This document shows positions 1 to 64,000 of a stretch of 64,000 nt of DNA, piece by piece (the first letter of the stretch is position 1; every line of letters starts with the position of its first letter). This DNA comes from Lactobacillus sp. MRS-253-APC-2B. Lineage in GTDB: Bacteria; Bacillota; Bacilli; Lactobacillales; Lactobacillaceae. The position numbers were made by a program, and so were the translations under genes. The notes under the pieces are model-generated. The model made no database searches, was not told where the DNA came from, and was given only the letters and a program-made list of their open reading frames with translations. The stretch spans positions 248,001-312,000 of the forward strand of contig NZ_JABAFO010000001.1 of NCBI RefSeq assembly GCF_012843675.1. Reading direction: 5' to 3'.

Positions 1-388
1 CCGGAACGCCGCTTTTTTTCATCTGTTCTCTGGCATGTTCCTTGTTGCCCATCAGATCAATCGTTTGCGCCTTAGGACCAATAAAGACGATTCCACAGGC
101 TTCACACATCTCAGCAAAAGCCGCATTTTCCGAAAGAAAGCCAAAGCCAGGGTGAATTGCCTGGGCACCCGTACCGATTGCGGCCGCTAAGATATTCTGC
201 ATATTCAAATACGAATCCTGGGGCCGAGCACTGCCAACACAGACAGCCTCATCAGCCAACTGAACGTGCAGACTGTCGCGATCTGCTGTTGAATATACGG
301 CTACGGATTTGATCCCTAGTTCCCGTAAAGAGCGAATGATCCGCACTGCGATCTCGCCACGATTGGCTACCAATACTTTCGAAAACAT
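1..388 (-). CDS. accC: Acetyl-CoA carboxylase, biotin carboxylase subunit (5' part only)
   Basis: This is the N-terminal part, about 129 codons, of the biotin carboxylase subunit, which uses ATP and bicarbonate to carboxylate the biotin on AccB in the first step of fatty-acid synthesis. The translation starts [20 protein letters not shown], the standard opening of the biotin-carboxylase fold, and continues with [15 protein letters not shown] and FIGPKAQTI, all typical of the family. The ATG is at 386-388, 9 bp downstream of the fabZ stop, so it is co-transcribed in the fab operon. The gene runs off the left edge and the ATP-grasp domain is not visible. The gene name is certain; completeness cannot be judged. 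Confidence 0.95.
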
Positions 389-397
389 ACTCTTCAC

Positions 398-832
398 CTA
401 GCCAATCAAAAAGGTAAGCTCTGCTGTGCAGGCCTTTTTCCCGTCAACCGTTGCAATTCCCTTGCCAAGTCCCACGTGACCACGAACCTTTTCCAGCTCT
501 ACTTCCAATCTCAGCGTATCTCCGGGCCGCACAACCTTACGAAACTCGGCGGACTTGATGCCGCCAAAATAAGCCGTTTTGCCCTTAAACTCCGGCTCAG
601 ACAAAAGCGCTACAGCTCCAGTCTGTGCCAGCGACTCAACGATCAGCGCACCCGGCAGCACCGGATTTTTTGGAAAGTGGCCATTAAAGACCTCCTCATT
701 GATCGTAACGTTGCGAATTGCTGTCGCCTTCTTGCCTGGTTCCAGCTCAACCACACGATCGATCAAAAGCATCGGATAACGATGTGGAATAATCTTTTGA
801 ATCGCATTTGAATCCAAAATCGTTTCAGTCAT
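398..832 (-). CDS. fabZ: (3R)-hydroxyacyl-ACP dehydratase FabZ
   Basis: This 144-residue single-hotdog protein removes water from 3-hydroxyacyl-ACP in the cytosolic elongation cycle. The catalytic pair is visible: His52 in [11 protein letters not shown] and Glu66 in LIVESLAQ, with [11 protein letters not shown] near the N-terminus. It sits between accB (3 bp away) and accC, the normal place of the elongation-type FabZ in lactobacilli. A second FabZ paralogue heads the operon at 5949-6404. In organisms with two copies one may also act as an isomerase leading to unsaturated fatty acids. The sequence alone does not tell me which, although position suggests that this one is the ordinary dehydratase. 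Confidence 0.95.
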
Positions 833-835
833 TGA

Positions 836-1261
836 CTAATCCTCCGTAACTTCAAACAAGGGCTGATCAACCTCTACCAGTTCGCCATTTTTAACCTTGA
901 CTGCACTAATGACGCCATCCTGATCGCTTTTAACCTCGGTCATCATCTTCATCGCCTCAATAATGCAGACGATATCACCCTTATGCACGCGATCACCGAC
1001 TTTAACATAGGCCGGCTGCTCTGGCTTGGCCTGCAGATAGACCGTACCGACCAGCGGTGCTTTGATCTGCTGAGCAGCTGCAGTAGTTGCTTGCGCCGGA
1101 TACTCAACGGGCGGGATCGTTGCCGCACTTGTAGCCGTCGTGCTGACTGCCTGCTGATTCTTGCTTAGGTAAAGATGAAAGGATCCGTCATCGATTTTTA
1201 GTTCTCTGGTGTCAGAGGCTTCAAACGCCTTCATTAAGTGTTGAACGTCTTTTAATTCCAA
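836..1261 (-). CDS. accB: Biotin carboxyl carrier protein of acetyl-CoA carboxylase
   Basis: This 141-residue carrier protein holds the biotin shuttled between AccC and the carboxyltransferase subunits. The C-terminal biotinyl domain, roughly residues 67-141, carries the biotinylation motif EAMKM with the acceptor lysine near residue 105. Residues 36-65 form the usual low-complexity linker rich in Ala, Thr and Pro. It lies 7 bp downstream of fabF and 3 bp upstream of fabZ on the same strand, so translation is probably coupled within the fab operon. Length and domain order are normal for the family. Confidence 0.96.
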   Translation of the reverse strand: MELKDVQHLMKAFEASDTRELKIDDGSFHLYLSKNQQAVSTTATSAATIPPVEYPAQATTAAAQQIKAPLVGTVYLQAKPEQPAYVKVGDRVHKGDIVCIIEAMKMMTEVKSDQDGVISAVKVKNGELVEVDQPLFEVTED

Positions 1262-1268
1262 TTAAAAA

Positions 1269-2501
1269 TCACTTCCATTTTCGAAAAGCCAATACGGCAT
1301 TATGTCCACCAAAACCAAATGAGTTGCTCAGCGCATATTCGGCTTCTGGCTGGTTTTGATTGGTTTGATCAACCAGATTGACCTGGCAATCCGGATCTTG
1401 ATTTTCACAGCCAATGTTTGGCGGCAAGATGCCTTTTTGCAATGCTGCAACGGTAATTACTGCCTCAATAGCTCCAGCTGCCCCCAGCAGATGACCTGTC
1501 ATTCCTTTGATTGAGCTGACCATTACCTTGCTTTGATCGCCAAAGACCTTGTTGATTGCCAAGGCCTCACCGGCATCATTGGCATGCGTAGCCGTACCGT
1601 GTGCATTAATGTAGTCGACCTTGTCTGGTTCAATTCGGGCCTCGTCGATTGCCTGCTGCATGGCTCTTGCCGCACCACGACCTTCTGGATCAGGAGAAGT
1701 AATGTGATAGGCATCGCCAGTCGCACCATAGCCAACAATCTCGCCCAAGATTTTAGCACCGCGCTTTTGGGCATGCTCAAGGCTTTCCAAGACCATCGCA
1801 GCACCGCCTTCACCAAGAACGAATCCATTACGATCCTTGTCAAATGGTCGCGAAGCTTTCATTGGGTCAGTCGTTGTACTAAGGGCCGTTAAAGCCGCAA
1901 AGCCAGCAATGCCAATCTCGTTGACGGAAGCTTCCGAACCGCCCGCAATCATGACTTGGGCGCGCCCTTCCTTAACTTGACGATAGGCCTCACCAATCGA
2001 GTTCGTTCCTGTTGCACAGGCCGTCACGATTGACGTACATATATTTTGGGCATTAAAGCGGATGGCAATGTTGCCGGCTGCCATATTGGCAATCGCCATT
2101 GGCACAAACATTGGCGAAACCCGCTTAGGACCCTTGTCGTGCATCTTGATCACTTGTTCTTGGATCGTGGTCAGGCCACCGATCCCCGATCCATAAATAA
2201 CGCCCAGATCCTCAGGGGCCGTATTTTCCTCATTGATACCAGCCATCGCAACTGCCTCAGCTGCTGTTTGAATGGCATATTGTGAATAAAGATCCATCCG
2301 CCGCGCGGCTTTTTTGCCAACAACTGCGCCGGGATCAAAATCGTCAATCTGACCGGCTACCGTAATGCCAGTTGGCTCTGCGTCAAACTTGGTGATTGGC
2401 TTGATGCCGATCTTACCAGCTAAGGTGTTCTCAACAAACTTATCAAAGCCATTGCCGTTTGGGGAAACAGCCCCCATACCTGTAATTACAACTCTTGTCA
2501 T
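1269..2501 (-). CDS. fabF: Beta-ketoacyl-ACP synthase II FabF
   Basis: This 410-residue condensing enzyme extends acyl-ACP with malonyl-ACP. The thiolase-fold triad is intact: Cys162 in TACATGTNSIG, a His in NAHGTATHAND (about residue 300) and a His in GHLLGAAGA (about residue 337). The start MTRVVITGMG is the usual FabF opening. It follows fabG by 9 bp. Length is typical and nothing looks disrupted. It is the only elongating ketosynthase in the window, beside the initiating FabH. Confidence 0.97.
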   Translation of the reverse strand: MTRVVITGMGAVSPNGNGFDKFVENTLAGKIGIKPITKFDAEPTGITVAGQIDDFDPGAVVGKKAARRMDLYSQYAIQTAAEAVAMAGINEENTAPEDLGVIYGSGIGGLTTIQEQVIKMHDKGPKRVSPMFVPMAIANMAAGNIAIRFNAQNICTSIVTACATGTNSIGEAYRQVKEGRAQVMIAGGSEASVNEIGIAGFAALTALSTTTDPMKASRPFDKDRNGFVLGEGGAAMVLESLEHAQKRGAKILGEIVGYGATGDAYHITSPDPEGRGAARAMQQAIDEARIEPDKVDYINAHGTATHANDAGEALAINKVFGDQSKVMVSSIKGMTGHLLGAAGAIEAVITVAALQKGILPPNIGCENQDPDCQVNLVDQTNQNQPEAEYALSNSFGFGGHNAVLAFRKWK

Positions 2502-2510
2502 AAGCTTCTC

Positions 2511-3242
2511 CTAAATCGTCATCCCGCCATCAACTACGATCGTCTGCCCGGTTACATAATCATTCTGGGCTAAAAACAAAGCCGTCTGCGCGATTTCTGC
2601 CGGTTCGCCAAAACGCTTTAAAGGCAGGCTCTCTAAAATCTGGTCCTGCGCTTTTTGCGGCATAGCAGCCGTCATGTCGCTGGCAATCATCCCCGGTGCA
2701 ATGGCATTACAGCGAATCCCTCGCAGTGCGCCTTCTCTAGCTACCGTCTTAGTTAAGCCAATGATTCCCGCCTTGCTGGCTGCGTAGTTGGCCTGACCAG
2801 CATTACCATGCAGACCAACAACGCTGGCCAGATTGATAATGACACCGTGCCGTTGCTTATACATCTTTTTGAGCAGCGACTGAATCATCAAAAATGGTCC
2901 TCTTAGATTAACTTGCAAGACCTCATCAAAATCAGTCGTTTTCATGCCAATCAAGAGCTTGTCGCGTGTAATGCCGGCATTATTGATTAATACGTCAATA
3001 CCGTCAAATTTCTCCCACGCAGTCTTGGTCAGTTCCTTGACGACCTTTTCATCACTGACATCGCCAGGTAAAAAGGCGTATTCAGCACCCAGTTCATCCA
3101 GCTGCTGTTTTAAAGAATCTGGCAGCTCATGTCTGGCATTTAAGATCACGCGGCTGCCAGCCTTAGCAAATGCCAGGGCCGTGGCAGCACCGATTCCTCT
3201 TGAACTGCCAGTAATCAGTACCGTCTTGTCGGTTAGCTCCAT
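2511..3242 (-). CDS. fabG: 3-oxoacyl-ACP reductase FabG
   Basis: This 243-residue short-chain dehydrogenase reduces 3-ketoacyl-ACP with NADPH. The Rossmann nucleotide motif TGSSRGIGAA is at residues 11-20, NNAG is in the middle, and the catalytic YxxxK is seen as YAASKAG. The N-terminus overlaps the 3' end of fabD by 10 bp, suggesting translational coupling. Its place between fabD and fabF supports a fatty-acid role rather than a generic SDR function. Confidence 0.96.
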   Translation of the reverse strand: MELTDKTVLITGSSRGIGAATALAFAKAGSRVILNARHELPDSLKQQLDELGAEYAFLPGDVSDEKVVKELTKTAWEKFDGIDVLINNAGITRDKLLIGMKTTDFDEVLQVNLRGPFLMIQSLLKKMYKQRHGVIINLASVVGLHGNAGQANYAASKAGIIGLTKTVAREGALRGIRCNAIAPGMIASDMTAAMPQKAQDQILESLPLKRFGEPAEIAQTALFLAQNDYVTGQTIVVDGGMTI

Positions 3243-4165
3243 TGGGCATGCTCCTTTACAAAGTTCTCATAGTCCTGACGCGTTTCAATATGCTCTCTTG
3301 TCAGCCCCGCAGCAACTTGCTTGGCAAACTTGCTAAGCGTCTTGCCAGGACCAATTTCTAACGTCCCATCGATTTGAAAGTGATCGATCAGATACTGCAG
3401 ATCCTCACCAAAATGCGTTGGCACAGCCAATTGACGCTCCAAAATTGCAACCGTTGCTTCAGGTTGAAAAGGTGCAATGATCGTATTGCTGATAACGGGT
3501 AGCTTAGGCTGAGCAAACCCAACCCCTTGCAGGCGCGTCTTCATTTTTTGGCGCGCCCCATTAAATAATGGCGTATGGAAGGCCCCGCTGACGTTTAATT
3601 TGATGACCCGCTTGGCTGCTTGATGCTCATTTAAAAGATCAACGACTTCTGCAATCCCTGCTTGCTTTCCACCAATTACCAATTGCCGTGGCGAGTTGTA
3701 GTTGGCGACCCAAGCATTTGCAGCTTGTTCACAGATCTTTTCAACTTTTTCAACGTCAGGATCGATTACGGCAGCTAAGGTACTTGAAACCTCATCCGCA
3801 TCTGCTTGCATGTATTCACCGCGATCCTTGAGCAGTGCAAAGCCAGCATCGATTGACAAGGATTCAGCCGCCATCAAGGCTGGATATTCACCTAATGAAA
3901 GTCCGATCATGCCGGTTGCTGGCAAGTTGGGCAAATCTCGCTGCAACATGCGCCAGATTCCCAGACTGAAAGCTGCCAAAGCTGGCTGGACGTATCTGGT
4001 CTGGTTCAACTCGCCATGCTCGCTTTTCAAGAGCTTGATGATATCAAGGCCTGCAGCCTCACTAGCTTGACTGAGCGTCTGTGAAAACGTCGCGTCTTCA
4101 AGCAGGTCGCAACCCATCTGCGGCTTTTGTGCTCCTTGACCGCTAAACAGAATCCCCAGTCGCAT
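3233..4165 (-). CDS. fabD: Malonyl-CoA:ACP transacylase FabD
   Basis: This 310-residue enzyme transfers malonyl groups from CoA to acyl carrier protein. It shows the opening FSGQGAQ, the nucleophile elbow GLSLGEYPAL with Ser90, and a downstream GAFHTPLF segment carrying the catalytic histidine. The ATG lies directly after acpP (1-bp gap), and the 3' end overlaps fabG. Length and motifs are normal for FabD. Confidence 0.96.
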   Translation of the reverse strand: MRLGILFSGQGAQKPQMGCDLLEDATFSQTLSQASEAAGLDIIKLLKSEHGELNQTRYVQPALAAFSLGIWRMLQRDLPNLPATGMIGLSLGEYPALMAAESLSIDAGFALLKDRGEYMQADADEVSSTLAAVIDPDVEKVEKICEQAANAWVANYNSPRQLVIGGKQAGIAEVVDLLNEHQAAKRVIKLNVSGAFHTPLFNGARQKMKTRLQGVGFAQPKLPVISNTIIAPFQPEATVAILERQLAVPTHFGEDLQYLIDHFQIDGTLEIGPGKTLSKFAKQVAAGLTREHIETRQDYENFVKEHAQWS

Positions 4166-4166
4166 C

Positions 4167-4415
4167 CTAGTCTTCCTTAGCTGCCAATTGCTTAGCTACC
4201 AGTTCAACGACATCGTTGATCGTTTCGGCACCGTCTTCAACGTCCAGTTCAATGTCAAACTTGTCTTCCAGTTCGTTCATGATTTCAAAAACATCCAGGC
4301 TGTCGGCTTCCAAGTCTTCTTTGATCTTGGCATCCAGCACGATCTTAGCTTCGTCGATGTCCAGTTCTTCAGCTGCGATTTCTTGTACCGTTGCAAAAAT
4401 TTCTTCTTTAGTCAT
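4167..4415 (-). CDS. acpP: Acyl carrier protein
   Basis: This is an acidic 82-residue four-helix carrier. The phosphopantetheine attachment site is Ser39 in EADSLDVFEI, as in bacterial AcpP. A purine-rich ribosome binding region (GAAATGAGGAC on the minus strand) precedes the ATG at 4413-4415. It lies between fabH and fabD, the usual place for the fatty-acid ACP, which distinguishes it from the D-alanyl carrier protein of teichoic-acid operons. Confidence 0.97.
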   Translation of the reverse strand: MTKEEIFATVQEIAAEELDIDEAKIVLDAKIKEDLEADSLDVFEIMNELEDKFDIELDVEDGAETINDVVELVAKQLAAKED

Positions 4416-4455
4416 TTGTTTGTCCTCATTTCTTTTGTTAGTTAATTGTTAAAAA

Positions 4456-5460
4456 CTAATATCTCAAAATAATCGTTCCCGTCGTCAGACCGCCGCCAAA
4501 ACCACTCAAGGCTAAAATATCGCCTCGTTTGATCATTCCTTTTTCAATACATTCGTCTAAAAGAATCGGTTCGCTGGCGGCAGAAGTATTGCCATATTCA
4601 GCAATGTTGATGGGAAACTTTTCTAAAGGCTGATCGAGGCGCTTGGCTACCTGCTTAATAATGCGGGCATTGGCCTGATGCAGCAAAAAAACATCAATCT
4701 GATCCAGCGTCAGACCGCTTTGTGAGCTGGCAGCCAAAATCGATTTGGGAACCTCATGCGTGGCAAAACGGTAGACCTCTCGTCCATTCATCTTAAACGG
4801 CGTCAGTCTCGTCAGCTGCTTGGGAAAATCACATCCTGACGTCGTATTGCCAGCACTGAGCTCATCGCTGAACTCACCAAACGTCTTGAGGTGGGTACCA
4901 AGCAGCGTTGGTGTCTCAACCAGCGTCTGTTCCAGTAAAACGCCACCGGCTCCATCCCCGAATAAAACAGCCGTCGTGCGATCCTGCCAGTCAATCAGCT
5001 TGCTTAAGACCTCACTGCCGATCACCATAGCCTTTTTAACCATTCCTGAACTCATCATCCGACTGGCAATCGTCAGTCCATAGACAAATCCCGAACAAGC
5101 TGCTGAAATATCAAAGGCGATTGCATTTTCTGCCTGCAGCCGTCCTTGAACAATCGCCGCCGTTGAAGGCGTATAGGCATCTGGCGACATGGTGGCAACC
5201 AGAATCAAATCAAGATCCCTTGCCTGCCAGCCGCTTTTTTCCAAGAGCAGCTGACCAGTCTTAAAAGCCAAATCAGCCGTATTTTCACCGGTACTGATAT
5301 GACGCCTTTTGATCCCCGTTCTCGATTGAATCCATTCATCAGACGTATCCATGATTTTGCTCAAGTCGTCGTTTTCAACGATTTGATTGGGAACCCAGCT
5401 GGCCGTCTGTACGATTCTTAAGTCTTCCAAAGGCTTTCTCATCCTCTCAGGCATGTTCAT
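4456..5460 (-). CDS. fabH: Beta-ketoacyl-ACP synthase III FabH
   Basis: This initiating condensing enzyme joins acetyl-CoA to malonyl-ACP. The triad is visible: Cys in DISAACSGFVYG (about residue 122), His in LLHQANARI and Asn in EYGNTSAAS. With the ATG at 5460 the protein has 334 residues and about 12 more N-terminal residues than most FabH proteins. An in-frame TTG at 5428-5430 preceded by GAGAGGATGAG gives a more typical N-terminus beginning EDLRIVQTASWVP, so the start is uncertain. The 5' end overlaps the 3' end of the fabT remnant by 14 bp. Confidence 0.95.
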   Translation of the reverse strand: MNMPERMRKPLEDLRIVQTASWVPNQIVENDDLSKIMDTSDEWIQSRTGIKRRHISTGENTADLAFKTGQLLLEKSGWQARDLDLILVATMSPDAYTPSTAAIVQGRLQAENAIAFDISAACSGFVYGLTIASRMMSSGMVKKAMVIGSEVLSKLIDWQDRTTAVLFGDGAGGVLLEQTLVETPTLLGTHLKTFGEFSDELSAGNTTSGCDFPKQLTRLTPFKMNGREVYRFATHEVPKSILAASSQSGLTLDQIDVFLLHQANARIIKQVAKRLDQPLEKFPINIAEYGNTSAASEPILLDECIEKGMIKRGDILALSGFGGGLTTGTIILRY

Positions 5461-5876
5461 CCAGAAAATCTTCCAAGTTGCGTAACGCCTTGCGAACGAC
5501 TTTCAGTTCTTCATCGTTCATATCTTTTAAAAAGCCCTTAACCATCATGTTGTGAAAGGCACGGTGCGCACGAAACAGCACGCGGCCCTTATGAGTCAAG
5601 CCAAGCCGAATCACGCGCCGATCCTCTTCATCACGGTAGCGTTCCACATAGCCCTTTTTCACCAATCGATCAGCCGTTGCCGTCATCGTGCCTGGTGATA
5701 CATGCAACCTGTGAAACGGTCTGGTGATTGTACATGGTGATTGCATCGATTGCGTGCATTTCCTTGATCGTCAAATCACGAAACATGCTTTTACGCAGCT
5801 CGTGTTCTTCAACCCACAAGATTCCGTTATAGGCCCGCACCAATGCCTGATTAATTTCTTGGTAGTCGTCATTCAT
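5447..5876 (-). pseudogene. fabT: MarR-family fatty-acid repressor FabT, frameshifted
   Basis: The gene encodes a MarR-type winged-helix repressor of fab genes, but its frame breaks at about 5701-5710. Reading from the ATG at 5874-5876 (SD AAGGAG, 9 nt upstream) gives MNDDYQEINQALVRAYNGIL and onward to HQTVSQVA, then 10 foreign residues and a stop near 5670. The rest of the domain, LHVSPGTMTATADRLVKKGY to the end, lies in another frame and stops at 5447. Comparing with the usual spacing between QV and LHV, 11 nt are missing, which fits deletion between two GTTGC repeats. The truncated product lacks most of the recognition helix and wing. There is no homopolymer at the break, so a simple base-calling error is less likely, but an assembly error is not excluded. 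Confidence 0.85.
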
Positions 5877-5912
5877 AATGTATTTTTCTCCTTTGCTTAT
5901 CAGCTCAAATAG

Positions 5913-5935
5913 TTTGATTATCAAAATACATTATA
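5913..5935 (-). promoter_or_regulatory. Internal fabT promoter -10 with FabT box
   Basis: On the minus strand a TATAAT at 5930-5935 is followed at once by the perfect 13-bp inverted repeat TTTGATAATCAAA (5913-5925), a close match to published FabT operators. The repeat lies between the -10 and the fabT SD, so FabT would autoregulate here. No good -35 hexamer is visible, so the promoter part is weaker than the operator. Confidence 0.6.
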
Positions 5936-5948
5936 GACTAAACCGCGG

Positions 5949-6404
5949 CTAAATCTTAGCTTGGCGATCCGCCACAATAAAGACTAATTCAGCGCTGCAG
6001 ACCTTTTTGCCCAAGACCTTGGCTACTGCCTTGACAATTCCCATTTGCCGCCGCTTTTTAATCATTTCGATCTCAAGCTTCACTACATCGCCGGGGCGAA
6101 CCATCTGGCGAAACTTAGCATTGTGAATTGCTCCCAGATAGGCCGTTTTCTTGAAAAACTCTGGTGATTTCAGAATCAGAATCGAAGCCGCCTGGGCCAG
6201 CGTTTCAATTATCAAGACCCCCGGCATGACCGGATTGCCAGGAAAGTGACCTTGGAAAAACGATTCATTGATCGTAACGTTTTTGGTTGCGATAATGCTT
6301 TTTCCAGGTTCCATGGCATCGACATAATCGATATAGCAAATCGGGTAGCGATTGGGAATCAGATCCATGATTTCTTGTGCCGTCATCAGTGCCAATTTTG
6401 TCAC
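5949..6404 (-). CDS. fabZ1: FabZ-family hydroxyacyl-ACP dehydratase (first gene of fab operon; possible dehydratase/isomerase)
   Basis: This second hotdog dehydratase, 151 residues with the GTG start, has catalytic His53 in GHFPGNPVMPG and Glu67 in LIIETLAQA. In lactobacilli and enterococci the FabZ paralogue heading the operon is often the one with isomerase activity that opens the unsaturated branch. I infer that possibility here from position only. The start is uncertain: GTG 6402-6404 has AAGG only 3 nt away, whereas in-frame TTG 6393-6395 has AGGTG at 5 nt. It is the promoter-proximal gene, directly behind two FabT-type operators. Confidence 0.9.
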   Translation of the reverse strand: MTKLALMTAQEIMDLIPNRYPICYIDYVDAMEPGKSIIATKNVTINESFFQGHFPGNPVMPGVLIIETLAQAASILILKSPEFFKKTAYLGAIHNAKFRQMVRPGDVVKLEIEMIKKRRQMGIVKAVAKVLGKKVCSAELVFIVADRQAKI

Positions 6405-6422
6405 CTGCCTTCAAAAAAGTAT

Positions 6423-6478
6423 TTCGAGTATCAAAGTATTCGATATTCGAATTATATGTCATTCAAATTTTTAGTCAA
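6423..6478 (-). promoter_or_regulatory. fab operon promoter with two FabT-type operators
   Basis: On the minus strand, -35 TTGACT (6473-6478) and -10 TATAAT (6451-6456) are 16 nt apart. Immediately downstream are two 13-bp near-palindromes resembling the FabT site TTTGANTATCAAA: TTCGAATATCGAA (6439-6451, touching the -10) and TTTGATACTCGAA (6423-6435), centres 16 bp apart. They lie where a repressor would block initiation. Identification rests on resemblance to the known FabT box and on the fabT gene being in the operon. Confidence 0.75.
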
Positions 6479-6493
6479 CCGTTTTCGAATTAA

Positions 6494-6507
6494 TGTAAGC
6501 GTTTGCT
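6494..6507. promoter_or_regulatory. cre-like CcpA site upstream of the fab promoter
   Basis: TGTAAGCGTTTGCT matches the TGWAARCGYTWNCW catabolite-responsive consensus at every position. It ends about 16 bp upstream of the fab -35 box, a position more typical of activation than of repression. Whether CcpA acts on this operon is inference. Confidence 0.5.
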
Positions 6508-6648
6508 AGATATGTAATAATATCTTTTGATGTCTCAAAATACCGTTGTTGATGACAGTCTGGGGGCTTAATAAGGAATATGAGAACAAAATCATATCTT
6601 GTGGAAAACTTTTTAAAAAATATTTCGAATATCAAAATTTTATCATTA

Positions 6649-6684
6649 AAAAAACTCGTGTTCAGATCAAGAACACGAGCTTTT
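6649..6684 (-). terminator. Terminator after tsaD
   Basis: On the minus strand the stem CTCGTGTTC / GAACACGAG with a 7-nt loop is followed by seven T, 14 bp past the tsaD stop. Confidence 0.85.
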
Positions 6685-6697
6685 GATTTTCGATCAT

Positions 6698-7750
6698 CTA
6701 TTCGCTTAACGCAAGATCCGGATTGGCATTTTTTCTAGCAAACGACAGACCGGGAACCGCGTTAAGATCCCAGTCGGCTCGATCACCATGCTGATAATCC
6801 ACCCAACCGGCTGCTCCAATCATCGCCGCATTGTCGCCACAAAGCTTCAATGGTGCCATCAAGAGTTCAACATCTGGATGCTGAGTCTTAAGATCTTGTT
6901 CTAATCTTGTGCGCAGTCCGTGATTGGCCGCCACGCCGCCAGCCAAAATCAGCTGCTTAACCGGATAGTCGCTTAATGCCCGCATCGTCTTTTCTGCTAG
7001 CACATCAACTACGCTCTGCTGGAAGCTGGCTGCCAGATCATATTTATCCAGCTCCTGTCCACGTTGTTTGGCATTGTGAACGGTATTGATAAAGGCGCTC
7101 TTTAAACCACTAAAGCTGAAATCGTAATTATCCTCTTTTTCCATTGCCCGCGGAAAATGAAAGGTATCTGATCCCTTGGCTGCCCATTCATCAATCGTCT
7201 TACCGGCCGGATAGTTGACGCCCAGCACCCGACCAATCTTGTCATAGGCTTCACCGGCTGCGTCATCACGCGTTTCGCCAATAATCTCATATTCATGCTC
7301 GCTGGCCATATAGACCAGTTCGGTATGCCCGCCTGAAACCAAAAGCGCCAGCTGTGGGTATGCAAACTCGCTTTCAAAACGAGCCGCATACAAGTGCCCT
7401 GCCATATGATTGACCGGCACCAATGGCAGATGATGCGCCCAAGCAACCATTTTGGCAGCCGTTACGCCAACCAAAAGCGAGCCGACCAGCCCTGGTCCAT
7501 ATGTAACGGCAACTGCACTCAGCTCATCATAATCAACTCCTGATTCAACCAGCGCCTTATCAATGCATTTGGTAATCTGTTCAATATGATGGCGACTGGC
7601 AACTTCAGGTACAACACCACCAAAGCGCTGATGACTCAAAATCTGGGTTGCTACGATATTGCTCAAGATCTTTTGTCCATCCTCTACGACGGCCACGCTG
7701 GTTTCGTCACAGCTGCTCTCAAATGCCAAAATCAAGTTTCTCTTTGCCAC
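6698..7750 (-). CDS. tsaD: tRNA N6-adenosine threonylcarbamoyltransferase TsaD
   Basis: This 350-residue ASKHA-fold protein transfers the threonylcarbamoyl group to A37 of ANN-decoding tRNAs with TsaB and TsaE. It shows the opening [16 protein letters not shown], the metal-binding histidines of [10 protein letters not shown] (His115 and His119), and [10 protein letters not shown] and CGDNAAMIG near the C-terminus. It is the last gene of a tsaB-rimI-tsaD unit (2-bp gap to rimI), the standard Gram-positive arrangement, and is followed by a terminator. Confidence 0.97.
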
Positions 7751-7752
7751 TT

Positions 7753-8337
7753 TTATTCTATTCCTTTCAAATTTTCCAGCTGAGCGACCATGTCCAATGC
7801 ATCTTCATGATCGTCCAGATAATAATGCCGTTTGATCTCACCATCGATAAAGCCCATCTGCCGATAGAGCCGCTGAGCCTGGTAATTTGATACTCTAACC
7901 TCCAGGCTCAGCGTTTTCATTTTCTGAGCTAAGGCAAGCTGTCTAATCGTTTGCAGCAGATAGGTACCAATACCTTGCCTTTGATAAGCCGGATGGACGG
8001 CAAAATTGGTGATATGCGCATCGGCTTTATCCTGATCAAAGGCACAGCCAATAAAACCCAGCACATCGGCTTCAGCGTTTTTCAACACCAGATATAGCCG
8101 ATCATTACGCTTCAGATCCGCGGCAAACGCGGCTCGATTCCACGGTGCCACGCCATAAATCAGTTCTTCGATATGGACCATGGCGGCAATATCGGCTTCT
8201 TTGGCCTGACAGATCATCCCTGGCTTTTGATTGATACTGATTGAACGGCTGGCAAACGTCATTGGTACCCGGTCAATACCGTTAATCTGCTCTAGCCAAT
8301 TTTTAAACTTCTCGAACATAGTCCTGCTTGGGTGCAT
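7753..8337 (-). CDS. rimI: Ribosomal-protein-alanine N-acetyltransferase RimI
   Basis: This GNAT-fold acetyltransferase has the acetyl-CoA motif [16 protein letters not shown] and the C-terminal [19 protein letters not shown] typical of RimI. It is longer (about 188-194 residues) than the roughly 150-residue E. coli protein because of an N-terminal extension of about 40 residues. Two starts are possible: 8337, or ATG 8317-8319 preceded by AGCAGG. Both overlap the 3' end of tsaB. Acetylation of ribosomal S18 is the family role, but the substrate here is inferred. Confidence 0.88.
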
Positions 8338-9028
8338 CTGGATGCTGATGCTGCCAGACTGCTTCAGCCTCTGTAATTCTCAGATATTGTGGCACAAAGT
8401 CGTCGATATCTTGGACCGGAGTTTCTTTTGCGCCCAGCAGTGCCAGCTGATAGGTTGACGGAATCGCAAATGCAGACGGTAAAAACTGCATTTGTTTAGG
8501 GACAGCGGTCAGCTGTTTTTTGAGACGATCAGTCAGCTCCCCTGCCAATAAGACCGGTTTTTCAAATTTTACCAATTGCTCCAGTAAATCCTGCATTGAA
8601 AGGTGCTGATCATTAAGCACACTGATCAGCTGACCATCCTTCCATTGATAGGCCCCGGCAAAAACGTTTCCGCGCCGAGCATCAAAAAATGGTACGATCA
8701 AGGCATTCGTACCTGGATTAACGTTGGCAGCTACCGTCTTGAGACTGGAAATACCAACCAATTCGATTTTTAGTGTATCGGCCAATACCTTGGCACTGGT
8801 AACTGCGATTCGAATTCCAGTATATGATCCGGGACCCTGGGCAACGACAATACGATCCAAGTCTTGCGGCTGCCATTGTACTTTTTGGAATAGATCGTCA
8901 ATTACCGGTAAAAGAAAAATGCTGTGATTACGTACCATGTTTAAAGTCGTCGTGGCCAAGAGCTGATCGTTTTCTACCAGGGCCACACTCATGGGATGAT
9001 TAGAGGTATCAATTGCAAGTATTTTCAT
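8303..9028 (-). CDS. tsaB: tRNA threonylcarbamoyladenosine biosynthesis protein TsaB
   Basis: This 241-residue protein is the inactive ASKHA partner that dimerises with TsaD in t6A formation. Visible are MKILAIDTSNHPMSVALVE and QGPGSYTGIRIAVTSAK, the hallmark N-terminal segments of TsaB. The lysine- and glutamine-rich second half is poorly conserved, as usual. The 3' end overlaps rimI. It is the first gene of the unit and is separated from galE by a terminator. Confidence 0.95.
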   Translation of the reverse strand: MKILAIDTSNHPMSVALVENDQLLATTTLNMVRNHSIFLLPVIDDLFQKVQWQPQDLDRIVVAQGPGSYTGIRIAVTSAKVLADTLKIELVGISSLKTVAANVNPGTNALIVPFFDARRGNVFAGAYQWKDGQLISVLNDQHLSMQDLLEQLVKFEKPVLLAGELTDRLKKQLTAVPKQMQFLPSAFAIPSTYQLALLGAKETPVQDIDDFVPQYLRITEAEAVWQHQHPDAPKQDYVREV

Positions 9029-9072
9029 GTCATTCTCGTTCCTTTCATACTTAGCAATTTTATCACACTACT

Positions 9073-9118
9073 AAAAAATGAGTGAGCCAAGCATTGCAAG
9101 TCTTGTCACACTCATTTT
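9073..9118 (-). terminator. Terminator after galE
   Basis: AAAATGAGTG pairs with the inverted CACACTCATTTT across a 24-nt loop, and a run of T follows on the minus strand, just past the galE stop. Confidence 0.7.
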
Positions 9119-9134
9119 AATAATCAATCAAAGA

Positions 9135-10133
9135 TTAGTTGTTACGGTCATCGTAGCCCTTTGGATGAGTGGAATGCCACTTCCAGGCTGTTGCAATGAT
9201 ATCGTGCACGTCATCGAACTTTGGCTTCCATCCCAAAACCTCACGTGCCTTTTCACTGGCTGCAACCAAAGAGTCTGGGTCACCAGGACGACGAGGTGCC
9301 ATCTTGGCAGGAATCTCCTTGCCCGTAACCTCACGCGCAGCTTCTAGCATCTGCTTGTTGGAAAAACCAGTTGACGAGCCCAGGTTGAACTGGTTGGACT
9401 GGTTGTTCTTCTTTAAGTACTGCAGTGCCAAAATGTGGGCATCGGCCAGGTCCATAACATGAACGTAGTCACGCACGTTGGTACCATCCGGCGTGTTGTA
9501 GTCATCACCAAAGATGCTCAGTTCCTTGCGCTTGCCTTGAGCAACCTGCATGATGATTGGAACCAAGTGCGTTTCTGGTCCATGGTCTTCACCAATCGTG
9601 CCATCAGGAGCCGCACCAGCCACGTTGAAGTAGCGCAGAGCTACGAACTTAATGCCATAAGCCTTGTCAGCCCAAGCCATCATTTGTTCCATCATCAGCT
9701 TGGACAGGCCGTATGGGTTGATTGGCTTTTGTGGATCGGTTTCCTTGATTGGCATGTGTTCTGGCGTACCGTAAGTAGCTGCCGTTGAGCTGAAGACGAT
9801 GTACTTAACGCCAAAGTCACGCATCGCTTCCAACAGCGTAACCATACCACTCGTGTTGTTGTCAAAGTACTTCAAAGGCTCACTCATTGATTCGGGAACG
9901 ATTGAAAAGGCCGCAAAGTGAACAACGGCTTCAATGTCTTCGTTGACAAAGATCCGGTCCAAAAAGGCGCGGTCGCGAATGTCGCCATAGTAGAACTTAG
10001 CCTTTGGATTGATTGCTTTTTTGTGTCCAGTTGAAAGGTTGTCTGCTACGACAACGTCATAACCATGTTCAATTAAATCTTTAACCATGTGTGAGCCAAT
10101 GTATCCGGCCCCACCTGCAACTAAAATAGCCAA
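9135..10133 (-). CDS. galE: UDP-glucose 4-epimerase GalE
   Basis: This 332-residue extended SDR interconverts UDP-glucose and UDP-galactose. It has the NAD motif GGAGYIGSH at residues 7-15, the catalytic YGLSK, the preceding SSTAATYG, and RYFNVAGA. It stands alone between terminator-bounded units rather than in a gal operon. The lacLM beta-galactosidase genes are about 46 kb away. A role in supplying UDP-galactose for cell-surface glycans or in galactose use is inferred from the family. The start [11 protein letters not shown] is clear. Confidence 0.95.
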
Positions 10134-10241
10134 AGTGTTTTCCTCCCTTAACTTGACAGGTTTACCTCATCGTTTCTCTCTTGGTAAAATTATAACATAA
10201 AATTTTAGTAAAACCCTAGTCTAATTCAAACTTTAAAAATT

Positions 10242-11201
10242 TTAATCATTTAATGGCTGCACAATGCTGCTCATAATCTCGTGATCCAAAAACTTGAACA
10301 ACAATCCTTCTCTAAGCCCATTGTTGCTAAAAGTCAGCTCCTTGACATCCAATTGACGCAAAATTGCCATCAATGGCAGCAAGCCCCCAACAATAACGTC
10401 TGCACGTTCAGAGGCAATGCCGTGGACGCTGGCACGCTGCTTTTTGTCCATCGCCAACAGCGAGTGCATAATCCGGTTGGCATCATCAGTCGACATTTTC
10501 AAACCATGAACCGGCAACCGTCCTTTGCCCTGTGATTCCAGCTGCCAGCGATAGATCTTAGCCAGGGCCCGATTGCTGCCGCCTAGTGCCACGACTTCTT
10601 GATGCCGTGCTCGCTGCAGCCAGTGCTGAGGTCCCAAGGCGTGATCGACTCTGACGATGGCATCGAACAGATCGGCTGAGTTGATGCGATCATCAAGATG
10701 ATACTTTTGAGAAAGCAGCACTGAACCAATTGGTAGACTGATAATCTCTTCAGCCTGCCCGTCATCGACATAGATCAGCTCCATGCTGGCCCCGCCCGTA
10801 TCAATAATCAGACCATTTTTAATTGGCAAGGTTCTGGTGACGCCAACATAGTCTAGATAAGCCTCTCGCTCACCAGAGATTACTTTAATGTTAAAACCGG
10901 TTTCTTCTTTAACCCGCTTTAAAAACTCGATCTGATTGGCTGCTTGACGAACCGCGGCCGTCGCCACTGCGATTACGCGGACGTTTTCCAGTACCATGCA
11001 GATCTGCTTGAAGTCTTTAAGAGCTGCAATCGTTCGTTCCATCGGCGTCGGCTTAAGCATTTTTTCTGGGCCCATATTTTCCGAGAGTCGAACGTATTCT
11101 TTTTCGTAGCGCACCAGATTATAGTTGCCGGACTCATCAATTTCAGTAACTCGCAGTCGAACCGAATTCGAGCCCAGATCGATAACCGCCAGATTAATCA
11201 T
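10242..11201 (-). CDS. ppx: Exopolyphosphatase / guanosine pentaphosphatase family protein (Ppx1)
   Basis: This 319-residue Ppx/GppA-family protein hydrolyses terminal phosphate from polyphosphate or pppGpp. The two phosphate-binding motifs of the ASKHA fold are intact: IDLGSNSVRLRV at the N-terminus and DTGGASMELIYV near residue 140. It has the short two-domain form without an HD-like C-terminal region. Its start overlaps the 3' end of ppk by 8 bp. Together with ppk and a longer paralogue upstream it forms a ppx2-ppk-ppx polyphosphate cluster. Which of the two substrates is preferred cannot be read from sequence. Confidence 0.9.
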   Translation of the reverse strand: MINLAVIDLGSNSVRLRVTEIDESGNYNLVRYEKEYVRLSENMGPEKMLKPTPMERTIAALKDFKQICMVLENVRVIAVATAAVRQAANQIEFLKRVKEETGFNIKVISGEREAYLDYVGVTRTLPIKNGLIIDTGGASMELIYVDDGQAEEIISLPIGSVLLSQKYHLDDRINSADLFDAIVRVDHALGPQHWLQRARHQEVVALGGSNRALAKIYRWQLESQGKGRLPVHGLKMSTDDANRIMHSLLAMDKKQRASVHGIASERADVIVGGLLPLMAILRQLDVKELTFSNNGLREGLLFKFLDHEIMSSIVQPLND

Positions 11202-13446
11202 TAGTTTCGCCTTTCTTATCGTCGCTCAAGTGCAGATTGGAATCATGACGCATCATTGGCTGGAAAGCACTGGCTGCTTGATGCTGCTCGGTTTCCTTCT
11301 TGTCAGCTCGGTTGGCTGCTTGAGCCTGCTTAATAAAGTACTCCTGGCAGCTGAATGGCTGTGCCTTGCCGCGATCAATGCGGTCATATTTGTTGCCATG
11401 CAAAATCCGTGTTTTGACATTGTCTTGCCACATCTTGTCAAAAATATCAATTGCTCGGGCCTTGGTATCACTTTCCAAAACTGGGAACAGCTCCTCAACG
11501 CGCCGGTTTAAGTTCCGCGTCATCATATCGGCACTGGCCAGATAAATCTCTTCATGACCGTTGCCTTTGAAGTAGTAGATTCGTGAGTGCTCCAAAAAAC
11601 GTCCAACGATTGAGTGCACCTCAATGTTTTCGTGCAGCTGTGGCAGATCGTTACGCAGACAAGTAATCCCACGAATCAGCAGCTGAATCTTAACGCCAGC
11701 CGCAGCCGCTTCATAAAGTCGTGCAATAATCTGCTTATCAGACAGCGAATTCATCTTCATGCGGATCAAAGCTGGGCTGCCGGCCTTGGCGATTTTGATC
11801 TGTTCATCGATCTTGGTGTCGATAAACTCACGAATGCCATCAGGCGAGACACGTAGCTTGTGGAAATATCTTGGCCGTGCAAAACCCGAAAGCATGTTGA
11901 ACAGGTTGGTCATATCCTCACCCAGCTCGTAGTCGCATGTAAACAGTCCCATATCGGTGTAGAAATGAGCCGTAACATCATTGTAGTTACCAGTTCCTAG
12001 ATGCATGTAGCGCCGGATGCCATCCTCGTCACGCCGAATAACCAATGCCAGCTTACAGTGCGTCTTTAAGCCAACCAGCCCGTAGATGACATGACAGCCC
12101 ATTCTTTCCAGCCGTCGTGCCCAGCGAACGTTGTTTTGTTCATCAAAGCGTGCCTTGACTTCAACCAAAACCGTTACCTGCTTGCCTTGCTGAGCAGCCA
12201 TCCCCAGATACTTGATGATTGGCGAGTTGCCCGAGACCCGATACAGCGTCATCTTGATGGCCAGTACTTGATCATCGGTAGCTGCTTGATGAATGAAATT
12301 GACGACTGACTGGAAATCATCATAAGGATGCTGAACCAGATGATCCTTGTTTCTAATCGCAGCAAAAATATTGTGATCCATATCAAAGCAAGGAGCAAGA
12401 TGTGCTTTGAATGGTTGGTAGCGCAAGTCATCGTGTCCCTTAACCATGCCGGAAAGCTTCTTTAAAAACGTCAGGTCGACTGGTCCGTTGACGCGATAGA
12501 CTGCTGTTTCATTGACATGCAGGTTCTTAATCAGATGATTTTCCAACCATGGATCGATGTCGCGCTCAACTTCCAGACGCATGACGTGCCCATGCTCACG
12601 TTCCCGTAATTGATGCTGAACCGCCCGCAAAAGATCTGAGGTATCTTCTTCGGCAACGTCTAAATCCATGTCTCGCATGACCCGATAAGTACCAGATGAG
12701 ATGATCCGGTATCCTGGGAACAGCACCGACAAAAACTCTTTAATCAGCTCATCCAATAAAACGAATTGATTTTCGCCCGGCAGCTTGACCAAGCGTTTGT
12801 AGATCTCAGGTACCCGCACCGTGGCAAACTTTTCCTCATTTTCGGTATTTTCGTCATGCGGCTCTTGCGAACGACCTTGAATCTCTTGATCGCCTTCCAA
12901 AATCTCGTGCTCTTTGACGTGTAGGCTTTCAGGATCGCGTTCCAGTTTGATGGCAATGTTGAGCGAGTTGTTGGAAATAAATGGAAATGGTCGTGACGTA
13001 TCATCGGCCATTGGCGTCAAAACCGGCATCAATTCCTCATTAAAGTAGCGACGCACGTATTCGTACTGTTCTGCTCCCAGCTCTCTGATGTGCAGAATCC
13101 GAATGTCTTGGGCCGCTAATTCTGGTAGCAGTTTTTCATTATAGACCTGATAGCGCTGCTCGACCATGCCATGCTCTTTTTGATTAACCGCATCCAGCTG
13201 CTCTTTGGGCGTCATCCCCGAAGCATCGGTAGTCGTAACATTGGCAGCCGAAAGCTTATGCAGTGAGGCTACCCGTACCATGAAAAACTCATCAACGTTG
13301 CTTTGCGTAATCCCCAAAAAATTGGCCCGTTCCAGCAATGGATTTTCAGATGCCAAAGCTTCCTCTAAGACTCGGCCATTAAAGTCGATCCAGGAAAGCT
13401 CACGGTTGACGTAGTTTTGTGGTTGATAGAAATCTTTGTACATCAT
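11194..13446 (-). CDS. ppk: Polyphosphate kinase Ppk
   Basis: This membrane-associated kinase of about 750 residues polymerises the gamma-phosphate of ATP into polyphosphate. N-terminal NRELSWIDFNGRVLEEA is the classic Ppk1 opening. The phosphorylated histidine is in GLKTHCKLALV, with YMHLGTGNYND and MTRNLNRRVEELFPV further on. I chose ATG 13446, with GGGGAG 5 nt upstream and only 1 bp after the stop of the upstream gene. A longer frame back to 13467 lacks a good SD. A charged insert around residues 185-205 (about 12850-12900) is unusual and low-complexity. Confidence 0.95.
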   Translation of the reverse strand: MMYKDFYQPQNYVNRELSWIDFNGRVLEEALASENPLLERANFLGITQSNVDEFFMVRVASLHKLSAANVTTTDASGMTPKEQLDAVNQKEHGMVEQRYQVYNEKLLPELAAQDIRILHIRELGAEQYEYVRRYFNEELMPVLTPMADDTSRPFPFISNNSLNIAIKLERDPESLHVKEHEILEGDQEIQGRSQEPHDENTENEEKFATVRVPEIYKRLVKLPGENQFVLLDELIKEFLSVLFPGYRIISSGTYRVMRDMDLDVAEEDTSDLLRAVQHQLREREHGHVMRLEVERDIDPWLENHLIKNLHVNETAVYRVNGPVDLTFLKKLSGMVKGHDDLRYQPFKAHLAPCFDMDHNIFAAIRNKDHLVQHPYDDFQSVVNFIHQAATDDQVLAIKMTLYRVSGNSPIIKYLGMAAQQGKQVTVLVEVKARFDEQNNVRWARRLERMGCHVIYGLVGLKTHCKLALVIRRDEDGIRRYMHLGTGNYNDVTAHFYTDMGLFTCDYELGEDMTNLFNMLSGFARPRYFHKLRVSPDGIREFIDTKIDEQIKIAKAGSPALIRMKMNSLSDKQIIARLYEAAAAGVKIQLLIRGITCLRNDLPQLHENIEVHSIVGRFLEHSRIYYFKGNGHEEIYLASADMMTRNLNRRVEELFPVLESDTKARAIDIFDKMWQDNVKTRILHGNKYDRIDRGKAQPFSCQEYFIKQAQAANRADKKETEQHQAASAFQPMMRHDSNLHLSDDKKGETND

Positions 13447-13447
13447 A

Positions 13448-14947
13448 TTACTCCCCTTCCTTGGCAATCAATTCCGGCTTAAGGCCATATACATCGGTAA
13501 ACAGCTGATTCTTGCGCTGAAAGGCCCATTTTTCCAAGACCAGATCATCATTGGCATGTGCCGTAATCAACAGACGATCATCCTGCAGCTTTAACTCAAT
13601 TCGCGAAATCTTTTGCAGACGCGAATCGTCCAATGAGTCGGCCACCCTTAAAATTGCCGCCAGCTTGGCTACGGGCATCTGAATGTCATCATCCATATAC
13701 CGATAGTGAGCCTGAGCAACATCGGGACTTTCCGAGCTATGATAGCGGGCAACTTCGGCAATCGTGCGGTTGTCATCAGCCGAAAGCCCAATCAGCGGAT
13801 TGGCTTCTAAAATATATTGCGAATGCCGATAGTGTCCTTGTGGATTGATAAAATTACCAATGTCTTCAATCTTGCAGGCAATCTCCAACAACAAGCGATC
13901 ATGCCGATCAAGGCGATGAATTGGCTGCAGCGCATCAAACAGCTGCAAAGCAACGTGCGTAACAAACGTCGAATGTGCCGTATCGGCTCCATAGCGCTGG
14001 GCCATGTTGGCAGCCGAGGTTCGAATCATGTTGTCAACCAGTGAATGATCCCCCAGCTGCATGATCGTTAGACCATCAAGAATATGCAGACTGGTAGCAT
14101 AAATCTTTTGTGCATCCAACAGGTGAATCGTCCGCGAGATAACCAGATAGTTTGGCAGCACCCAATTGACGCTTTGCTCATCGACGTTATAGTGATTGAT
14201 GATGAACTGATTGGATGAGCTGACGATTCGCTGATAGCGTTTTTCAAAATCTTCTCGTGGCACCTTGCCCAGCATTTCACCAGGCTTAACATAGCTTTGT
14301 GCCATTGTGCCAACGTTATGAATCAGCAGGTTGGAGTTTTTAACGTGGCGCAGTTCTGGTACCAGGTACTCTAACTTGCTTGAGATGTAGTCTAAGATGA
14401 TCTCACTTGGCGTCGTCGTGGTCTGACGCAATGTCTGTGCCAAATGATTGACGTGCGCCTCGCCTAGATCGATATCCCATGACGTTTGAAACTTGCCATG
14501 GCGGAAATAGGAAAGGCGCGTAGTATTCAGGCCGATCGTCAAAACGTACAGGGCCTTTTTGCTTAATTCATTGAAACGCGGCATCCGTGCCATTACGGCT
14601 GCCAATGCACTGGCCATCAATTGATCGTTGCTGAGCCACTTGATGTCAAGATTAGTGCGAACCTTCAGTTGATCAGCAATGTAGCGGGCCTCAACCAGAT
14701 TCAGATCTTCTAAGGATCCATAAAAAGTGAATTTTTCAACTTGATATTCATGCAGAATCCGTTGAAATCCCTGCAGATTATCAACGATTGCCTGCATGTT
14801 TTGCGCATAGTTGGCAACGTTGTGGCTGCCAACGATCAAGGCTCCTGATTGAACCTCAGTAATAATCTTAAGGGTTGGGAGCTCTATAATCCGAAGCGTC
14901 AAGCGATCCGGCTCTAGGAAAATAATCCCAAATAACGAATTTTTCAA
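13448..14947 (-). CDS. ppx2: Ppx/GppA-family protein with C-terminal HD-like domain, degenerate N-terminal motif (Ppx2)
   Basis: This is a protein of about 499 residues. The first 300 residues resemble the Ppx/GppA ASKHA fold and the rest resembles the helical HD-like domain of long exopolyphosphatases (KIEDIGNFINPQGHYRHSQYIL, VRYH-like ARYHS, RVADSLDDS). The first phosphate-binding motif, DxGSNSxR in the paralogue at 10242-11201, is absent: the protein begins KNSLFGIIFLEPDRLTLRII. The HD pair reads ED. Hydrolase activity is therefore doubtful, and a regulatory or polyphosphate-binding role is possible. I chose TTG 14945-14947 because GAGGAG lies 7 nt upstream. It precedes ppk with a 1-bp gap. 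Confidence 0.8.
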   Translation of the reverse strand: MKNSLFGIIFLEPDRLTLRIIELPTLKIITEVQSGALIVGSHNVANYAQNMQAIVDNLQGFQRILHEYQVEKFTFYGSLEDLNLVEARYIADQLKVRTNLDIKWLSNDQLMASALAAVMARMPRFNELSKKALYVLTIGLNTTRLSYFRHGKFQTSWDIDLGEAHVNHLAQTLRQTTTTPSEIILDYISSKLEYLVPELRHVKNSNLLIHNVGTMAQSYVKPGEMLGKVPREDFEKRYQRIVSSSNQFIINHYNVDEQSVNWVLPNYLVISRTIHLLDAQKIYATSLHILDGLTIMQLGDHSLVDNMIRTSAANMAQRYGADTAHSTFVTHVALQLFDALQPIHRLDRHDRLLLEIACKIEDIGNFINPQGHYRHSQYILEANPLIGLSADDNRTIAEVARYHSSESPDVAQAHYRYMDDDIQMPVAKLAAILRVADSLDDSRLQKISRIELKLQDDRLLITAHANDDLVLEKWAFQRKNQLFTDVYGLKPELIAKEGE

Positions 14948-15104
14948 GATAACACTCCTCACATGATTTTATTCATTTGAATGCCCTTTTTTCTATTATA
15001 TGTTTAAGAATACCACCAATTCCAGACCGTTTGGGCCTTAAACGTTTTTTGCACGACAAATAAAACAAAATCTCCACTTTGCACTGAATAAAACAGCGGA
15101 AAAA

Positions 15105-15137
15105 TAAAAGAGGCTGGGAATTAACTCAACCTCTTAA
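15105..15137 (-). terminator. Terminator-like hairpin downstream of the thioesterase
   Basis: On the minus strand AAGAGGTTGAG pairs, with G-U wobbles, with TCCCAGCCTCTT, and TTTTATTTTT follows. It could end the transcript coming from 15301-16062. It also forms the left end of the structured block described at 15105-15285. Confidence 0.55.
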
Positions 15138-15285
15138 CTACGTATAGATAACAATGCCTCAGCGCAGTAGCTGGCTGGCAGTTCAAACACTGATAAATCA
15201 GCATTTGACCGACCTAGCCATCCTTGCGGAGGTTCGAAGACAAACTTCGAAAATCGGTTGCAAGCTGATTTTCGGAGTTTTTTCT
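15138..15285 (+). other. Structured intergenic element, candidate ncRNA or dispersed repeat
   Basis: This non-coding stretch is dense in inverted repeats: CTGATAAATCAG (15189-15200), TTCGAAG-acaaa-CTTCGAA (about 15232-15250) and an 11-bp stem CTTCGAAAATC/GATTTTCGGAG followed by TTTTTT (15244-15282, plus-strand terminator). The second and third structures share the CTTCGAA segment and exclude each other. No reading frame stands out. Its compact structured ends look like a dispersed intergenic repeat or a small RNA. I could not search for other copies. The rest of 14963-15104 shows only AT-rich sequence with the probable promoter of the upstream gene. Confidence 0.4.
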
Positions 15286-15300
15286 TACTCTCTTTTTGAT

Positions 15301-16062
15301 TTATTCATGCCAGATCATTGTTGAGGCAGCTGCCAGTTGACCGTCAAAAACAATCCGGTGATCAGTAGCCAGCTCACCATTTTCATTATAATATGGGCTG
15401 CTGATCTCACTGGTAATGGTTTGACCATAGCGAACCTCTTTTTCATAGCTCATGGTCATGTGCTTGAGCCGATGACTGCTTAAAAACTCAGCCCCCAGTG
15501 GATCCTGCATCCAATCAAAGTAGCGAGCATTATTGACGTGACGATTTGAATCGATGTCAAAGAAGCGGACGTGATAGTCGTTTTTAAACTTAACGTCTTT
15601 CAACTCGCACGCCTTGGCCAGCCTTGGCAACCGCTTTTTTTCTGGACCATGGTAAGGCTCAATGATTGCTGAAGGAATCGACATCAAATGACGAGTCTTG
15701 AGATTCATATAGACAAACAAGCCTGTCAAGTGTGCGTATTCAATTTTATGATCCGCTGATTGAATCCAAAATTCACGCAAGGCAAAAAAACGATTATTGG
15801 CAATTGCTCGCGTACCAAGAATTATTTCTTCACCATTGACCGGCTGCTGCTTGGCAAAACTGCCTTCGTAGCTGGTAATCACCCAGCCACCGCCATAACT
15901 CTGCACGACTGCCGTATCCAGTCCTAGTAAATTACCATGATCTTCTGATACCTGCACGGCCATGCTAATTAGCATGCTCAGGCTGGGATGGCCGGTAGCA
16001 TCACATTCATAGTAGCTTAAACGATGCCTGGCTTCATATACCAATGGAGATTCCAACGTCAT
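15301..16062 (-). CDS. Acyl-ACP thioesterase (FatA/FatB-like, double hotdog)
   Basis: This 253-residue protein is built of two hotdog repeats and probably hydrolyses acyl-ACP to free fatty acid. The second repeat carries VRFFDIDSNRHVNNARYFDW, which matches the catalytic Asp/Asn/His region of plant and bacterial acyl-ACP thioesterases. The ATG has AAGAGGTGA directly upstream. It stands between a terminator and rsmI, apart from the fab operon. Preferred chain length cannot be told from sequence. Such enzymes are common in lactobacilli, and a role in trimming excess acyl-ACP is inferred. Confidence 0.88.
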   Translation of the reverse strand: MTLESPLVYEARHRLSYYECDATGHPSLSMLISMAVQVSEDHGNLLGLDTAVVQSYGGGWVITSYEGSFAKQQPVNGEEIILGTRAIANNRFFALREFWIQSADHKIEYAHLTGLFVYMNLKTRHLMSIPSAIIEPYHGPEKKRLPRLAKACELKDVKFKNDYHVRFFDIDSNRHVNNARYFDWMQDPLGAEFLSSHRLKHMTMSYEKEVRYGQTITSEISSPYYNENGELATDHRIVFDGQLAAASTMIWHE

Positions 16063-16080
16063 TTCACCTCTTTTAGCGTT

Positions 16081-16947
16081 TTAAAGCTCGTGATACTGTT
16101 TATAAAGATCCTGACGCTTGATCTGATTGCGTTTGGCAACCAGCTTAATGGCTGCATTGGTGGAAAGACCATGCTGAATCTCTTGATCGATCTGCTCTTT
16201 TAAGCTTAGCTCAGCTGATGCTTCAACTGGCTGATCAGGATTATCGTTGCCCGCCACCAACACGACGAATTCACCACGCATCTGATTTTCAGCAGCCCAT
16301 TGACTGAGCTCTTTTAACGAACCACGACAAAATTCCTCGTAGCGCTTGGTCAGCTCACGAGCCAAAACTGCCTGTCGACTCTCGCCAAAGACCTCGACCA
16401 TCGACGCCAGCGTCTTGGCCAAACGATGTGGTGCCTCATAAAAGATCATCGTTTCCTCATGTCGATTCAAAGGCGTCAATTCCGCGATCTGCTGTTGATG
16501 CTTACGGCTTAAGAAACCATAGAAATAAAACGGCTGTGGCGCAAGGCCAGAAGCAATCAGCGCCGTCAACCCAGCATTGGCTCCCGGCAGCGCTACAACT
16601 TGCAGGCCTTCTTTCACTGCGGCTGCCACTAACTCTTTGCCTGGGTCAGAAATCGATGGCATTCCGGCATCACTGCATTGGGCAATTGATTGACCCTGTT
16701 TTAAAAGCGCAATCAGCTGTGGAATTCGCTGCTCGGTATTATGCTCATGAAAGCTGATCTGTCTGGTATCGATCTGAAAATGATTCAACAGCATCTGCGT
16801 GTGCCGCGTATCCTCAGAAGCAATCAGGTCTACGTCTGCCAGCGTCTTGACCGCCCGAAACGTCATATCGTCAAGATTGCCGATTGGCGTAGGTACTAAG
16901 TAGAGACGACCCGTTTCGTTTTCAGTAAAGCTTCGAATCTGTTGCAT
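16081..16947 (-). CDS. rsmI: 16S rRNA (cytidine1402-2'-O)-methyltransferase RsmI
   Basis: This SAM-dependent methyltransferase of about 288 residues belongs to the tetrapyrrole-methylase fold and 2'-O-methylates C1402 of 16S rRNA. Motifs: LYLVPTPIGNLDDMTFRAV at the N-terminus, SDAGMPSISDPG, LPGANAGLTALIASG and FYEAPHRLAKTL. I chose ATG 16945-16947, with AAGGGTG 7 nt upstream, over an in-frame GTG 9 nt earlier. It follows yabA as in other Firmicutes (yabA-rsmI order), completing the holB-yabA-rsmI block. Confidence 0.95.
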   Translation of the reverse strand: MQQIRSFTENETGRLYLVPTPIGNLDDMTFRAVKTLADVDLIASEDTRHTQMLLNHFQIDTRQISFHEHNTEQRIPQLIALLKQGQSIAQCSDAGMPSISDPGKELVAAAVKEGLQVVALPGANAGLTALIASGLAPQPFYFYGFLSRKHQQQIAELTPLNRHEETMIFYEAPHRLAKTLASMVEVFGESRQAVLARELTKRYEEFCRGSLKELSQWAAENQMRGEFVVLVAGNDNPDQPVEASAELSLKEQIDQEIQHGLSTNAAIKLVAKRNQIKRQDLYKQYHEL

Positions 16948-16958
16948 AGATATCACCC

Positions 16959-17309
16959 TTATTTTTGCGGCTGATCATGACGTCCATAAATTGCATCCAG
17001 ACAAAACGCACATGAGTCATCCTCATCCAGGCGTTTGCCATAGTACTCGTTGCAGACGTGGAATCCCTCTTGATACAGTTTCTGCAGATTGCGCCGTGAA
17101 TCGGTCAAACCATCCTTGGTTGCCTGCTGGTGCTTTTGCTTGAGCATTTGATGCAGATGCTCGTTTTCAATCGACAGTTCGGCATTTTCTTCCAAAACCG
17201 CCGTCATCATCGCCTGCAGTTCTTCCATACTGTCGACCAGATCCTTGGTCTGTTTGGTAACCCTGGTAAATCGTTCGTAAATCTTGCTTTTGTCTACTCG
17301 CTCGCTCAT
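16959..17309 (-). CDS. yabA: Replication initiation control protein YabA
   Basis: This 116-residue protein, in the known family, binds DnaA and the clamp DnaN and limits re-initiation. The N-terminal half (to about residue 60) is a heptad-rich coiled coil (VDSMEELQAMMTAVLEENAE). The C-terminal part has the zinc-binding pattern HVC then CAFC (FHVCNEYYG and DSCAFCLDAIYG). It lies between holB and rsmI, the conserved Gram-positive context. Length matches the family. Confidence 0.93.
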   Translation of the reverse strand: MSERVDKSKIYERFTRVTKQTKDLVDSMEELQAMMTAVLEENAELSIENEHLHQMLKQKHQQATKDGLTDSRRNLQKLYQEGFHVCNEYYGKRLDEDDSCAFCLDAIYGRHDQPQK

Positions 17310-17327
17310 TTGTGTCTTTCCCCATTT

Positions 17328-18344
17328 CTATCGCTGCAAGACATTAATAATGCGCAGTGAAAGCTGCTCGGCCGTATTCTGAAATGAAACGTTCTGATCC
17401 ATTAGATGTCTGGTCTCAAGCGTCAGCTCACTGACTTGCAGCAGCTGATCCAATCGATAGCGTTGTGCAGTTTCTTGAATGATTGCCAATTGATCGATAA
17501 AGTGCAGACTGTCGTTTTCGCTGATGCCACTAGCCACCATCAAAGTATCACGCCAGATCAAAGCCATCAGATCCAGGAGCACCATTTGTCTTTCCCGATC
17601 AGCAGCTGTTTTTAAAAGCGTGGTCTGAACCATAACGAAAGCAATCAGATCCGTGCGGCTGCACTCCTTGTACCACTGGATGACGGCTTGAACCGCTTGA
17701 TTGAACCAGTCGTCTGCCATCCACTCTTCGATCTGCTCGGTTGAATCAGTCAGTCCCAGTGCGATCGCCTGTAGACCGGTGGGAATTTTTATTTGATTCA
17801 GCTTCTCTTTTAGAATCTTTTTGGGCAATGGCTGCAGCTCGATAATCTGCGTTCGGGAACGAATCGTTGGCAAAACGGCACTCTTGTTGGTCGTCAGCAG
17901 CAGAATATAAATGCCGGGCAGCGGCTCTTCAATAAATTTTAACAGACTATTGGCAGCACTTGTCGTCATTTTTTCAGCATCTTCAATTATAAACAGCTTT
18001 TGACTGCCTTCCATAGCACTTTTGCCAAACTCGGCCTTTAAGCGTCGAATCGTATCCACTTTAATCTGGCGGCCTTCTGGAGCGGCAACGACAACATCCG
18101 GGTGGTTACCGGACAAGATACGCTGACATTCGCTGCAGGTTCCATCCGGCTCACCAGCCTCTGAATGCTCACAAAAAAGGCGCAGGGCCATCCACTGCGC
18201 CAAAGCTTTTTTCCCTGATCCAGACGGGCCAGCAAATAGATAGGCATGGGCCAGCTCGCTTTGCGCCATGGTTTTTTTGAGACGCTGACTGATTGCCGGC
18301 TGCAGCTGCTCAGCTTGCCACTCTGATTGTGTGGCATGTTCCAT
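17328..18344 (-). CDS. holB: DNA polymerase III delta' subunit HolB
   Basis: This clamp-loader subunit of 338 residues shows a Walker A-like GPSGSGKKAL near residue 38, a four-cysteine zinc module (CEHSEAGEPDGTCSEC with flanking residues), IIEDAEKMT, and the SRC-like arginine finger seen as SRTQ. These fit delta' of Gram-positive bacteria, which is smaller than DnaX and lacks its C-terminal region. It sits downstream of darA and tmk, matching tmk-darA-holB-yabA synteny in Bacillus. Confidence 0.94.
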   Translation of the reverse strand: MEHATQSEWQAEQLQPAISQRLKKTMAQSELAHAYLFAGPSGSGKKALAQWMALRLFCEHSEAGEPDGTCSECQRILSGNHPDVVVAAPEGRQIKVDTIRRLKAEFGKSAMEGSQKLFIIEDAEKMTTSAANSLLKFIEEPLPGIYILLLTTNKSAVLPTIRSRTQIIELQPLPKKILKEKLNQIKIPTGLQAIALGLTDSTEQIEEWMADDWFNQAVQAVIQWYKECSRTDLIAFVMVQTTLLKTAADRERQMVLLDLMALIWRDTLMVASGISENDSLHFIDQLAIIQETAQRYRLDQLLQVSELTLETRHLMDQNVSFQNTAEQLSLRIINVLQR

Positions 18345-18380
18345 TTTGAATCACCTCGTCTTGATCGGTCTGCTAATTTG

Positions 18381-18701
18381 CTAAAACTGTAAAAACTTTT
18401 CGACTGGGAGAATAAAGACCGTAGCACCACCAATTTGAACATTAATTGGAATGGCCGATGAACCGTTGTCGATCTGAGCCGCTGGTGTCATGTACTGTTC
18501 ACGCGACTTGGCATTATGCTTAATGATTTCCAATACCTCGTCAACGCGTTCGTCTTCTACAACCACCATAAAGGTCGTATTGCCTTCTCTTAAAAAGCCA
18601 CCGGTTGATGATAGCTTGGTTGCTCCAATGTTGTTGTCGATAAATGCATCGCGCAGCTTACCGGCATCTTTTGGTTGAACGATTGCCATAATCATTTTCA
18701 T
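18381..18701 (-). CDS. darA: Cyclic-di-AMP receptor DarA (PstA), PII-like
   Basis: This 106-residue PII-like protein is the known c-di-AMP binding signal protein of Firmicutes. It has the opening MKMIMAIVQPKDAGKLRDAF, TKLSSTGGFLREGNTTFMV (the loop that contacts the ligand) and C-terminal GGATVFILPVEKF. I chose ATG 18699-18701, with AGGGGG 9 nt upstream. An in-frame GTG further up lacks a site. It lies between tmk and holB, its standard place. Its downstream partner is not known. Confidence 0.93.
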   Translation of the reverse strand: MKMIMAIVQPKDAGKLRDAFIDNNIGATKLSSTGGFLREGNTTFMVVVEDERVDEVLEIIKHNAKSREQYMTPAAQIDNGSSAIPINVQIGGATVFILPVEKFLQF

Positions 18702-18735
18702 AATGAATTCCCCCTTTAAGGTCACGCTAAGTCAT

Positions 18736-19377
18736 TTAAAACAATTGCGAAAATCGCTGATGAATTGCCTGTTGAACCTGCAAAATTACCTGGTCCAATG
18801 GCTGGCTGGCATCAATAGTAACGATTCGCTGCGGGTTTTCTTGAGCCAGTTTCTGATAGGCACTTCTTACCTTGCGATGAAAGGATAGTTTTTCCTCATC
18901 CAAGCGATTGACCTCATCGGCTCGATTTTGTGCAATCCGCTGCAGGCCCAGTTCTGAATCAATATCCAGATAAATCGTCAGTTCCGGCATCAAGCCATCA
19001 ATGGCAAACTGATTGATCTGCCAGATATTTTCTTCTCCAAGACCGCGCCCGGCACCTTGATAGGCTATTGAGCTGTCAACGTAACGATCACAAAGAATCA
19101 CCTTGCCGTTTTGGAGCGCTGGCAAAATATCAGCAATCAGATGCTGCCGCCGGGCCGCTGCAAATAACAAAGCCTCCGTTCGTGGATCCATGTCAGTATT
19201 ATCGGCATCAAACAAGACATCGCGAATCTGTTCGGCAATATGGTTGCCACCCGGCTCTCTGGTGTATACAACGCCATCGCTTCCCAGCTGCTCTTTAAGA
19301 TCGGCTGTAATCTGCCGCATCACGCTGGTCTTGCCTGCTCCATCCGGTCCTTCAAACGAAATAAATTTACCATCCAT
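18736..19377 (-). CDS. tmk: Thymidylate kinase
   Basis: This 213-residue P-loop kinase makes dTDP from dTMP. Visible are the P-loop FEGPDGAGKTS at residues 8-18, the DR(Y/H) motif in DRYVDSSIAYQGAGRG (nucleotide and lid region) and the TREPGG substrate motif. The translation ends QRFSQLF. The gene is next to yaaL and recR, the normal cluster in lactobacilli. Length is normal. Confidence 0.97.
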   Translation of the reverse strand: MDGKFISFEGPDGAGKTSVMRQITADLKEQLGSDGVVYTREPGGNHIAEQIRDVLFDADNTDMDPRTEALLFAAARRQHLIADILPALQNGKVILCDRYVDSSIAYQGAGRGLGEENIWQINQFAIDGLMPELTIYLDIDSELGLQRIAQNRADEVNRLDEEKLSFHRKVRSAYQKLAQENPQRIVTIDASQPLDQVILQVQQAIHQRFSQLF

Positions 19378-19390
19378 TGCTATTCCTCGA

Positions 19391-19651
19391 TTACTGCTTG
19401 ATCACGCTGTCGTTTAGATAGCCATGCAGATGACCGCGCCGCGCCTTGCCATAAAGATACAGATATTTTTGCTCCTGCAGCTTGGTACGACTGTAGAGCT
19501 CGTTGTCAACCTGGCCTTCATAGACGGCATGCTCGGTTTCTTTGGCATGATCCCAGCTGTCTTTGACGTTATAGATCAATTCCAGCAGGTTCTGGTTGCC
19601 AAGCTCTTCAACTGCATGGGGATTACGATGCTTAAAAAACATAGTCTTCAC
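19391..19651 (-). CDS. yaaL: YaaL-family protein (DUF2508), function unknown
   Basis: This small 86-residue, highly charged, helical protein occurs next to recR in most Gram-positive genomes. Visible features are the basic N-terminus MKTMFFKHRNP, a central helix ELIYNVKDSWDHAKETEHAV, and a C-terminus rich in Lys and Tyr. No enzyme motif or membrane segment is seen. The start directly follows the recR stop with no gap, so it is surely co-translated. Function is unknown; association with recombination is only suggested by context. Confidence 0.85.
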   Translation of the reverse strand: MKTMFFKHRNPHAVEELGNQNLLELIYNVKDSWDHAKETEHAVYEGQVDNELYSRTKLQEQKYLYLYGKARRGHLHGYLNDSVIKQ

Positions 19652-20257
19652 CTACATTTCCGTTCGACCCTGAACTGCTCTGAACAAGGTTACCTCATCG
19701 GTATAGTCGATATTGGCACCGGCTGACAGTCCATGGGCCAGCCGTGTAACTCTGATTCCGGCTGGCTTAATCAGTTTGGCTAAGTATTGGGCCGTTGTCT
19801 CACCATCCAATGAGGCATTGGTGGCCACAATGATCTCCTTGACCGTTGTATCTTGCTGCAGTCGTTTAAGCAAGGCCGGAATATTGATATCCATTGGTCC
19901 GGTTCCCTCACTTGGCGAAATTGAGCCATGTAAAACATGGTAGAGACCATGGTATTCATGCATACGCTCCATGGCCATAATATCTTGAGAGTGCTCAACC
20001 ACCAAAATCGTTGAGCGATCACGTGACTTATCTCTGCAAATTGGACATGGATCGTCTTCGGTAATAAAACCGCAGATGCTGCAATAGTGCAGATCCTTTT
20101 TTACGCTGAGCAGCGACTTGGCAAAATCCTCAACGTCGCTTTGATCCATCCCCAGCGTATAAAAGGCCAGGCGAGTCGCGGTCTTTTCACCAATTCCCGG
20201 CAGTTTCATGTAACTGTCGATTAGTTTGGCGATTGGCTCAGGATACTGCATCGCCAA
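19652..20257 (-). CDS. recR: Recombination mediator protein RecR
   Basis: This 201-residue protein loads RecA with RecF and RecO at gaps. In order it has a helix-hairpin-helix ([15 protein letters not shown]), a four-cysteine zinc finger ([16 protein letters not shown]), a Toprim domain ([15 protein letters not shown]) and a C-terminal Walker B-like part ([19 protein letters not shown]). It is 6 bp from ebfC upstream and abuts yaaL downstream, the conserved dnaX-ebfC-recR-yaaL order. Confidence 0.97.
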
Positions 20258-20263
20258 GCCTCC

Positions 20264-20572
20264 TTAAATATTCAATCCCTTGGCATACTTACCGAATTTC
20301 TGCTGCGTTGCGGCATCGACTTTTTCCAGTCCATCGTTGACGGCTGCCAAGACCAGGTCTGCCAGCATGTCAACGTCATCTGGGTCAACGGCTTGTGGGT
20401 CAATCTGCAGGTCAGTCAGTTTCTTGTCACCGGTAAAGGTTGCCTTGACCAGCTCATCAGGTGAAACGCCTACAAATTCTTCTTTGGCCAGATTTTGCTG
20501 TTCTTCCATCATCTTTTGCTGCATCTTCTTGGCTTGCTTCATCATCTGCTGCATGTTCATTCCGCGCATCAT
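20264..20572 (-). CDS. ebfC: Nucleoid-associated protein YbaB/EbfC
   Basis: This protein of about 102 residues binds DNA as a dimer and coats the nucleoid. It begins with the Met- and Gln-rich segment [20 protein letters not shown] and ends [19 protein letters not shown] chose the ATG at 20572 to match the family N-terminus. An upstream in-frame ATG at 20584 (preceded directly by AAAGG) would add four residues. It is placed between dnaX and recR as in nearly all bacteria. Confidence 0.93.
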
Positions 20573-20604
20573 AGTATCATCCATCCTTTATCTATTATTA
20601 TGGT

Positions 20605-22338
20605 TTAATTATCTTCTATTTTTACCAGATCGCCAAACATTTGCCTAGCTTTATCAACGATGGGATCTTTTTTCTCATTAGCTGTCGACTGAACCGGAGC
20701 TGCTTTTTTATCGGTTCCGGTTGTTTTGCCCTTATTCAAGTAGCCATGCTCAACCAGATAGTTGTGTCGGATTTTTGGCCATTGATCCATCGGTACGAAA
20801 GCCACGCGCATCTCATTGCCAGACAAACGCTGCAGGCCGGCTTCCATATCAGCCGCCAGACTGCCGCTATTGGCTCGCTGCAGTAAAAAGCTGCTGTCAA
20901 ATGAGACGACGACGCCTTCTGGACTGGCGGCAACTGGCTGCGACGTATTGATTAAAGCTCTTTGCGGCGTATCCAGCATATTGAGCAGATCGCCCCAGAT
21001 TTCCTGGAGACTGCGCAGATTCTGTTTGGTAGCATGTTCCAGAATCGGGTAAACACGATCCAGCTTTAGAACTGTCTTAGGCTGCGATCTGACTCCAGCC
21101 GCACTGTTTTGACGCCGGGCCGCTCGTGGCTGAGTTGCGACGCCATTTTGTCTTAGGTTGGCAATCGTTGACTGCAGCTGTTGAATCTCTTGCTGGAGAT
21201 GACCGATTGTCTGGCTGATCTGCGGATCTACTTCACCGGTTTGAGCGGTCTTAGGTTGAATCTGACTTAATTTAACGGTCAGAACCTCCAAATAGACGTC
21301 CGGATGCGTCGTAAAGCGCATCTCTTCTTGAATCTCGTTTAACTCGTCAATCATTTGGTAAAGCTCATCGGCACTGGCTGACTGGCTTAATTGCTGAAAA
21401 TCGGCTTCCTTGAGTCCAGAACCGGCGACATTGACCAGCTGCGGTGATTCTTGATACAGCAGCACATCGCGAATAAACGAGATCAGATCTTCAATAAAGC
21501 GCTGACCATCTTTGCCCTGGTCCAAAATTTCTTTCATGGTGTGCAGAGCCGCTGCACTTTGATGCTCAGTAATCTCATCAAAATATTTTTTCAACAGCTG
21601 CTTGGTGACGCTGCCGGTAACCAAAAGCGCGTCATCCAGTTTGACTTGATTATCGCTAAACGACAGAACCTGATCCAAAATACTTAATGCATCACGCATC
21701 CCGCCCTCGGCCGCATTGGCAATCACCCAGAGTGCGTCTTCTTCATACTGGGCATGCTTTTGATCCAGAATGTACCGCATTCTTTCAAAGGCATCCTGCG
21801 CTGAGATGCGGCGAAAGTCAAACCGCTGCACTCGACTGATGATCGTCAACGGAATCTTATGCGGCTCAGTGGTGGCCAAAATAAAGATTACATTGGCTGG
21901 CGGCTCTTCCAAAGTCTTTAACAGCGCGTTGAAGGCACCAGTTGAAAGCATATGCACCTCATCAATAATATAGACCTTATAGTCGGCTTGGGTCGGTGCA
22001 TACTTGGCCTTATCGCGAATATCGCGAATTTCTTCAACCCCATTATTGGAAGCAGCATCGATTTCAATAACGTCTCCCAGCTGCCCGTTGGTGATTGCCC
22101 GACAGATCTCACATTCATTGCAAGGCTCACCGTCTTTTTGATGATGACAGTTGATGGCCTTGGCAAAGATCTTGGCAGCAGAGGTCTTACCAGTTCCTCG
22201 TGGCCCGGCAAACAGATAGGCATGACTGATCTGATTGGTTATAATTGCGTTTTTAAGCGTCTGGGTAACCACCTGCTGACCGACAATCTCGTCAAATCGC
22301 TGTGGCCGCCAGACCCGATAAAGCGCCTGATAGCTCAT
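20605..22338 (-). CDS. dnaX: DNA polymerase III gamma/tau subunit DnaX
   Basis: This 577-residue clamp-loader ATPase has Walker A GPRGTGKTSAAK, the zinc cysteines CHHQKDGEPCNECEIC, Walker B IIDEVHML and the sensor ISRVQRFDFRR. The region after about residue 370 contains a Gln/Ala-rich linker and a tau-specific tail thought to touch DnaE/PolC and DnaB. It is the first gene of the dnaX-ebfC-recR-yaaL-tmk-darA-holB-yabA-rsmI block, with an SD AAAGGGAG upstream. I saw no obvious programmed-frameshift slip site. Confidence 0.96.
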   Translation of the reverse strand: MSYQALYRVWRPQRFDEIVGQQVVTQTLKNAIITNQISHAYLFAGPRGTGKTSAAKIFAKAINCHHQKDGEPCNECEICRAITNGQLGDVIEIDAASNNGVEEIRDIRDKAKYAPTQADYKVYIIDEVHMLSTGAFNALLKTLEEPPANVIFILATTEPHKIPLTIISRVQRFDFRRISAQDAFERMRYILDQKHAQYEEDALWVIANAAEGGMRDALSILDQVLSFSDNQVKLDDALLVTGSVTKQLLKKYFDEITEHQSAAALHTMKEILDQGKDGQRFIEDLISFIRDVLLYQESPQLVNVAGSGLKEADFQQLSQSASADELYQMIDELNEIQEEMRFTTHPDVYLEVLTVKLSQIQPKTAQTGEVDPQISQTIGHLQQEIQQLQSTIANLRQNGVATQPRAARRQNSAAGVRSQPKTVLKLDRVYPILEHATKQNLRSLQEIWGDLLNMLDTPQRALINTSQPVAASPEGVVVSFDSSFLLQRANSGSLAADMEAGLQRLSGNEMRVAFVPMDQWPKIRHNYLVEHGYLNKGKTTGTDKKAAPVQSTANEKKDPIVDKARQMFGDLVKIEDN

Positions 22339-22427
22339 CTTATCTGCTCCCTTTCTGATAAAAGTCCATATTGTTTTTATTATACTAGCAAAAGCGTGCC
22401 AATTCGATTTAAAAAACGTTCAATGCA

Positions 22428-22459
22428 TAAAAAAAGCTGTGCGAGACAAGCCACACAGC
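22428..22459 (-). terminator. Terminator of the SRP RNA
   Basis: Minus-strand GCTGTGTG pairs with CGCACAGC across a short loop and is followed by seven T, just past the SRP RNA 3' end. Confidence 0.8.
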
Positions 22460-22477
22460 GGTTGATTTTTCAAAAAA

Positions 22478-22562
22478 ACATGGGGCACAAGCTGTAGCGA
22501 ACTTAGTGCTGCTTCCTTCCGGACCTGACACGATTCGTAGGCACAACCTTGCCCCATGACCT
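22478..22562 (-). ncRNA. ffs: Signal recognition particle RNA, small bacterial type (4.5S/scRNA)
   Basis: The minus strand contains GTCAGGTCCGGAAGGAAGCA, the nearly invariant apical loop of SRP RNA. It is flanked by arms that pair end to end (GGTCATGGGGCAAGG with the CTTGTGCCCCATG side). It folds as a single helix of about 85 nt, the small form without an Alu domain. It lies between tadA and dnaX, where many Firmicutes encode it, and has its own terminator. It forms SRP with Ffh for co-translational membrane targeting. Confidence 0.95.
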
Positions 22563-22612
22563 TACGGCAAATAATATCTTACACTATTTTGAATTTAAAT
22601 GCCAGTCTTCAA

Positions 22613-23101
22613 TTAATTCTTTTGCTGAGCAGCTTTTTTTGCAGCCTTGCGCTCTTTACGAACACGTTTAAAGAACCGCTTCAGCATCTGCTGGCATTCG
22701 GTTTCCTTGACGCCTGACACAATCTCGACTTGATGATTAAGCCTTGAATCACTCAGCAGATGATACAGACTGTCGACCGTTCCGGCTTTAGGATTTTTGG
22801 CTCCATAATATAACGATCGGATTCTAGAGTTCATGATTGCGCCACTGCACATCATGCATGGCTCCAGCGTTACGTACAGATCACATTCTTCCAGCCGCCA
22901 GCTCTTAAGATGCTCACAAGCTTCCATGATTGCCAGCATCTCAGCATGATAGGCAGCGTTTTGAAATCTTTCCCGCATGTTGTGACCAGCCCCGATTACC
23001 TCACCATGGTAAACGACTACCGCTCCGATCGGTACCTCATTTAATAATTCGGCTTGGTGAGCCTCAGCCAGTGCCATTTCCATATAATCTTCCGGTTGCA
23101 A
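22613..23101 (-). CDS. tadA: tRNA-specific adenosine deaminase TadA
   Basis: This 162-residue zinc deaminase converts the wobble A34 of tRNA-Arg(ACG) to inosine. The active site is visible as AAYHAEMLAI (zinc His and proton-shuttle Glu) and LEPCMMCSGAI (two zinc Cys). The C-terminus is a long basic tail (RVRKERKAAKKAAQQK). It precedes the SRP RNA and dnaX on the same strand, the conserved Gram-positive order. Start MQPEDYMEMAL is typical. Confidence 0.95.
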   Translation of the reverse strand: MQPEDYMEMALAEAHQAELLNEVPIGAVVVYHGEVIGAGHNMRERFQNAAYHAEMLAIMEACEHLKSWRLEECDLYVTLEPCMMCSGAIMNSRIRSLYYGAKNPKAGTVDSLYHLLSDSRLNHQVEIVSGVKETECQQMLKRFFKRVRKERKAAKKAAQQKN

Positions 23102-23242
23102 AATTTTTCTCCCTTATCAATTGTTATTAATCAGTGTATAATGGTTTTTGTGATTTTGCTACTGCATGAGTTATGAAGCAATCATCATTGAAAATAAAAA
23201 TTTCCGCAGCATGTAGTAATGCCTCAATCCCTTATCAGCTAG

Positions 23243-23289
23243 CCACTACATGTTGTGCTAACATTTTGTAAGCATACATCATATGGTGC
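23243..23289 (+). promoter_or_regulatory. Probable NrdR box pair upstream of nrdHEF
   Basis: Two 16-bp sites resemble the NrdR consensus ACACTATATATAGTGT: CCACTACATGTTGTGC (23243-23258) and ATACATCATATGGTGC (23274-23289). Their centres are exactly 31 bp apart, the three-helical-turn spacing known for NrdR pairs. They lie just upstream of the nrdH -35 box. The second site is a weaker match (about 11 of 16). Confidence 0.65.
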
Positions 23290-23297
23290 GTCAATGC

Positions 23298-23325
23298 TTG
23301 TAATTTCTTTATAACCCGCTATACT
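23298..23325 (+). promoter_or_regulatory. nrdHEF promoter
   Basis: -35 TTGTAA (23298-23303) and -10 TATACT (23320-23325) are 16 nt apart, 43 bp upstream of the nrdH ATG and directly after the NrdR-like boxes. Confidence 0.75.
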
Positions 23326-23367
23326 AGAAAACATTAAATCACGAAAAGCTAAAGGGGATTGAGATTC

Positions 23368-23589
23368 ATGATTACCGTTTTTTCTAAAAACAACTGCATT
23401 CAATGCAAGATGACCAAAATGTTTTTAACGCAGCACCACGTTGACTTTATTGAGCACAACATCGATGAGCATCCAGAATACGTTGATCAATTGAAAGCTG
23501 ATGGTTTTAAGGCCACGCCTGTCATCAAGCTGCCAGATGGTCAATCCTTTACTGGTTTCCGTCCCGACATGCTCAAGCAATTGGCCTAA
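23368..23589 (+). CDS. nrdH: Glutaredoxin-like protein NrdH
   Basis: This 73-residue redoxin is the electron donor for class Ib ribonucleotide reductase. The redox pair is CIQC at residues 10-13, and TPVIKLPDG carries the cis-proline. ATG 23368-23370 is preceded by AAAGGGG at 10 nt; an in-frame TTG 9 nt upstream would overlap the SD. It is the first gene of nrdHEF. The flavodoxin NrdI, often found here, is absent between nrdH and nrdE. Confidence 0.93.
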   Translation: MITVFSKNNCIQCKMTKMFLTQHHVDFIEHNIDEHPEYVDQLKADGFKATPVIKLPDGQSFTGFRPDMLKQLA

Positions 23590-23676
23590 CAGTCAATTAT
23601 ACTGCGTTATCTCCGGGGATCGTTCAATTATTTTGCGCGATGCCCGCTTTTTATTGCACTGAAAAGGAGTTATTCA

Positions 23677-25848
23677 ATGGCATTATCAGACATCGACCTT
23701 ACCAAGGTAAAGTACTACGACCTCAACAATGAGCTCAACATTCCTAAAAACGGCCAGATTCAACTGGACAAGGATCGCGAGGCATTAGAAGACTTCATCA
23801 AAGAAAACGTCGTGCCAAACACCAAGCATTTTTCCTCATTAAAGGAACGCTTTGACTGGCTGGAAGCAAATGACTACATCGAAACCGGCTTTATGCATAA
23901 GTATCGTTTCGAGTTTATCGAAGAGCTTTATGCCTATTTAAAGGCTCAGGATTTTCACTTCCATTCATTTATGGCTGCCTATAAGTTCTATGCCCAATAC
24001 GCGCTGCGGACCAATGACAAGGAATACTATCTGGAAAACTACATTGATCGCGTTGCCATGAATGCGCTGTTTTTGGCAGACGGCAATGAACAATTGGCCA
24101 TGCAGCTGGCCGATGAACTGATTCACCAACGCTATCAGCCTGCCACGCCAACGTTTTTAAACGCTGGCCGCAAGCGTCGTGGCGAATTCGTCTCCTGTTT
24201 TGAGATTCAGGCAACTGATGACATGAACTCAATTGGCCGCACGATTAACTCTGCTCTGCAGCTTTCCAAAATCGGCGGTGGGGTCGGCATCAATCTTTCA
24301 AACCTGCGTGAGGCCGGTGCTCCAATCAAAAAGATCAAAGGCGCTGCCAGTGGGGTCGTTCCGGTTATGAAGCTTTTGGAAGACTCATTCTCTTATTCCA
24401 ATCAGCTTGGCCAGCGACAAGGTGCCGGTGTGGTTTACCTTAGCGTCTTCCACCCTGATATCGTGGCTTTTTTGTCTGCTAAGAAAGAAAACGCCGACGA
24501 AAAGATTCGGATCAAGACGCTATCGCTTGGAATTACCGTCCCTGACAAGTTTTATGAGCTGGTCGAAAGCAATCAGGACATGTATCTGTTCAGTCCTTAT
24601 GATGTTGAACGAGTCTACGGCGTTCCTTTCTCATATGTTGATATTACTGCTGAATATGAAAACATGGTCGTAAACGATGCGATTACCAAATACAAGGTTA
24701 ACGCGCGTGATCTGGAAGATGAGATCTCCAAGCTGCAACAAGAATCAGGCTACCCATATATCGTCAATCTGGATACCGTCAACCGTGCCAACCCAATTGA
24801 TGGCAAGATCGTCATGAGCAACCTTTGTTCTGAGATTGCTCAGGTTCAACGCCCATCAATTGTCAACGATGACCAGACGTTTGCCAAGCTGGGTACTGAC
24901 GTCTCATGCAACCTGGGATCCACCAATATCGCCAACATGATGGAGTCACCAGACTTTGGCCGTTCCGTCAGTGCCATGGTACGTGGTTTGACCCATATTA
25001 GCGATATCGAGCATCTTGACGTTGTACCATCAATCAAGCACGGTAACGATATGGCCCATGCAATCGGTCTGGGGGCTATGGGACTGCATGGCTATCTGGC
25101 AAAACACCATATCCAATACGGCTCGCCAGTCGCCCTTGAGTTTACCAGCGTCTACTTCATGTTGCTCAATTATTGGACAATCAAGGCTTCAAACGATATT
25201 GCCCGTGAGCGTCATGAAACGTTTGCCGAGTTTGAAAAGAGTACGTACGCAGATGGTTCTTATTTTGACAAGTACGTCAGCCAAGACTGGGGTCCAAAGT
25301 CGGATGCCGTCAAGGAACTGTTTGATGGTATCTTCATCCCTGGCATTGAGGACTGGCAAGCACTTAAGGCTGCCGTTCAAAAAGATGGTCTTTACAATGC
25401 CTATCGTCTGGCCGTTGCTCCTAATGGCTCAACTTCATATATCGGCGACTCAACTTCCAGCCTGCACCCAATCATTAACCGGATTGAGGAACGTCAAGAA
25501 AAGATGATTGGTAAGATCTACTACCCTGCGCCATACCTCAGCAACGATACCATGCCATACTACAAGTCAGCCTACGACACTGATATGCGCAGCGTCATCG
25601 ACACCTACGCAGCGGCTCAAGAACACATCGATCAATCGTTGGCTATGACGCTGTTTATGCGTTCAACGATTCCAGCTGGGATGTATGAATGGAAAAACGG
25701 CCGCACTGATAAAATGACTACACGCGACTTAAACATTCTACGCCATTATGCCTACCAAAAAGGCATCAAGTCCATCTACTACATTCGGACGTTTACCGAT
25801 GATCAAGATGAGATCGGTGCCAACCAATGCGAAAGCTGCGTTATCTAA
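23677..25848 (+). CDS. nrdE: Class Ib ribonucleoside-diphosphate reductase alpha subunit NrdE
   Basis: This 723-residue catalytic subunit has one substrate cysteine in FVSCFEIQATDD and the thiyl-radical cysteine in SNLCSEIAQ. The loop KIGGGVGINLSNLREAG, the radical-pathway region, and the C-terminal redox pair NQCESC that is reduced by NrdH are all present. There is no N-terminal ATP-cone, typical of NrdE. SD AAAAGGAG lies 8 nt before the ATG. It is followed by nrdF 42 bp downstream. Confidence 0.97.
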   Translation: MALSDIDLTKVKYYDLNNELNIPKNGQIQLDKDREALEDFIKENVVPNTKHFSSLKERFDWLEANDYIETGFMHKYRFEFIEELYAYLKAQDFHFHSFMAAYKFYAQYALRTNDKEYYLENYIDRVAMNALFLADGNEQLAMQLADELIHQRYQPATPTFLNAGRKRRGEFVSCFEIQATDDMNSIGRTINSALQLSKIGGGVGINLSNLREAGAPIKKIKGAASGVVPVMKLLEDSFSYSNQLGQRQGAGVVYLSVFHPDIVAFLSAKKENADEKIRIKTLSLGITVPDKFYELVESNQDMYLFSPYDVERVYGVPFSYVDITAEYENMVVNDAITKYKVNARDLEDEISKLQQESGYPYIVNLDTVNRANPIDGKIVMSNLCSEIAQVQRPSIVNDDQTFAKLGTDVSCNLGSTNIANMMESPDFGRSVSAMVRGLTHISDIEHLDVVPSIKHGNDMAHAIGLGAMGLHGYLAKHHIQYGSPVALEFTSVYFMLLNYWTIKASNDIARERHETFAEFEKSTYADGSYFDKYVSQDWGPKSDAVKELFDGIFIPGIEDWQALKAAVQKDGLYNAYRLAVAPNGSTSYIGDSTSSLHPIINRIEERQEKMIGKIYYPAPYLSNDTMPYYKSAYDTDMRSVIDTYAAAQEHIDQSLAMTLFMRSTIPAGMYEWKNGRTDKMTTRDLNILRHYAYQKGIKSIYYIRTFTDDQDEIGANQCESCVI

Positions 25849-25890
25849 TTTTTACTACCTCAATTAAGACTAAAGGAGTCCAATTTAACA

Positions 25891-26910
25891 ATGAAGATTG
25901 AAAATTTCGTGCCGATCAAAAACTATAAGGCAATCAATTGGAATGAAGTCTCTGACATGATCGACAAAGCCACTTGGGAAAAACTGACTGAACAGTTCTG
26001 GCTAGATACGCGAATCCCGGTTTCCAACGATATGGACGACTGGCGTGAACTCGATGTTGATCATCAATGGGTCGTTGGTCACGTATTTGGTGGTCTGACG
26101 CTTTTGGATACGCTGCAGTCCGAAGCTGGTCTGACCGCATTGAAAGAAAACGTCAAGACACCACATGAAACAGCTGTCTTAAACAACATTCAATTTATGG
26201 AGTCCGTACACGCCAAGTCCTACTCTACAATTTTTTCAACGCTGAATACGCCAGAAGAAATCGATGAGATCTTTGACTGGTCTGATACCGAAGAATATCT
26301 GCAAAACAAGGCCACGCGGATTGGCAACATCTACCTTGATCCAAGCGTCAATCCATTGAAGAAAAAGGTTGCCAACGTCTTTTTGGAAACGTTCCTTTTC
26401 TACTCAGGCTTTTACACGCCACTTTACTATTTGGGCCACAACAAGCTCAACAACGTAGCCGAAATCATTAAGCTGATTTTGCGTGATGAGTCAGTCCATG
26501 GTACCTACATCGGCTACAAGTTCCAAGTCGGCATGAAGTCTCTGACTGAAAAACAGCAACAGGATATGAAAGATTGGATGTACAACTTCTTGTACGAGCT
26601 CTACGACAACGAAGAAAAGTACACTCATCTGCTGTACGACCAGGTTGGCTGGACTGATGATGTCTTGACCTTTATTCGCTACAATGCCAACAAGGCTTTG
26701 ATGAACCTGGGTCAAGATCCACTGTTCCCTGATACGGCCAGCGACGTTAACCCCGTTGTAATGAACGGAATCTCAACGACGACTTCCAACCATGACTTCT
26801 TTAGTCAAGTCGGCAACGGCTATCGACTGGGTGAAGTTGAAGCCATGAGCGACAGTGACTATCACGTTGCTGATCCAAACGCCGGCAAGAGCCTTAACGA
26901 CAAAGACTAG
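25891..26910 (+). CDS. nrdF: Class Ib ribonucleoside-diphosphate reductase beta subunit NrdF
   Basis: This 339-residue subunit carries the dinuclear metal site and tyrosyl radical. Ligand-bearing helices are visible: FMESVHAKSYSTIF (Glu, His and the radical Tyr), ETFLFYSGF and RDESVHGTYIG. SD AAAGGAG precedes the ATG. NrdF normally uses a dimanganese centre assembled with NrdI, which is not encoded here. A bidirectional terminator (26923-26962) separates it from brnQ. Confidence 0.96.
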   Translation: MKIENFVPIKNYKAINWNEVSDMIDKATWEKLTEQFWLDTRIPVSNDMDDWRELDVDHQWVVGHVFGGLTLLDTLQSEAGLTALKENVKTPHETAVLNNIQFMESVHAKSYSTIFSTLNTPEEIDEIFDWSDTEEYLQNKATRIGNIYLDPSVNPLKKKVANVFLETFLFYSGFYTPLYYLGHNKLNNVAEIIKLILRDESVHGTYIGYKFQVGMKSLTEKQQQDMKDWMYNFLYELYDNEEKYTHLLYDQVGWTDDVLTFIRYNANKALMNLGQDPLFPDTASDVNPVVMNGISTTTSNHDFFSQVGNGYRLGEVEAMSDSDYHVADPNAGKSLNDKD

Positions 26911-26922
26911 TTTTTACCAATC

Positions 26923-26962
26923 AAAAAACGTGTGAATGCTGAATGCATCCCGCACGTTTTTT
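26923..26962. terminator. Bidirectional terminator between nrdF and brnQ
   Basis: AAAAAACGTG pairs with GCACGTTTTTT across the loop. A/T tracts lie on both sides, so it can end both convergent transcripts. Confidence 0.85.
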
Positions 26963-26978
26963 ATTTATACGTTTATTG

Positions 26979-28349
26979 CTAATCTTCACTGATTGCTGGA
27001 GAGGTCATCCATTCCTTGGCAAAATGGATAATCAAACCTAATGCCAGACCAGCGATGCCAAATGAAAGCCAGCCAAAGCCCAGACTGAAGAATGGGAAGA
27101 ACTTGGCAGCAAAGCCAATCATTGCTTGAACGGCAGCCGTATTATGCAAAATAGCCGGCGTTGCGTTCATCATATCAAAGAAGGCTGGAATCAAAGTAAA
27201 GCCAGTCGTAATCCGGTAAACCAACGGATCGTTCTTAAAGAGCGGCGACATGATGCCCATGATGATCAAGGTAATTGCCAGCGGGTACAGGAACATCAAG
27301 ATTGGCGTTGACCAGGCAATAATCTGGTCCAGACCCAAGTTGGCAACCAAGAAAGAAAGGCCACAGTTAAAGCGCAAGAAGGCCTTGTAGGAAATCTTAG
27401 GGAAGCGACGATGGAAGTCTTGTGAGAAAGCAACAACCAGTCCCATTGCACTGGTCATGCAGGTCGTTGTTGCCAAAACAGCCAGAATTGCATCACCCGC
27501 CGTACCCAGGTAGTAATTGGCAATCTGTTCCAGCGTCGTACCACCGTTGTCTGCCATTTTAAAATGGGCCAAACTGGTAGCACCAAGCCAGATTAAAGCA
27601 ATGTAGATCAAAGCAATCCCCGCAATTCCCAGTGCGCCACCTTTAGCAGTTGCCCAGGAAACGTCACGCTGACGCTTGATGCCCAGGCCCTTGATGGCCG
27701 TGATAACCGTAATGCCGAATGCCAAAGAAGCCAAGCAGTCCATCGTGTTGTAACCTTGCAGAAAGCCATTGGTAAACGATGCATGACGGTAGGCAGAAGT
27801 GATAGCGGCCGTGCCAGCGTGTCCCATTGGGCTGATAAATGCCATAAAGAAGATGATGAACATCAAGCCTAAAAACAGTGGATTAAGCATCTTACCGATC
27901 ATGTCGGTGATTTTACCTTCACGAGTGGAGAAGTAGTAGGTCAGACCAAAGAAGGCGGCTGAATAGATTAAGATTCCCCATTTATTGGCACCAGCTGAAA
28001 GATGTGGTGCAATGCCGATTGCATAGGAAACGGTTGCCGTTCGTGGGGTTGCAAACAGTGGTCCCAACGTTGCATGAACCAAAATCAAGAAAATAAGTGC
28101 ATACCAGGCACCGTTGGGACGCGCCAGATCATAGATACCATTAGATCGCGTAATACTGATTGCCAATAAGGCCATCAATGGCAGCAGCACCCCTGAGATC
28201 AAAAAGCCACTTGCGGCACTAAACCAATGTGCACCAGCCATTTGTCCCAGGTGAACCGGAAAAATCAGATTGCCAGCCCCAAAGAGCATCCCAAAAATCA
28301 AGGATCCAATCAATAGCGTATTGCGAAAAGTCAGTTTGTTCGTATTCAT
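26979..28349 (-). CDS. brnQ: Branched-chain amino acid transporter BrnQ (LIVCS family)
   Basis: This integral membrane carrier of about 456 residues with roughly 12 hydrophobic segments imports Ile, Leu and Val with sodium or protons. The N-terminal FGMLFGAGNLIFPVHLGQMAG is the family signature. I chose ATG 28347-28349, with AAAGGGG 11 nt upstream. It is preceded by a T-box leader (28427-28710), which links its expression to an uncharged branched-chain tRNA. Length and hydrophobic profile are normal. Confidence 0.93.
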   Translation of the reverse strand: MNTNKLTFRNTLLIGSLIFGMLFGAGNLIFPVHLGQMAGAHWFSAASGFLISGVLLPLMALLAISITRSNGIYDLARPNGAWYALIFLILVHATLGPLFATPRTATVSYAIGIAPHLSAGANKWGILIYSAAFFGLTYYFSTREGKITDMIGKMLNPLFLGLMFIIFFMAFISPMGHAGTAAITSAYRHASFTNGFLQGYNTMDCLASLAFGITVITAIKGLGIKRQRDVSWATAKGGALGIAGIALIYIALIWLGATSLAHFKMADNGGTTLEQIANYYLGTAGDAILAVLATTTCMTSAMGLVVAFSQDFHRRFPKISYKAFLRFNCGLSFLVANLGLDQIIAWSTPILMFLYPLAITLIIMGIMSPLFKNDPLVYRITTGFTLIPAFFDMMNATPAILHNTAAVQAMIGFAAKFFPFFSLGFGWLSFGIAGLALGLIIHFAKEWMTSPAISED

Positions 28350-28426
28350 AAAAGTCAATCCCCTTTCAATCAGTAAATAAGTTTTAAAAAGAGATCTTAG
28401 CTAAGATTTCGTGATCAACGGAAAAT

Positions 28427-28745
28427 AAAAAGCGCCTTTTTCAAATCATAATTTGATTTGAAAAGGACGCTTTTGCGTGTTACCACCTTTTTTTGCTCAA
28501 CCGTCACCAATTGAGCCTCAACGCGTACGTGTTCATACGCTGGCGCGATCACGGGCGCACCCGTCCGACACTTCTTACGTCGCATCGGCCACTCACCGGC
28601 TACTTTCCAGTTATGGCTCCTGTCCCCGCTCACACTTCATCGGGGTCGCTGATCAGTCAGCCATAACCTTACTCTCCGGATCACTGTGTTTTGTTCCGTT
28701 GATTAACTTGTTTAATACTCTAAGGCATAGCTGAGAATTTGTCAA
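28427..28745 (-). promoter_or_regulatory. T-box riboswitch and promoter upstream of brnQ
   Basis: The promoter has -35 TTGACA (28740-28745) and -10 TAGAGT (28717-28722), 17 nt apart. The leader then forms Stem I (GGTTATGGCT with AGCCATAACT) with an internal loop AGAGTAA / GGAAAGTAG, and the T-box core AAAGGTGGTAACACG near 28490-28476. It ends in a strong terminator (28427-28476: GATTTGAAAAAGGCGCTTTT and its inverse). The loop offers GTA (Val) or AGT (Ser) as specifier; GTA fits a branched-chain carrier better. UGGU in the core matches a discriminator A, as in Val, Ile and Leu tRNAs. Confidence 0.88.
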
Positions 28746-28775
28746 CCTATTTCTCATGCTTTTTTAATTATAATC

Positions 28776-28808
28776 AAAAAAGACGGTCGTGGATCCGCGA
28801 CCGTCTTT
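28776..28808 (-). terminator. Terminator after adhE
   Basis: AAAAGACGGTCG pairs with CGACCGTCTTTTTT on the minus strand, 57 bp past the adhE stop. It also closes off the T-box promoter region. Confidence 0.88.
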
Positions 28809-28864
28809 TAAAGTTGAGAATTTAAGTTGAGAAAATTAATTGAGGATAACCAGAAAACTTTAAA

Positions 28865-31504
28865 CTATTCTTCCGTTTCAACGCCGGTACCATCGTAGCA
28901 GCGTTCCAGCAGTTCTTTGAGCTGGCTGACCAGTGGTTCGACTGGGTTAGCCGTCGTACATTGATCTTCATAAGCCAATACAGCCAATTGATCAACGACC
29001 TTGTCAAAGTCTTCACGCTTGACGCCATTAGCCTTCAAGCTCAGCGTTACACCACACTTGTGAGCCAGTTCGATGATCTTTTGAACGTAGGCTTCGACCA
29101 GCTCTTCAGTCGTGTTACCCTTCAAGCCTAAGAAGCGAGCGATTTCGGCGTAATCCTTATCAGCACGGTAGTCTTCGTAATGTGGCCACATTGCCAGCTT
29201 GGTTGGGCGCTTAGCGTTGAAGCGGATAACCTGTGGCAGTGCAATAGCAATTACCAGACCATGAGGCAGATCAAAGGCACCACCCATCTTGTGGGCCAAA
29301 GAGTGCGTAATCCCTAAGAAAGCGTTGGCAAAGGCCAGACCGGCAATCGTGGAGCTGTCGTGCATCTTCTTGCGGGCCAGCTTATCACCCTTGACAGATG
29401 CCTCCAGATTTTCCATAACGCCCTTGATGGCTTCCAGCGACCAGCCACGCGTGTAGTCAGTTGCCATTACGGAAACATACGATTCAGTAGCGTGTGTCAA
29501 AACATCCAGACCAGTCCATGCCGTCGTGTTGGCAGGCACGGATTCAACGAATTGCGAGTCAACGATAGCAATATCTGGCGTCAGAGCGTAGTCAGCCAGT
29601 GGGTACTTAACGTGCGTCTTAGAGTTGGTAATAACTGCAAATGGCGTAACTTCAGAACCCGTACCGGAAGTCGTAGGAATCCCGATAAATTGTGCCTTCT
29701 TTGGCCGACCGATCTTGTAAGCCCGCTTACGGATATCAAGATACTTTTGCCGAACCCCATTCCAAGTCGTGTCTGGGTGCTCATAGAACATCCACATTGC
29801 CTTGGCAGCGTCCATTGGCGAACCACCACCCAGTGCGATAATCGTATCAGGCTGGAAGTCATTCATCCAAGCTACACCCTTGTCAACCGTATCCGTCGAT
29901 GGGTCTGGTTCGATATCAGAGAAGATCTCGTATTGAACCCGATTGTTACGCAGCCGCAGCTGGTCAATAACCCGTTGAATATAGCCACGCTTAACCATTC
30001 CTGGACCGGTAACGATAAATGCCTTGTTGATGTTTGGAATTTCTTTCAGGTACTTCAGTGAGTTCCGTTGGAAGTATACCTTTGGCGGAATCTGTACCCA
30101 TTGTGGATTTTCACGACGCATAGCAACCTTCTTAATGTTCAGCAGATCCCAGTCAGAAACGTTGTGTGAGATCGAGTTGCTGCCGTATGAACCCGTCCCC
30201 AGCGTAAATGATGGCGTCATGTTGTTGTAGACGTTACCAATACCGCCCAGACCAGATGGTGAGTTGACGATGATCCGAGAAGCCTTCATCTTAAGTGAGT
30301 ATTCTTTAATCAATTCATCGTCATTAGTGTGAATAGCGGCCGTGTGACCTTCACCACCATATGCCAGCAGCTCGCTACAGATACGGAAGGCATCTTCACG
30401 ATCCTTGGCACGGTACATCGTCAACACTGGTGAAAGTTTTTCAGCAGACAATGGATACTTAGGACCAACGCCATCCAATTCGGCAATCAGGACCTTAGTG
30501 TTAGCCGGAACGTTCTTCAAGCCACACATTTCGGCAATATCATTGGCAGAACGACCAGCAATTGGGCCACGGACCTGGTGACGATCTGAGTCAATAAAGC
30601 CGTTGGTAAAGGTTGGAATTTCGCTTGGCTTCAAGAAGTAGCAGTTCCACTTCTTGAATGCTTCCTTAACCTGGTCGTAGATTTCGTCATCGACAACAAC
30701 CGAGTTTTCAGTAGCACAGATCATCCCGTTATCGAAAGTCTTTGAAAGGACGACGTCGTAGATCGAACGATCGATATTGGCGCTCTTTTCAATGTAGGCC
30801 GGACCGTTACCAGGACCGACACCCAGTGCAGGATTACCAGAACTGTAAGCTGCCTTAACCAGGCCAGGGCCACCAGTAGCCAGAATCGTAGCAATGCGTG
30901 GATTCTGCAGCAATGCCGTTGTATTTTCACGGCTGCATTGTGGAATCCATTGAATAACGTCCTTTGGTGCACCGGCAGCTTCAGCAGCGGCTTCCAGAAT
31001 CTGACCAGTCTTTACACATGACTTGAAGGCTTGTGGGTGGAACGAGAAGATGATTGTGTTCCGCGTCTTCAAGGCAATGATTGACTTGAAAATTACCGTT
31101 GACGTTGGGTTGGTAACCGGTACGACCCCAGCAATTACCCCCAGCGGATCAGCAATCGTAATCATTTGGTTTTCATCATCTTCATCAATGATCCCAACCG
31201 TCTTGTCGTTGCGAATGTTGTTCCAGATGTATTCACTGGCGTAGATGTTCTTGATGGCCTTGTCTTCAGCAACCCCACGGCCGGTTTCGTTAGCAGCAGA
31301 AACCGCCAGATCCATGTGGTGTTCCTCAGCAGCCAGCGCCAGGTTTTGACAGATCTTGTCGACTTGCTCCTGGCTAAATGTGCGTAATTGATCAAGTGCC
31401 TTTTCACTCTTGTCAATCAATCCATTAATCAGTTCTTCAGCAGTTTTTTCCTTGTCTTTAGGCTTTTCAGTGGCCTTAACAGTGGCTTTGGCTTTAACTG
31501 TCAT
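28865..31504 (-). CDS. adhE: Bifunctional acetaldehyde-CoA/alcohol dehydrogenase AdhE
   Basis: This 879-residue fusion reduces acetyl-CoA to acetaldehyde and then to ethanol, recycling two NADH. The N-terminal ALDH domain (to about residue 440) has its catalytic Cys in NGMICATENSVVV. The C-terminal iron-dependent ADH domain has GGGSPMDAAKAMW and the metal ligands in FLGITHSLAHKMGGAFDLPHG. It fits ethanol formation in heterofermentation. A Rex-like operator and promoter lie directly upstream. The N-terminus is preceded by a Lys/Glu-rich extension of about 20 residues. Confidence 0.97.
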   Translation of the reverse strand: MTVKAKATVKATEKPKDKEKTAEELINGLIDKSEKALDQLRTFSQEQVDKICQNLALAAEEHHMDLAVSAANETGRGVAEDKAIKNIYASEYIWNNIRNDKTVGIIDEDDENQMITIADPLGVIAGVVPVTNPTSTVIFKSIIALKTRNTIIFSFHPQAFKSCVKTGQILEAAAEAAGAPKDVIQWIPQCSRENTTALLQNPRIATILATGGPGLVKAAYSSGNPALGVGPGNGPAYIEKSANIDRSIYDVVLSKTFDNGMICATENSVVVDDEIYDQVKEAFKKWNCYFLKPSEIPTFTNGFIDSDRHQVRGPIAGRSANDIAEMCGLKNVPANTKVLIAELDGVGPKYPLSAEKLSPVLTMYRAKDREDAFRICSELLAYGGEGHTAAIHTNDDELIKEYSLKMKASRIIVNSPSGLGGIGNVYNNMTPSFTLGTGSYGSNSISHNVSDWDLLNIKKVAMRRENPQWVQIPPKVYFQRNSLKYLKEIPNINKAFIVTGPGMVKRGYIQRVIDQLRLRNNRVQYEIFSDIEPDPSTDTVDKGVAWMNDFQPDTIIALGGGSPMDAAKAMWMFYEHPDTTWNGVRQKYLDIRKRAYKIGRPKKAQFIGIPTTSGTGSEVTPFAVITNSKTHVKYPLADYALTPDIAIVDSQFVESVPANTTAWTGLDVLTHATESYVSVMATDYTRGWSLEAIKGVMENLEASVKGDKLARKKMHDSSTIAGLAFANAFLGITHSLAHKMGGAFDLPHGLVIAIALPQVIRFNAKRPTKLAMWPHYEDYRADKDYAEIARFLGLKGNTTEELVEAYVQKIIELAHKCGVTLSLKANGVKREDFDKVVDQLAVLAYEDQCTTANPVEPLVSQLKELLERCYDGTGVETEE

Positions 31505-31566
31505 TGCACTTACTCCTTCTCAGTTAATTACTTTTCAACAACTTTGTTATCCTTTGAACAATTATT

Positions 31567-31594
31567 ACTATACTCCTTTTTCTAGATTTGTAAA
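31567..31594 (-). promoter_or_regulatory. adhE promoter
   Basis: Minus-strand -35 TTTACA (31589-31594) and -10 TATAGT (31567-31572) are separated by 16 nt, about 65 bp from the adhE start. Confidence 0.7.
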
Positions 31595-31600
31595 CACCTT

Positions 31601-31618
31601 TTGTGAAATTAATAACAA
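31601..31618. promoter_or_regulatory. Rex-like redox operator upstream of adhE
   Basis: TTGTGAAATTAATAACAA matches 12 of 14 defined positions of the Rex consensus TTGTGAANNNNTTCACAA, with a perfect left half. It ends 6 bp upstream of the -35. Rex senses NADH/NAD and commonly controls adhE in Firmicutes. A weaker cre-like GGAAAGCGATTACA (31631-31644) lies further up. Confidence 0.65.
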
Positions 31619-31839
31619 TTGCTGGATTTTGGAAAGCGATTACAACATGATCTCTTCAAGCCTTGTAGCAGTAAGAAAAAGTTTTGATTATTTTTAAAAG
31701 CAGTTCGTTGTTTCCTACTTTCATCGTCCTTTATTCGGCGTTTATTGTATTCTGATTCACAGATTCAAACCACTAAATTTTGGATTAATGTTAATTATAA
31801 TAGTCAAATTAACGGATTTTTGTATGATAAATTTAAAAC

Positions 31840-32775
31840 TTAGCTCAATGATGAACTAAGTTTTTGTAAGCAAAAGCCTCTAATCAGTTTCTTGCCAAGT
31901 CCGTTCATCACAAAGATGATCAATGCCGTCAGGAAAAACGAGAACGTAACGTCAGAGAAGAAATGGGCTCCTACAATTACGCGGCTCAGTCCGATCAAGA
32001 CACCATAGACGATCCCACCAATAAAGAATCCCTTGCGCTTGACTTTGGAGACGAACCATAAAAAGACGATGCAAAGCGTTGCCGCCATCGTATGTCTTGA
32101 TGGGAACGACTTATGCCCATTAACGCCATTGATGGTCAGCCAGTTGGTAAACTCATGATTGCCAGCCGTCAGTTCATAAGGGCGATAGCGTCCTCACAGT
32201 TCCTTTAAGGTCAGATTAACTTCCAGAGCAAACCAGACCGTAAAGGATGCCAGTACAGCAATCTGCATATAGCGCGTCAGTTGGCCTTGCGTCTTATTCT
32301 TCAACCACCATTGCGCCAGCAGCGTAAAGGCAGCAAAAAACAATATCCAGACGGTGATGATTACCGATTCTGAAAAGCCACCCGTTGCCGAGTCGCTGTT
32401 GGCCATTGCAATCGCCGTACCATTTTTGAGATTAGTATGAGCTGAATAAAGATAGTCCAAGAACTCATTAACGTATTGCTTGCTTTGCTAAAGTGACAAT
32501 GTCAGCCCACCGACAAACAATGGTACTGTCATCAGTTTTTCAAAACCGCCCCGCCAAGCATAAGTCATCGCAATTTGGCCACATAAGGCAAAAATCAGAT
32601 AAACTGGAAATTCCCCGAACGTCTGGCAGATGATGCCGACCCAGCTGTGATAGTTGATTAATGTATTGCTGATGGCTAAATCGCCAAAATAGGCATTCGC
32701 TAATAAAATAATGCAGATAATTGCTGAAATGCCAAACAGTTTCTTTTGATTTTCTTTACAAAGAAATTAATCCAT
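31840..32775 (-). pseudogene. PAP2-family membrane phosphatase, inactivated by three in-frame stops
   Basis: Read in one frame from ATG 32773-32775, the region gives a continuous 311-residue PAP2-like membrane protein. The frame is interrupted by TAA (codon 3, 32767-32769), TAG (codon 96, 32488-32490) and TGA (codon 194, 32194-32196), with no frameshift. The C-terminal motifs persist as KSFPSRHTM (canonical PSGHT, Gly changed to Arg) and GLSRVIVGAHFFSDV. Five to six hydrophobic segments are still readable. A terminator hairpin (31833-31862) follows. The even spread of nonsense mutations without indels suggests slow decay. An intact but only distantly similar PAP2 is at 44839-45447. Confidence 0.85.
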
Positions 32776-32799
32776 AAAAACATCAATATTTACATATAC

Positions 32800-32833
32800 A
32801 AAAAAGACGACCGCTAACAGCGATCGTCTTTTT
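32800..32833 (-). terminator. Terminator after rplL
   Basis: AAAAAGACGA and its inverted partner TCGTCTTTTT flank an internal hairpin on the minus strand, directly past the rplJL operon. Confidence 0.88.
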
Positions 32834-32849
32834 GTTATTTAAGCTGAGA

Positions 32850-33215
32850 CTACTTAAGGGTAACAGTAGCACCTGCGGCTTCAAGCTTTTCCTTGATGTC
32901 GTTGGCTTCGTCTTCCTTAACGTCTTCCTTGACAGCGGATGGTGCGTTGTCAACCAGGTCCTTAGCGTCCTTCAGACCCAGACCAGTAATGTCCTTAACA
33001 GCCTTGATGACCTTAACCTTTGCAGAACCTGCAGAAGTCAGTTCAACAGTGAAGCTGTCCTTAGCAGCAGCGTCGCCACCGGCAGCACCGGCAACAGCAA
33101 CTGGAGCAGCTGCAGAAACGTCGAATTCTTCTTCGATAGCCTTAACCAGGTCGTTAAGGTCAGAGATTGATGCTTCCTTCAGAGAAGCAATGATAGCATC
33201 CTTATCAAAAGCCAT
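32850..33215 (-). CDS. rplL: 50S ribosomal protein L7/L12
   Basis: This 121-residue stalk protein recruits translation factors. Visible are the N-terminal dimerisation helices ([20 protein letters not shown]), an Ala/Gly-rich hinge at about residues 35-50, and the C-terminal domain with [15 protein letters not shown] and [18 protein letters not shown] is upstream. It follows rplJ, from which it is probably translated in excess. Confidence 0.98.
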
Positions 33216-33289
33216 GTTAATTTTCCTCCAATATTTCGGTTTATGCGCTCAGGCGCAGATTTTTAAAATTAGCGGGTACGCTATAAAGC

Positions 33290-33796
33290 TTAGGCAGCTT
33301 CTTCTTCGCTCTTCTTGTCGGCAACAGCCTTGACTGCACGGGCAATCTTCCGCATTGGATCTTGCAGAGCACTTGCCAGCATGGACAGCAGGTCTTCGCG
33401 ACTTGGCATCGTAGCGTATTCGTTGATCTTGTCGAGGGTTTGAACCTTCTTTTCGATGAAGCCACCCTTGATTTCCAGAGCTTCGTGGTCGTCAGCAAAC
33501 TTCTTCAGAATCTTTGCTGGGGCAATAGCATCTTCGTCTGAGAATGCTACGGCCGTTGGGCCAACGAACGTGCTCTTCAGATCTTCGTAGTCCGTACCTT
33601 CAACGGCACGTTCCAGAATCTTGTTCTTGATAACCATCATCTTGATGCCTGCATCACGCAGCTGCTTACGCAGATCCGTAACTTCAGCAACCGTCAGACC
33701 ACGGTAGTCAACAACAATGGCCGTTTCAGCGTTCGTCAGCATTTCATTGACGTTCTTAACTACTTCAGCCTTCTTAGCAATCGTTGCTTCGCTCAT
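33290..33796 (-). CDS. rplJ: 50S ribosomal protein L10
   Basis: This 168-residue stalk base protein anchors L7/L12 dimers. It has [48 protein letters not shown] and a C-terminal helix for L12 binding. ATG 33794-33796 follows AGGAGGTGAAATTC. A longer in-frame opening to 33895 runs through the L10 leader RNA and is not used. It is first in rplJ-rplL. Confidence 0.97.
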
Positions 33797-33950
33797 GAAT
33801 TTCACCTCCTGCGATGTATTTTGATCGGATTTAAAAAAATCCCTATGACCGGCAGACATAGAGAAGGAACATTTCATTTCTTCCTCGGCAGGCATTCATT
33901 AAGGCTTACGCCACCTGAGTCTTAGGCAGAGTCATATTTAATCAACTTTG
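33797..33950 (-). ncRNA. L10 (rplJ) ribosomal-protein leader
   Basis: The 5' UTR of rplJ shows the paired and bulged layout of the Firmicute L10 leader: GACTCTGCCTAAGACTCAGG, GGCGTAAGCC, and a long hairpin CCTTCTCTATG...CATAGGG before the SD. The L10-L12 complex binds it to repress its own operon. It was recognised by position and structure; I did not align it to the family. Confidence 0.8.
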
Positions 33951-33952
33951 CC

Positions 33953-33981
33953 AGTATAACAGGATTGAGCCGAGATTGCAA
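33953..33981 (-). promoter_or_regulatory. rplJL promoter
   Basis: Minus-strand -35 TTGCAA (33976-33981) and -10 TATACT (33953-33958) are separated by 17 nt, just upstream of the L10 leader. Confidence 0.8.
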
Positions 33982-34016
33982 GGATGTTTTTTGAATTTAT
34001 TTTCATTGATAATTTG

Positions 34017-34045
34017 TTGCGTTTAATTTTTTCTCATGTTATTGT
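34017..34045 (+). promoter_or_regulatory. Promoter of the permease attenuator transcript
   Basis: -35 TTGCGT (34017-34022) and -10 TATTGT (34040-34045) have a 17-nt spacer. The start would fall near 34052, about 35 nt ahead of the leader-peptide ATG. The hexamers are only moderate matches. Confidence 0.5.
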
Positions 34046-34085
34046 AAGAATCGTAAAATTTTCCAGCGTCTGGAGGAGCGATTTA

Positions 34086-34139
34086 ATGACTCTGCATTAT
34101 TTCAAACTTCATCAATCTTCATCCTCAGCTTCAATCTGA
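34086..34139 (+). CDS. Serine-rich leader peptide of a transcription attenuator
   Basis: This 17-codon frame, MTLHYFKLHQSSSSASI, starts at ATG 34086-34088 with a strong SD GGAGG (34072-34076, 9 nt away). Codons 11-14 and 16 are serine (TCT TCA TCC TCA, then TCA at 34131-34133). It is followed by alternative stems and a terminator ahead of a permease resembling serine/threonine exchangers. I see no other reason for such a frame to have a strong SD. Role as a sensor of charged tRNA-Ser is inferred from layout, analogous to trp/his leaders. Confidence 0.75.
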   Translation: MTLHYFKLHQSSSSASI

Positions 34140-34237
34140 AAGCAGTTGAGGATCTTTGACGCGCTCAAATTACCAGCGACACCGAGCATGCCCGACTGCT
34201 TTTGAACCTTCTTGGCAGTTGGACGGCTCGGTTTTTT
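34121..34237 (+). promoter_or_regulatory. Attenuator: alternative stems and terminator upstream of the permease
   Basis: Four segments can pair as in trp-type attenuators. 1:2 pairs 34121-34133 (over the Ser codons) with 34137-34153 (ATCCTCA/TGAGGAT and GCTTCA/TGAAAGC). 2:3 pairs AGCAGTTG (34141-34148) with CGACTGCT (34193-34200). 3:4 is the terminator: ACCGAGC (34181-34187) with GCTCGGT (34226-34232), extended by CGACTGC with GCAGTTG, then TTTTTT to 34237. A ribosome paused on the Ser codons would free segment 2 and prevent the terminator. Confidence 0.7.
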
Positions 34238-34265
34238 GTTGGACTAATGAATGGAGGAAATTCCT

Positions 34266-35594
34266 ATGGAAAAACAGCCGCAAACAGAGCTTAAACGCTC
34301 GTTAGGCTTCGGTTCGGCGCTTTCAATCGTAATTGGTACCATCATCGGCTCCGGTATCTTTTTTAAGCAAGGTTCAGTCCTGGACAGTGCAGGATCTTCA
34401 ACCATGGCCATTCTCGCCTGGGTTCTGGGTGGTATCATCACGCTGACGGCTGGCTTGACGATTGCTGAGATTGGCTCACAAATGCCATATACCGGTGGTC
34501 TGTATGTCTATATCGAAAACCTTTATGGACGCATTTGGGGCTTTTTAGCTGGCTGGATGCAGATCATTGTCTATGGTCCCGCAATTATTGCCTCAGTTGC
34601 CGGCTTTATGAGCATTCTGATGGCCAACCTTTTTGGGCTTAGTGCTGCCTGGCGCATTCCGTTGGCTGTAATCACAATCCTAGCCATTGGTGCCATGAAC
34701 ATGCTGGAAAATCGCGTTGGTGCGGCATTTTCCGTGATCACTACGATTGGAAAAATGGTGCCAATTGCCGCTATTATCATCTTTGGTCTATTCTGGGGCC
34801 ACCAAGATGCTTTTGGCCAAACGCTCAGTCAGGTTCATCAATCGGCCGGAAATTTTGGTGTTGCTATCTTAGCAACCTTGTTCGGTTATGATGGCTGGAT
34901 TTTGATTGCCAACTTGGGCGGTGAGATGAAAAATCCCCAAAAACTGCTGCCAAAAGCGATCATCCTGGGAATCAGTGCGGTTTTGCTAATCTATACTTTG
35001 ATTACAATTGGCGTTTTACGCTTTTTGCCAGTTCAAACGATTCATCGGCTCGGCGAAAATACCACTGCCTATCTTGCCGTCAAAGCATTCGGTACGATTG
35101 GCGGCAAGCTCTTATCTGCCGGTATCATTATTTCAATGATGGGAACGATCAACGGTAAGATGCTGACGTTCCCAAGAATCGTCTATGCAATGGCCAAACG
35201 ACGTGATATTCCATTTTCACGTACGCTTTCCTATCTAACGCCAAAAGGTAAGTCGCCGGTAGCAGCAACTTTGTTTATCATTATTTTGGCTACAATCATG
35301 ATGATGTTCTTTGATCCAGATCATTTATCCGATTTGTGCGTCTTCACCGTTTATTGTTTTTACATTCTGGCGTTCTTTGGTATCTTTATTCTGCGCAAGA
35401 CCAATGAAGCACCACGACCATTTTCCACCCCACTTTACCCATGGATTCCGATTATTGCCATTGCTGGTGGCATCTTCGTTTTGGTCAGCGAAATCATCAA
35501 TGATCCGGCCGGCGTAATGCTTTTTGCCGGTGTCGTGATTATCGGCTTGCCAGTCTTTTGGATCGTCAAAAAGCTCGACCAGCCAGCAAAATAG
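34266..35594 (+). CDS. APC-family amino acid permease, SteT-like serine/threonine exchanger
   Basis: This 442-residue, 12-segment membrane protein has SALSIVIGTIIGSGIFFKQG in the first helix (the substrate-binding GSG) and LFGYDGWILIANLGGEMKNP, typical of the LAT-like branch that includes B. subtilis SteT. ATG 34266 has GGAGG 8 nt upstream; a longer start at 34251 would overlap that site. It lies alone on the plus strand between divergent and convergent ribosomal operons. The Ser-rich leader upstream supports Ser as substrate, but substrate is inferred. Confidence 0.85.
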   Translation: MEKQPQTELKRSLGFGSALSIVIGTIIGSGIFFKQGSVLDSAGSSTMAILAWVLGGIITLTAGLTIAEIGSQMPYTGGLYVYIENLYGRIWGFLAGWMQIIVYGPAIIASVAGFMSILMANLFGLSAAWRIPLAVITILAIGAMNMLENRVGAAFSVITTIGKMVPIAAIIIFGLFWGHQDAFGQTLSQVHQSAGNFGVAILATLFGYDGWILIANLGGEMKNPQKLLPKAIILGISAVLLIYTLITIGVLRFLPVQTIHRLGENTTAYLAVKAFGTIGGKLLSAGIIISMMGTINGKMLTFPRIVYAMAKRRDIPFSRTLSYLTPKGKSPVAATLFIIILATIMMMFFDPDHLSDLCVFTVYCFYILAFFGIFILRKTNEAPRPFSTPLYPWIPIIAIAGGIFVLVSEIINDPAGVMLFAGVVIIGLPVFWIVKKLDQPAK

Positions 35595-35614
35595 TTTACG
35601 ACATAACAAAAGAA

Positions 35615-35647
35615 GCGACCGTGTTTTGATTTCACGATCGCTTTTTT
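35615..35647 (+). terminator. Terminator after the SteT-like permease
   Basis: GCGACCGTG pairs with CACGATCGC and TTTTTT follows, 20 bp past the stop. It may also stop minus-strand transcription from the 35788-36064 element. Confidence 0.85.
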
Positions 35648-35787
35648 GTTTCAATTTCTTTTATCATATTGATTTTTATTAATTTATCGATTTGCCAGCC
35701 ATCTTGCGTTGTTCAAATTATGGTGGTTTATACATAAGATCGCCCCATTTTAAATGGTCATCAGCGCCAAATATTGAACCTGACTAA

Positions 35788-36008
35788 CTAAATTCACTGC
35801 CCATCGGTATCAGCTCCATTCATTTGACCATGCGACGAGGCTATTTTGTTACTGCGCGAATCATCTTAACCATTAGGCATCACCTCAGATCTTCATCCAA
35901 AGCGTCTAGTTAAATTCACTGCCCATCGGTATCAGCCCCATTCATTTGACCATGCAACGAAGCTATTTTATTACTGCTCGAATCATCTTAACCATTAGGC
36001 ATCACCTC
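35788..36008 (-). repeat. Tandem duplication of a ~100-bp unit, each with an SD and a 10-codon frame
   Basis: Two copies, 35788-35886 and 35910-36008, are offset by exactly 122 bp and differ at only a few positions. On the minus strand each holds GAGGTG, 7 nt, then ATGGTTAAGATGATTCG, encoding MVKMIRAVIK (copy at 35910-36008) or MVKMIRAVTK (copy at 35788-35886). A second conserved frame ending MNGADTDGQ is broken upstream by TAA in both. No known gene is recognised. It lies downstream of the promoter at 36037-36064. Confidence 0.75.
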
Positions 36009-36036
36009 GTTTGGTTCTTACCTTTGCTACATCTAT

Positions 36037-36064
36037 ATTATAGCACATGTTGTTAGCGCTTACA
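36037..36064 (-). promoter_or_regulatory. Extended -10 promoter overlapped by a cre-like site
   Basis: Minus-strand TGCTATAAT (TG at 36044-36045, -10 at 36037-36042) is an extended -10. TGTAAGCGCTAACA (36051-36064, minus) covers the -35 zone and matches the cre consensus with one or two differences. It would start a transcript near 36030 into the tandem repeat; CcpA would be expected to repress it. Confidence 0.6.
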
Positions 36065-36076
36065 TAGATTTCGAAT

Positions 36077-36112
36077 AAAAAAAGTCATCAAAATCAATTG
36101 ATGACTTTTTTA
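36077..36112 (-). terminator. Terminator after rplA
   Basis: AAAAAAAGTCATCA pairs with TGATGACTTTTTT around a short AT-rich loop, on both strands, 20 bp past the rplA stop. Confidence 0.88.
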
Positions 36113-36131
36113 TCGATTTTAAACCGTCAGC

Positions 36132-36824
36132 TTAGAAGCTAGCCAGGTCAATCGTTACGCTAGGACCAAAAGTCGAAGCTACAGAAACGTGCTTGATGTA
36201 AGCACCACGAACGGCGGCTGGACGAACCTTAACGATCGTTTCTTCGATCGTCTTCAGGTTTTCAACCAGCTTGTCCGTGTCAAAGGATGCCTTACCGAAT
36301 GGAACGGCAACGTTGCCGTCACGGTCAGTCCGGTAGGTAACCTTGCCGGCCTTAGATTCAGAAACGGCCTTGGCTACATCCATCGTAACCGTACCCGTCT
36401 TAGGGTTTGGCATCAAGCCCTTAGGACCCAATACACGACCCAGACGACCAACCAGTGGCATCATGTCAGGCGTTGCAATGGCAACGTCAAAGTCCAGCCA
36501 GCCATCTTGAATCTTGTCAACCAGGTCTTGGTCGCCAACGAAGTCTGCACCAGCAGCTTCGGCTTCCTTAGCCTTTTCACCCTTAGCAAACACAACAACG
36601 GTTTGGTCTTTACCAGTACCGTTTGGCAGCACAACGGCACCACGCAATTGTTGGTCCGCTTGCTTCGTGTCTACGTTTAAGTTAAATGCAACTTCGAGGG
36701 TTGAGTCGAAGTTTGCAAAGTCAATGTCTTTTACTAATTGTACCGCGTCGCTGACAGCGTATTCCTTCTTGGAATCAACCTTCTTCAGGGCGTCTTGGTA
36801 CTTCTTACCGCGATGTTTAGCCAT
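36132..36824 (-). CDS. rplA: 50S ribosomal protein L1
   Basis: This 230-residue L1-stalk protein has the start [17 protein letters not shown], the conserved [16 protein letters not shown], and [27 protein letters not shown] lies before the ATG. It follows rplK, and the spacer between them (36825-36918) carries AGTGGGAGG, a motif also present in the rplK leader. Confidence 0.98.
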
Positions 36825-36918
36825 GTTGATGTTTTCCTCCTTGCAAATGTGGTCTAACGGAGTGTATACCTCCCACTAGGACTGTTCACTTTCATGAATC
36901 AGCCCGGTACGAGAAAGC

Positions 36919-37344
36919 TTAGCCTTCAACGACGAAGCCCATGCTCCGTGCCGTACCTTCGATCATGCGCATCGCTGCTTCAACGTCAGCGGCGTTAAGA
37001 TCTTGCATCTTAGTTTCGGCGATTTGCTTAACTTGATCCTTGGTTACAGTAGCAACCTTCTTCGTGTTAGGTTCACCGGAACCGTGTTCAACACCAGCAG
37101 CCTTCTTCAGCAGTACTGCAGCAGGTGGCGTCTTCGTAATGAATTCGAACGAACGGTCTTCGTACACCGTGATAACAACAGGGATAATCATACCCTTTTG
37201 ATCAGCAGTCCGTGCGTTGAACTCCTTAGTGAAGCCCATGATGTTAATACCTGCCTGACCAAGTGCAGGACCCACTGGAGGAGCCGGCGTAGCGGCACCT
37301 GCAGGGATTTGCAACTTGACAATGTTAGCTACTTTTTTTGCCAC
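36919..37344 (-). CDS. rplK: 50S ribosomal protein L11
   Basis: This 141-residue protein of the GTPase centre has [34 protein letters not shown] and [12 protein letters not shown]. The start is GTG 37342-37344, with AAGGAGG 10 nt upstream. A longer in-frame opening to 37407 runs through the leader and lacks an SD. It is first in rplK-rplA. Confidence 0.97.
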
Positions 37345-37434
37345 GAGACAAAACCTCCTTAGTCCGTGTTGTGGTAATGATGGGGTAGTAAGATTTGCCC
37401 CTCCCACTGTATGCCTTTAACAGCACACTCGAGA

Positions 37435-37463
37435 AGAATACCACTAAATTAATGTTTTTTCAA
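37435..37463 (-). promoter_or_regulatory. rplKA promoter
   Basis: Minus-strand -35 TTGAAA (37458-37463) and -10 TATTCT (37435-37440) have a 17-nt spacer. Upstream, at 37462-37495, AATAGTCA and TGACTATT form an inverted repeat behind nusG. Confidence 0.75.
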
Positions 37464-37492
37464 TAGTCAGTCTCAAAAAAACATTTTGACTA

Positions 37493-38044
37493 TTATTCAA
37501 CAGAATCAATTTGGTCAAAGCCAACCTCAGCAGAGGTCAAGCGACCAAACATTTCAATTTCGGCACGCAGTTTCAGCTTATCATGATCAACTTCGGTAAC
37601 CTTACCGACCATATCAGCAAACGGCCCCGCAATAATCTTGACCGTGTCGCCGACTTTAACGTCGATATCAGTACGTGGTGCTTCTTCAGAGTCGTCCATC
37701 CGCTTTAAGATCCGGTCAACTTCTTCAGGCAGCAGAGGAGTTGGCTTGGAGCCACCACCATGAGAACCCAAAAAGCCGGTTACGCCTGGGGTATTCCGAG
37801 CGATGTACCATGCCTGATCAGTCATAACCATTTCAACCAAAACATAACCAGGGAAAGTCTTTTCTTCAATTTCCTTGGCTTCGCCGTCTTTAACCTGGCG
37901 AACCTTTTCTTCAGGTACGACGACCCGGAAAATGTAGTCTTGCATGCCCATTGACTGAGCCCGGGATTCCAAATTGCTCTTAACTCGGTTTTCGTAGCCA
38001 GAATACGTGTGCAGCACGTACCAGCGCTTTTCAGTTGATTCCAC
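37493..38044 (-). CDS. nusG: Transcription termination/antitermination factor NusG
   Basis: This 183-residue protein has the NGN domain (RWYVLHTYSGYENRVKSNLE, FPGYVLVEM, NTPGVTGFLG) and a C-terminal KOW domain (KVGDTVKIIAGPFADMVGKV). The start is GTG 38042-38044, with GGAGG 6 nt upstream. It sits in sigH-rpmG-secE-nusG-rplKA, the standard Firmicute order. A hairpin between secE and nusG (38085-38116) may tune read-through. Confidence 0.96.
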   Translation of the reverse strand: MESTEKRWYVLHTYSGYENRVKSNLESRAQSMGMQDYIFRVVVPEEKVRQVKDGEAKEIEEKTFPGYVLVEMVMTDQAWYIARNTPGVTGFLGSHGGGSKPTPLLPEEVDRILKRMDDSEEAPRTDIDVKVGDTVKIIAGPFADMVGKVTEVDHDKLKLRAEIEMFGRLTSAEVGFDQIDSVE

Positions 38045-38084
38045 GTTGTTCCTCCATTTGTGTAAAACCAAAAAAGTTCAAAAT

Positions 38085-38116
38085 AAAAAACCTCGCCCAA
38101 AGCGAAGTTTTTTCAA
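38085..38116 (-). terminator. Terminator-like hairpin between secE and nusG
   Basis: AAAAAACTTCGC and GCGAGGTTTTTT pair (one G-U) with A/T tracts on both sides. Confidence 0.65.
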
Positions 38117-38158
38117 CCAAACAGCAGTATACCAGATTCTGCATGATTTGACCAATAA

Positions 38159-38338
38159 TTAGCCAACGATCAGTAGCATAAACTGGTGCAGCAGCCAGTC
38201 GATAATCGCAAAAAAGATAATAAAGAAAATCGTCAGCGAAACTACCGTAGTCGTGTCCCGTCGCGTTTCCTTAGCTGTTGGCCAGACCACCTTATGCATT
38301 TCAGCATTGACGCTTTTTACAAATTTTGTAAGTTTCAT
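38159..38338 (-). CDS. secE: Preprotein translocase subunit SecE
   Basis: This 59-residue protein of the SecYEG channel has an amphipathic N-terminal helix and the conserved MHKVVWPTAKETRRDT, followed by a single membrane segment (VVSLTIFFIIFFAIIDWLL). The ATG is at 38336-38338. It lies between rpmG and nusG, which confirms the assignment of such a short gene. Confidence 0.95.
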   Translation of the reverse strand: MKLTKFVKSVNAEMHKVVWPTAKETRRDTTTVVSLTIFFIIFFAIIDWLLHQFMLLIVG

Positions 38339-38350
38339 TGAAATCGTCCC

Positions 38351-38500
38351 TTATTTAGTTTCTCGATGCAGAGTATATTCACCGCAGTGCTTGCAGAATT
38401 TACTTAATTCTAGGCGCGACTCACGATCAGGCTTAACTGTTACCGTGTAGTTGCGTGCACCGCATTTGGTACATTCCAGTGCCGCTTTTTTTTGAGTCAT
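38351..38500 (-). CDS. rpmG: 50S ribosomal protein L33 (zinc-binding form)
   Basis: This 49-residue protein reads [20 protein letters not shown] and ends with [14 protein letters not shown]. The two CxxC pairs mark the zinc-containing C+ paralogue. The gene is 12 bp upstream of secE. Zinc-independent L33 copies, often present elsewhere, are not in this window. Confidence 0.95.
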
Positions 38501-38559
38501 TTTATGCCTCCAATATACTTGTCTAGCCTATCATGGACTTGGGATAAAAAGCAACTCAC

Positions 38560-39141
38560 TTAAGCTTGCAAAGCCAAAATCAGTTTTTTGCGACAACGCG
38601 ACAATGCTGATTGGATCGTTCGCTGACTGCAGTTGAATCTCTGACAAAGTGCCGGCATATCAATAAACAGGCTTGCGACCAGCACCTCACGCTCAAATTT
38701 TGAAAGATCATCAATCAAGAATCTTTCAAAAATCAAGCGACAACAAATCTGATCTTCCAATGATTCTTGACAAGCAACCGGCAATTGATCACTCAAGCTC
38801 ACTAGACAATCAGCTGGGATTCTTTTCTTGGCTCGACATCTGCGATATTGACCCTTAGCCAGATTTTCCAGCGAACGATACAGATAATGACCAAACGAAG
38901 CACCCTGGCTGCCGTCATAATGTAAGGCAGCCTGATAGAGCAGTTGATACATGTTTGAAAGCCAGTCATGCAAAGATACGTCTGCTGGATGATACTTTTG
39001 CCATGCGTAACAAAAAAGTCCCTGATAATTAACGAACAGCTTTTGAATTGCTAGTGGGTTGCCACTTTTCGCCTCACGTAAAATTGCTTTTTCAGCGGTC
39101 AGCGCTTGAAAATCAGCACTGCCGATTCTTGCTTTCGCCAT
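38560..39141 (-). CDS. sigH: RNA polymerase sigma factor, SigH/ComX type
   Basis: This sigma-70 family protein of 193 residues has region 2 at about residues 25-100 (LFVNYQGLFCYAWQKYHP, FGHYLYRSLENLAKGQYRR) and region 4 near the C-terminus (FEREVLVASLFIDMPALCQR, then CSQRTIQSALSRCRKKL). ATG 39139-39141 follows AGAGG. Position before rpmG-secE-nusG matches B. subtilis sigH. In lactobacilli this factor is linked to competence-gene expression; target genes are not shown here. Confidence 0.88.
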   Translation of the reverse strand: MAKARIGSADFQALTAEKAILREAKSGNPLAIQKLFVNYQGLFCYAWQKYHPADVSLHDWLSNMYQLLYQAALHYDGSQGASFGHYLYRSLENLAKGQYRRCRAKKRIPADCLVSLSDQLPVACQESLEDQICCRLIFERFLIDDLSKFEREVLVASLFIDMPALCQRFNCSQRTIQSALSRCRKKLILALQA

Positions 39142-39276
39142 TTTCTTCCTCTCGCTAGCGAATAGATTTGGGTTGCCATGACTGATCAGTAAACTGATAG
39201 AAAAGCAGCACGCCTTTACCTGATGCACTGCTCCGGCGGTTTTCGTCTAAGGTCTGCACCCCTGTTTGTCATTTTT

Positions 39277-39305
39277 AATATACACGAGAAGTAAAACGGT
39301 TACAA
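39277..39305 (-). promoter_or_regulatory. sigH promoter
   Basis: Minus-strand -35 TTGTAA (39300-39305) and -10 TATATT (39277-39282) are separated by 17 nt. That leaves a leader of about 130 nt before the ATG, with no clear frame. Confidence 0.65.
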
Positions 39306-39373
39306 GCAGTAACTATACTTTCATAAATTTACATTTAAGGCGAATTTGCTTACGAATAAAAAGCAATGTTCAA

Positions 39374-40612
39374 TTATTTTGAAAGTGTCGGCAACCGCAA
39401 AAAGATCAGCAGACCAATTGCAAACAAGATTGCCAGCGAGCCCGCCCCAATGGTTGACTTGCCGGTCAATTGCGTTACGATGCCGACTAGAATCGGACCG
39501 ATAATCGCTGAAAACTTGCCCAAGATATTGTAAAAGCCAAAAAATTCACTGCTGTTTTCTTTAGGGATCAGCTTGCCAAAATAAGAACGGCTCAATGCCT
39601 GGATCCCGCCTTGACTGGTACCGACCAATATCGCCAAAACCCAAAAATCATGCAGTGTCTTTAAATGCAGCGCCTGTAGACAAATGAACAAATATATGCA
39701 GATTCCTAGGAGCAATGCCTTACGCGTCGAGGTGCGATTAGCCAGCCAGCCATACCAGATTGAAAATGGAAAGGCGATCAGCTGCACAACCAACAAGACA
39801 ACCATCAGCATCGTGGTACTAATCCCCATATCCGCTCCAATCGAAGTAGCCATTGTAAAAATCGTATCTACGCCATCAATATAAAAGAAATATGCCACCA
39901 AGAACCAAAATGCATCCCGATAGCGACGAATGTGCTGCAAAGTTCTTATGACACGAATCAGACTAGCTTTAAATGGGTGTGCCTCGGCAGGAACGCTGTA
40001 ATGCTGCTGAGCATTTTTCAAAAATGGCATGCCAAAAACAAGCCACCATAATCCTGCCAAAATAAAACTGAACCGGGCAATCCCATAATCATTCAACCAG
40101 CCAAAGCCGTGTCCCAGCTCAACAATCAAAAAGATCAAAAAAGCCACTACGCCGCCTAAATAGCCCATCCCATAGCCAGTCGATGACAGCGCGTCGATCT
40201 GACGACGGTCGGCTACATCAGTTAAAAAACTGTCATAAAACAAATTACCACCAGAATAGCCGACTGCTGATATCACATAAACAACCAACAGCCATTGCCA
40301 GTTACTTGGTGAAAGAATTCCCAAAATCAGCGTCATGACAATCCCGAGACCAGCAAACCAGTTCAGCCAGCGTCGCTTAGCATGCGGATAGTCGGCCATC
40401 GCTCCCAAAAACGGTGCTAAAAGCGAAACGACCAAAGTCCCCGCGCTGTTGGCATAACCCCACAAGGCCGTTGACGTTGCTGCTGAGACCCCATTCTGGT
40501 GAGCAACGGCCTTAAAATAAACCGGTAAGACGGCCGTGACGACTAAAATTCCATAGCCAGAATTGGCCCAGTCATAAAAAATCCATTGCCACTGCTGTTT
40601 ATTGAATCGCAT
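39374..40612 (-). CDS. MFS transporter, UMF1/Atg22-like family
   Basis: This 412-residue protein has about 12 membrane segments. The N-terminus WIFYDWANSGYGILVVTAVLPVYF (residues 10 on; shown here as key residues FYDWANS) is the hallmark of the UMF1 family related to fungal Atg22. GTSQGGIQALSRSYFGKLIP is the second conserved block. Substrate is unknown; amino-acid export has been suggested for the family. It abuts the phosphodiesterase gene upstream (3-bp gap), so the two are probably co-expressed. Confidence 0.85.
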   Translation of the reverse strand: MRFNKQQWQWIFYDWANSGYGILVVTAVLPVYFKAVAHQNGVSAATSTALWGYANSAGTLVVSLLAPFLGAMADYPHAKRRWLNWFAGLGIVMTLILGILSPSNWQWLLVVYVISAVGYSGGNLFYDSFLTDVADRRQIDALSSTGYGMGYLGGVVAFLIFLIVELGHGFGWLNDYGIARFSFILAGLWWLVFGMPFLKNAQQHYSVPAEAHPFKASLIRVIRTLQHIRRYRDAFWFLVAYFFYIDGVDTIFTMATSIGADMGISTTMLMVVLLVVQLIAFPFSIWYGWLANRTSTRKALLLGICIYLFICLQALHLKTLHDFWVLAILVGTSQGGIQALSRSYFGKLIPKENSSEFFGFYNILGKFSAIIGPILVGIVTQLTGKSTIGAGSLAILFAIGLLIFLRLPTLSK

Positions 40613-40615
40613 GTT

Positions 40616-41911
40616 TCACTTCCTTAAGATTCCCTTGATCGGTTTACCCGCAGTTGGTTTTGGATAGTGCAGTCCCAAAAGCTGCGCAAATGTCGGACCC
40701 TCATCTACCAATGCGGCATGTTCTACTGCAGCCCCTGATTTAATATCAGGACCATAAAAAACCGCGGTCGTAAAATAATTAGGCTTATCGGCACCATAGC
40801 CATGAACGCCACGGTAGCGATCTGGCTGACCCATCATTGCTGGCAGGACTGGTTCAACGACTGCTGGCCGCTGTGATTCATCCGTAAAGTAATAGCCTGC
40901 TTTAGCTTCAACCAAAAATGCACAGTACGGATCGGTCCCCAACTTGACGGTCTGCGCGCCATCATAGATTTTTTCGATCCCCTTGACTCCAGCAATTGCT
41001 CGTCTGATTTCGTCTTGATCAACGCCTGGTTTTACGTAGACGTAGGTTTCGCCATCACACGTCTTAGCCATTACCCGCCAGTCGTTTTTAAAAGTCTGCT
41101 GATCTTTGATTGGCCTTAGCCAGCCTTTTTGTGCAAACAGCGTATTGAGATGAATCATCTGGTCAACATCAATCTGATAATGATCACCCAGACAAACAAA
41201 ATCAGTCTGATCAAACGTTCCAGCATCCCGCGTTGCCTGAATGATTCTGCCGACACGAGCATCTAGTCGCTGCAGTGCTTCTTTTGCCTGCTTTGATCGA
41301 ACGCCATAGCGATGCCGCATGCTGTCCATATCAACCAGATGAATCAAAGTCAGATCCGGTTGCTTGTGTTGAAGCGTCCAAGTCGCCATTGCCGTGACAA
41401 AATCATCCAGCCAGGGCTGCTTGATGCCGTGACGCAGGTGGCCAAATTTGCGATTCATCTGATATAAAAACCATGGTGAGCTGGCTTTTAAGGATACCAG
41501 TACCTGGTTGGTCCAAATTCGATTGGGAAAAATCTCAGCAACGTTCCAATCGATTTTACTGCCAGCAGTTACCGGCCATAAAAAGGCTGCCGTCTTTAAT
41601 CCAGCCTGGTGTGCAACATCATATAGCGTTGCTGCCTTGATCTCTTTTCTTTGATACCAGTACCAGTCTGGCGATTTTCGCGTTGGCTGCAGCTTGGTGT
41701 TGTTAACAATACCATGAACGGCTGGATACTGCCCAGTAATAATTGACGTGTGTGATGGATAGGTCAGCGTTGGAAAAATCCCCCGCACTTTTTTAACCCA
41801 GGTTCCTTGGGCAATCAGCCGATTTAAATTGGGCGTCAGATCACGTTGTTCATTTAGATCGGCAAAGCCCAGTGAATCCAGTGAGATCACCACTAGTCGG
41901 CGTTGTTTCAT
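40616..41911 (-). CDS. Alkaline-phosphatase-superfamily nucleotide pyrophosphatase/phosphodiesterase
   Basis: This 431-residue protein has VVISLDSLGFADL (first metal Asp), YPSHTSIITGQYPAVHGI (nucleophile Thr), HLVDMDSMRHRYG and CLGDHYQID (metal ligands). These fit the NPP/PhnA-like type I phosphodiesterases. No signal peptide is seen, so it is probably cytosolic. The substrate is unknown. It precedes the UMF1-like permease with a 3-bp gap and lies 56 bp from rlmB, behind a terminator. Confidence 0.85.
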   Translation of the reverse strand: MKQRRLVVISLDSLGFADLNEQRDLTPNLNRLIAQGTWVKKVRGIFPTLTYPSHTSIITGQYPAVHGIVNNTKLQPTRKSPDWYWYQRKEIKAATLYDVAHQAGLKTAAFLWPVTAGSKIDWNVAEIFPNRIWTNQVLVSLKASSPWFLYQMNRKFGHLRHGIKQPWLDDFVTAMATWTLQHKQPDLTLIHLVDMDSMRHRYGVRSKQAKEALQRLDARVGRIIQATRDAGTFDQTDFVCLGDHYQIDVDQMIHLNTLFAQKGWLRPIKDQQTFKNDWRVMAKTCDGETYVYVKPGVDQDEIRRAIAGVKGIEKIYDGAQTVKLGTDPYCAFLVEAKAGYYFTDESQRPAVVEPVLPAMMGQPDRYRGVHGYGADKPNYFTTAVFYGPDIKSGAAVEHAALVDEGPTFAQLLGLHYPKPTAGKPIKGILRK

Positions 41912-41932
41912 AAATAATCACCTCTAAATAGT

Positions 41933-41963
41933 AAAACCGCAGCGCGAAGTGACGCTGCGGCAT
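41933..41963 (-). terminator. Terminator after rlmB
   Basis: CCGCAGCG pairs with CGCTGCGG across an 8-nt loop, and the minus strand continues with TTTT. It lies between rlmB and the phosphodiesterase gene. Confidence 0.75.
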
Positions 41964-41967
41964 TGTT

Positions 41968-42714
41968 TTAAAGCGGGTGCCGTGAATTGAATCCTTGATA
42001 GATCAACAGGCTGGCCGCAACACTGGCATTCAGGCTCTGCACGTGGCCGATCATTGGAATCGTCAGCATCTCGTCACAGGTCTTTTTCAGCAATGGCGAA
42101 ATGCCCTTGCCCTCATTGCCAATTACCAAGGCCACTGGTCCCTTGGCATCCCAGCGGCGGTAGTCGGTTCCCTTCATATCCGTACCAAAAAGCCATAAAC
42201 CACGTTCCTTTAGTTCGTTGGCCGTCTGGACCAGATTGGTTACCCGTGCGACCGGAACGTGTTCAATGGCACCAGTCGACGTCTTGGCAACTACCGAGGT
42301 CAGCCCCACTGAACGCCGCTTGGGAATAATCAGACCGTGAACCCCAGCAGCATCGGCGGTTCTAAGAATTGACCCTAGATTATGCGGATCTGCCAGCTCA
42401 TCTAAAATCAAAAAGAATGGTGCCTCATCATGCTTGGCCGCATTTTCAAACAGGTCATCAATCGTAGCGTAGCGATAGGCAGCAATTGCCAGGGCAACCC
42501 CTTGGTGATTTTGGTGGTTGGTCATCTGATCCAGCTTGTTTTTAGGTACGTTTGAGATCACTAAATGCCGTTCCTTGGCCAATTTTACGATTTGACCAAT
42601 AATATCGGCTTTAAGATCTTTTTGAATGAAAACCTTGTTGATTTCTTGATCGGATTTTAAAGCCATGACCGCAGGATGGCGGCCAATAATAAATTCTGGT
42701 TCGTCAGTCTTCAT
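41968..42714 (-). CDS. rlmB: 23S rRNA (guanosine2251-2'-O)-methyltransferase RlmB (SpoU family)
   Basis: This 248-residue protein has an N-terminal L30e-like RNA-binding part ([18 protein letters not shown]) and the C-terminal SpoU knot: [31 protein letters not shown], and [14 protein letters not shown]. It overlaps mrnC by 11 bp. The cysS-mrnC-rlmB order is conserved in Firmicutes. G2251 methylation is the family role; the substrate is inferred. Confidence 0.93.
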
Positions 42715-43117
42715 GTTTTGTTCTTCCTGTCTCTACTTGCTTAATACACCATTGCGCTAGTTCACTGATTCGTTCATTTTGACCCGAAAGCTGCAGATAG
42801 CCAAACAGAGCCTCAAAGCCAGTTGACATACGATACGTCAAAACCGAGGTGTGCTTGGCATGCGTGTAGCTGTTGGCGTTGCGACCACGTTTAAAATAGC
42901 TCCACTCCTCTTCAGACAACAGGTTATCTTCTTTCATCAATTCAATCAGTGCCGCCTGCGCCTTAGCTGAAACGTAATGCGTTGCTTGATGCTGCAGACG
43001 ATTGGGCTTGCTCATCCCAAGTGCCAATAAGTGTTGGCGAATAAATACCTCATAGACGGCATCCCCCAGATAAGCCAGGGCAATTCCATTCAGTTGCTGA
43101 TAGTCGGCTTTTTCCAT
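42704..43117 (-). CDS. mrnC: Mini-ribonuclease III MrnC
   Basis: This 137-residue protein has the RNase III catalytic fold without a dsRNA-binding domain. [21 protein letters not shown] carries the signature Asp/Glu region (key AYLGDAVYE), and [13 protein letters not shown] follows. It matures 23S rRNA ends in B. subtilis. It lies 1 bp after cysS and overlaps rlmB. Confidence 0.94.
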
Positions 43118-43118
43118 T

Positions 43119-44531
43119 TTATTCCTTTCTGTAGCGCGTTCCTTGTGGGGTATCTTCCAAAATGATCCCTTGTGCTTTTAAATCATCACGAATCTGATCG
43201 CTTAAGGCGAAATTCTTGGCAGTGCGGGCCTCATTGCGCTTATTGATCAGGTCCTTGATGGCTTGATCATCAATCTCGCAGTTGGACGTTTCCAGCTTGA
43301 CTCCAAAGATTCCCAGCAGATTTTCCAGTTCCTGTTTTAAGGTTCTGAGTGCCTCAGCTTTTACGACCGGCTGCTGGGCATAGACGTTGGCATACTTAAC
43401 CAGCTCATAGACAGTAGCAATCCCATTTTGAACATTGATGTCATCATCCATCGCCGTAATAAACTGTTGCGTAAATGCTGCTACCCGTTGTGCCACGTCT
43501 TCGTCATTACCATCTTGAGCATCACGCTGCCGATAGGTCAGATTGTCATAGGTATTGCGAATATGTTCCAGATTGTTTTGGGCATCCTGCAGATTGGCCT
43601 CGCTGTATTGAATTGGCCGCCGGTACTGCGTAGTTGCCATAAAGAATCGCAGTACCTGTGGATCAACATGCTTGATAATGTCATGAACCGTAATAAAGTT
43701 GTGCAAAGATTTGCTCATCTTTTCATTGTCCTTGCCAATCGTGACAAAACCATTGTGCATCCAATAACGAACAAACTTTTGACCGGTTTCGGCCTCGCTT
43801 TGGGCAATCTCATTTTCATGATGAGGGAACTGCAGATCCTGTCCCCCGGCATGAATATCAATCGTTTTGCCCAGATAGCGCGTTGACATGACCGAACATT
43901 CAATGTGCCAGCCAGGGCGTCCCTGTCCCCATGGCGAGTCCCAGTTGATCTCACCGGGCTTGGCTGCCTTCCACAAAGCAAAGTCAAGCGGATCTTCTTT
44001 TTGCTGAATTTCTTCGGCAGTAACGTGCTCGCTGGCACCGGTTTCCAAATCATCGATTGATTGGCCGGAAAGCTCACCATAGTGTTTAAACTTACGCGTT
44101 CGATAATAGACGTTGCCATCGACAACATAGGCATAGTCCTTTTCAATCAGGACTTTGATAAAGTCGATGATTTCAGGGATGCTTTCCGTTGCACGTGGCC
44201 GCTTGGTAGCTGGTTCAATATTTAAGGCAGCCGTGTCCTCCATGAAAGCCTTGATAAATTTGTCGGCCAGCTGAGGAACCGTAATTCCCTGTTCAGCAGC
44301 GGCCTTGATCATTTTGTCGTCAACATCGGTAAAATTGGAGACGTAATTGACCTGGTAGCCTTTAAACTCCAGATAGCGCCGAACGGTATCAAATGCGATG
44401 GCACTGCGCGCATTGCCGATGTGGATGTAATTGTAGACCGTGGGACCACAGACGTACATGTTAACAACTCCAGGATGCAATGGCTTGAATTCTTCTTTTT
44501 TACGGGTAAGCGTATTATAAATAGTCAACAT
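43119..44531 (-). CDS. cysS: Cysteinyl-tRNA synthetase
   Basis: This 470-residue class I synthetase has the zinc and HIGH region [18 protein letters not shown], the zinc ligands in HIECSVMS and [10 protein letters not shown], and the KMSKS loop [13 protein letters not shown] 44529-44531 ([15 protein letters not shown]) fits the family. A longer frame to 44582 lacks a site near its start. AAGGAGG is 11 nt upstream. It is the first gene of cysS-mrnC-rlmB. No cysE is next to it. Confidence 0.96.
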
Positions 44532-44634
44532 AACGCCGTAATCCTCCTTGTAAAAGTAGTTGCAATAACAGTATTTTACCACAATTCACTGCGATTCCTG
44601 ATTGACGTATTAAAAATAAATTGTTAAGCCTTTG

Positions 44635-44666
44635 TTCATACTTTTTTCATAAAAGGGTGCTAGTAT
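44635..44666 (+). promoter_or_regulatory. sRNA promoter with 11-bp-period TTCATA direct repeat
   Basis: TTCATA (44635-44640), five bases, and TTCATA (44646-44651) are followed after 9 nt by an extended -10, TGCTAGTAT (-10 at 44661-44666). No normal -35 is seen. Direct hexamers with 11-bp period just ahead of a -10 are how OmpR-family regulators such as CiaR and PhoP activate. The regulator is not identified. Confidence 0.55.
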
Positions 44667-44672
44667 TACAGA

Positions 44673-44835
44673 TGTAGTCAAACGAGATAGCTTGGCTGCA
44701 ATCAATTTAACCGAAACCTATTATTTTTCAATTACTCCTCCCAATAGTAACCGAAAAATACACATTTTACGAAATCTCCCCCAAGATCTTCGTAATACTC
44801 CTCAAGCAGTGGCTCCCCCGGCCGCTGCTTTTTCT
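44673..44835 (+). ncRNA. Candidate trans-acting sRNA with C-rich loops
   Basis: This region of about 160 nt has no convincing frame. It shows three hairpins, each with a C-rich loop: TTACT/AGTAA with loop CCTCCCAAT (44732-44750), ACGAAATCT/AGATCTTCGT with loop CCCCCA (44769-44793), and the terminator AGCAGTGGC/GCCGCTGCT with loop TCCCCCG and five T (44805-44833). A further CTCCTC lies at 44799-44804. Such motifs pair with Shine-Dalgarno sequences in Firmicute sRNAs such as csRNAs, RsaE and LhrC. It was found by reading only. Confidence 0.6.
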
Positions 44836-44838
44836 GTT

Positions 44839-45447
44839 TCAAAATAATCTGATCAGCCAATCGACCATTGGCGCATACATTCTTCTAAATAGCGCTACCC
44901 AGCCAGCAGCCATAACCATTGTACTGAAGACGTCGCTTGGATAATGGGCTCTTAAAACCAGGCGGGAAACAACCACCAACAACAGCCAGATCAGGCCTGC
45001 CATTCCAATTAAAGGCGTTGGCCAAAGTGTCCAAATCATCAGCACCAAAACCGTCGTTCCCAAAACATGGCCGCTTGGAAAACTGTAGCCATCGTCTATT
45101 GACAGGTGACATTGGGGACGCTGGCGCTTAAAGAATCTCTTAACGCCAATTCCAATTGCATCCAAGCTGCCCAAAGTCGCCAGTACCCAGAGTGCCGTTA
45201 TCGAATCAGCCGTTAAATCAACCAGTCCCGCTAAAATAAAGGCATAGCCAACCGTCAGTTTAGGTTGACCAATAAATGCCACCGCGCGCCAAAAAAGACT
45301 GTTCTGCCGATTGGGAATCTGATTATGCAGCCTTTGATCAAAGCGATGAAAAGCTGGCCAGCATTTTAACGACCACCCCATAAAAATCAGCGTGACCAAG
45401 GCTGCCAGCATCTGCAGCACGTCGTTTTGTGCCGGAATGATTCGCAT
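44839..45447 (-). CDS. PAP2-family membrane phosphatase
   Basis: This intact 202-residue phosphatase has about five membrane segments and all three PAP2 motifs: KRFFKRQRP, SFPSGH and SRLVLRAHYPSDV. It likely removes phosphate from a lipid such as undecaprenyl pyrophosphate or phosphatidylglycerol phosphate on the outer face; substrate is inferred. It stands alone between the sRNA candidate and gltX. Confidence 0.9.
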   Translation of the reverse strand: MRIIPAQNDVLQMLAALVTLIFMGWSLKCWPAFHRFDQRLHNQIPNRQNSLFWRAVAFIGQPKLTVGYAFILAGLVDLTADSITALWVLATLGSLDAIGIGVKRFFKRQRPQCHLSIDDGYSFPSGHVLGTTVLVLMIWTLWPTPLIGMAGLIWLLLVVVSRLVLRAHYPSDVFSTMVMAAGWVALFRRMYAPMVDWLIRLF

Positions 45448-45489
45448 TTTCTTTTCCTTTCGTTTTCAGCATCAATGATTCCAACAAGC

Positions 45490-45537
45490 AAAATGGGACC
45501 CTTATTCGGTTAAGCCGAATATTGGATCCCATTTTTT
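45490..45537 (-). terminator. Terminator after gltX
   Basis: AAAATGGGACC and GGATCCCATTTTTT flank an inner stem ATTCGG/CCGAAT. The structure lies between gltX and the PAP2 gene. Confidence 0.85.
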
Positions 45538-45576
45538 ATTTAATCTGACTTTGGATCGTCTGCTGATCGTTAAAGC

Positions 45577-47076
45577 TTAAAGCTTGCCGTTTTCAACTCG
45601 GTCGATCATGTCATCCAAACGAGCCAGCGTTTCTTTTTGACCAATCAGCTCGATGCTTTCTGGCAGCTGTGGACCGTGCGTTTCGTGCGTAATTGCGATT
45701 CGCAGTGGCATCCAAAGCTTGCGACCCTTAACCTTGGTATCGTTTTGCACGCTCTTGATGCAGTGCAGAATAGACGTAGCATCCATGAAGTCCAAAGCAG
45801 CAATCTTGTCACGGAAGTCGCGTAATACAACGGCCACCGTTTCGGCACTCATTTCTTCCTTGGCTTCATCAGTCAGAATTTGTGGCTCTTCAACAAATGG
45901 CTTGGCGTATTGCAGGATTTCCTCACCATAAGAGATTTCGCGCTTGAAGATCTCAACGATTCGACGCATCCATTCAATCTTGTATGGATCAGCGTGCTTT
46001 TCGATCAGCCCAGCATTGATCAGTAATGGCATAGCAACGTTGAAGACCTCATCAACTGCGGAGTTCTTCATGTACTGGTTGTTGATCCAGCGCAGCTTCT
46101 TACGGTCAAAGGCAGCTGGTGACTTGGACAGCCGCGTTTCATCGTACATCTTGACAAATTCTTTGAGTGAGAAGATTTCATCTTCACCAACTGGCGACCA
46201 GCCCAGCAGAATAATGAAGTTATCCATGGCTTCTGGCAAGTAGCCCAGGTCGCGGTACTGTTCGATAAACTGCAACACGGATTCGTCACGCTTGGAAAGC
46301 TTCTTGCCCGTTTCGTTGTTGATGATCAGAGCCATATGACCAAACTTTGGTGCTTCCCAACCCAGTGCCTCGTAGATCATCATTTGCTTAGGCGTGTTGG
46401 AGACATGGTCGTCACCACGAAAGACGTGACTGATCTTCATCAGGTGGTCATCGATAACTACGGCAAAGTTGTAGGTTGGCATGCCATCCCGCTTCATAAT
46501 TACGAAGTCGCCGCCAACTGAAGCCGAGTCAAACGACAGTGGACCCTTGACGATGTCGTCCCAGGCGTACGTGTGGTCTTTTGGTACACGGAACCGAATA
46601 ACCGGCTTTAAGCCTTTTGCTTCGGCATCAGCTTGAGCTTGTTTGATTTCTTCATCAGTCATGCCGGCATATTCGTATTCGTAGTGTGGCATCTGGTGAG
46701 CTGCTTTTTGACGCTCACGCTGGGCAGCCAGTTCTTCTTCAGTCATGTATGACTTGTAGGCCAGATCCTTGTCCATCAGTTCTTGAACGTACTTTTCATA
46801 GATGTCCTTGCGTTCTGATTGACGATATGGACCGTAATCGCCGCCAATGTCAGGACCTTCATCCCAGTCCAGTCCCATCCATTTCAGATTGTCCAGCTGA
46901 CTGCGTTCACCATCCGCGATGTTACGCTTCGTATCAGTATCTTCAATCCGAATGATGAATTTGCCATGGTAGTGTCGAGCAAACAAATAATTGAACAGTG
47001 CCGTCCGTGCATTACCAATGTGCAGGTGTCCAGTCGGGCTAGGTGCATAGCGAACCCGAATTTCGTTTTTTGACAA
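45577..47076 (-). CDS. gltX: Glutamyl-tRNA synthetase
   Basis: This 499-residue class I synthetase has the HIGH motif in [19 protein letters not shown] and the KMSKS equivalent KKLSKRDES. The remaining C-terminal anticodon-binding domain is complete. In lactobacilli, which lack GlnRS, it probably also charges tRNA-Gln for amidation. It follows yacL and radA, as in other Firmicutes (radA-yacL-gltX). Confidence 0.96.
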
Positions 47077-47150
47077 GTTGTTCCGCCTCTTTCATAAAAA
47101 TTGAAAATATTTCTATTCTAGTGTACCGTGCAATGCTTAAATTGCAAATA

Positions 47151-48341
47151 CTAGTTTTTGTGATTATTGTGATCGTTATTCTTATGATCTGTCTTTTTGG
47201 TTGATTCTGCCAAACGTTTTTGACCTTGACTTTCATTGCCATTGATGCCATGAGTTGAGTGCAGTGGCCGCGCAAAAATCATTCGTCCGGCATCAGTCTG
47301 CAATGCACTGGTTACCTCAACATCCAGCTGCTCATTCATGTAGTAGCGACCATCCTCAACTACGACCATCGTACCATCATCGAGGTAGGCAACCCCTTGC
47401 TGACGCTCCGTACCTTTTTTGACAACGACAACCGTCAGCTGTTCACCAGGAATTACGCGTGGCCGCAATGACTTGGCCAAGTTGTTGATATTGAGCACCT
47501 GGACGTTTTGAAACTGGATGACCTTGTTTAAATTGTAGTCGTTGGTAACGATCACGCCATCGACTTTTTTAGCCAGCGCGATCAATTTTTCATCGACTTC
47601 TTTAATATCTTCAAAGTCACCTTTGTACATTTCAACCGGCACGATTTTTTCACTGCGCAGCTTATTTAAAATGTCCAGACCGCGCCGCCCTCGTACGCGC
47701 TTGATACTTTCGCCGGCATCCGCAATGTATTGCAGCTCGTAAAGCACAAAATTCGGCACCAAAAGCGTTCCTTCCAAAAAGCCGGTCTTGACCAGGTCAT
47801 AGATACGACCATCAATCAAAATATTGGTATCTAAGATCTTGTAATGATGATAGTTTTCATCTTGACGCTTAATCACCTGAGCATCCTGATCGTCGCGACC
47901 ACGCCGCATTAAAAGTTTGCGCCATTCATCTTGACGCGTGGTTCCCAGATGAAAGCCCAGATAACTGAACAAAATCATCAAGAGTACCGGCAAGACGTTG
48001 TTAACGACTGGAATACTCAGACGCCACAGCGGAATTGAGATCAAAATTGCTAATATCAGGCCAAAAATCGTTGAGATGGCCCCAAAGAGCAGATAGGTCA
48101 CGCTTTTTTTAGTCAGGGCGTTTTCAACCTGTTTGAGCATCTTAATCGTCCAGTTGGTCAACGGCAGCGAGATCAGCCAAAAAACAAGTGCTCCAACCAA
48201 AAAATCAATTACTGACTCGATTGGCCGTACCAACTGAATGCTAAACTGATTGCGCATTGCAATCCAGATTGGCGGTAGATAATAAAAGCCAACCGCTGCC
48301 CCAACAATTACGAACAGCAGTCTGATAATCTTCTTTCTCAC
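47151..48341 (-). CDS. yacL: YacL-like membrane protein with PIN and TRAM domains
   Basis: This 396-residue protein has four N-terminal membrane segments, then a PIN nuclease domain from about residue 170 (KILDTNILIDGRIYDLVKTG, with GVIVTNDYNLNKV), and a C-terminal TRAM domain (RVIPGEQLTVVVVKKG). An Asn/His/Lys-rich tail ends the protein. The catalytic Asp residues are present, so RNase activity is plausible; the target is unknown. It lies between radA and gltX, its conserved place. Confidence 0.92.
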   Translation of the reverse strand: MRKKIIRLLFVIVGAAVGFYYLPPIWIAMRNQFSIQLVRPIESVIDFLVGALVFWLISLPLTNWTIKMLKQVENALTKKSVTYLLFGAISTIFGLILAILISIPLWRLSIPVVNNVLPVLLMILFSYLGFHLGTTRQDEWRKLLMRRGRDDQDAQVIKRQDENYHHYKILDTNILIDGRIYDLVKTGFLEGTLLVPNFVLYELQYIADAGESIKRVRGRRGLDILNKLRSEKIVPVEMYKGDFEDIKEVDEKLIALAKKVDGVIVTNDYNLNKVIQFQNVQVLNINNLAKSLRPRVIPGEQLTVVVVKKGTERQQGVAYLDDGTMVVVEDGRYYMNEQLDVEVTSALQTDAGRMIFARPLHSTHGINGNESQGQKRLAESTKKTDHKNNDHNNHKN

Positions 48342-48387
48342 CGACAGTCCCCCTTTATTTAATTATTGCTGAGCTGCAGGTACTATT

Positions 48388-49764
48388 TTACGCTAATGCC
48401 AGCCGTAATGCTTCATTTATAGTCGCCACCCCGACAACTTCAATATTTTTTGGTGGATTCCAGCCCTGCAGATTATTCTTTGGTACCAAGATGCGCTTAA
48501 AGCCCAGCTTGGCCGCCTCGGCAACCCGCTGCTCAATCCGGCTGACGCGGCGAATCTCACCGGTCAGACCAACCTCGCCAACAAAAGCATCATCAGGGCG
48601 CGTCCCCTTATCACGGTAGCTGGATGCAATCGCAATGGCAATTGCCAAATCAATCGCCGGCTCATCTAATTTAACGCCCCCGGCTGCCTTAAGATAGGCA
48701 TCTTGATTTTGCAGCATAAGATTGGCGCGCTTTTCTAAAACTGCCATAATCAAAGAGACCCGATTCCGATTCAAGCCCGTCGCCGTTCGCTGAGCATTGC
48801 CAAAGACAGTCGGCGTAACCAAGGCTTGGATCTCGACCAGGATTGGCCGCGTCCCTTCCAATGAAACTACGACTGCTGAGCCAGTAGCATCCTGAAGTCG
48901 TTCCTCTAAAAAGATCTCAGATGGATTTTTAACCTCCGCCAGCCCCGCCGTACGCATTTCAAAGATGCCCAGTTCATTGGTCGAGCCGAAACGATTCTTG
49001 ACCGCCCGTAAGATTCGATAGGTATGATGCAGATCACCTTCAAAGTACAAAACAGTATCAACCATATGCTCCAAGATTTTAGGTCCTGCCAGCGCGCCAC
49101 CTTTAGTAACGTGACCAACGACAAAAATCGTAATGTTCTTGCTTTTGGCAATCTGCATCAGCTGCGCGGTAACCTCTCTGATCTGTGACACGCTCCCAAT
49201 CGCACTGTTGACATCGGTTGCCTGCATGGTCTGCACCGAATCAATCACCACGTATTCAAGATTCAGATCATCAATCGTTGCTCGAATGCTGTCCATGCTG
49301 GTTTCTGGGTAGATATAAAAATCATCGCCAGAAACCGATAGCCGCTCAGCACGCATCTTGATCTGAGCACCGCTTTCCTCTCCGGAAACATACAGCACCG
49401 AGTGACCCTCGCTGCTGAGCTGGCCAGAAACCTGCAGTAAAAGCGTGGACTTGCCAATCCCAGGATCCCCACCAATCAGGATTAATGAACCAGGCACAAT
49501 GCCGCCACCGAGGACGCGATTGAGCTCGTTTAGCCGGGTTTTGACGCGGGGCAGTTTTTGGGCATCAATGTCTTTGACTCGCTGTGGCTTGGCAACGATA
49601 CCGGTCAAAGTCGAAGCATGGCGTGCCGTAGTCTGCGTTCCGGCTGTCTCAACGCGTTCTTCAACCAGCGTGTTCCATTGACCACAGTTGGGACAACGCC
49701 CCAGATAGCGAGGCGAATTATAGCCGCAGTTTTGGCAGATGTATTGGGTTTTAATCTTTGCCAT
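48388..49764 (-). CDS. radA: DNA repair protein RadA
   Basis: This 458-residue RecA-like branch-migration helicase has an N-terminal zinc finger [18 protein letters not shown], Walker [14 protein letters not shown], the RadA-specific [15 protein letters not shown], and a C-terminal Lon-like domain ([20 protein letters not shown]). I chose ATG 49762-49764, with GAAGG 6 nt upstream, rather than two codons earlier. It helps RecA in recombination and, in some species, natural transformation. Confidence 0.96.
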
Positions 49765-49804
49765 ATGCAACCTTCTTTCCTAATCGTAAGAACTTGTTCC
49801 GTAG

Positions 49805-50344
49805 CTATTTTTGAGTTGAGCCAAAGCCGCCTGCTCGATCGTTTTTAGGCATTGATTCATCATCAGCCGTTAAATAAGGCATAAAGATCCCTTGAGCAAT
49901 CCGCTCGCCTTTTTTAACGTGGTAGTCAAACAAGCCATAATTAATCAGCTGTACAAAGATCTCGCCTTCATTGGCTGGATTATCATAATAGTCGGCGTCA
50001 ATGATGCCAACGCCATTGGGCAGAATCAAGCGCCGTTTCAACGGACCGCTGGAACGATTAACCAGCACCAAAACCTCATCTGGCTGCATATAGGCCTTAA
50101 TGCCAGTCGGTACCAAGACCGGCTTTAAAGCTTGGTCGCCAGCTTTTTTTTCAGCTTCTTCCAGCTTGCCAACATGCTTTAGGACATGCAGCGCCTTGAA
50201 CAGTCCTTGTTTCCAGATTGAAGGCACCACAAAATCAGCAGCGGCCTCAAAGTCATAGCCGGCTGCCTGCTTGGTCTGACGCTGTGGCAGATTTAAATTT
50301 TCGTTGGCATATTTGGAGACGATCTCAAATCCTCTTTTTTTCAT
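49805..50344 (-). CDS. dut: dUTP diphosphatase
   Basis: This 179-residue trimeric dUTPase is somewhat longer than the usual 150, with an insert at about residues 40-65. Motifs: RSSGPLKRRLILPNGVGIID (key RSSG and GVID-like GVGIID), GERIAQ and the C-terminal RAGGFGSTQ. ATG 50342-50344 has AGAGGTG upstream. Longer frames to 50398 lack a site. It precedes radA on the same strand. Confidence 0.93.
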   Translation of the reverse strand: MKKRGFEIVSKYANENLNLPQRQTKQAAGYDFEAAADFVVPSIWKQGLFKALHVLKHVGKLEEAEKKAGDQALKPVLVPTGIKAYMQPDEVLVLVNRSSGPLKRRLILPNGVGIIDADYYDNPANEGEIFVQLINYGLFDYHVKKGERIAQGIFMPYLTADDESMPKNDRAGGFGSTQK

Positions 50345-50502
50345 TATTTTCACCTCTAAGGTTTTTAATCTTAATTTTTTAACTGTCATTATCTTCATTA
50401 ATTAGTCTAGCATTTAATTGTAGCATGTTAATCCTTGACAATCATTTCAGAAACACGGAAAATCAAGGAGGATTAAATTTATTAATGATGGAGGGGACAA
50501 AA

Positions 50503-50802
50503 ATGCAATTTGTAACGGAACCGCATCGCATCAGTGCTATCGATGACAATGGTAAATGGATCGGCGACATCAGCTTCCCGCCGGTTGCCGGCTATCCTGA
50601 CCGCGTCGTGGCAGAGCGTGTTTTTGTCGCTCCAGAAGGTCGTGGCCATGGACTGGCAGCCGAGCTTACCAAGCGCTTCGTTGATTATGCCCATGAACGC
50701 CATCTGACGGTTAAACTGATGTGTCCATATGTTAAAGCGGCATTCCGTGATCATCCGGAATACCAGGATCTGCTATTGCCGGATGATCGCTTTAATCAAT
50801 AA
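50503..50802 (+). CDS. Small GNAT-family N-acetyltransferase (YjdJ-like)
   Basis: This 99-residue minimal acetyltransferase has [22 protein letters not shown], the acetyl-CoA loop, and [18 protein letters not shown], the C-terminal motif of the YjdJ group. ATG 50503 has GGAGGGG 6 nt upstream. Two ATGs at 50485-50490, behind AAGGAGG, would add six residues. Substrate is unknown. It is 13 bp from rpiA, suggesting co-transcription. Confidence 0.85.
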
Positions 50803-50815
50803 AGGAGCGTTCTAT

Positions 50816-51496
50816 ATGGACCAAAATGAATTGAAATCACTGGTTGGACGTGCTGCCGTTAAGTACATCAAAGACGGCATGATCGTTGGCCTTGGTACTG
50901 GATCGACTGTTCGCTACATGGTTGACGCGTTGGGCGAACGCGTTAAAAACGAAGGCTTGAACATTGTCGGCGTTACTACTTCCAACCGCACGACCAAGCA
51001 AGCACAAAGTCTTGGCATTACGATCAAAGACATTGATGAGGTCGACCACATCGATTTGACAATTGACGGTGCCGACGAAATCAGTGACGATTTCCAAGGC
51101 ATCAAGGGTGGTGGCGGTGCCCTGCTTTGGGAAAAGATCGTTGCCGATATTTCTGATCATTACATGTGGATCGTCGATGAAAGCAAGATGGTTCACCAAC
51201 TGGGGGCCTTCCCGCTGCCAGTTGAGGTTATTCCATTTGGTGCCCAGCACGTTTTTGACAAGCTGGCTGCCAAGGGTTATCAGCCAACCTGGCGCATGGA
51301 TGGCGATCAGCGCTACCGAACCGATGAAAACGACTATATCATCGATCTGCACTTGCAAAAGATTGATGACCCTAAAGCCATGGCGGAAGAATTGATTCAC
51401 ATGGTTGGGGTCGTTGAGCACGGTCTGTTCTTAAACCGAGTTAATGACGTAATCGTTGGTCGGCAAAACGGACCAGAGATTCTGCACGCGCGTTAG
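50816..51496 (+). CDS. rpiA: Ribose-5-phosphate isomerase A
   Basis: This 226-residue enzyme interconverts ribose-5-P and ribulose-5-P. Motifs: [24 protein letters not shown] and [15 protein letters not shown] 50816-50818 follows AAAGGAG. A longer in-frame opening to 50729 overlaps the GNAT gene and is not favoured. It feeds the pentose-phosphate and phosphoketolase pathways. A terminator follows. Confidence 0.96.
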
Positions 51497-51502
51497 TCAC
51501 CT

Positions 51503-51546
51503 TAAAAGGCTCAATCAGGCAATTGTCTGATTGGGTCTTTTTTGAT
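51503..51546 (+). terminator. Terminator after rpiA
   Basis: GGCTCAATCAGGCAATT pairs with its inverse GTCTGATTGGGTC and is followed by TTTTTT. Confidence 0.88.
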
Positions 51547-51553
51547 CAGTTTT

Positions 51554-51582
51554 TTGGCGCGAATCAGACATTCGATTATAAT
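51554..51582 (+). promoter_or_regulatory. pepC promoter
   Basis: -35 TTGGCG (51554-51559) and -10 TATAAT (51577-51582) have a 17-nt spacer, 29 bp before the pepC start. Confidence 0.7.
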
Positions 51583-51611
51583 AAAATCAATATTATAAAG
51601 GAGTGATTTTT

Positions 51612-52949
51612 TTGAGTTTTGTCATTAACGCCGATCAATTAAAAGATTTTAAGCAAGACTATGCCAATCGTCATGATGCCCGTATTCTGGAGCGTACCGT
51701 AGCCAAAAACGGGGTTAAGGCTGCCAGCTTTGACTGGCATTCCATTGCGGATAACGATCAGCACTTCTCTATCGACCTGGCAACCGGTGACGTTGCCGAT
51801 CAAAAGCAGTCGGGACGCTGCTGGCTGTTTGCCGCTTTAAATACGATGCGTCACAATATGCAAGCACGCTTCAATCTGCCGGATGATTTTGAGCTATCGC
51901 AGTCATATGCCTTCTTTTGGGACAAGTTCGAAAAGGCCAACTGGTTCTATGAAAACATCATCAAAACTGCTGACTTGGACATTGATGATCGCAAGGTTGC
52001 CTGGCTTTTGGACGCTCCGCAATCTGATGGTGGTCAATGGGACATGCTGTGTGCACTGATTGAAAAATACGGGGTCGTACCAAAGTCAGCACAACCCGAA
52101 ACCTACAATTCAAGCCGCTCCAACGAGATCAATGCCGTTTTGAACAACCAGCTGCGTCATGATGCCGTGATCCTGCGACAGCTGGTTTCCAATCAAGCCA
52201 GCGAAGATCAGCTCAATGCCAAACGCAAAGAAATGCTTAATACCATCTACCGCATGCTGGCCTATGCCTTTGGCGAGCCGGTGCAAACGTTTGACTTTGA
52301 GTACCGTACCAAAAAGGACAAGCAGTTCCATCGCGACAGCAATCTGACGCCGGTTGAGTTCTTTGACAAATACGTTGGCTGGGATCTGAGCGAATACGTC
52401 TCAATCATTCAAGCACCAACCAAAGACAAAGCCTACCACAAGACCTACACTATCGATATGCTGGGCAATGTGGTCGGCGGTCGTCAGGTTAAGCACTTGA
52501 ACCTTTCGATGGCAGAGTTAAAGGAACTGGCCATCAAGCAACTGCAAAACGGCGAAAGCGTCTGGTTTGGCTCGGATGTCATCAAGTACTCCGAAACCAA
52601 GCTGGGAATTTTAGCACTTAACACCTATGGCTACGAAGATCTGTTTGATACCAAGCTGACCATGACCAAGGCCGATATGCTGGACTATCACCAGTCAATG
52701 ATGGATCACGCCATGGTCTTGACCGGAGTTGACCTGGTAGATGGCAAGCCAACCAAATGGAAAGTTGAGAACTCATGGGGGCCCAAAGTCGGTGAAAAAG
52801 GTTATTTCGTTATGAGTGATGAATGGATGGATCAATACGTCTACCAGATCGTCGTCAATAAAAAATATCTCAGTGATGAGCTCAAGGCTGACCAGGCTCA
52901 AGAACCAATCGTCCTCAAGCCATGGGATCCAATGGGAACGTTGGCTTAA
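51612..52949 (+). CDS. pepC: Aminopeptidase C (bleomycin hydrolase family, C1B)
   Basis: This cytosolic cysteine aminopeptidase of about 445 residues has the catalytic Cys in KQSGRCWLFAALN, His in DHAMVLTGVD and Asn in WKVENSWG. I chose TTG 51612-51614, giving MSFVINADQL, because AAAGGAG ends about 9 nt upstream. GTG 51603 would overlap that site. It releases amino acids from peptides, a common lactobacillus enzyme. The C-terminus VLKPWDPMGTLA is typical. Confidence 0.95.
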   Translation: MSFVINADQLKDFKQDYANRHDARILERTVAKNGVKAASFDWHSIADNDQHFSIDLATGDVADQKQSGRCWLFAALNTMRHNMQARFNLPDDFELSQSYAFFWDKFEKANWFYENIIKTADLDIDDRKVAWLLDAPQSDGGQWDMLCALIEKYGVVPKSAQPETYNSSRSNEINAVLNNQLRHDAVILRQLVSNQASEDQLNAKRKEMLNTIYRMLAYAFGEPVQTFDFEYRTKKDKQFHRDSNLTPVEFFDKYVGWDLSEYVSIIQAPTKDKAYHKTYTIDMLGNVVGGRQVKHLNLSMAELKELAIKQLQNGESVWFGSDVIKYSETKLGILALNTYGYEDLFDTKLTMTKADMLDYHQSMMDHAMVLTGVDLVDGKPTKWKVENSWGPKVGEKGYFVMSDEWMDQYVYQIVVNKKYLSDELKADQAQEPIVLKPWDPMGTLA

Positions 52950-52962
52950 AATTTATGGCAAT

Positions 52963-52998
52963 CAAAAACTCATTGTCCAGCCGGGCAATGAGTTTTTT
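52963..52998. terminator. Bidirectional terminator between pepC and the esterase gene
   Basis: AAAAACTCATTG pairs with CAATGAGTTTTTT around a short loop, between convergent genes. Confidence 0.85.
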
Positions 52999-53000
52999 GA

Positions 53001-53870
53001 TTATTTTGACTTAACGTTGCGATCCAAGAAATCTTGGGCAATATCATAGATCTGCTGACTCCAGAAGTCGCGCTCGTGAACGGCCCTATGCACACGGTAG
53101 GCCTCAACTGACGCATCATGTTTTTCCAGTTCATGATACATGTCTTCCATTTCATGATATGGCACGGTCTTGTCAGCATCCCCATGCATCAGTAGAAATG
53201 GTGGGTACTGCTGGCCATCCTTAACTTGATACAGTGGGCTCATTTCTTTTTTGATCGCCGGCCATTTTGCTGGATCGGTACCAAACAGACACAGCTGCAT
53301 GGCGTCTGCACCTGGAACGCTCTTGGAAAACTTAAAGGTATCATCAACATCCGTTGGAGCAAAGCAGCTGATCACGGCATCAACGGCATCCGATTGGTCA
53401 ACATAATCAGCCGTTTTATAGCGCGGATCATTTGGCGTTAGGGCAACCAAAAGCGCGGCATTGGCACCCGAAGAGGTTCCCCAGATACCAACGCGCTCTG
53501 GATCGATCTGATATTCAGCCGCGTGAGCTCGCAGATAGCGAATTGCCGTCTTGACGTCTTGCAAAAATGCTGGAAAAGCATGACCATCCAAGGCGCTGCG
53601 ATGCTGGACGGTCGCGACGATATAGCCAGCATGAACAAACTGAACCAGCTGAGGGATCTTTTCACCCAAAGTTGGCGTCGTCCAAGAACTGCCCTGCACA
53701 AAAACCAGCAGTGGGCGTTTTTCCTGTGGCAGATCCTTATAGCGCTGCGTCCATGGTGCCAGAATCGACATTTTCTGTGCCTCACCGTCAGCAGCTGAAT
53801 AGACGATATCTTCAATCAGTCTGACTTGACCGGCCAGCGTAGGATTGTTGGAAATTTCTTTAATTGACAT
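53001..53870 (-). CDS. Alpha/beta hydrolase, esterase/lipase of the BD-FAE type
   Basis: This hydrolase of about 289 residues has the nucleophile elbow GIWGTSSGANAALLV (GxSxG-like, Ser in SSG), an Asp in MHGDADKTVP, and a His in VHERDFW. The oxyanion-hole segment, HGGG(W) in most relatives, reads VQGSSWTTPT. ATG 53868-53870 follows a weak GGTGA. A longer start to 53903 overlaps gpmA further. Substrate unknown; an acyl-ester or carbohydrate ester is likely. Confidence 0.82.
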   Translation of the reverse strand: MSIKEISNNPTLAGQVRLIEDIVYSAADGEAQKMSILAPWTQRYKDLPQEKRPLLVFVQGSSWTTPTLGEKIPQLVQFVHAGYIVATVQHRSALDGHAFPAFLQDVKTAIRYLRAHAAEYQIDPERVGIWGTSSGANAALLVALTPNDPRYKTADYVDQSDAVDAVISCFAPTDVDDTFKFSKSVPGADAMQLCLFGTDPAKWPAIKKEMSPLYQVKDGQQYPPFLLMHGDADKTVPYHEMEDMYHELEKHDASVEAYRVHRAVHERDFWSQQIYDIAQDFLDRNVKSK

Positions 53871-54555
53871 GCTGTTCACCATCCGTAATAAATTTTTTCT
53901 CAATAACGTTCAAATGATCGTCAAACCGGTACAGGATCGGCTCACCATTAGGAACTTCGACGTGATCAATTTGATCATCGGCAATGCCATCCAAATATTT
54001 GATTAAGGCTCTTAATGAACTGCCGTGAGCTACAATCAATTGGTTTTTACCATCTAAAAGTCGTGGCGCAATTTGATCCTGCCAGTATGGCAAAAGCCGT
54101 TCTTGGGTCATCTGCAGACTTTCACTCAATGGCTCTTTGACTCCCAAGCGATCATAGCGGCGTTCATGACCGCGATTTTTAAGCATTGGTGGACGCTCTA
54201 CAAAACCGCGTCGCCAGCGATGTAAAGTTGCCGCACCGACTTCTTTTTTGACTGCATCTTTGTTCAGACCGCTCAAGGCTCCATAATGCCGCTCATTTAA
54301 TCGCCACGTTTTGTGAATTGGAATCCAAAGCTGATCGATAGCCTCTAAGATCAGATCAGCCGTCACGATGGCTCGCTGCATATAAGAAACATGCACGTCA
54401 TTAAAATTTAGTCCCAGCCTGGCCAAGTGCTTGCCGACCAGCTTACCCTGCTCGACTCCAAGGGGCGTAAGCGGCACATCGCTCCATCCCGTAAAAACAT
54501 TGTCTTGGTTGGCCTGACTCTGACCGTGCCTAACGATTACCAGTGTTGCCGTCAT
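53860..54555 (-). CDS. gpmA: 2,3-bisphosphoglycerate-dependent phosphoglycerate mutase
   Basis: This 231-residue glycolytic mutase has the phospho-His motif IVRHGQSQANQDNVFTGWSD and the second ERHYGALSG. Then come RRGFVERPPM and AHGSSLRALIKYL with the other catalytic His. ATG 54553-54555 follows GAAGG. The C-terminus overlaps the esterase start by 11 bp. The divergent SQANQDNVF (usual SxWN) suggests a second, nonessential GpmA copy; I cannot tell if another exists. Confidence 0.88.
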   Translation of the reverse strand: MTATLVIVRHGQSQANQDNVFTGWSDVPLTPLGVEQGKLVGKHLARLGLNFNDVHVSYMQRAIVTADLILEAIDQLWIPIHKTWRLNERHYGALSGLNKDAVKKEVGAATLHRWRRGFVERPPMLKNRGHERRYDRLGVKEPLSESLQMTQERLLPYWQDQIAPRLLDGKNQLIVAHGSSLRALIKYLDGIADDQIDHVEVPNGEPILYRFDDHLNVIEKKFITDGEQHVN

Positions 54556-54657
54556 CACTAACCTTCCCCCTTATGCTGCTTCTTTAACTATAACGCAAAT
54601 CACCAATTGAAACGACTAATCAGACCAATAAAACTTTTTCTTAAAGATAAATGCCAA

Positions 54658-54702
54658 ACGGCCAGCCTGTCTAGACTCGACAGGCTGACCGCTCATTTTT
54701 AT
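54658..54702 (-). terminator. Terminator-like hairpin between the AEC permease and gpmA
   Basis: GGTCAGCCTGTCG pairs with GACAGGCTGGCC on the minus strand. The T-tract on either side is short (TTTTT on the plus strand). Confidence 0.6.
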
Positions 54703-54733
54703 CTATGCTTAAAAGATTCAGCGACTTGATTCA

Positions 54734-55687
54734 TTAATGGACCAAAGTTTTAATTGCTACCATTAAAATTGGAATCACAATGATTGAAAGCGTGGTAGTC
54801 TCAGTTACCATAATCGCGGCATAGTTATAGTCAGCATGATACATTCTGGAAACAACCGGTGCATTGGTCATGACCGGCATTGCCGCCTGCAGAATAAAGA
54901 CCTGCTTCATCATTACCGGCATATTGCTTGGCAACACCAAAATCGTCATTAGAATTGGTGCCAATAAGAACCGGCCCAGCAAAATCCCCCAGGCATCGCG
55001 CGTAAAACGAATTCTTGACAGGCCGGCATTAGACAGCACGATACCAATAAACAGCATCGACATTGGAATCGTTAAATTGCCCAGATAAGCGCAGGTACTG
55101 ATGATAAATTTCGGTAGCTTAATATGCAGTGCCACTAAAATCACAGCTAGGATAAAGCCTAATAGTGGCGGTGAGAACAATTTGCCCAGGGCCTGTTTGA
55201 AATCAATTTTGGCTTCTTTCATACCATCGTGTTGAATCAGCCAAACACCCAGCGTCCAAAAGAAAGTCGTATTGGCCATGTAGTAGACCAGTACATATGG
55301 AACTGAACGCGCCCCAAACAGAGCCAGGTTGATCGGCAGGCCGATAAAAACCGTATTGGAATTAAAAAACATCGAACTGAACAGACCAATGTGGCTCTTT
55401 TTGATAGCCAATGCTCTAGCGACGGCAAATGACAATGCAAACAGGATCAGCATTGATAAAACCGGGTAGCGCAAGTCAGGCAAAAGCGTCTTTAACTCGG
55501 TAGCCGTAAATTTGGTTGTAATCGTACTGATCATATATGTTGGCAAGGCAACCTGGGTCACAATCTTTGAAATAACCTTGGGCGAGTTGGGCGTAAACCA
55601 GTGCCGCTCGTTCATGACAAATCCAGCTGCAATCATGATTAAAATGATCAAGACCCCCGACAGACTTGACCAGAATATGCTTAACAT
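54734..55687 (-). CDS. AEC family transporter (auxin efflux carrier-like)
   Basis: This 317-residue membrane protein has about ten segments in the two five-helix halves typical of the family. Visible: VLIILIMIAAGFVMNERHWF, GLPINLALFG and ILQAAMPVMTNAPVVSRMY. Relatives in lactobacilli carry malate or other organic acids. Substrate is not shown here. It stands alone between lacM and gpmA, with a terminator on each side. Confidence 0.85.
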   Translation of the reverse strand: MLSIFWSSLSGVLIILIMIAAGFVMNERHWFTPNSPKVISKIVTQVALPTYMISTITTKFTATELKTLLPDLRYPVLSMLILFALSFAVARALAIKKSHIGLFSSMFFNSNTVFIGLPINLALFGARSVPYVLVYYMANTTFFWTLGVWLIQHDGMKEAKIDFKQALGKLFSPPLLGFILAVILVALHIKLPKFIISTCAYLGNLTIPMSMLFIGIVLSNAGLSRIRFTRDAWGILLGRFLLAPILMTILVLPSNMPVMMKQVFILQAAMPVMTNAPVVSRMYHADYNYAAIMVTETTTLSIIVIPILMVAIKTLVH

Positions 55688-55754
55688 CTCTATAGCCTCT
55701 CTTTATGCAAAATAAACACCGTTAATTTTACACCCGTTAGTCACTTTACAAAAT

Positions 55755-55792
55755 AAAAAATGGGAACTTCTTTAATCAAATTCCCATTTTTC
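55755..55792 (-). terminator. Terminator after lacLM
   Basis: AAAAAATGGGAA pairs with TTCCCATTTTT in both orientations, 7 bp past the lacM stop. Confidence 0.85.
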
Positions 55793-55798
55793 TCAAAT

Positions 55799-56767
55799 CT
55801 ATTCAATTGTCTCCGGTTCAATTTCAAAACTGAACTGATAGTCGCGATCAGAAGGCAGCTGATACTGATCCTCAACATCAGCACCCCAGCTGTCGATCCC
55901 ACCAACACCACGTACGGCTCCAGCCACAACCAAAACCGTGCGGCGCTTGAGTGGCAATTCTTCAATATGGGTTGCGTTTTCCAGTTCCAGCGACGTATAT
56001 GGCAACATGCTGAAATTGAATGGCTGCTCGGTCTGCTTGATGGTCAAGGCAAACGGCGTCTTATCATGATCGGCATTGTTTTGCGTTTGATTGCGAACAA
56101 TCTTTAGACGTGAATTTTGCATGTGCATGCCCATTTCCTGTGGCGTTAGGTAAGGCGTTACCGGAACCCCATCAACGTGCCAGGTCCCCTTGATGCCACC
56201 TGCCATTCGATCTGGATAAGTTTCACCAGACAGACCGTCGTATTCAAACTCAGTCGCCAGCGTTGGCATGATCAGCCGGACCCCAAAAACCGGTAGTTCC
56301 GGCAAACCTTTTTGACCCAAGAAATGGGCAGCGATTTGACAGTGCCCACTGGCATCGACCGTGTAGGCAACTTTAGCCTGAGCCGCTGGATTAGTCGGTG
56401 TTTCATAAGTGAATACGATTTTGACTTGGTCGGCAAACTCATGATTGGTAAACTGATTGGTCAGTGGTGCGATTGGCAGCTGATCAAAGTGATGATCATC
56501 AACGGTCAGATCAATGTTGATGCACTTTGGCGCCAGATCCGCTCCCAGCCACTGAGCACTTCGATAGTTGAAGCCATTGCCGCGATCATTATCCGTAGTT
56601 GCTCGCCAATAGGTTGGATAGATTGGGCGGTACAGCCATTCTTTGTCGTTGAATCGCATCGACTCCAGGCTGCCTTTTTCATAACTGAACAAATACTGAT
56701 AACCCTTGCCGTTTAATCCCAACATCCCATCATCATAAACTACGTGAATTTTATTTGTGCAGTCCAT
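55799..56767 (-). CDS. lacM: Beta-galactosidase small subunit LacM
   Basis: This 322-residue subunit corresponds to the C-terminal domain of GH2 beta-galactosidases (domain 5). It begins [20 protein letters not shown], contains [19 protein letters not shown], and ends FEIEPETIE. It pairs with LacL to form the active heterodimer. It overlaps lacL by 17 bp, giving translational coupling. Length and arrangement are those of other lactobacilli. Confidence 0.96.
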
Positions 56768-58634
56768 AGTAGTATCTTACCTCCTGCATTGCTGGCTTAG
56801 GCGTCCGGTCGGCAAACATCAGACCATCGCCGGAAAATTCATTGTCACTGTGGCGGTCATCAAAATCGCCACCATAGCGCATGACGTCTTGTCCGCTGAT
56901 TTCATCATGAACCAATAGGGCCTGGTCAATAAAGTCCCAGATAAAGCCACCGACATATTGTGGATACTTGTCGATCAGCTCAATGTATGACCCCATGCCA
57001 CCATCTGAGTTGCCCATGTCATGCATGTACTCACATTCGATAAACGGCTTGTCAGGATTGTTCTGCAAATATTTTTCAACGTCTTTTGGCGGCAGGTACA
57101 TCCAGCTTTCCAGATCCGAGATTTTGTCGCGGTAATCTGGTGTGTGCACGACACCTTCATAGTGAACCAAACGGCTGTCATCATGCTCTTTGTAAAATTT
57201 CTGCATAAAGACCAGATTGTCACCGGCATATGATTCATTCCCCAAAGACCAGAACAGAATCGAAACGTGGTTTTTAAACGTTTCATAGTTGGTACGTGCC
57301 CGATCAACAACCACGTCTTTCCATTGCGGAACCGAGCCTGGTACGTTAAACGATGGCTCGTCTTGCCCCATCTTTTGCCAGGTGGCATGCGTTTCCAGAT
57401 TGTTTTCGGCCATCATGTAGATTCCGTTTTGATCACACATAGAGTACCAAGGCAGCTGATCTGGATAATGACACGTTCGTACCGCATTGATATTGTTTTC
57501 CTTAAACGTGGCCATATCCTGTTCCATGTCCTGCATCGTTACGCAGCGTCCCGTTTTACAGTTCCACTCATGACGGTTGACACCGTTAATGATCAAACGC
57601 TGGCCATTAAGCAAAACGACGTGATCGGCATTGATCTCAATTTTACGGAACCCAAATTGATAAGGAACGACTTCCAGCAACTGACCATCTTGATCATGCA
57701 GTTCAATAAACAGCTGATACAGGTATGGATGGTGGTTGTCCCAAAGATGCACGTTTTGCACCTTAACGCCATGAACGGCCACATGCTCGGCTGCCGGCTG
57801 AACTTCATCAACGATTGAATTTCCTTGGGCATCAAAAGCCTTGATATGAACCTGGCCGCCATTGCCCTGTAATTTAAGGTCAACGTTAAAGATCCCGTCT
57901 TTAAAGTCATCAGAAACACGTGGCGTAAGATCCAGATCCTCAAGATGCAGCTTTGGCTGACCCAAGAGCTCAACGCTTCTAAAGATGCCCGAGAAACGGA
58001 ACATATCTTGATCTTCAAGATAAGAGGCCGTGCTGTGCTTGTATACACGGACGGCCAATACGTTGTTGACGTCTTTTAAATAAGGCGTCAGATCAAACTC
58101 GCTTGGCGTAAAGCTGTCTTCTGCATAGCCGATAAAATGACCGTTGATCCAGACGTACATTGCGCGCTCAACACCTTCAAAGCGAACGCGTACGTTTTGA
58201 TTGCGCAAGGCTGGCTTTAAATCAAAGTGCTTGACGTAAGAGCCATTGGTATTGTCAATGCCTTGGCTAAATGAGCCTTCCTGTTGATCATCTGGACTCA
58301 ATCCATAGGCTGGACGACGAAAAATCTTGCCAGCCCATGGATACCAGATATTAGTATATTGATTCTGAGCATAGTCATTGAGCTCAATCATACTTGGAAC
58401 CTTGATCAAATCCCAGTCGGCAGTGTCAAAATCTGGTTGATAAAAGTCCTTGATCCGTGCCTGCGGATCCTTGGCAAAGGCAAAGCGCCATTGACCATTC
58501 AGGCTCTGAACAAAGCTGCTGTTTTTTTGATCAGCTTCGGCATAGTCGCGATACCATTGATGATCACTGTGAGCGGGCAGCTGATTGACCCGGAACGTCT
58601 GTGGATCATCCAGCCATTTTAAATCTGCTTGCAT
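56751..58634 (-). CDS. lacL: Beta-galactosidase large subunit LacL (GH2)
   Basis: This 627-residue subunit hydrolyses lactose. The acid/base Glu is in [13 protein letters not shown] and the nucleophile Glu in [27 protein letters not shown] and [19 protein letters not shown] are other GH2 signatures. SD GAGGAGG precedes the ATG. A cre-like site overlaps the promoter. No lactose permease is next to it in the window. Confidence 0.96.
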
Positions 58635-58674
58635 TAAAAAAACGCCTCCTCAAATCAAATGCTTCTCTGTCATT

Positions 58675-58703
58675 TAAGTATAGCGCTTTCACGATTGATA
58701 AAA
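58675..58703 (-). promoter_or_regulatory. lacLM promoter with overlapping cre
   Basis: Minus-strand -10 TATACT (58675-58680) follows a weak -35 TGTTTT at 17-nt spacing. TGAAAGCGCTATAC (58678-58691) overlaps the -10 and matches the cre consensus with two differences, so glucose repression by CcpA is likely. Confidence 0.6.
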
Positions 58704-58784
58704 CAGTGTTATTTAACTAAAAAATTTACTAAAGTAATTGAAAAGATGGCCCTGTTCCTATGGTGATGGGACTGAATTAAATAA

Positions 58785-58828
58785 CAAAAAAGTTCGGGTT
58801 TTGATCATTCAGCCCTCGAACTTTTAAA
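58785..58828. terminator. Second terminator between tRNA-Leu and lacL
   Basis: AAAAGTTCGAGGG and CCCGAACTTTTTT pair across a loop on the minus strand. With 58838-58867 it isolates the lac promoter from upstream transcription. Confidence 0.75.
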
Positions 58829-58837
58829 ATTTAGTAC

Positions 58838-58867
58838 AAAAAAAAGCACCTGACTATCGCCAGGTGC
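58838..58867 (-). terminator. Terminator of the tRNA-Leu gene
   Basis: GCACCTG pairs with CAGGTGC across an 8-nt loop, followed by eight T on the minus strand, 8 bp past the tRNA. Confidence 0.88.
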
Positions 58868-58875
58868 AATCGTAG

Positions 58876-58961
58876 TGCGGCAAAGAGGACTCGAACCTCC
58901 ACGGTCTAAAACGACCACAAGATCCTTAATCTTGCGCGTCTGCCAATTCCGCCACTGCCGC
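58876..58961 (-). tRNA. tRNA-Leu (anticodon AAG)
   Basis: The minus strand folds as an 86-nt class II tRNA. The acceptor GCGGCAG pairs with TTTGCCGC (discriminator A), and the anticodon stem CAAGA/TCTTG encloses loop TTAAGGA, giving AAG. A long variable arm and the T loop GTTCGAGTC follow. The CCA end is not encoded (CTA follows). The A34 would need to be used unmodified or as inosine. Confidence 0.93.
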
Positions 58962-59004
58962 ATCAACAAATAACATTCTACCAGAAATGCTACCTGTTGG
59001 CAAA

Positions 59005-59472
59005 CTATTTTTTGATTAAAAGCTTAAAACGACTATTGCAGCGACGGCAGACAAACCGCTGCACGTTAAAACGCCGCATACGACCGATCTTGATGCCGCA
59101 GCCACGGCACTGATAGACCCACTTAAAACGTGTTTTCTTTTGACTGGTTACTGGAGCGTATCGTAAGCCACCTACTTGATTCAGCAATGCTTTAAACTCC
59201 GACGTATGATGACAGTCATGGCCCGCTAAATGCAAGTGATAATGACACAGCTCATGCAAGACAACGCCGCGCAGGGTTGCCAGATCAAACTCTTCATACA
59301 TCAATGGATTGATATCGATATGGTGATCTTTTAAATGATAGCGACCACCCGTAGTCTTGAGGCGCCGATTGAACCAGATGCGATGTTTAAATGGACGTTC
59401 AAACGCCTGTTGTGACCATTTTTCAGTCAGTTGCTGCAGCTCTTCATCACTCATTTTTCCTGACTGATCCAT
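59005..59472 (-). CDS. sprT: SprT-like zinc metalloprotein
   Basis: This SprT-family protein of about 155 residues has the metallopeptidase-like HELCHYHLHLAGHDC and a C-terminal zinc ribbon (CRGCG and CRRCNSRF). ATG 59470-59472 follows AAAGGA at about 10 nt. MSDEE (15 nt on, AGGAAAA before it) is an alternative start. The start lies just after the tex stop, which overlaps longer versions. Function unknown in bacteria; a protease-like role is inferred from the motif. Confidence 0.88.
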   Translation of the reverse strand: MDQSGKMSDEELQQLTEKWSQQAFERPFKHRIWFNRRLKTTGGRYHLKDHHIDINPLMYEEFDLATLRGVVLHELCHYHLHLAGHDCHHTSEFKALLNQVGGLRYAPVTSQKKTRFKWVYQCRGCGIKIGRMRRFNVQRFVCRRCNSRFKLLIKK

Positions 59473-59479
59473 AACTGTT

Positions 59480-61642
59480 TTATCCTTTTGGCGCAACCAT
59501 CGTCAGCTGTACGCGCTGGCGTTTGAGATCCACGCTTAGTACCCACACGTCAACGATATCGCCAACGGCCACGACTTGTCGCGGATCCTTGATAAACTTT
59601 TTGGTCAGATGCGAGACATGGACCAGACCATCATGCTTGATGCCGATATCAACAAACGCACCAAAGTCCACAACGTTGCGGACCGTTCCTTGCAGCTGCA
59701 TCCCCGGTTTGAGATCCTCAATCGTTAAAACGTCCTGTCTTAAAAGTGGTGCCGGCAAAGAATCACGCAGATCCCGACCTGGTTCGCAAAGTGAGTCGAC
59801 AATGTCTTTTAGCGTTGCCAGCCCGGCATTTTCACTGACAAATGCCTTAAGATCCAATTGTCTTAATCGCTGGACAGCCGTTTTTGAGCCCAGTTTACCA
59901 TCAATTTTGGCAACCTTCATTAATTGACGAGCGATGGCATAGCTTTCGGGATGAATATCAGTATTATCCAACGGCTCATCGCCATCCACGATTCTCAAAA
60001 AACCTGCTGCTTGCTGATATGCCTTTGGTCCTAGGCGCGGTACTGATTTAAGCTGGGTACGGCTGGTAAAGCGGCCATTTTCATTACGATACTGAACGAT
60101 ATTTTTGGCTAAGGTGGCATTTAAGCCGGCAATGTGGGCCAGCAGCTGATAACTGGCGGTATTGAGATTGACCCCGACTCGATTGACGGCCCGCTCAACG
60201 ACAGCATCCAATTCAATTTTGAGTGCCGTCTTAGGCAGATCATGCTGATACTGACCGACTCCGATGGCTTCTGGACTGATCTTGACCAGTTCAGCCAATG
60301 GGTCTTGCAAACGGCGGCCAATACTGATAGCACTGCGCTTTTCTACCGTCAGATCGGGAAACTCGTCACGCGCATCCTGACTAGCCGAATATACCGAAGC
60401 CCCTGATTCATTAACGATCACGTAATAGACCGGTCGCTTGATTTTTTTGATAGCTTGAGCCACGAAACGCTCTGATTCACGACTGGCCGTACCATTACCA
60501 ATTGCAATCATCTCAACTTGATAATCCTCAATCAACTGCAGCAGCTGTCCTTCAGCCTGCTGACGCTGATTTTCTGGCGCTGGTTGATGCGGATAGATAA
60601 CGGCAACCTTGAGCAGCTTGCCGCTTGGATCAAGCACTGCCAATTTACAGCCGGTCCGATATGCCGGATCAAAGCCTAAAACAACCTTGCCTTTGATTGG
60701 TGCCTGCATTAAGAGATTATAAAGATTTTCGCCAAACACCTTGATGGCCTGCTCATCTGCTTGTTCAGTCAATTCGCGCCGCAGTTCCCGTTCGATTGCT
60801 GGCCCCAAGAAACGTTTGTAGGCATCGGCAGCCGCGTTTTTGACAAACTCAGCGGCCTTTTGGGCACTGCCTTTTTTGACCAGCCGGAAATTCAGATAGT
60901 TCTGCACGATCTGCTCATCAGCAAGAATCTTGACGCTTAAAATCTTGGCCTTTTCTCCACGATTAATGGCTAGGACACGATAGGAGTTCATTGCGGATAA
61001 TGGCGCGGAAAAATCATAATATTGTTGATAGACGCCTTCTGAATCAAGTTCTTGGCCGTCTTTTTTTACTGTCGCGATCAATTCGCCATGCTGTTTGGTA
61101 TAGCTGCGCAGCCAGGCGCGAATCGTGCTGCTTTCACTGATCGTTTCGGCCAGAATCTCATGGGCCCCTTCCAAGGCTGTCTGAACGTTGGAAACGTCTT
61201 GGCTGATAAACTCAGCAGCCTTCCCGTCCAGATCATCACCCTTAGCCATAAAAATCCAGTTGGCAAGTGGCTGCAGGCCTTGTTCACGCGCAATCTGGGC
61301 CTTGGTGCGACGCTTTTTCTTATAAGGCAGGTAGAGGTCTTCGACAACGTTTATCTCAGTAGCTGACTCAATCTGTGTTCTTAAAGTTGATGTCAGCTTG
61401 CCCTGTTCTTCAATTGCCTTGATCACGGTCTGCTGACGATCGCGCAGATTCTTTACCCGATGCCACTGCTCTTGAATCCCCTGCAGCTGAACTTCATCAA
61501 GACTGCCGGTTGCCTCTTTTCGATAACGGGCAATGAATGGAATCGTATTGCCCGCTTCCAAAAGGCTCAAAGCGGCTTCAATTTGCCGATCTCTTAATTC
61601 TGGCAGCTGCTGGCTCATTAATTTAAGATCATTTTTTTCCAT
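59480..61642 (-). CDS. tex: Tex-family RNA-binding transcription accessory protein
   Basis: This large protein of about 720 residues has, in order, a helical N-terminus (IPFIARYRKEATGSLDEVQL), a YqgF/RNase-H-like domain (VLGFDPAYRTGCKLAVLD), helix-hairpin-helix repeats (GVNLNTASYQLLAHIAGLN) and a C-terminal S1 domain (GTVRNVVDFGAFVDIGIKHD). These match Tex/Spt6-like factors. I took ATG 61640-61642. A start at 61672 would add ten residues, and no ribosome site is convincing. It is followed by sprT. Confidence 0.93.
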   Translation of the reverse strand: MEKNDLKLMSQQLPELRDRQIEAALSLLEAGNTIPFIARYRKEATGSLDEVQLQGIQEQWHRVKNLRDRQQTVIKAIEEQGKLTSTLRTQIESATEINVVEDLYLPYKKKRRTKAQIAREQGLQPLANWIFMAKGDDLDGKAAEFISQDVSNVQTALEGAHEILAETISESSTIRAWLRSYTKQHGELIATVKKDGQELDSEGVYQQYYDFSAPLSAMNSYRVLAINRGEKAKILSVKILADEQIVQNYLNFRLVKKGSAQKAAEFVKNAAADAYKRFLGPAIERELRRELTEQADEQAIKVFGENLYNLLMQAPIKGKVVLGFDPAYRTGCKLAVLDPSGKLLKVAVIYPHQPAPENQRQQAEGQLLQLIEDYQVEMIAIGNGTASRESERFVAQAIKKIKRPVYYVIVNESGASVYSASQDARDEFPDLTVEKRSAISIGRRLQDPLAELVKISPEAIGVGQYQHDLPKTALKIELDAVVERAVNRVGVNLNTASYQLLAHIAGLNATLAKNIVQYRNENGRFTSRTQLKSVPRLGPKAYQQAAGFLRIVDGDEPLDNTDIHPESYAIARQLMKVAKIDGKLGSKTAVQRLRQLDLKAFVSENAGLATLKDIVDSLCEPGRDLRDSLPAPLLRQDVLTIEDLKPGMQLQGTVRNVVDFGAFVDIGIKHDGLVHVSHLTKKFIKDPRQVVAVGDIVDVWVLSVDLKRQRVQLTMVAPKG

Positions 61643-61758
61643 AAAAAACTTAAAAACCTTTCTTAAGTCCATCGTATCTTAACGTCAGACTTATTGCTTC
61701 ATGATCAATTAATTAAGGTCCGGTGTTCGGCAATTGCCGATCCTGGACCCTATTTAAA

Positions 61759-62589
61759 CTAATTCTTCCACCAAGTATCCAAGGGACTGACTGGCAGATG
61801 ACGCTTGTGGCCGGTCTTAAGATACCATCCTTCGATTTTTTCGGCCGCCGTATCGGAAACGTTTCGTCCTTCAAGATAGTCGTCAATTTCTTGATAGGTG
61901 ACGCCTAGTGCCTCTTCATCGGGCAATGCTGGTCGATCTTCTTCCAGATCAGCAGTTGGCGTTTTTTCATACAAGGCCTTTGGTGCTCCTAGATATTCCA
62001 GGATTTGCCGACCTTGACGCTTATCCAGCTGTGACAGCGGCGTAATGTCGGCACCGCCATCGCCAAACTTGGTGTAAAAACCGGTTACCGCTTCGGCAGC
62101 ATGGTCGGTACCAACAACCGCCCCGCCAAACTCGCCAGCAATTGCATACTGAGCAATCATTCGCTCCCGTGCCTTGACGTTGCCCTTGTTAAAGTCGCTG
62201 ATTTTCAAATCATTTTGCTCAACTGAGGCAACCATAGCATCAACGGCTGGCTTGATGTTGACGCGCATGGTTTGATCCGGTTTGATGAACTCATTGATTG
62301 AAAGCATCGCATCGTCTTCATCGGCCTGTTCACCATAAGGCAGTCGTACGGCAATAAACCGATAAGCCACATCTTTGGTCTCTTCTCGCAGGCTTTCAAC
62401 GGCCAATTGTGAAAGTCGCCCTGCCAGACTGGAGTCTTGTCCACCAGAAATACCGAGCACCAGCGTTTTTAGTCCTGTTTTTTTCAAGTAGTCCTTTAAA
62501 AACTCTACACGTCGCTTGACTTCGACTGCCGGATCGATTTCCGGCGTTACGGCCAAGGTATTGATGATTTCTTCCTGCAGCTTACGCAT
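61759..62589 (-). CDS. nadE: NH3-dependent NAD+ synthetase
   Basis: This 276-residue enzyme adenylates and amidates nicotinate adenine dinucleotide to NAD. The PP-loop is [18 protein letters not shown] (key SGGQDSS), and [20 protein letters not shown] is the second signature. It has the short ammonia-dependent form with no glutaminase domain. It follows pncB by 19 bp, forming a two-gene NAD salvage unit. Confidence 0.96.
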
Positions 62590-62608
62590 AACTCTTTCCC
62601 TCTTTTTA

Positions 62609-64000
62609 TTAATTCAAATGCTTAATGTAGTCCTTGACGTCTTTAATGATTTTCATCTTATTGTCGTAGCACTTTTGCGATAAGTCAACTGGGTATACTT
62701 CTGGATTAAGGTTACGCTTATATTCTTCCCATAGCCGATCCAGGTGCCGCTGCCGCGCTTGGCGAATCTCGCTCATACTTGGCTCTTGGTAAACCTGCTG
62801 GCCATCAACGAAAATATCCTTCAAAAGCGGCCGGGCAATGAAGTCCTCAACCGTTTTGTTTAAGAATGGGTAGTTAGGATCAAACATATACAGCGAATCC
62901 AATTGGCGCGGATCCTCGTCAGCCAGCGTTACGTAGTCACCCTCGCTTTTTTCACTGCCACGATCGGTAATTCGCCAAACCTGATGCTTGCCCGGCGTGG
63001 ACATCTTGGCTGCATTGTTGGAAAGCTTGATCGTGTCAACCATCTGGCCATTCTCGTCTTCTAAAGAGACCATCTTGTAAACGGCCCCCAGCGTTGGCTG
63101 ATCATAGCTGGTAATCAACTTAGTACCAATGCCCCAGACATCGATCTTGGCTCCTTGGCGTTGCAGATCCATGATTGTACGCTCGTCCAGATTGTTGGAG
63201 GCAAAAATTTTGGCATTTGGATAACCAGCCTCATCCAGCATTTGGCGAACCTGCTTGGAAAGATAGGCCATATCGCCAGAATCAATGCGGACTCCTTGGA
63301 AGTTGATCTTATCGCCGAATTCATTGGCGACCTTAATAGCGTTTGGCACCCCGCTTTTTAGCGTATCAAAGGTATCAACCAGGAACACACAGTCATGGTG
63401 CGTTTGTGCATAAGCCTTAAAGGCATCATAGTCGTTGCGATATGCCTGAACCAGTGCGTGAGCATGCGTACCAGAAACCGGAATGCCAAACAGCTTGCCA
63501 GCTCTCAGATTGCTGGTGGCATCAAAGCCGCCAATATAGGCTGCCCGCGTTCCCCAGATGGCCGCATCAAACTCTTGGGCACGCCGCGAGCCAAATTCCA
63601 TCACAGGTTGATCGCCAACAATCGATTTAATACGCGAGGCCTTGGTAGCAATCATAATCTGATAGTTGATGATATTAAGCAGCGCCGTTTCCACCAACTG
63701 GCATTCCAAAAGCGTACCCTCGACTTGAATAATTGGCTCATGACTGTATACCAGATCACCTTCAACGGCACTGCGCAGCGTTCCCTTAAATCTAAAGTCG
63801 CGCAGATACTCGACAAAGTCAGGATCAAACTGCTGCGTGGATTTTAAATATTCAATATCAGAATCCGAAAAGTGCAAAGCGTTTAGGTAGCGGATAATAT
63901 GGCTCAAACCGGCAAAAACCGCATAGCCATTGCCAAACGGCATCTTACGGAAAAAGGCTTCAAAGACAACGTGACGATTGCCAATCCCTTTTTGCCAATA
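62609..64000 (-). CDS. pncB: Nicotinate phosphoribosyltransferase (5' end beyond the window)
   Basis: At least 463 codons are seen, continuing past the right edge with [20 protein letters not shown], in frame, before [13 protein letters not shown]. The family usually has about 480 residues, so only a short N-terminus is missing. Other signs: ELVE-like [26 protein letters not shown] (catalytic His region) and [16 protein letters not shown]. It converts nicotinate to NaMN for salvage and is co-transcribed with nadE. Confidence 0.94.

Follow-up and report, generated by a model that had tools for sequence, protein, structure and literature searches.

What controls the amino acid permease gene that begins at position 34266 of the stretch of DNA analysed here (64,000 nucleotides of Lactobacillus sp. 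MRS-253-APC-2B, hereafter the window)? Its leader sits between the gene and a divergent ribosomal protein L10 (rplJ) leader (33825-33944, minus strand), which adjoins it upstream. We conclude, with a probability of about 90%, that the element acts as a ribosome-mediated transcription attenuator, sensing charged tRNA-Ser, upstream of a BasC-like permease. Computation found a leader frame with a Shine-Dalgarno sequence (SD), a codon run tied to the gene, an intrinsic terminator, three alternative helices (with 2:3 exclusive) that are conserved and compensated among relatives, and folds in which ribosome position decides the outcome. The parts are as follows.

34017..34045, plus strand: probable promoter, called by eye (TTGCGT, 17-base spacer, extended -10 TG-T-TATTGT)
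34066..34070, plus strand: 5' arm of outer stem P0 (GCGTC), just 5' of the SD; partner 34158-34162
34072-34077, plus strand: SD of the leader frame (GGAGGA)
34086..34139, plus strand: leader peptide frame MTLHYFKLHQSSSSASI, 17 codons (ATG 34086, TGA 34137-34139)
34116..34133, plus strand: regulatory Ser codons TCT TCA TCC TCA (GCT) TCA, five Ser in six positions
34121..34133, plus strand: segment 1, the 1:2 partner of 34137-34153
34137..34153, plus strand: segment 2, beginning at the stop codon
34158..34162, plus strand: 3' arm of P0 (GACGC), from single folds
34181..34203, plus strand: segment 3 (terminator 5' arm 34181-34200; antiterminator part 34193-34203, pairing with 34138-34148)
34214..34237, plus strand: segment 4 and U run, the 3' side of the intrinsic terminator (pairing arm 34214-34232, TTTTTT 34232-34237)
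34253..34258, plus strand: SD of the permease gene
34266..35594, plus strand: regulated gene, APC/LAT-type amino acid permease, BasC-like, 442 aa

Coordinates were re-checked and agree with those of the initial annotation for the SD, the 17-residue frame and the five Ser codons. Its 1:2 helix (34121-34133/34137-34153) was present in our folds, as was its terminator with TTTTTT (3:4, here 34181-34200/34214-34232); its 2:3 helix (34141-34148/34193-34200) was recovered and lengthened to 11 pairs (34138-34148/34193-34203) in a fold with the ribosome on the Ser run. None of 200 shuffles was as stable as the leader (34050-34240; z = -3.5) or as the terminator region (34178-34240; z = -5.5). The promoter site was absent from the list returned by a consensus promoter scan; TATTCTAA stands at its position in many relatives. 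P0 is described from single folds (the helix search for it was too loose to count), in which other species pair GUACAC:GUGUAC, GUACAG:CUGUAC, ACACC:GGUGU and similar.

The permease matches Pfam AA_permease_2 (182.6 bits). It shares 97% identity with its counterpart in Limosilactobacillus mucosae DSM 13345 (L041), which marks the window as DNA of a relative of that species, and has 6f2g as its nearest solved relative (E 1.3e-86). That structure is BasC (PMC6472337), a bacterial LAT like SteT that has been described as exchanging alanine, serine and cysteine. By homology the protein belongs to the LAT-type exchangers, with BasC, a relative of SteT, as its closest solved structure; the earlier label "SteT-like" was fair in kind and is refined here. 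A Ser-run leader agrees with the substrates of BasC (Ala-Ser-Cys). Downstream (3') of the gene lies a tandem repeat (35789-36008; 122-base unit, 1.8 copies, 94% matches).

Permease relatives were drawn from a one-genome-per-species collection (63 loci, 62 testable, L071 being without upstream DNA) and scanned by script for an upstream ATG frame of 10 to 40 codons with at least three Ser in six. The script matched 38 of 64 sequences, window included; L070 (three scattered Ser, no run) was rejected by hand. A Ser-run leader built like that of the window thus stands before the gene at 36 of the 63 related loci (62 testable), making 37 leaders with the window, all of which have an SD for the leader frame and an intrinsic terminator (fold and U run) between leader and gene. 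The initial annotation had staked its reading on conservation in relatives: all of these 36 loci preserve the frame, the Ser codons and compensated stems, and by the script and its Ser-run criterion the leader is absent from 26 testable ones (L070 counted). Leaderless loci comprise six of Limosilactobacillus type (L026, L033, L035, L036, L037 and L039), all six of Paucilactobacillus and those of more distant genera; the Ser leader is not universal among permease relatives. On a permease tree (62 sequences, L042 left out) leader presence needs 2 changes, compared with a mean of 20 with shuffled labels. The permeases of L. jensenii and L. psittaci, both with the leader, group with those of L. 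coleohominis and L. caecicola (99/96), a placement suggesting that the permease and its switch moved together between genera. Permease relatives on plasmids amounted to seven distant matches (<60% identity).

Leaders are 17 to 25 aa long; the N-terminal residues and the C-terminus vary, and the codon run and RNA pairing stay. Ser codons in the 37 leaders are UCN in 208 of 232 cases and AGY in 24, with a UCN share of 393/640 elsewhere (Ser codons in 26 long frames of the window). UCN codons, not AGY, are reported to collect ribosomes during serine starvation of Bacillus subtilis (PMC3862929). Serine auxotrophy was considered as a reason for the switch and is unsupported: serC is present, and the genome may make serine.

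Compensatory stem changes, for which the initial annotation had proposed an alignment, were found in both alternative helices. For 1:2, 23 of the 37 leaders were aligned (model R2, structure set by hand), and the helix paired in 93.6% of cells, with both-side changes at 4 of 9 pairs (12 cells). Observed values were reached in 0/500 shuffles for cells paired, both-side-changed cells and covariation score, and in 146/500 and 154/500 for the numbers of pairs and pair types, respectively. RNAalifold, run on a first, poorer alignment (Lactobacillus rows misaligned), returned no base pair. For 2:3, the pairing of every segment 2 was evaluated with each species' segment 3, own versus permuted: own partners averaged -17.5 kcal/mol and permuted ones -14.5 (0/20,000 permutations; 35 distinct but related rows), and 12 hand-picked representatives, one per helix class, gave -18.5 versus -13.3 kcal/mol (0/50,000). 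Taken singly, 25 of 35 sequences were better than shuffled segment 3 at the 5% level and 10 were not. The helix class of the window pairs AAAGCAGUUG with CGACUGCUUU, that of reuteri and vaginalis types GCUGAGUGAUU with AAUCAUUUGGC, and that of coleohominis types GUGGUUGG with UCAACCAC. Judged by these comparisons, the leader helices are under selection.

In silico folding with segments masked, as also proposed initially, bore out the ribosome logic: ribosome position decides 2:3 in the transcript up to segment 3. A footprint of our choice (the A-site codon, 9 nt after and 15 nt before) was held unpaired. In transcripts ending with segment 3, 2:3 formed in 33/37 leaders with the ribosome on the second run codon, in 32/37 on the third and in 0/37 at the stop codon; with no ribosome, 2:3 was scored in 23/37 and 1:2 in 27/37, the thresholds overlapping. 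In full-length folds 3:4 prevails in every ribosome state (36-37 of 37), so antitermination must be kinetic. Kinetic working is a feature of classical attenuators.

The mechanism put forward initially, attenuation on shortage of charged tRNA-Ser, is the best supported, and from the above we infer leader translation, stalling, read-through and Ser import. A ribosome would be translating the 17-codon frame as RNA polymerase moves on through the leader. If Ser-tRNA is plentiful, that ribosome would reach the stop codon and cover segments 1 and 2, whereupon 3:4 would pair and transcription would end at the U run. With Ser-tRNA short it would stall on the UCN codons, covering segment 1; segment 2 would then pair with the newly emerging segment 3, the terminator would be too late to form and the BasC-like permease gene would be transcribed. 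A transcript without a ribosome would form 1:2 and 3:4 and terminate.

Model R2 (23 Ser leaders only), run over 396 Lactobacillaceae genomes, matched 42 places in 33 genomes, of which 25 are Ser leaders before a BasC-like gene, 3 are false and 14 belong to another attenuator with a Thr run. All 25 Ser places were opened and have both Ser leader and BasC-like gene (the window's own is included, and many are of the same species). Matches L117, L118 and L120 and the own-genome L123 were rejected as having no such leader and permease. The Thr-run leaders (TSTSTTTT, NTTTTSTT) precede a different permease, most like ThrP, a threonine/serine transporter. The genome of the window has one as well:

G000:C7:27834-27926 (L122, L180): Thr attenuator with leader MLIRQLKMHMIQLTSTSTTTI, before a ThrP-like permease gene

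L122 is a weak match to R2 (E 0.3) and a strong one to model R3 (5e-10), which was built from 15 Thr leaders with L122 among them. The best family of its permease is ThrP (NCBIfam NF047867; 563.8 bits, curated cut-off 850); by this score the gene is ThrP-like only, the cut-off not being reached. R3 matched 56 places in 52 genomes, of which 53 were opened (the other three coincide with opened R2 Ser places): 43 are Thr leaders before a ThrP-like gene (the 15 of the model included) in six genera (g1, g5, g8, g13, g18 and g22), 3 are Ser leaders, 1 is mixed (L217) and 6 are false (L206, L212, L215, L218, L219 and L220, without such a leader and permease). In L217 (G365:C7, another genus) a BasC-like permease of 48% identity follows leader MNNQLTLNTITSRSTIFIIG, a hairpin and a terminator, and this leader is possibly a mixed or early form. 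Outside the family, in a sample of 395 genomes of the order (family members included in the sample), all 11 matches were false (R2: L197, L198 and L238; R3: L228-L232 and L234-L236), several being ordinary terminators.

All 43 Thr leaders have a terminator. In folds to segment 3, 2:3 formed in 39/43 and 42/43 with the ribosome on the run, in 8/43 at the stop codon and in 24/43 without a ribosome; full-length folds had 3:4 in 43/43, and matching of 2:3 to its own partner was reached in 0/20,000 permutations (related rows). By these features the element of the window is one of a Ser/Thr attenuator pair within a wider Lactobacillaceae family, and this pair, which goes beyond the initial annotation, is the larger result.

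Ser codons outnumber Thr codons in 35 of 37 leaders of the BasC-like permease, and Thr codons outnumber Ser in 42 of 43 leaders of the ThrP-like permease; the leaders of L040 and L044 (two species) are mixed, with more Thr than Ser before a Ser-type permease. When leaders were put in register on the segment 1 TCA codon (an anchor missing from 2 of the 43 Thr leaders), Ser leaders had S at positions -3, -1 and +2 in 33/37, 32/37 and 33/37, and Thr leaders had T there in 40/41, 41/41 and 39/41. The leaders of L031 (Ser; TCC TCT TCC TCA ACC TCA TCA TCT CTG ATC GTG GTT GAG) and L169 (Thr; ACC TCC ACC TCA ACC ACA ACA ACA TTC ATC GTG GTT GAG) differ chiefly in TCN versus ACN, most pairing codons being unchanged. 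Which amino acid a leader senses has probably shifted through codon swaps within one scaffold. Thr leaders are spread more widely, which suggests that theirs is the older form and gives the presumed direction of change; convergence of Ser and Thr leaders onto one scaffold is a conceivable alternative.

The codon run is also complementary to the leader's own SD region, with mean pairing of -9.1 kcal/mol in Ser leaders and -10.6 kcal/mol in Thr leaders. This exceeds the average synonymous version (codon weights from the frames of the window) by a mean z of -1.4 (Ser) and -1.6 (Thr), reaching the 5% level in only 15 of 37 Ser and 15 of 41 Thr leaders. The fold of L122 joins GGAGGUAGCUGA to UCAGCUAACCUCC in a strong helix from SD to codon run. 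These values suggest that the pairing may lower re-initiation after the first ribosome. We lean, by a modest degree, towards a fuller account in which the element is a portable Lactobacillaceae attenuator cassette: an older Thr attenuator of the ThrP-like permease (verified in six genera) would have been copied to the BasC-like permease and, by ACN to UCN changes in register with paired codons kept, become a serine sensor, with half-converted forms still alive (L040, L044, perhaps L217) and with regulatory codons that also hide their own SD and could allow only one sensing ribosome per transcript.

The same complementarity, present in Ser and Thr leaders alike, would also be expected if the Ser run were a by-product of RNA pairing, that is, a pyrimidine-rich stretch that hides the SD, forms segment 1 and reads serine by chance. 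Against this, Ser is kept with other nucleotides (the 24 AGY codons; the run TCA TCT AGC TCA AGT TCC in L042) and also in the hairpin loop, and the same scaffold with the same complementarity carries a Thr run before the other permease; we hold a by-product to be very improbable. The four-segment logic would, to judge from the folds, answer any stall on the run, and a leader that senses slow translation generally (antibiotic or stress, like erm/msr-type leaders) would look similar in that respect, but one amino acid dominates the run and tracks permease type in 77 of 80 leaders, and the downstream genes are permeases, not resistance genes, which makes such a general sensor less probable still.

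T-box-like leaders stand in place of the leader peptide before a related permease in L065-L068 (Fructilactobacillus and Lactobacillus sp. S2-2; two such matches each in L066 and L068), so this gene apparently can come under tRNA control, and a tRNA- or ligand-binding leader (T-box or riboswitch) with no need of translation might be supposed in the window too. These matches score 44-57 bits (E 8e-7 or less; Rfam gathering score 93), with none at the gathering score in the three of the four loci scanned; the specifier, read by eye, is ACC (Thr) in L065 and L067 and GCC-like, unsure, in L066 and L068. The T-box covariance model did not match the leader of the window, L020 or L122, and all 4227 models of Rfam release 15, run against L001, L020 and L122, left the leaders unmatched up to an E of 1; that scan's two matches are the rplJ leader and a chance match behind the permease. 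With no Rfam family on the leader, and with SD and codon run conserved, an RNA of this kind is scarcely credible here. The conserved frame and SD would equally suit a functional peptide whose terminator merely ends a small transcript, but the N-terminus, length (17-25 aa) and C-terminus vary while codon run and pairing are kept, and 2:3 pairing would lack a role; we rate this just as low.

Attenuation by a ribosome that reads Ser codons, our preferred reading, has close models. In classical trp, his and thr attenuators of Proteobacteria the regulatory codons lie over segment 1 and the stop codon by segment 2, 2:3 is the antiterminator and 3:4 the terminator. The leader of the window shares codon placement, stop position, 2:3 and 3:4 with them; unlike them, it senses Ser, controls a permease instead of a biosynthetic operon, belongs to Lactobacillaceae, and has the outer stem P0 and codons complementary to its own SD region. 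Attenuator specificities named in PMC3766115 are His, Leu, Thr and Trp, plus Ile/Val and Phe, a list without Ser; a Cys leader before cysS is described in PMC8632094. Among Firmicutes, Listeria Rli60 and the Staphylococcus aureus ilv-leu leader are described as ribosome-mediated attenuators with experimental support (PMC5864092, PMC5794164); as described there, they have branched-chain codons and biosynthesis operons, whereas the leader of the window has Ser and a permease. His leaders with three to five consecutive His codons have been predicted in Firmicutes whose relatives use a T-box (PMC2965389, PMC9413887); as reported, these differ in reading His and in occurring in bacilli such as the B. 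cereus group, in Erysipelotrichaceae and in Peptostreptococcaceae, not in Lactobacillaceae. According to PMC2494555, a Thr-specific T-box precedes the ykbA/steT ortholog of the Bacillus cereus group. That T-box and the T-box-like leaders of Fructilactobacillus put the same transporter family under tRNA-charging control, as far as described, but differ from the window in being tRNA-binding RNA with no leader peptide and a Thr specifier. The sinR UCN sensor of B. subtilis shares ribosome slowing at UCN as a signal of serine starvation and differs, as described, in having no leader RNA switch and acting on the protein yield of its own gene (PMC3862929).

Neither a serine attenuator nor a lactobacillar Thr attenuator was found in the open-access literature as available to us. 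As far as that literature shows, Ser specificity appears to be new to ribosome-mediated attenuation, and it was apparently re-specified by codon swaps. If this is true, serine joins the amino acids read by leader-peptide attenuation, and such attenuation reaches transporter genes in a family where T-boxes abound (PMC3766115 counts 291 of them across 15 Lactobacillaceae genomes). There would then be a natural series (Thr, mixed, Ser) of one RNA scaffold changing the signal it reads, exchanging codons in food-grade bacteria would allow a direct test of specificity change in RNA sensors, and leader codons, like T-box specifiers, would hint at the substrates of two permease families.

Sequence pattern TCNTCNTCNTCN was tried as an own-genome leader search and rejected as too unspecific (194 matches, both strands). 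Among the 22 APC permeases of the genome, a Ser- or Thr-run leader stands before only 2 in the upstream stretches scanned, and a wider upstream look at six of the permease genes found no Ser or Thr run. An Rfam scan of 20 of the 22 loci returned one T-box motif and one lysine riboswitch; the APC permease genes with these signs are L142 (T-box motif) and L134 (lysine riboswitch). Going by these matches, the APC transporters of a single genome seem to be served by three or more kinds of RNA that sense amino acids.
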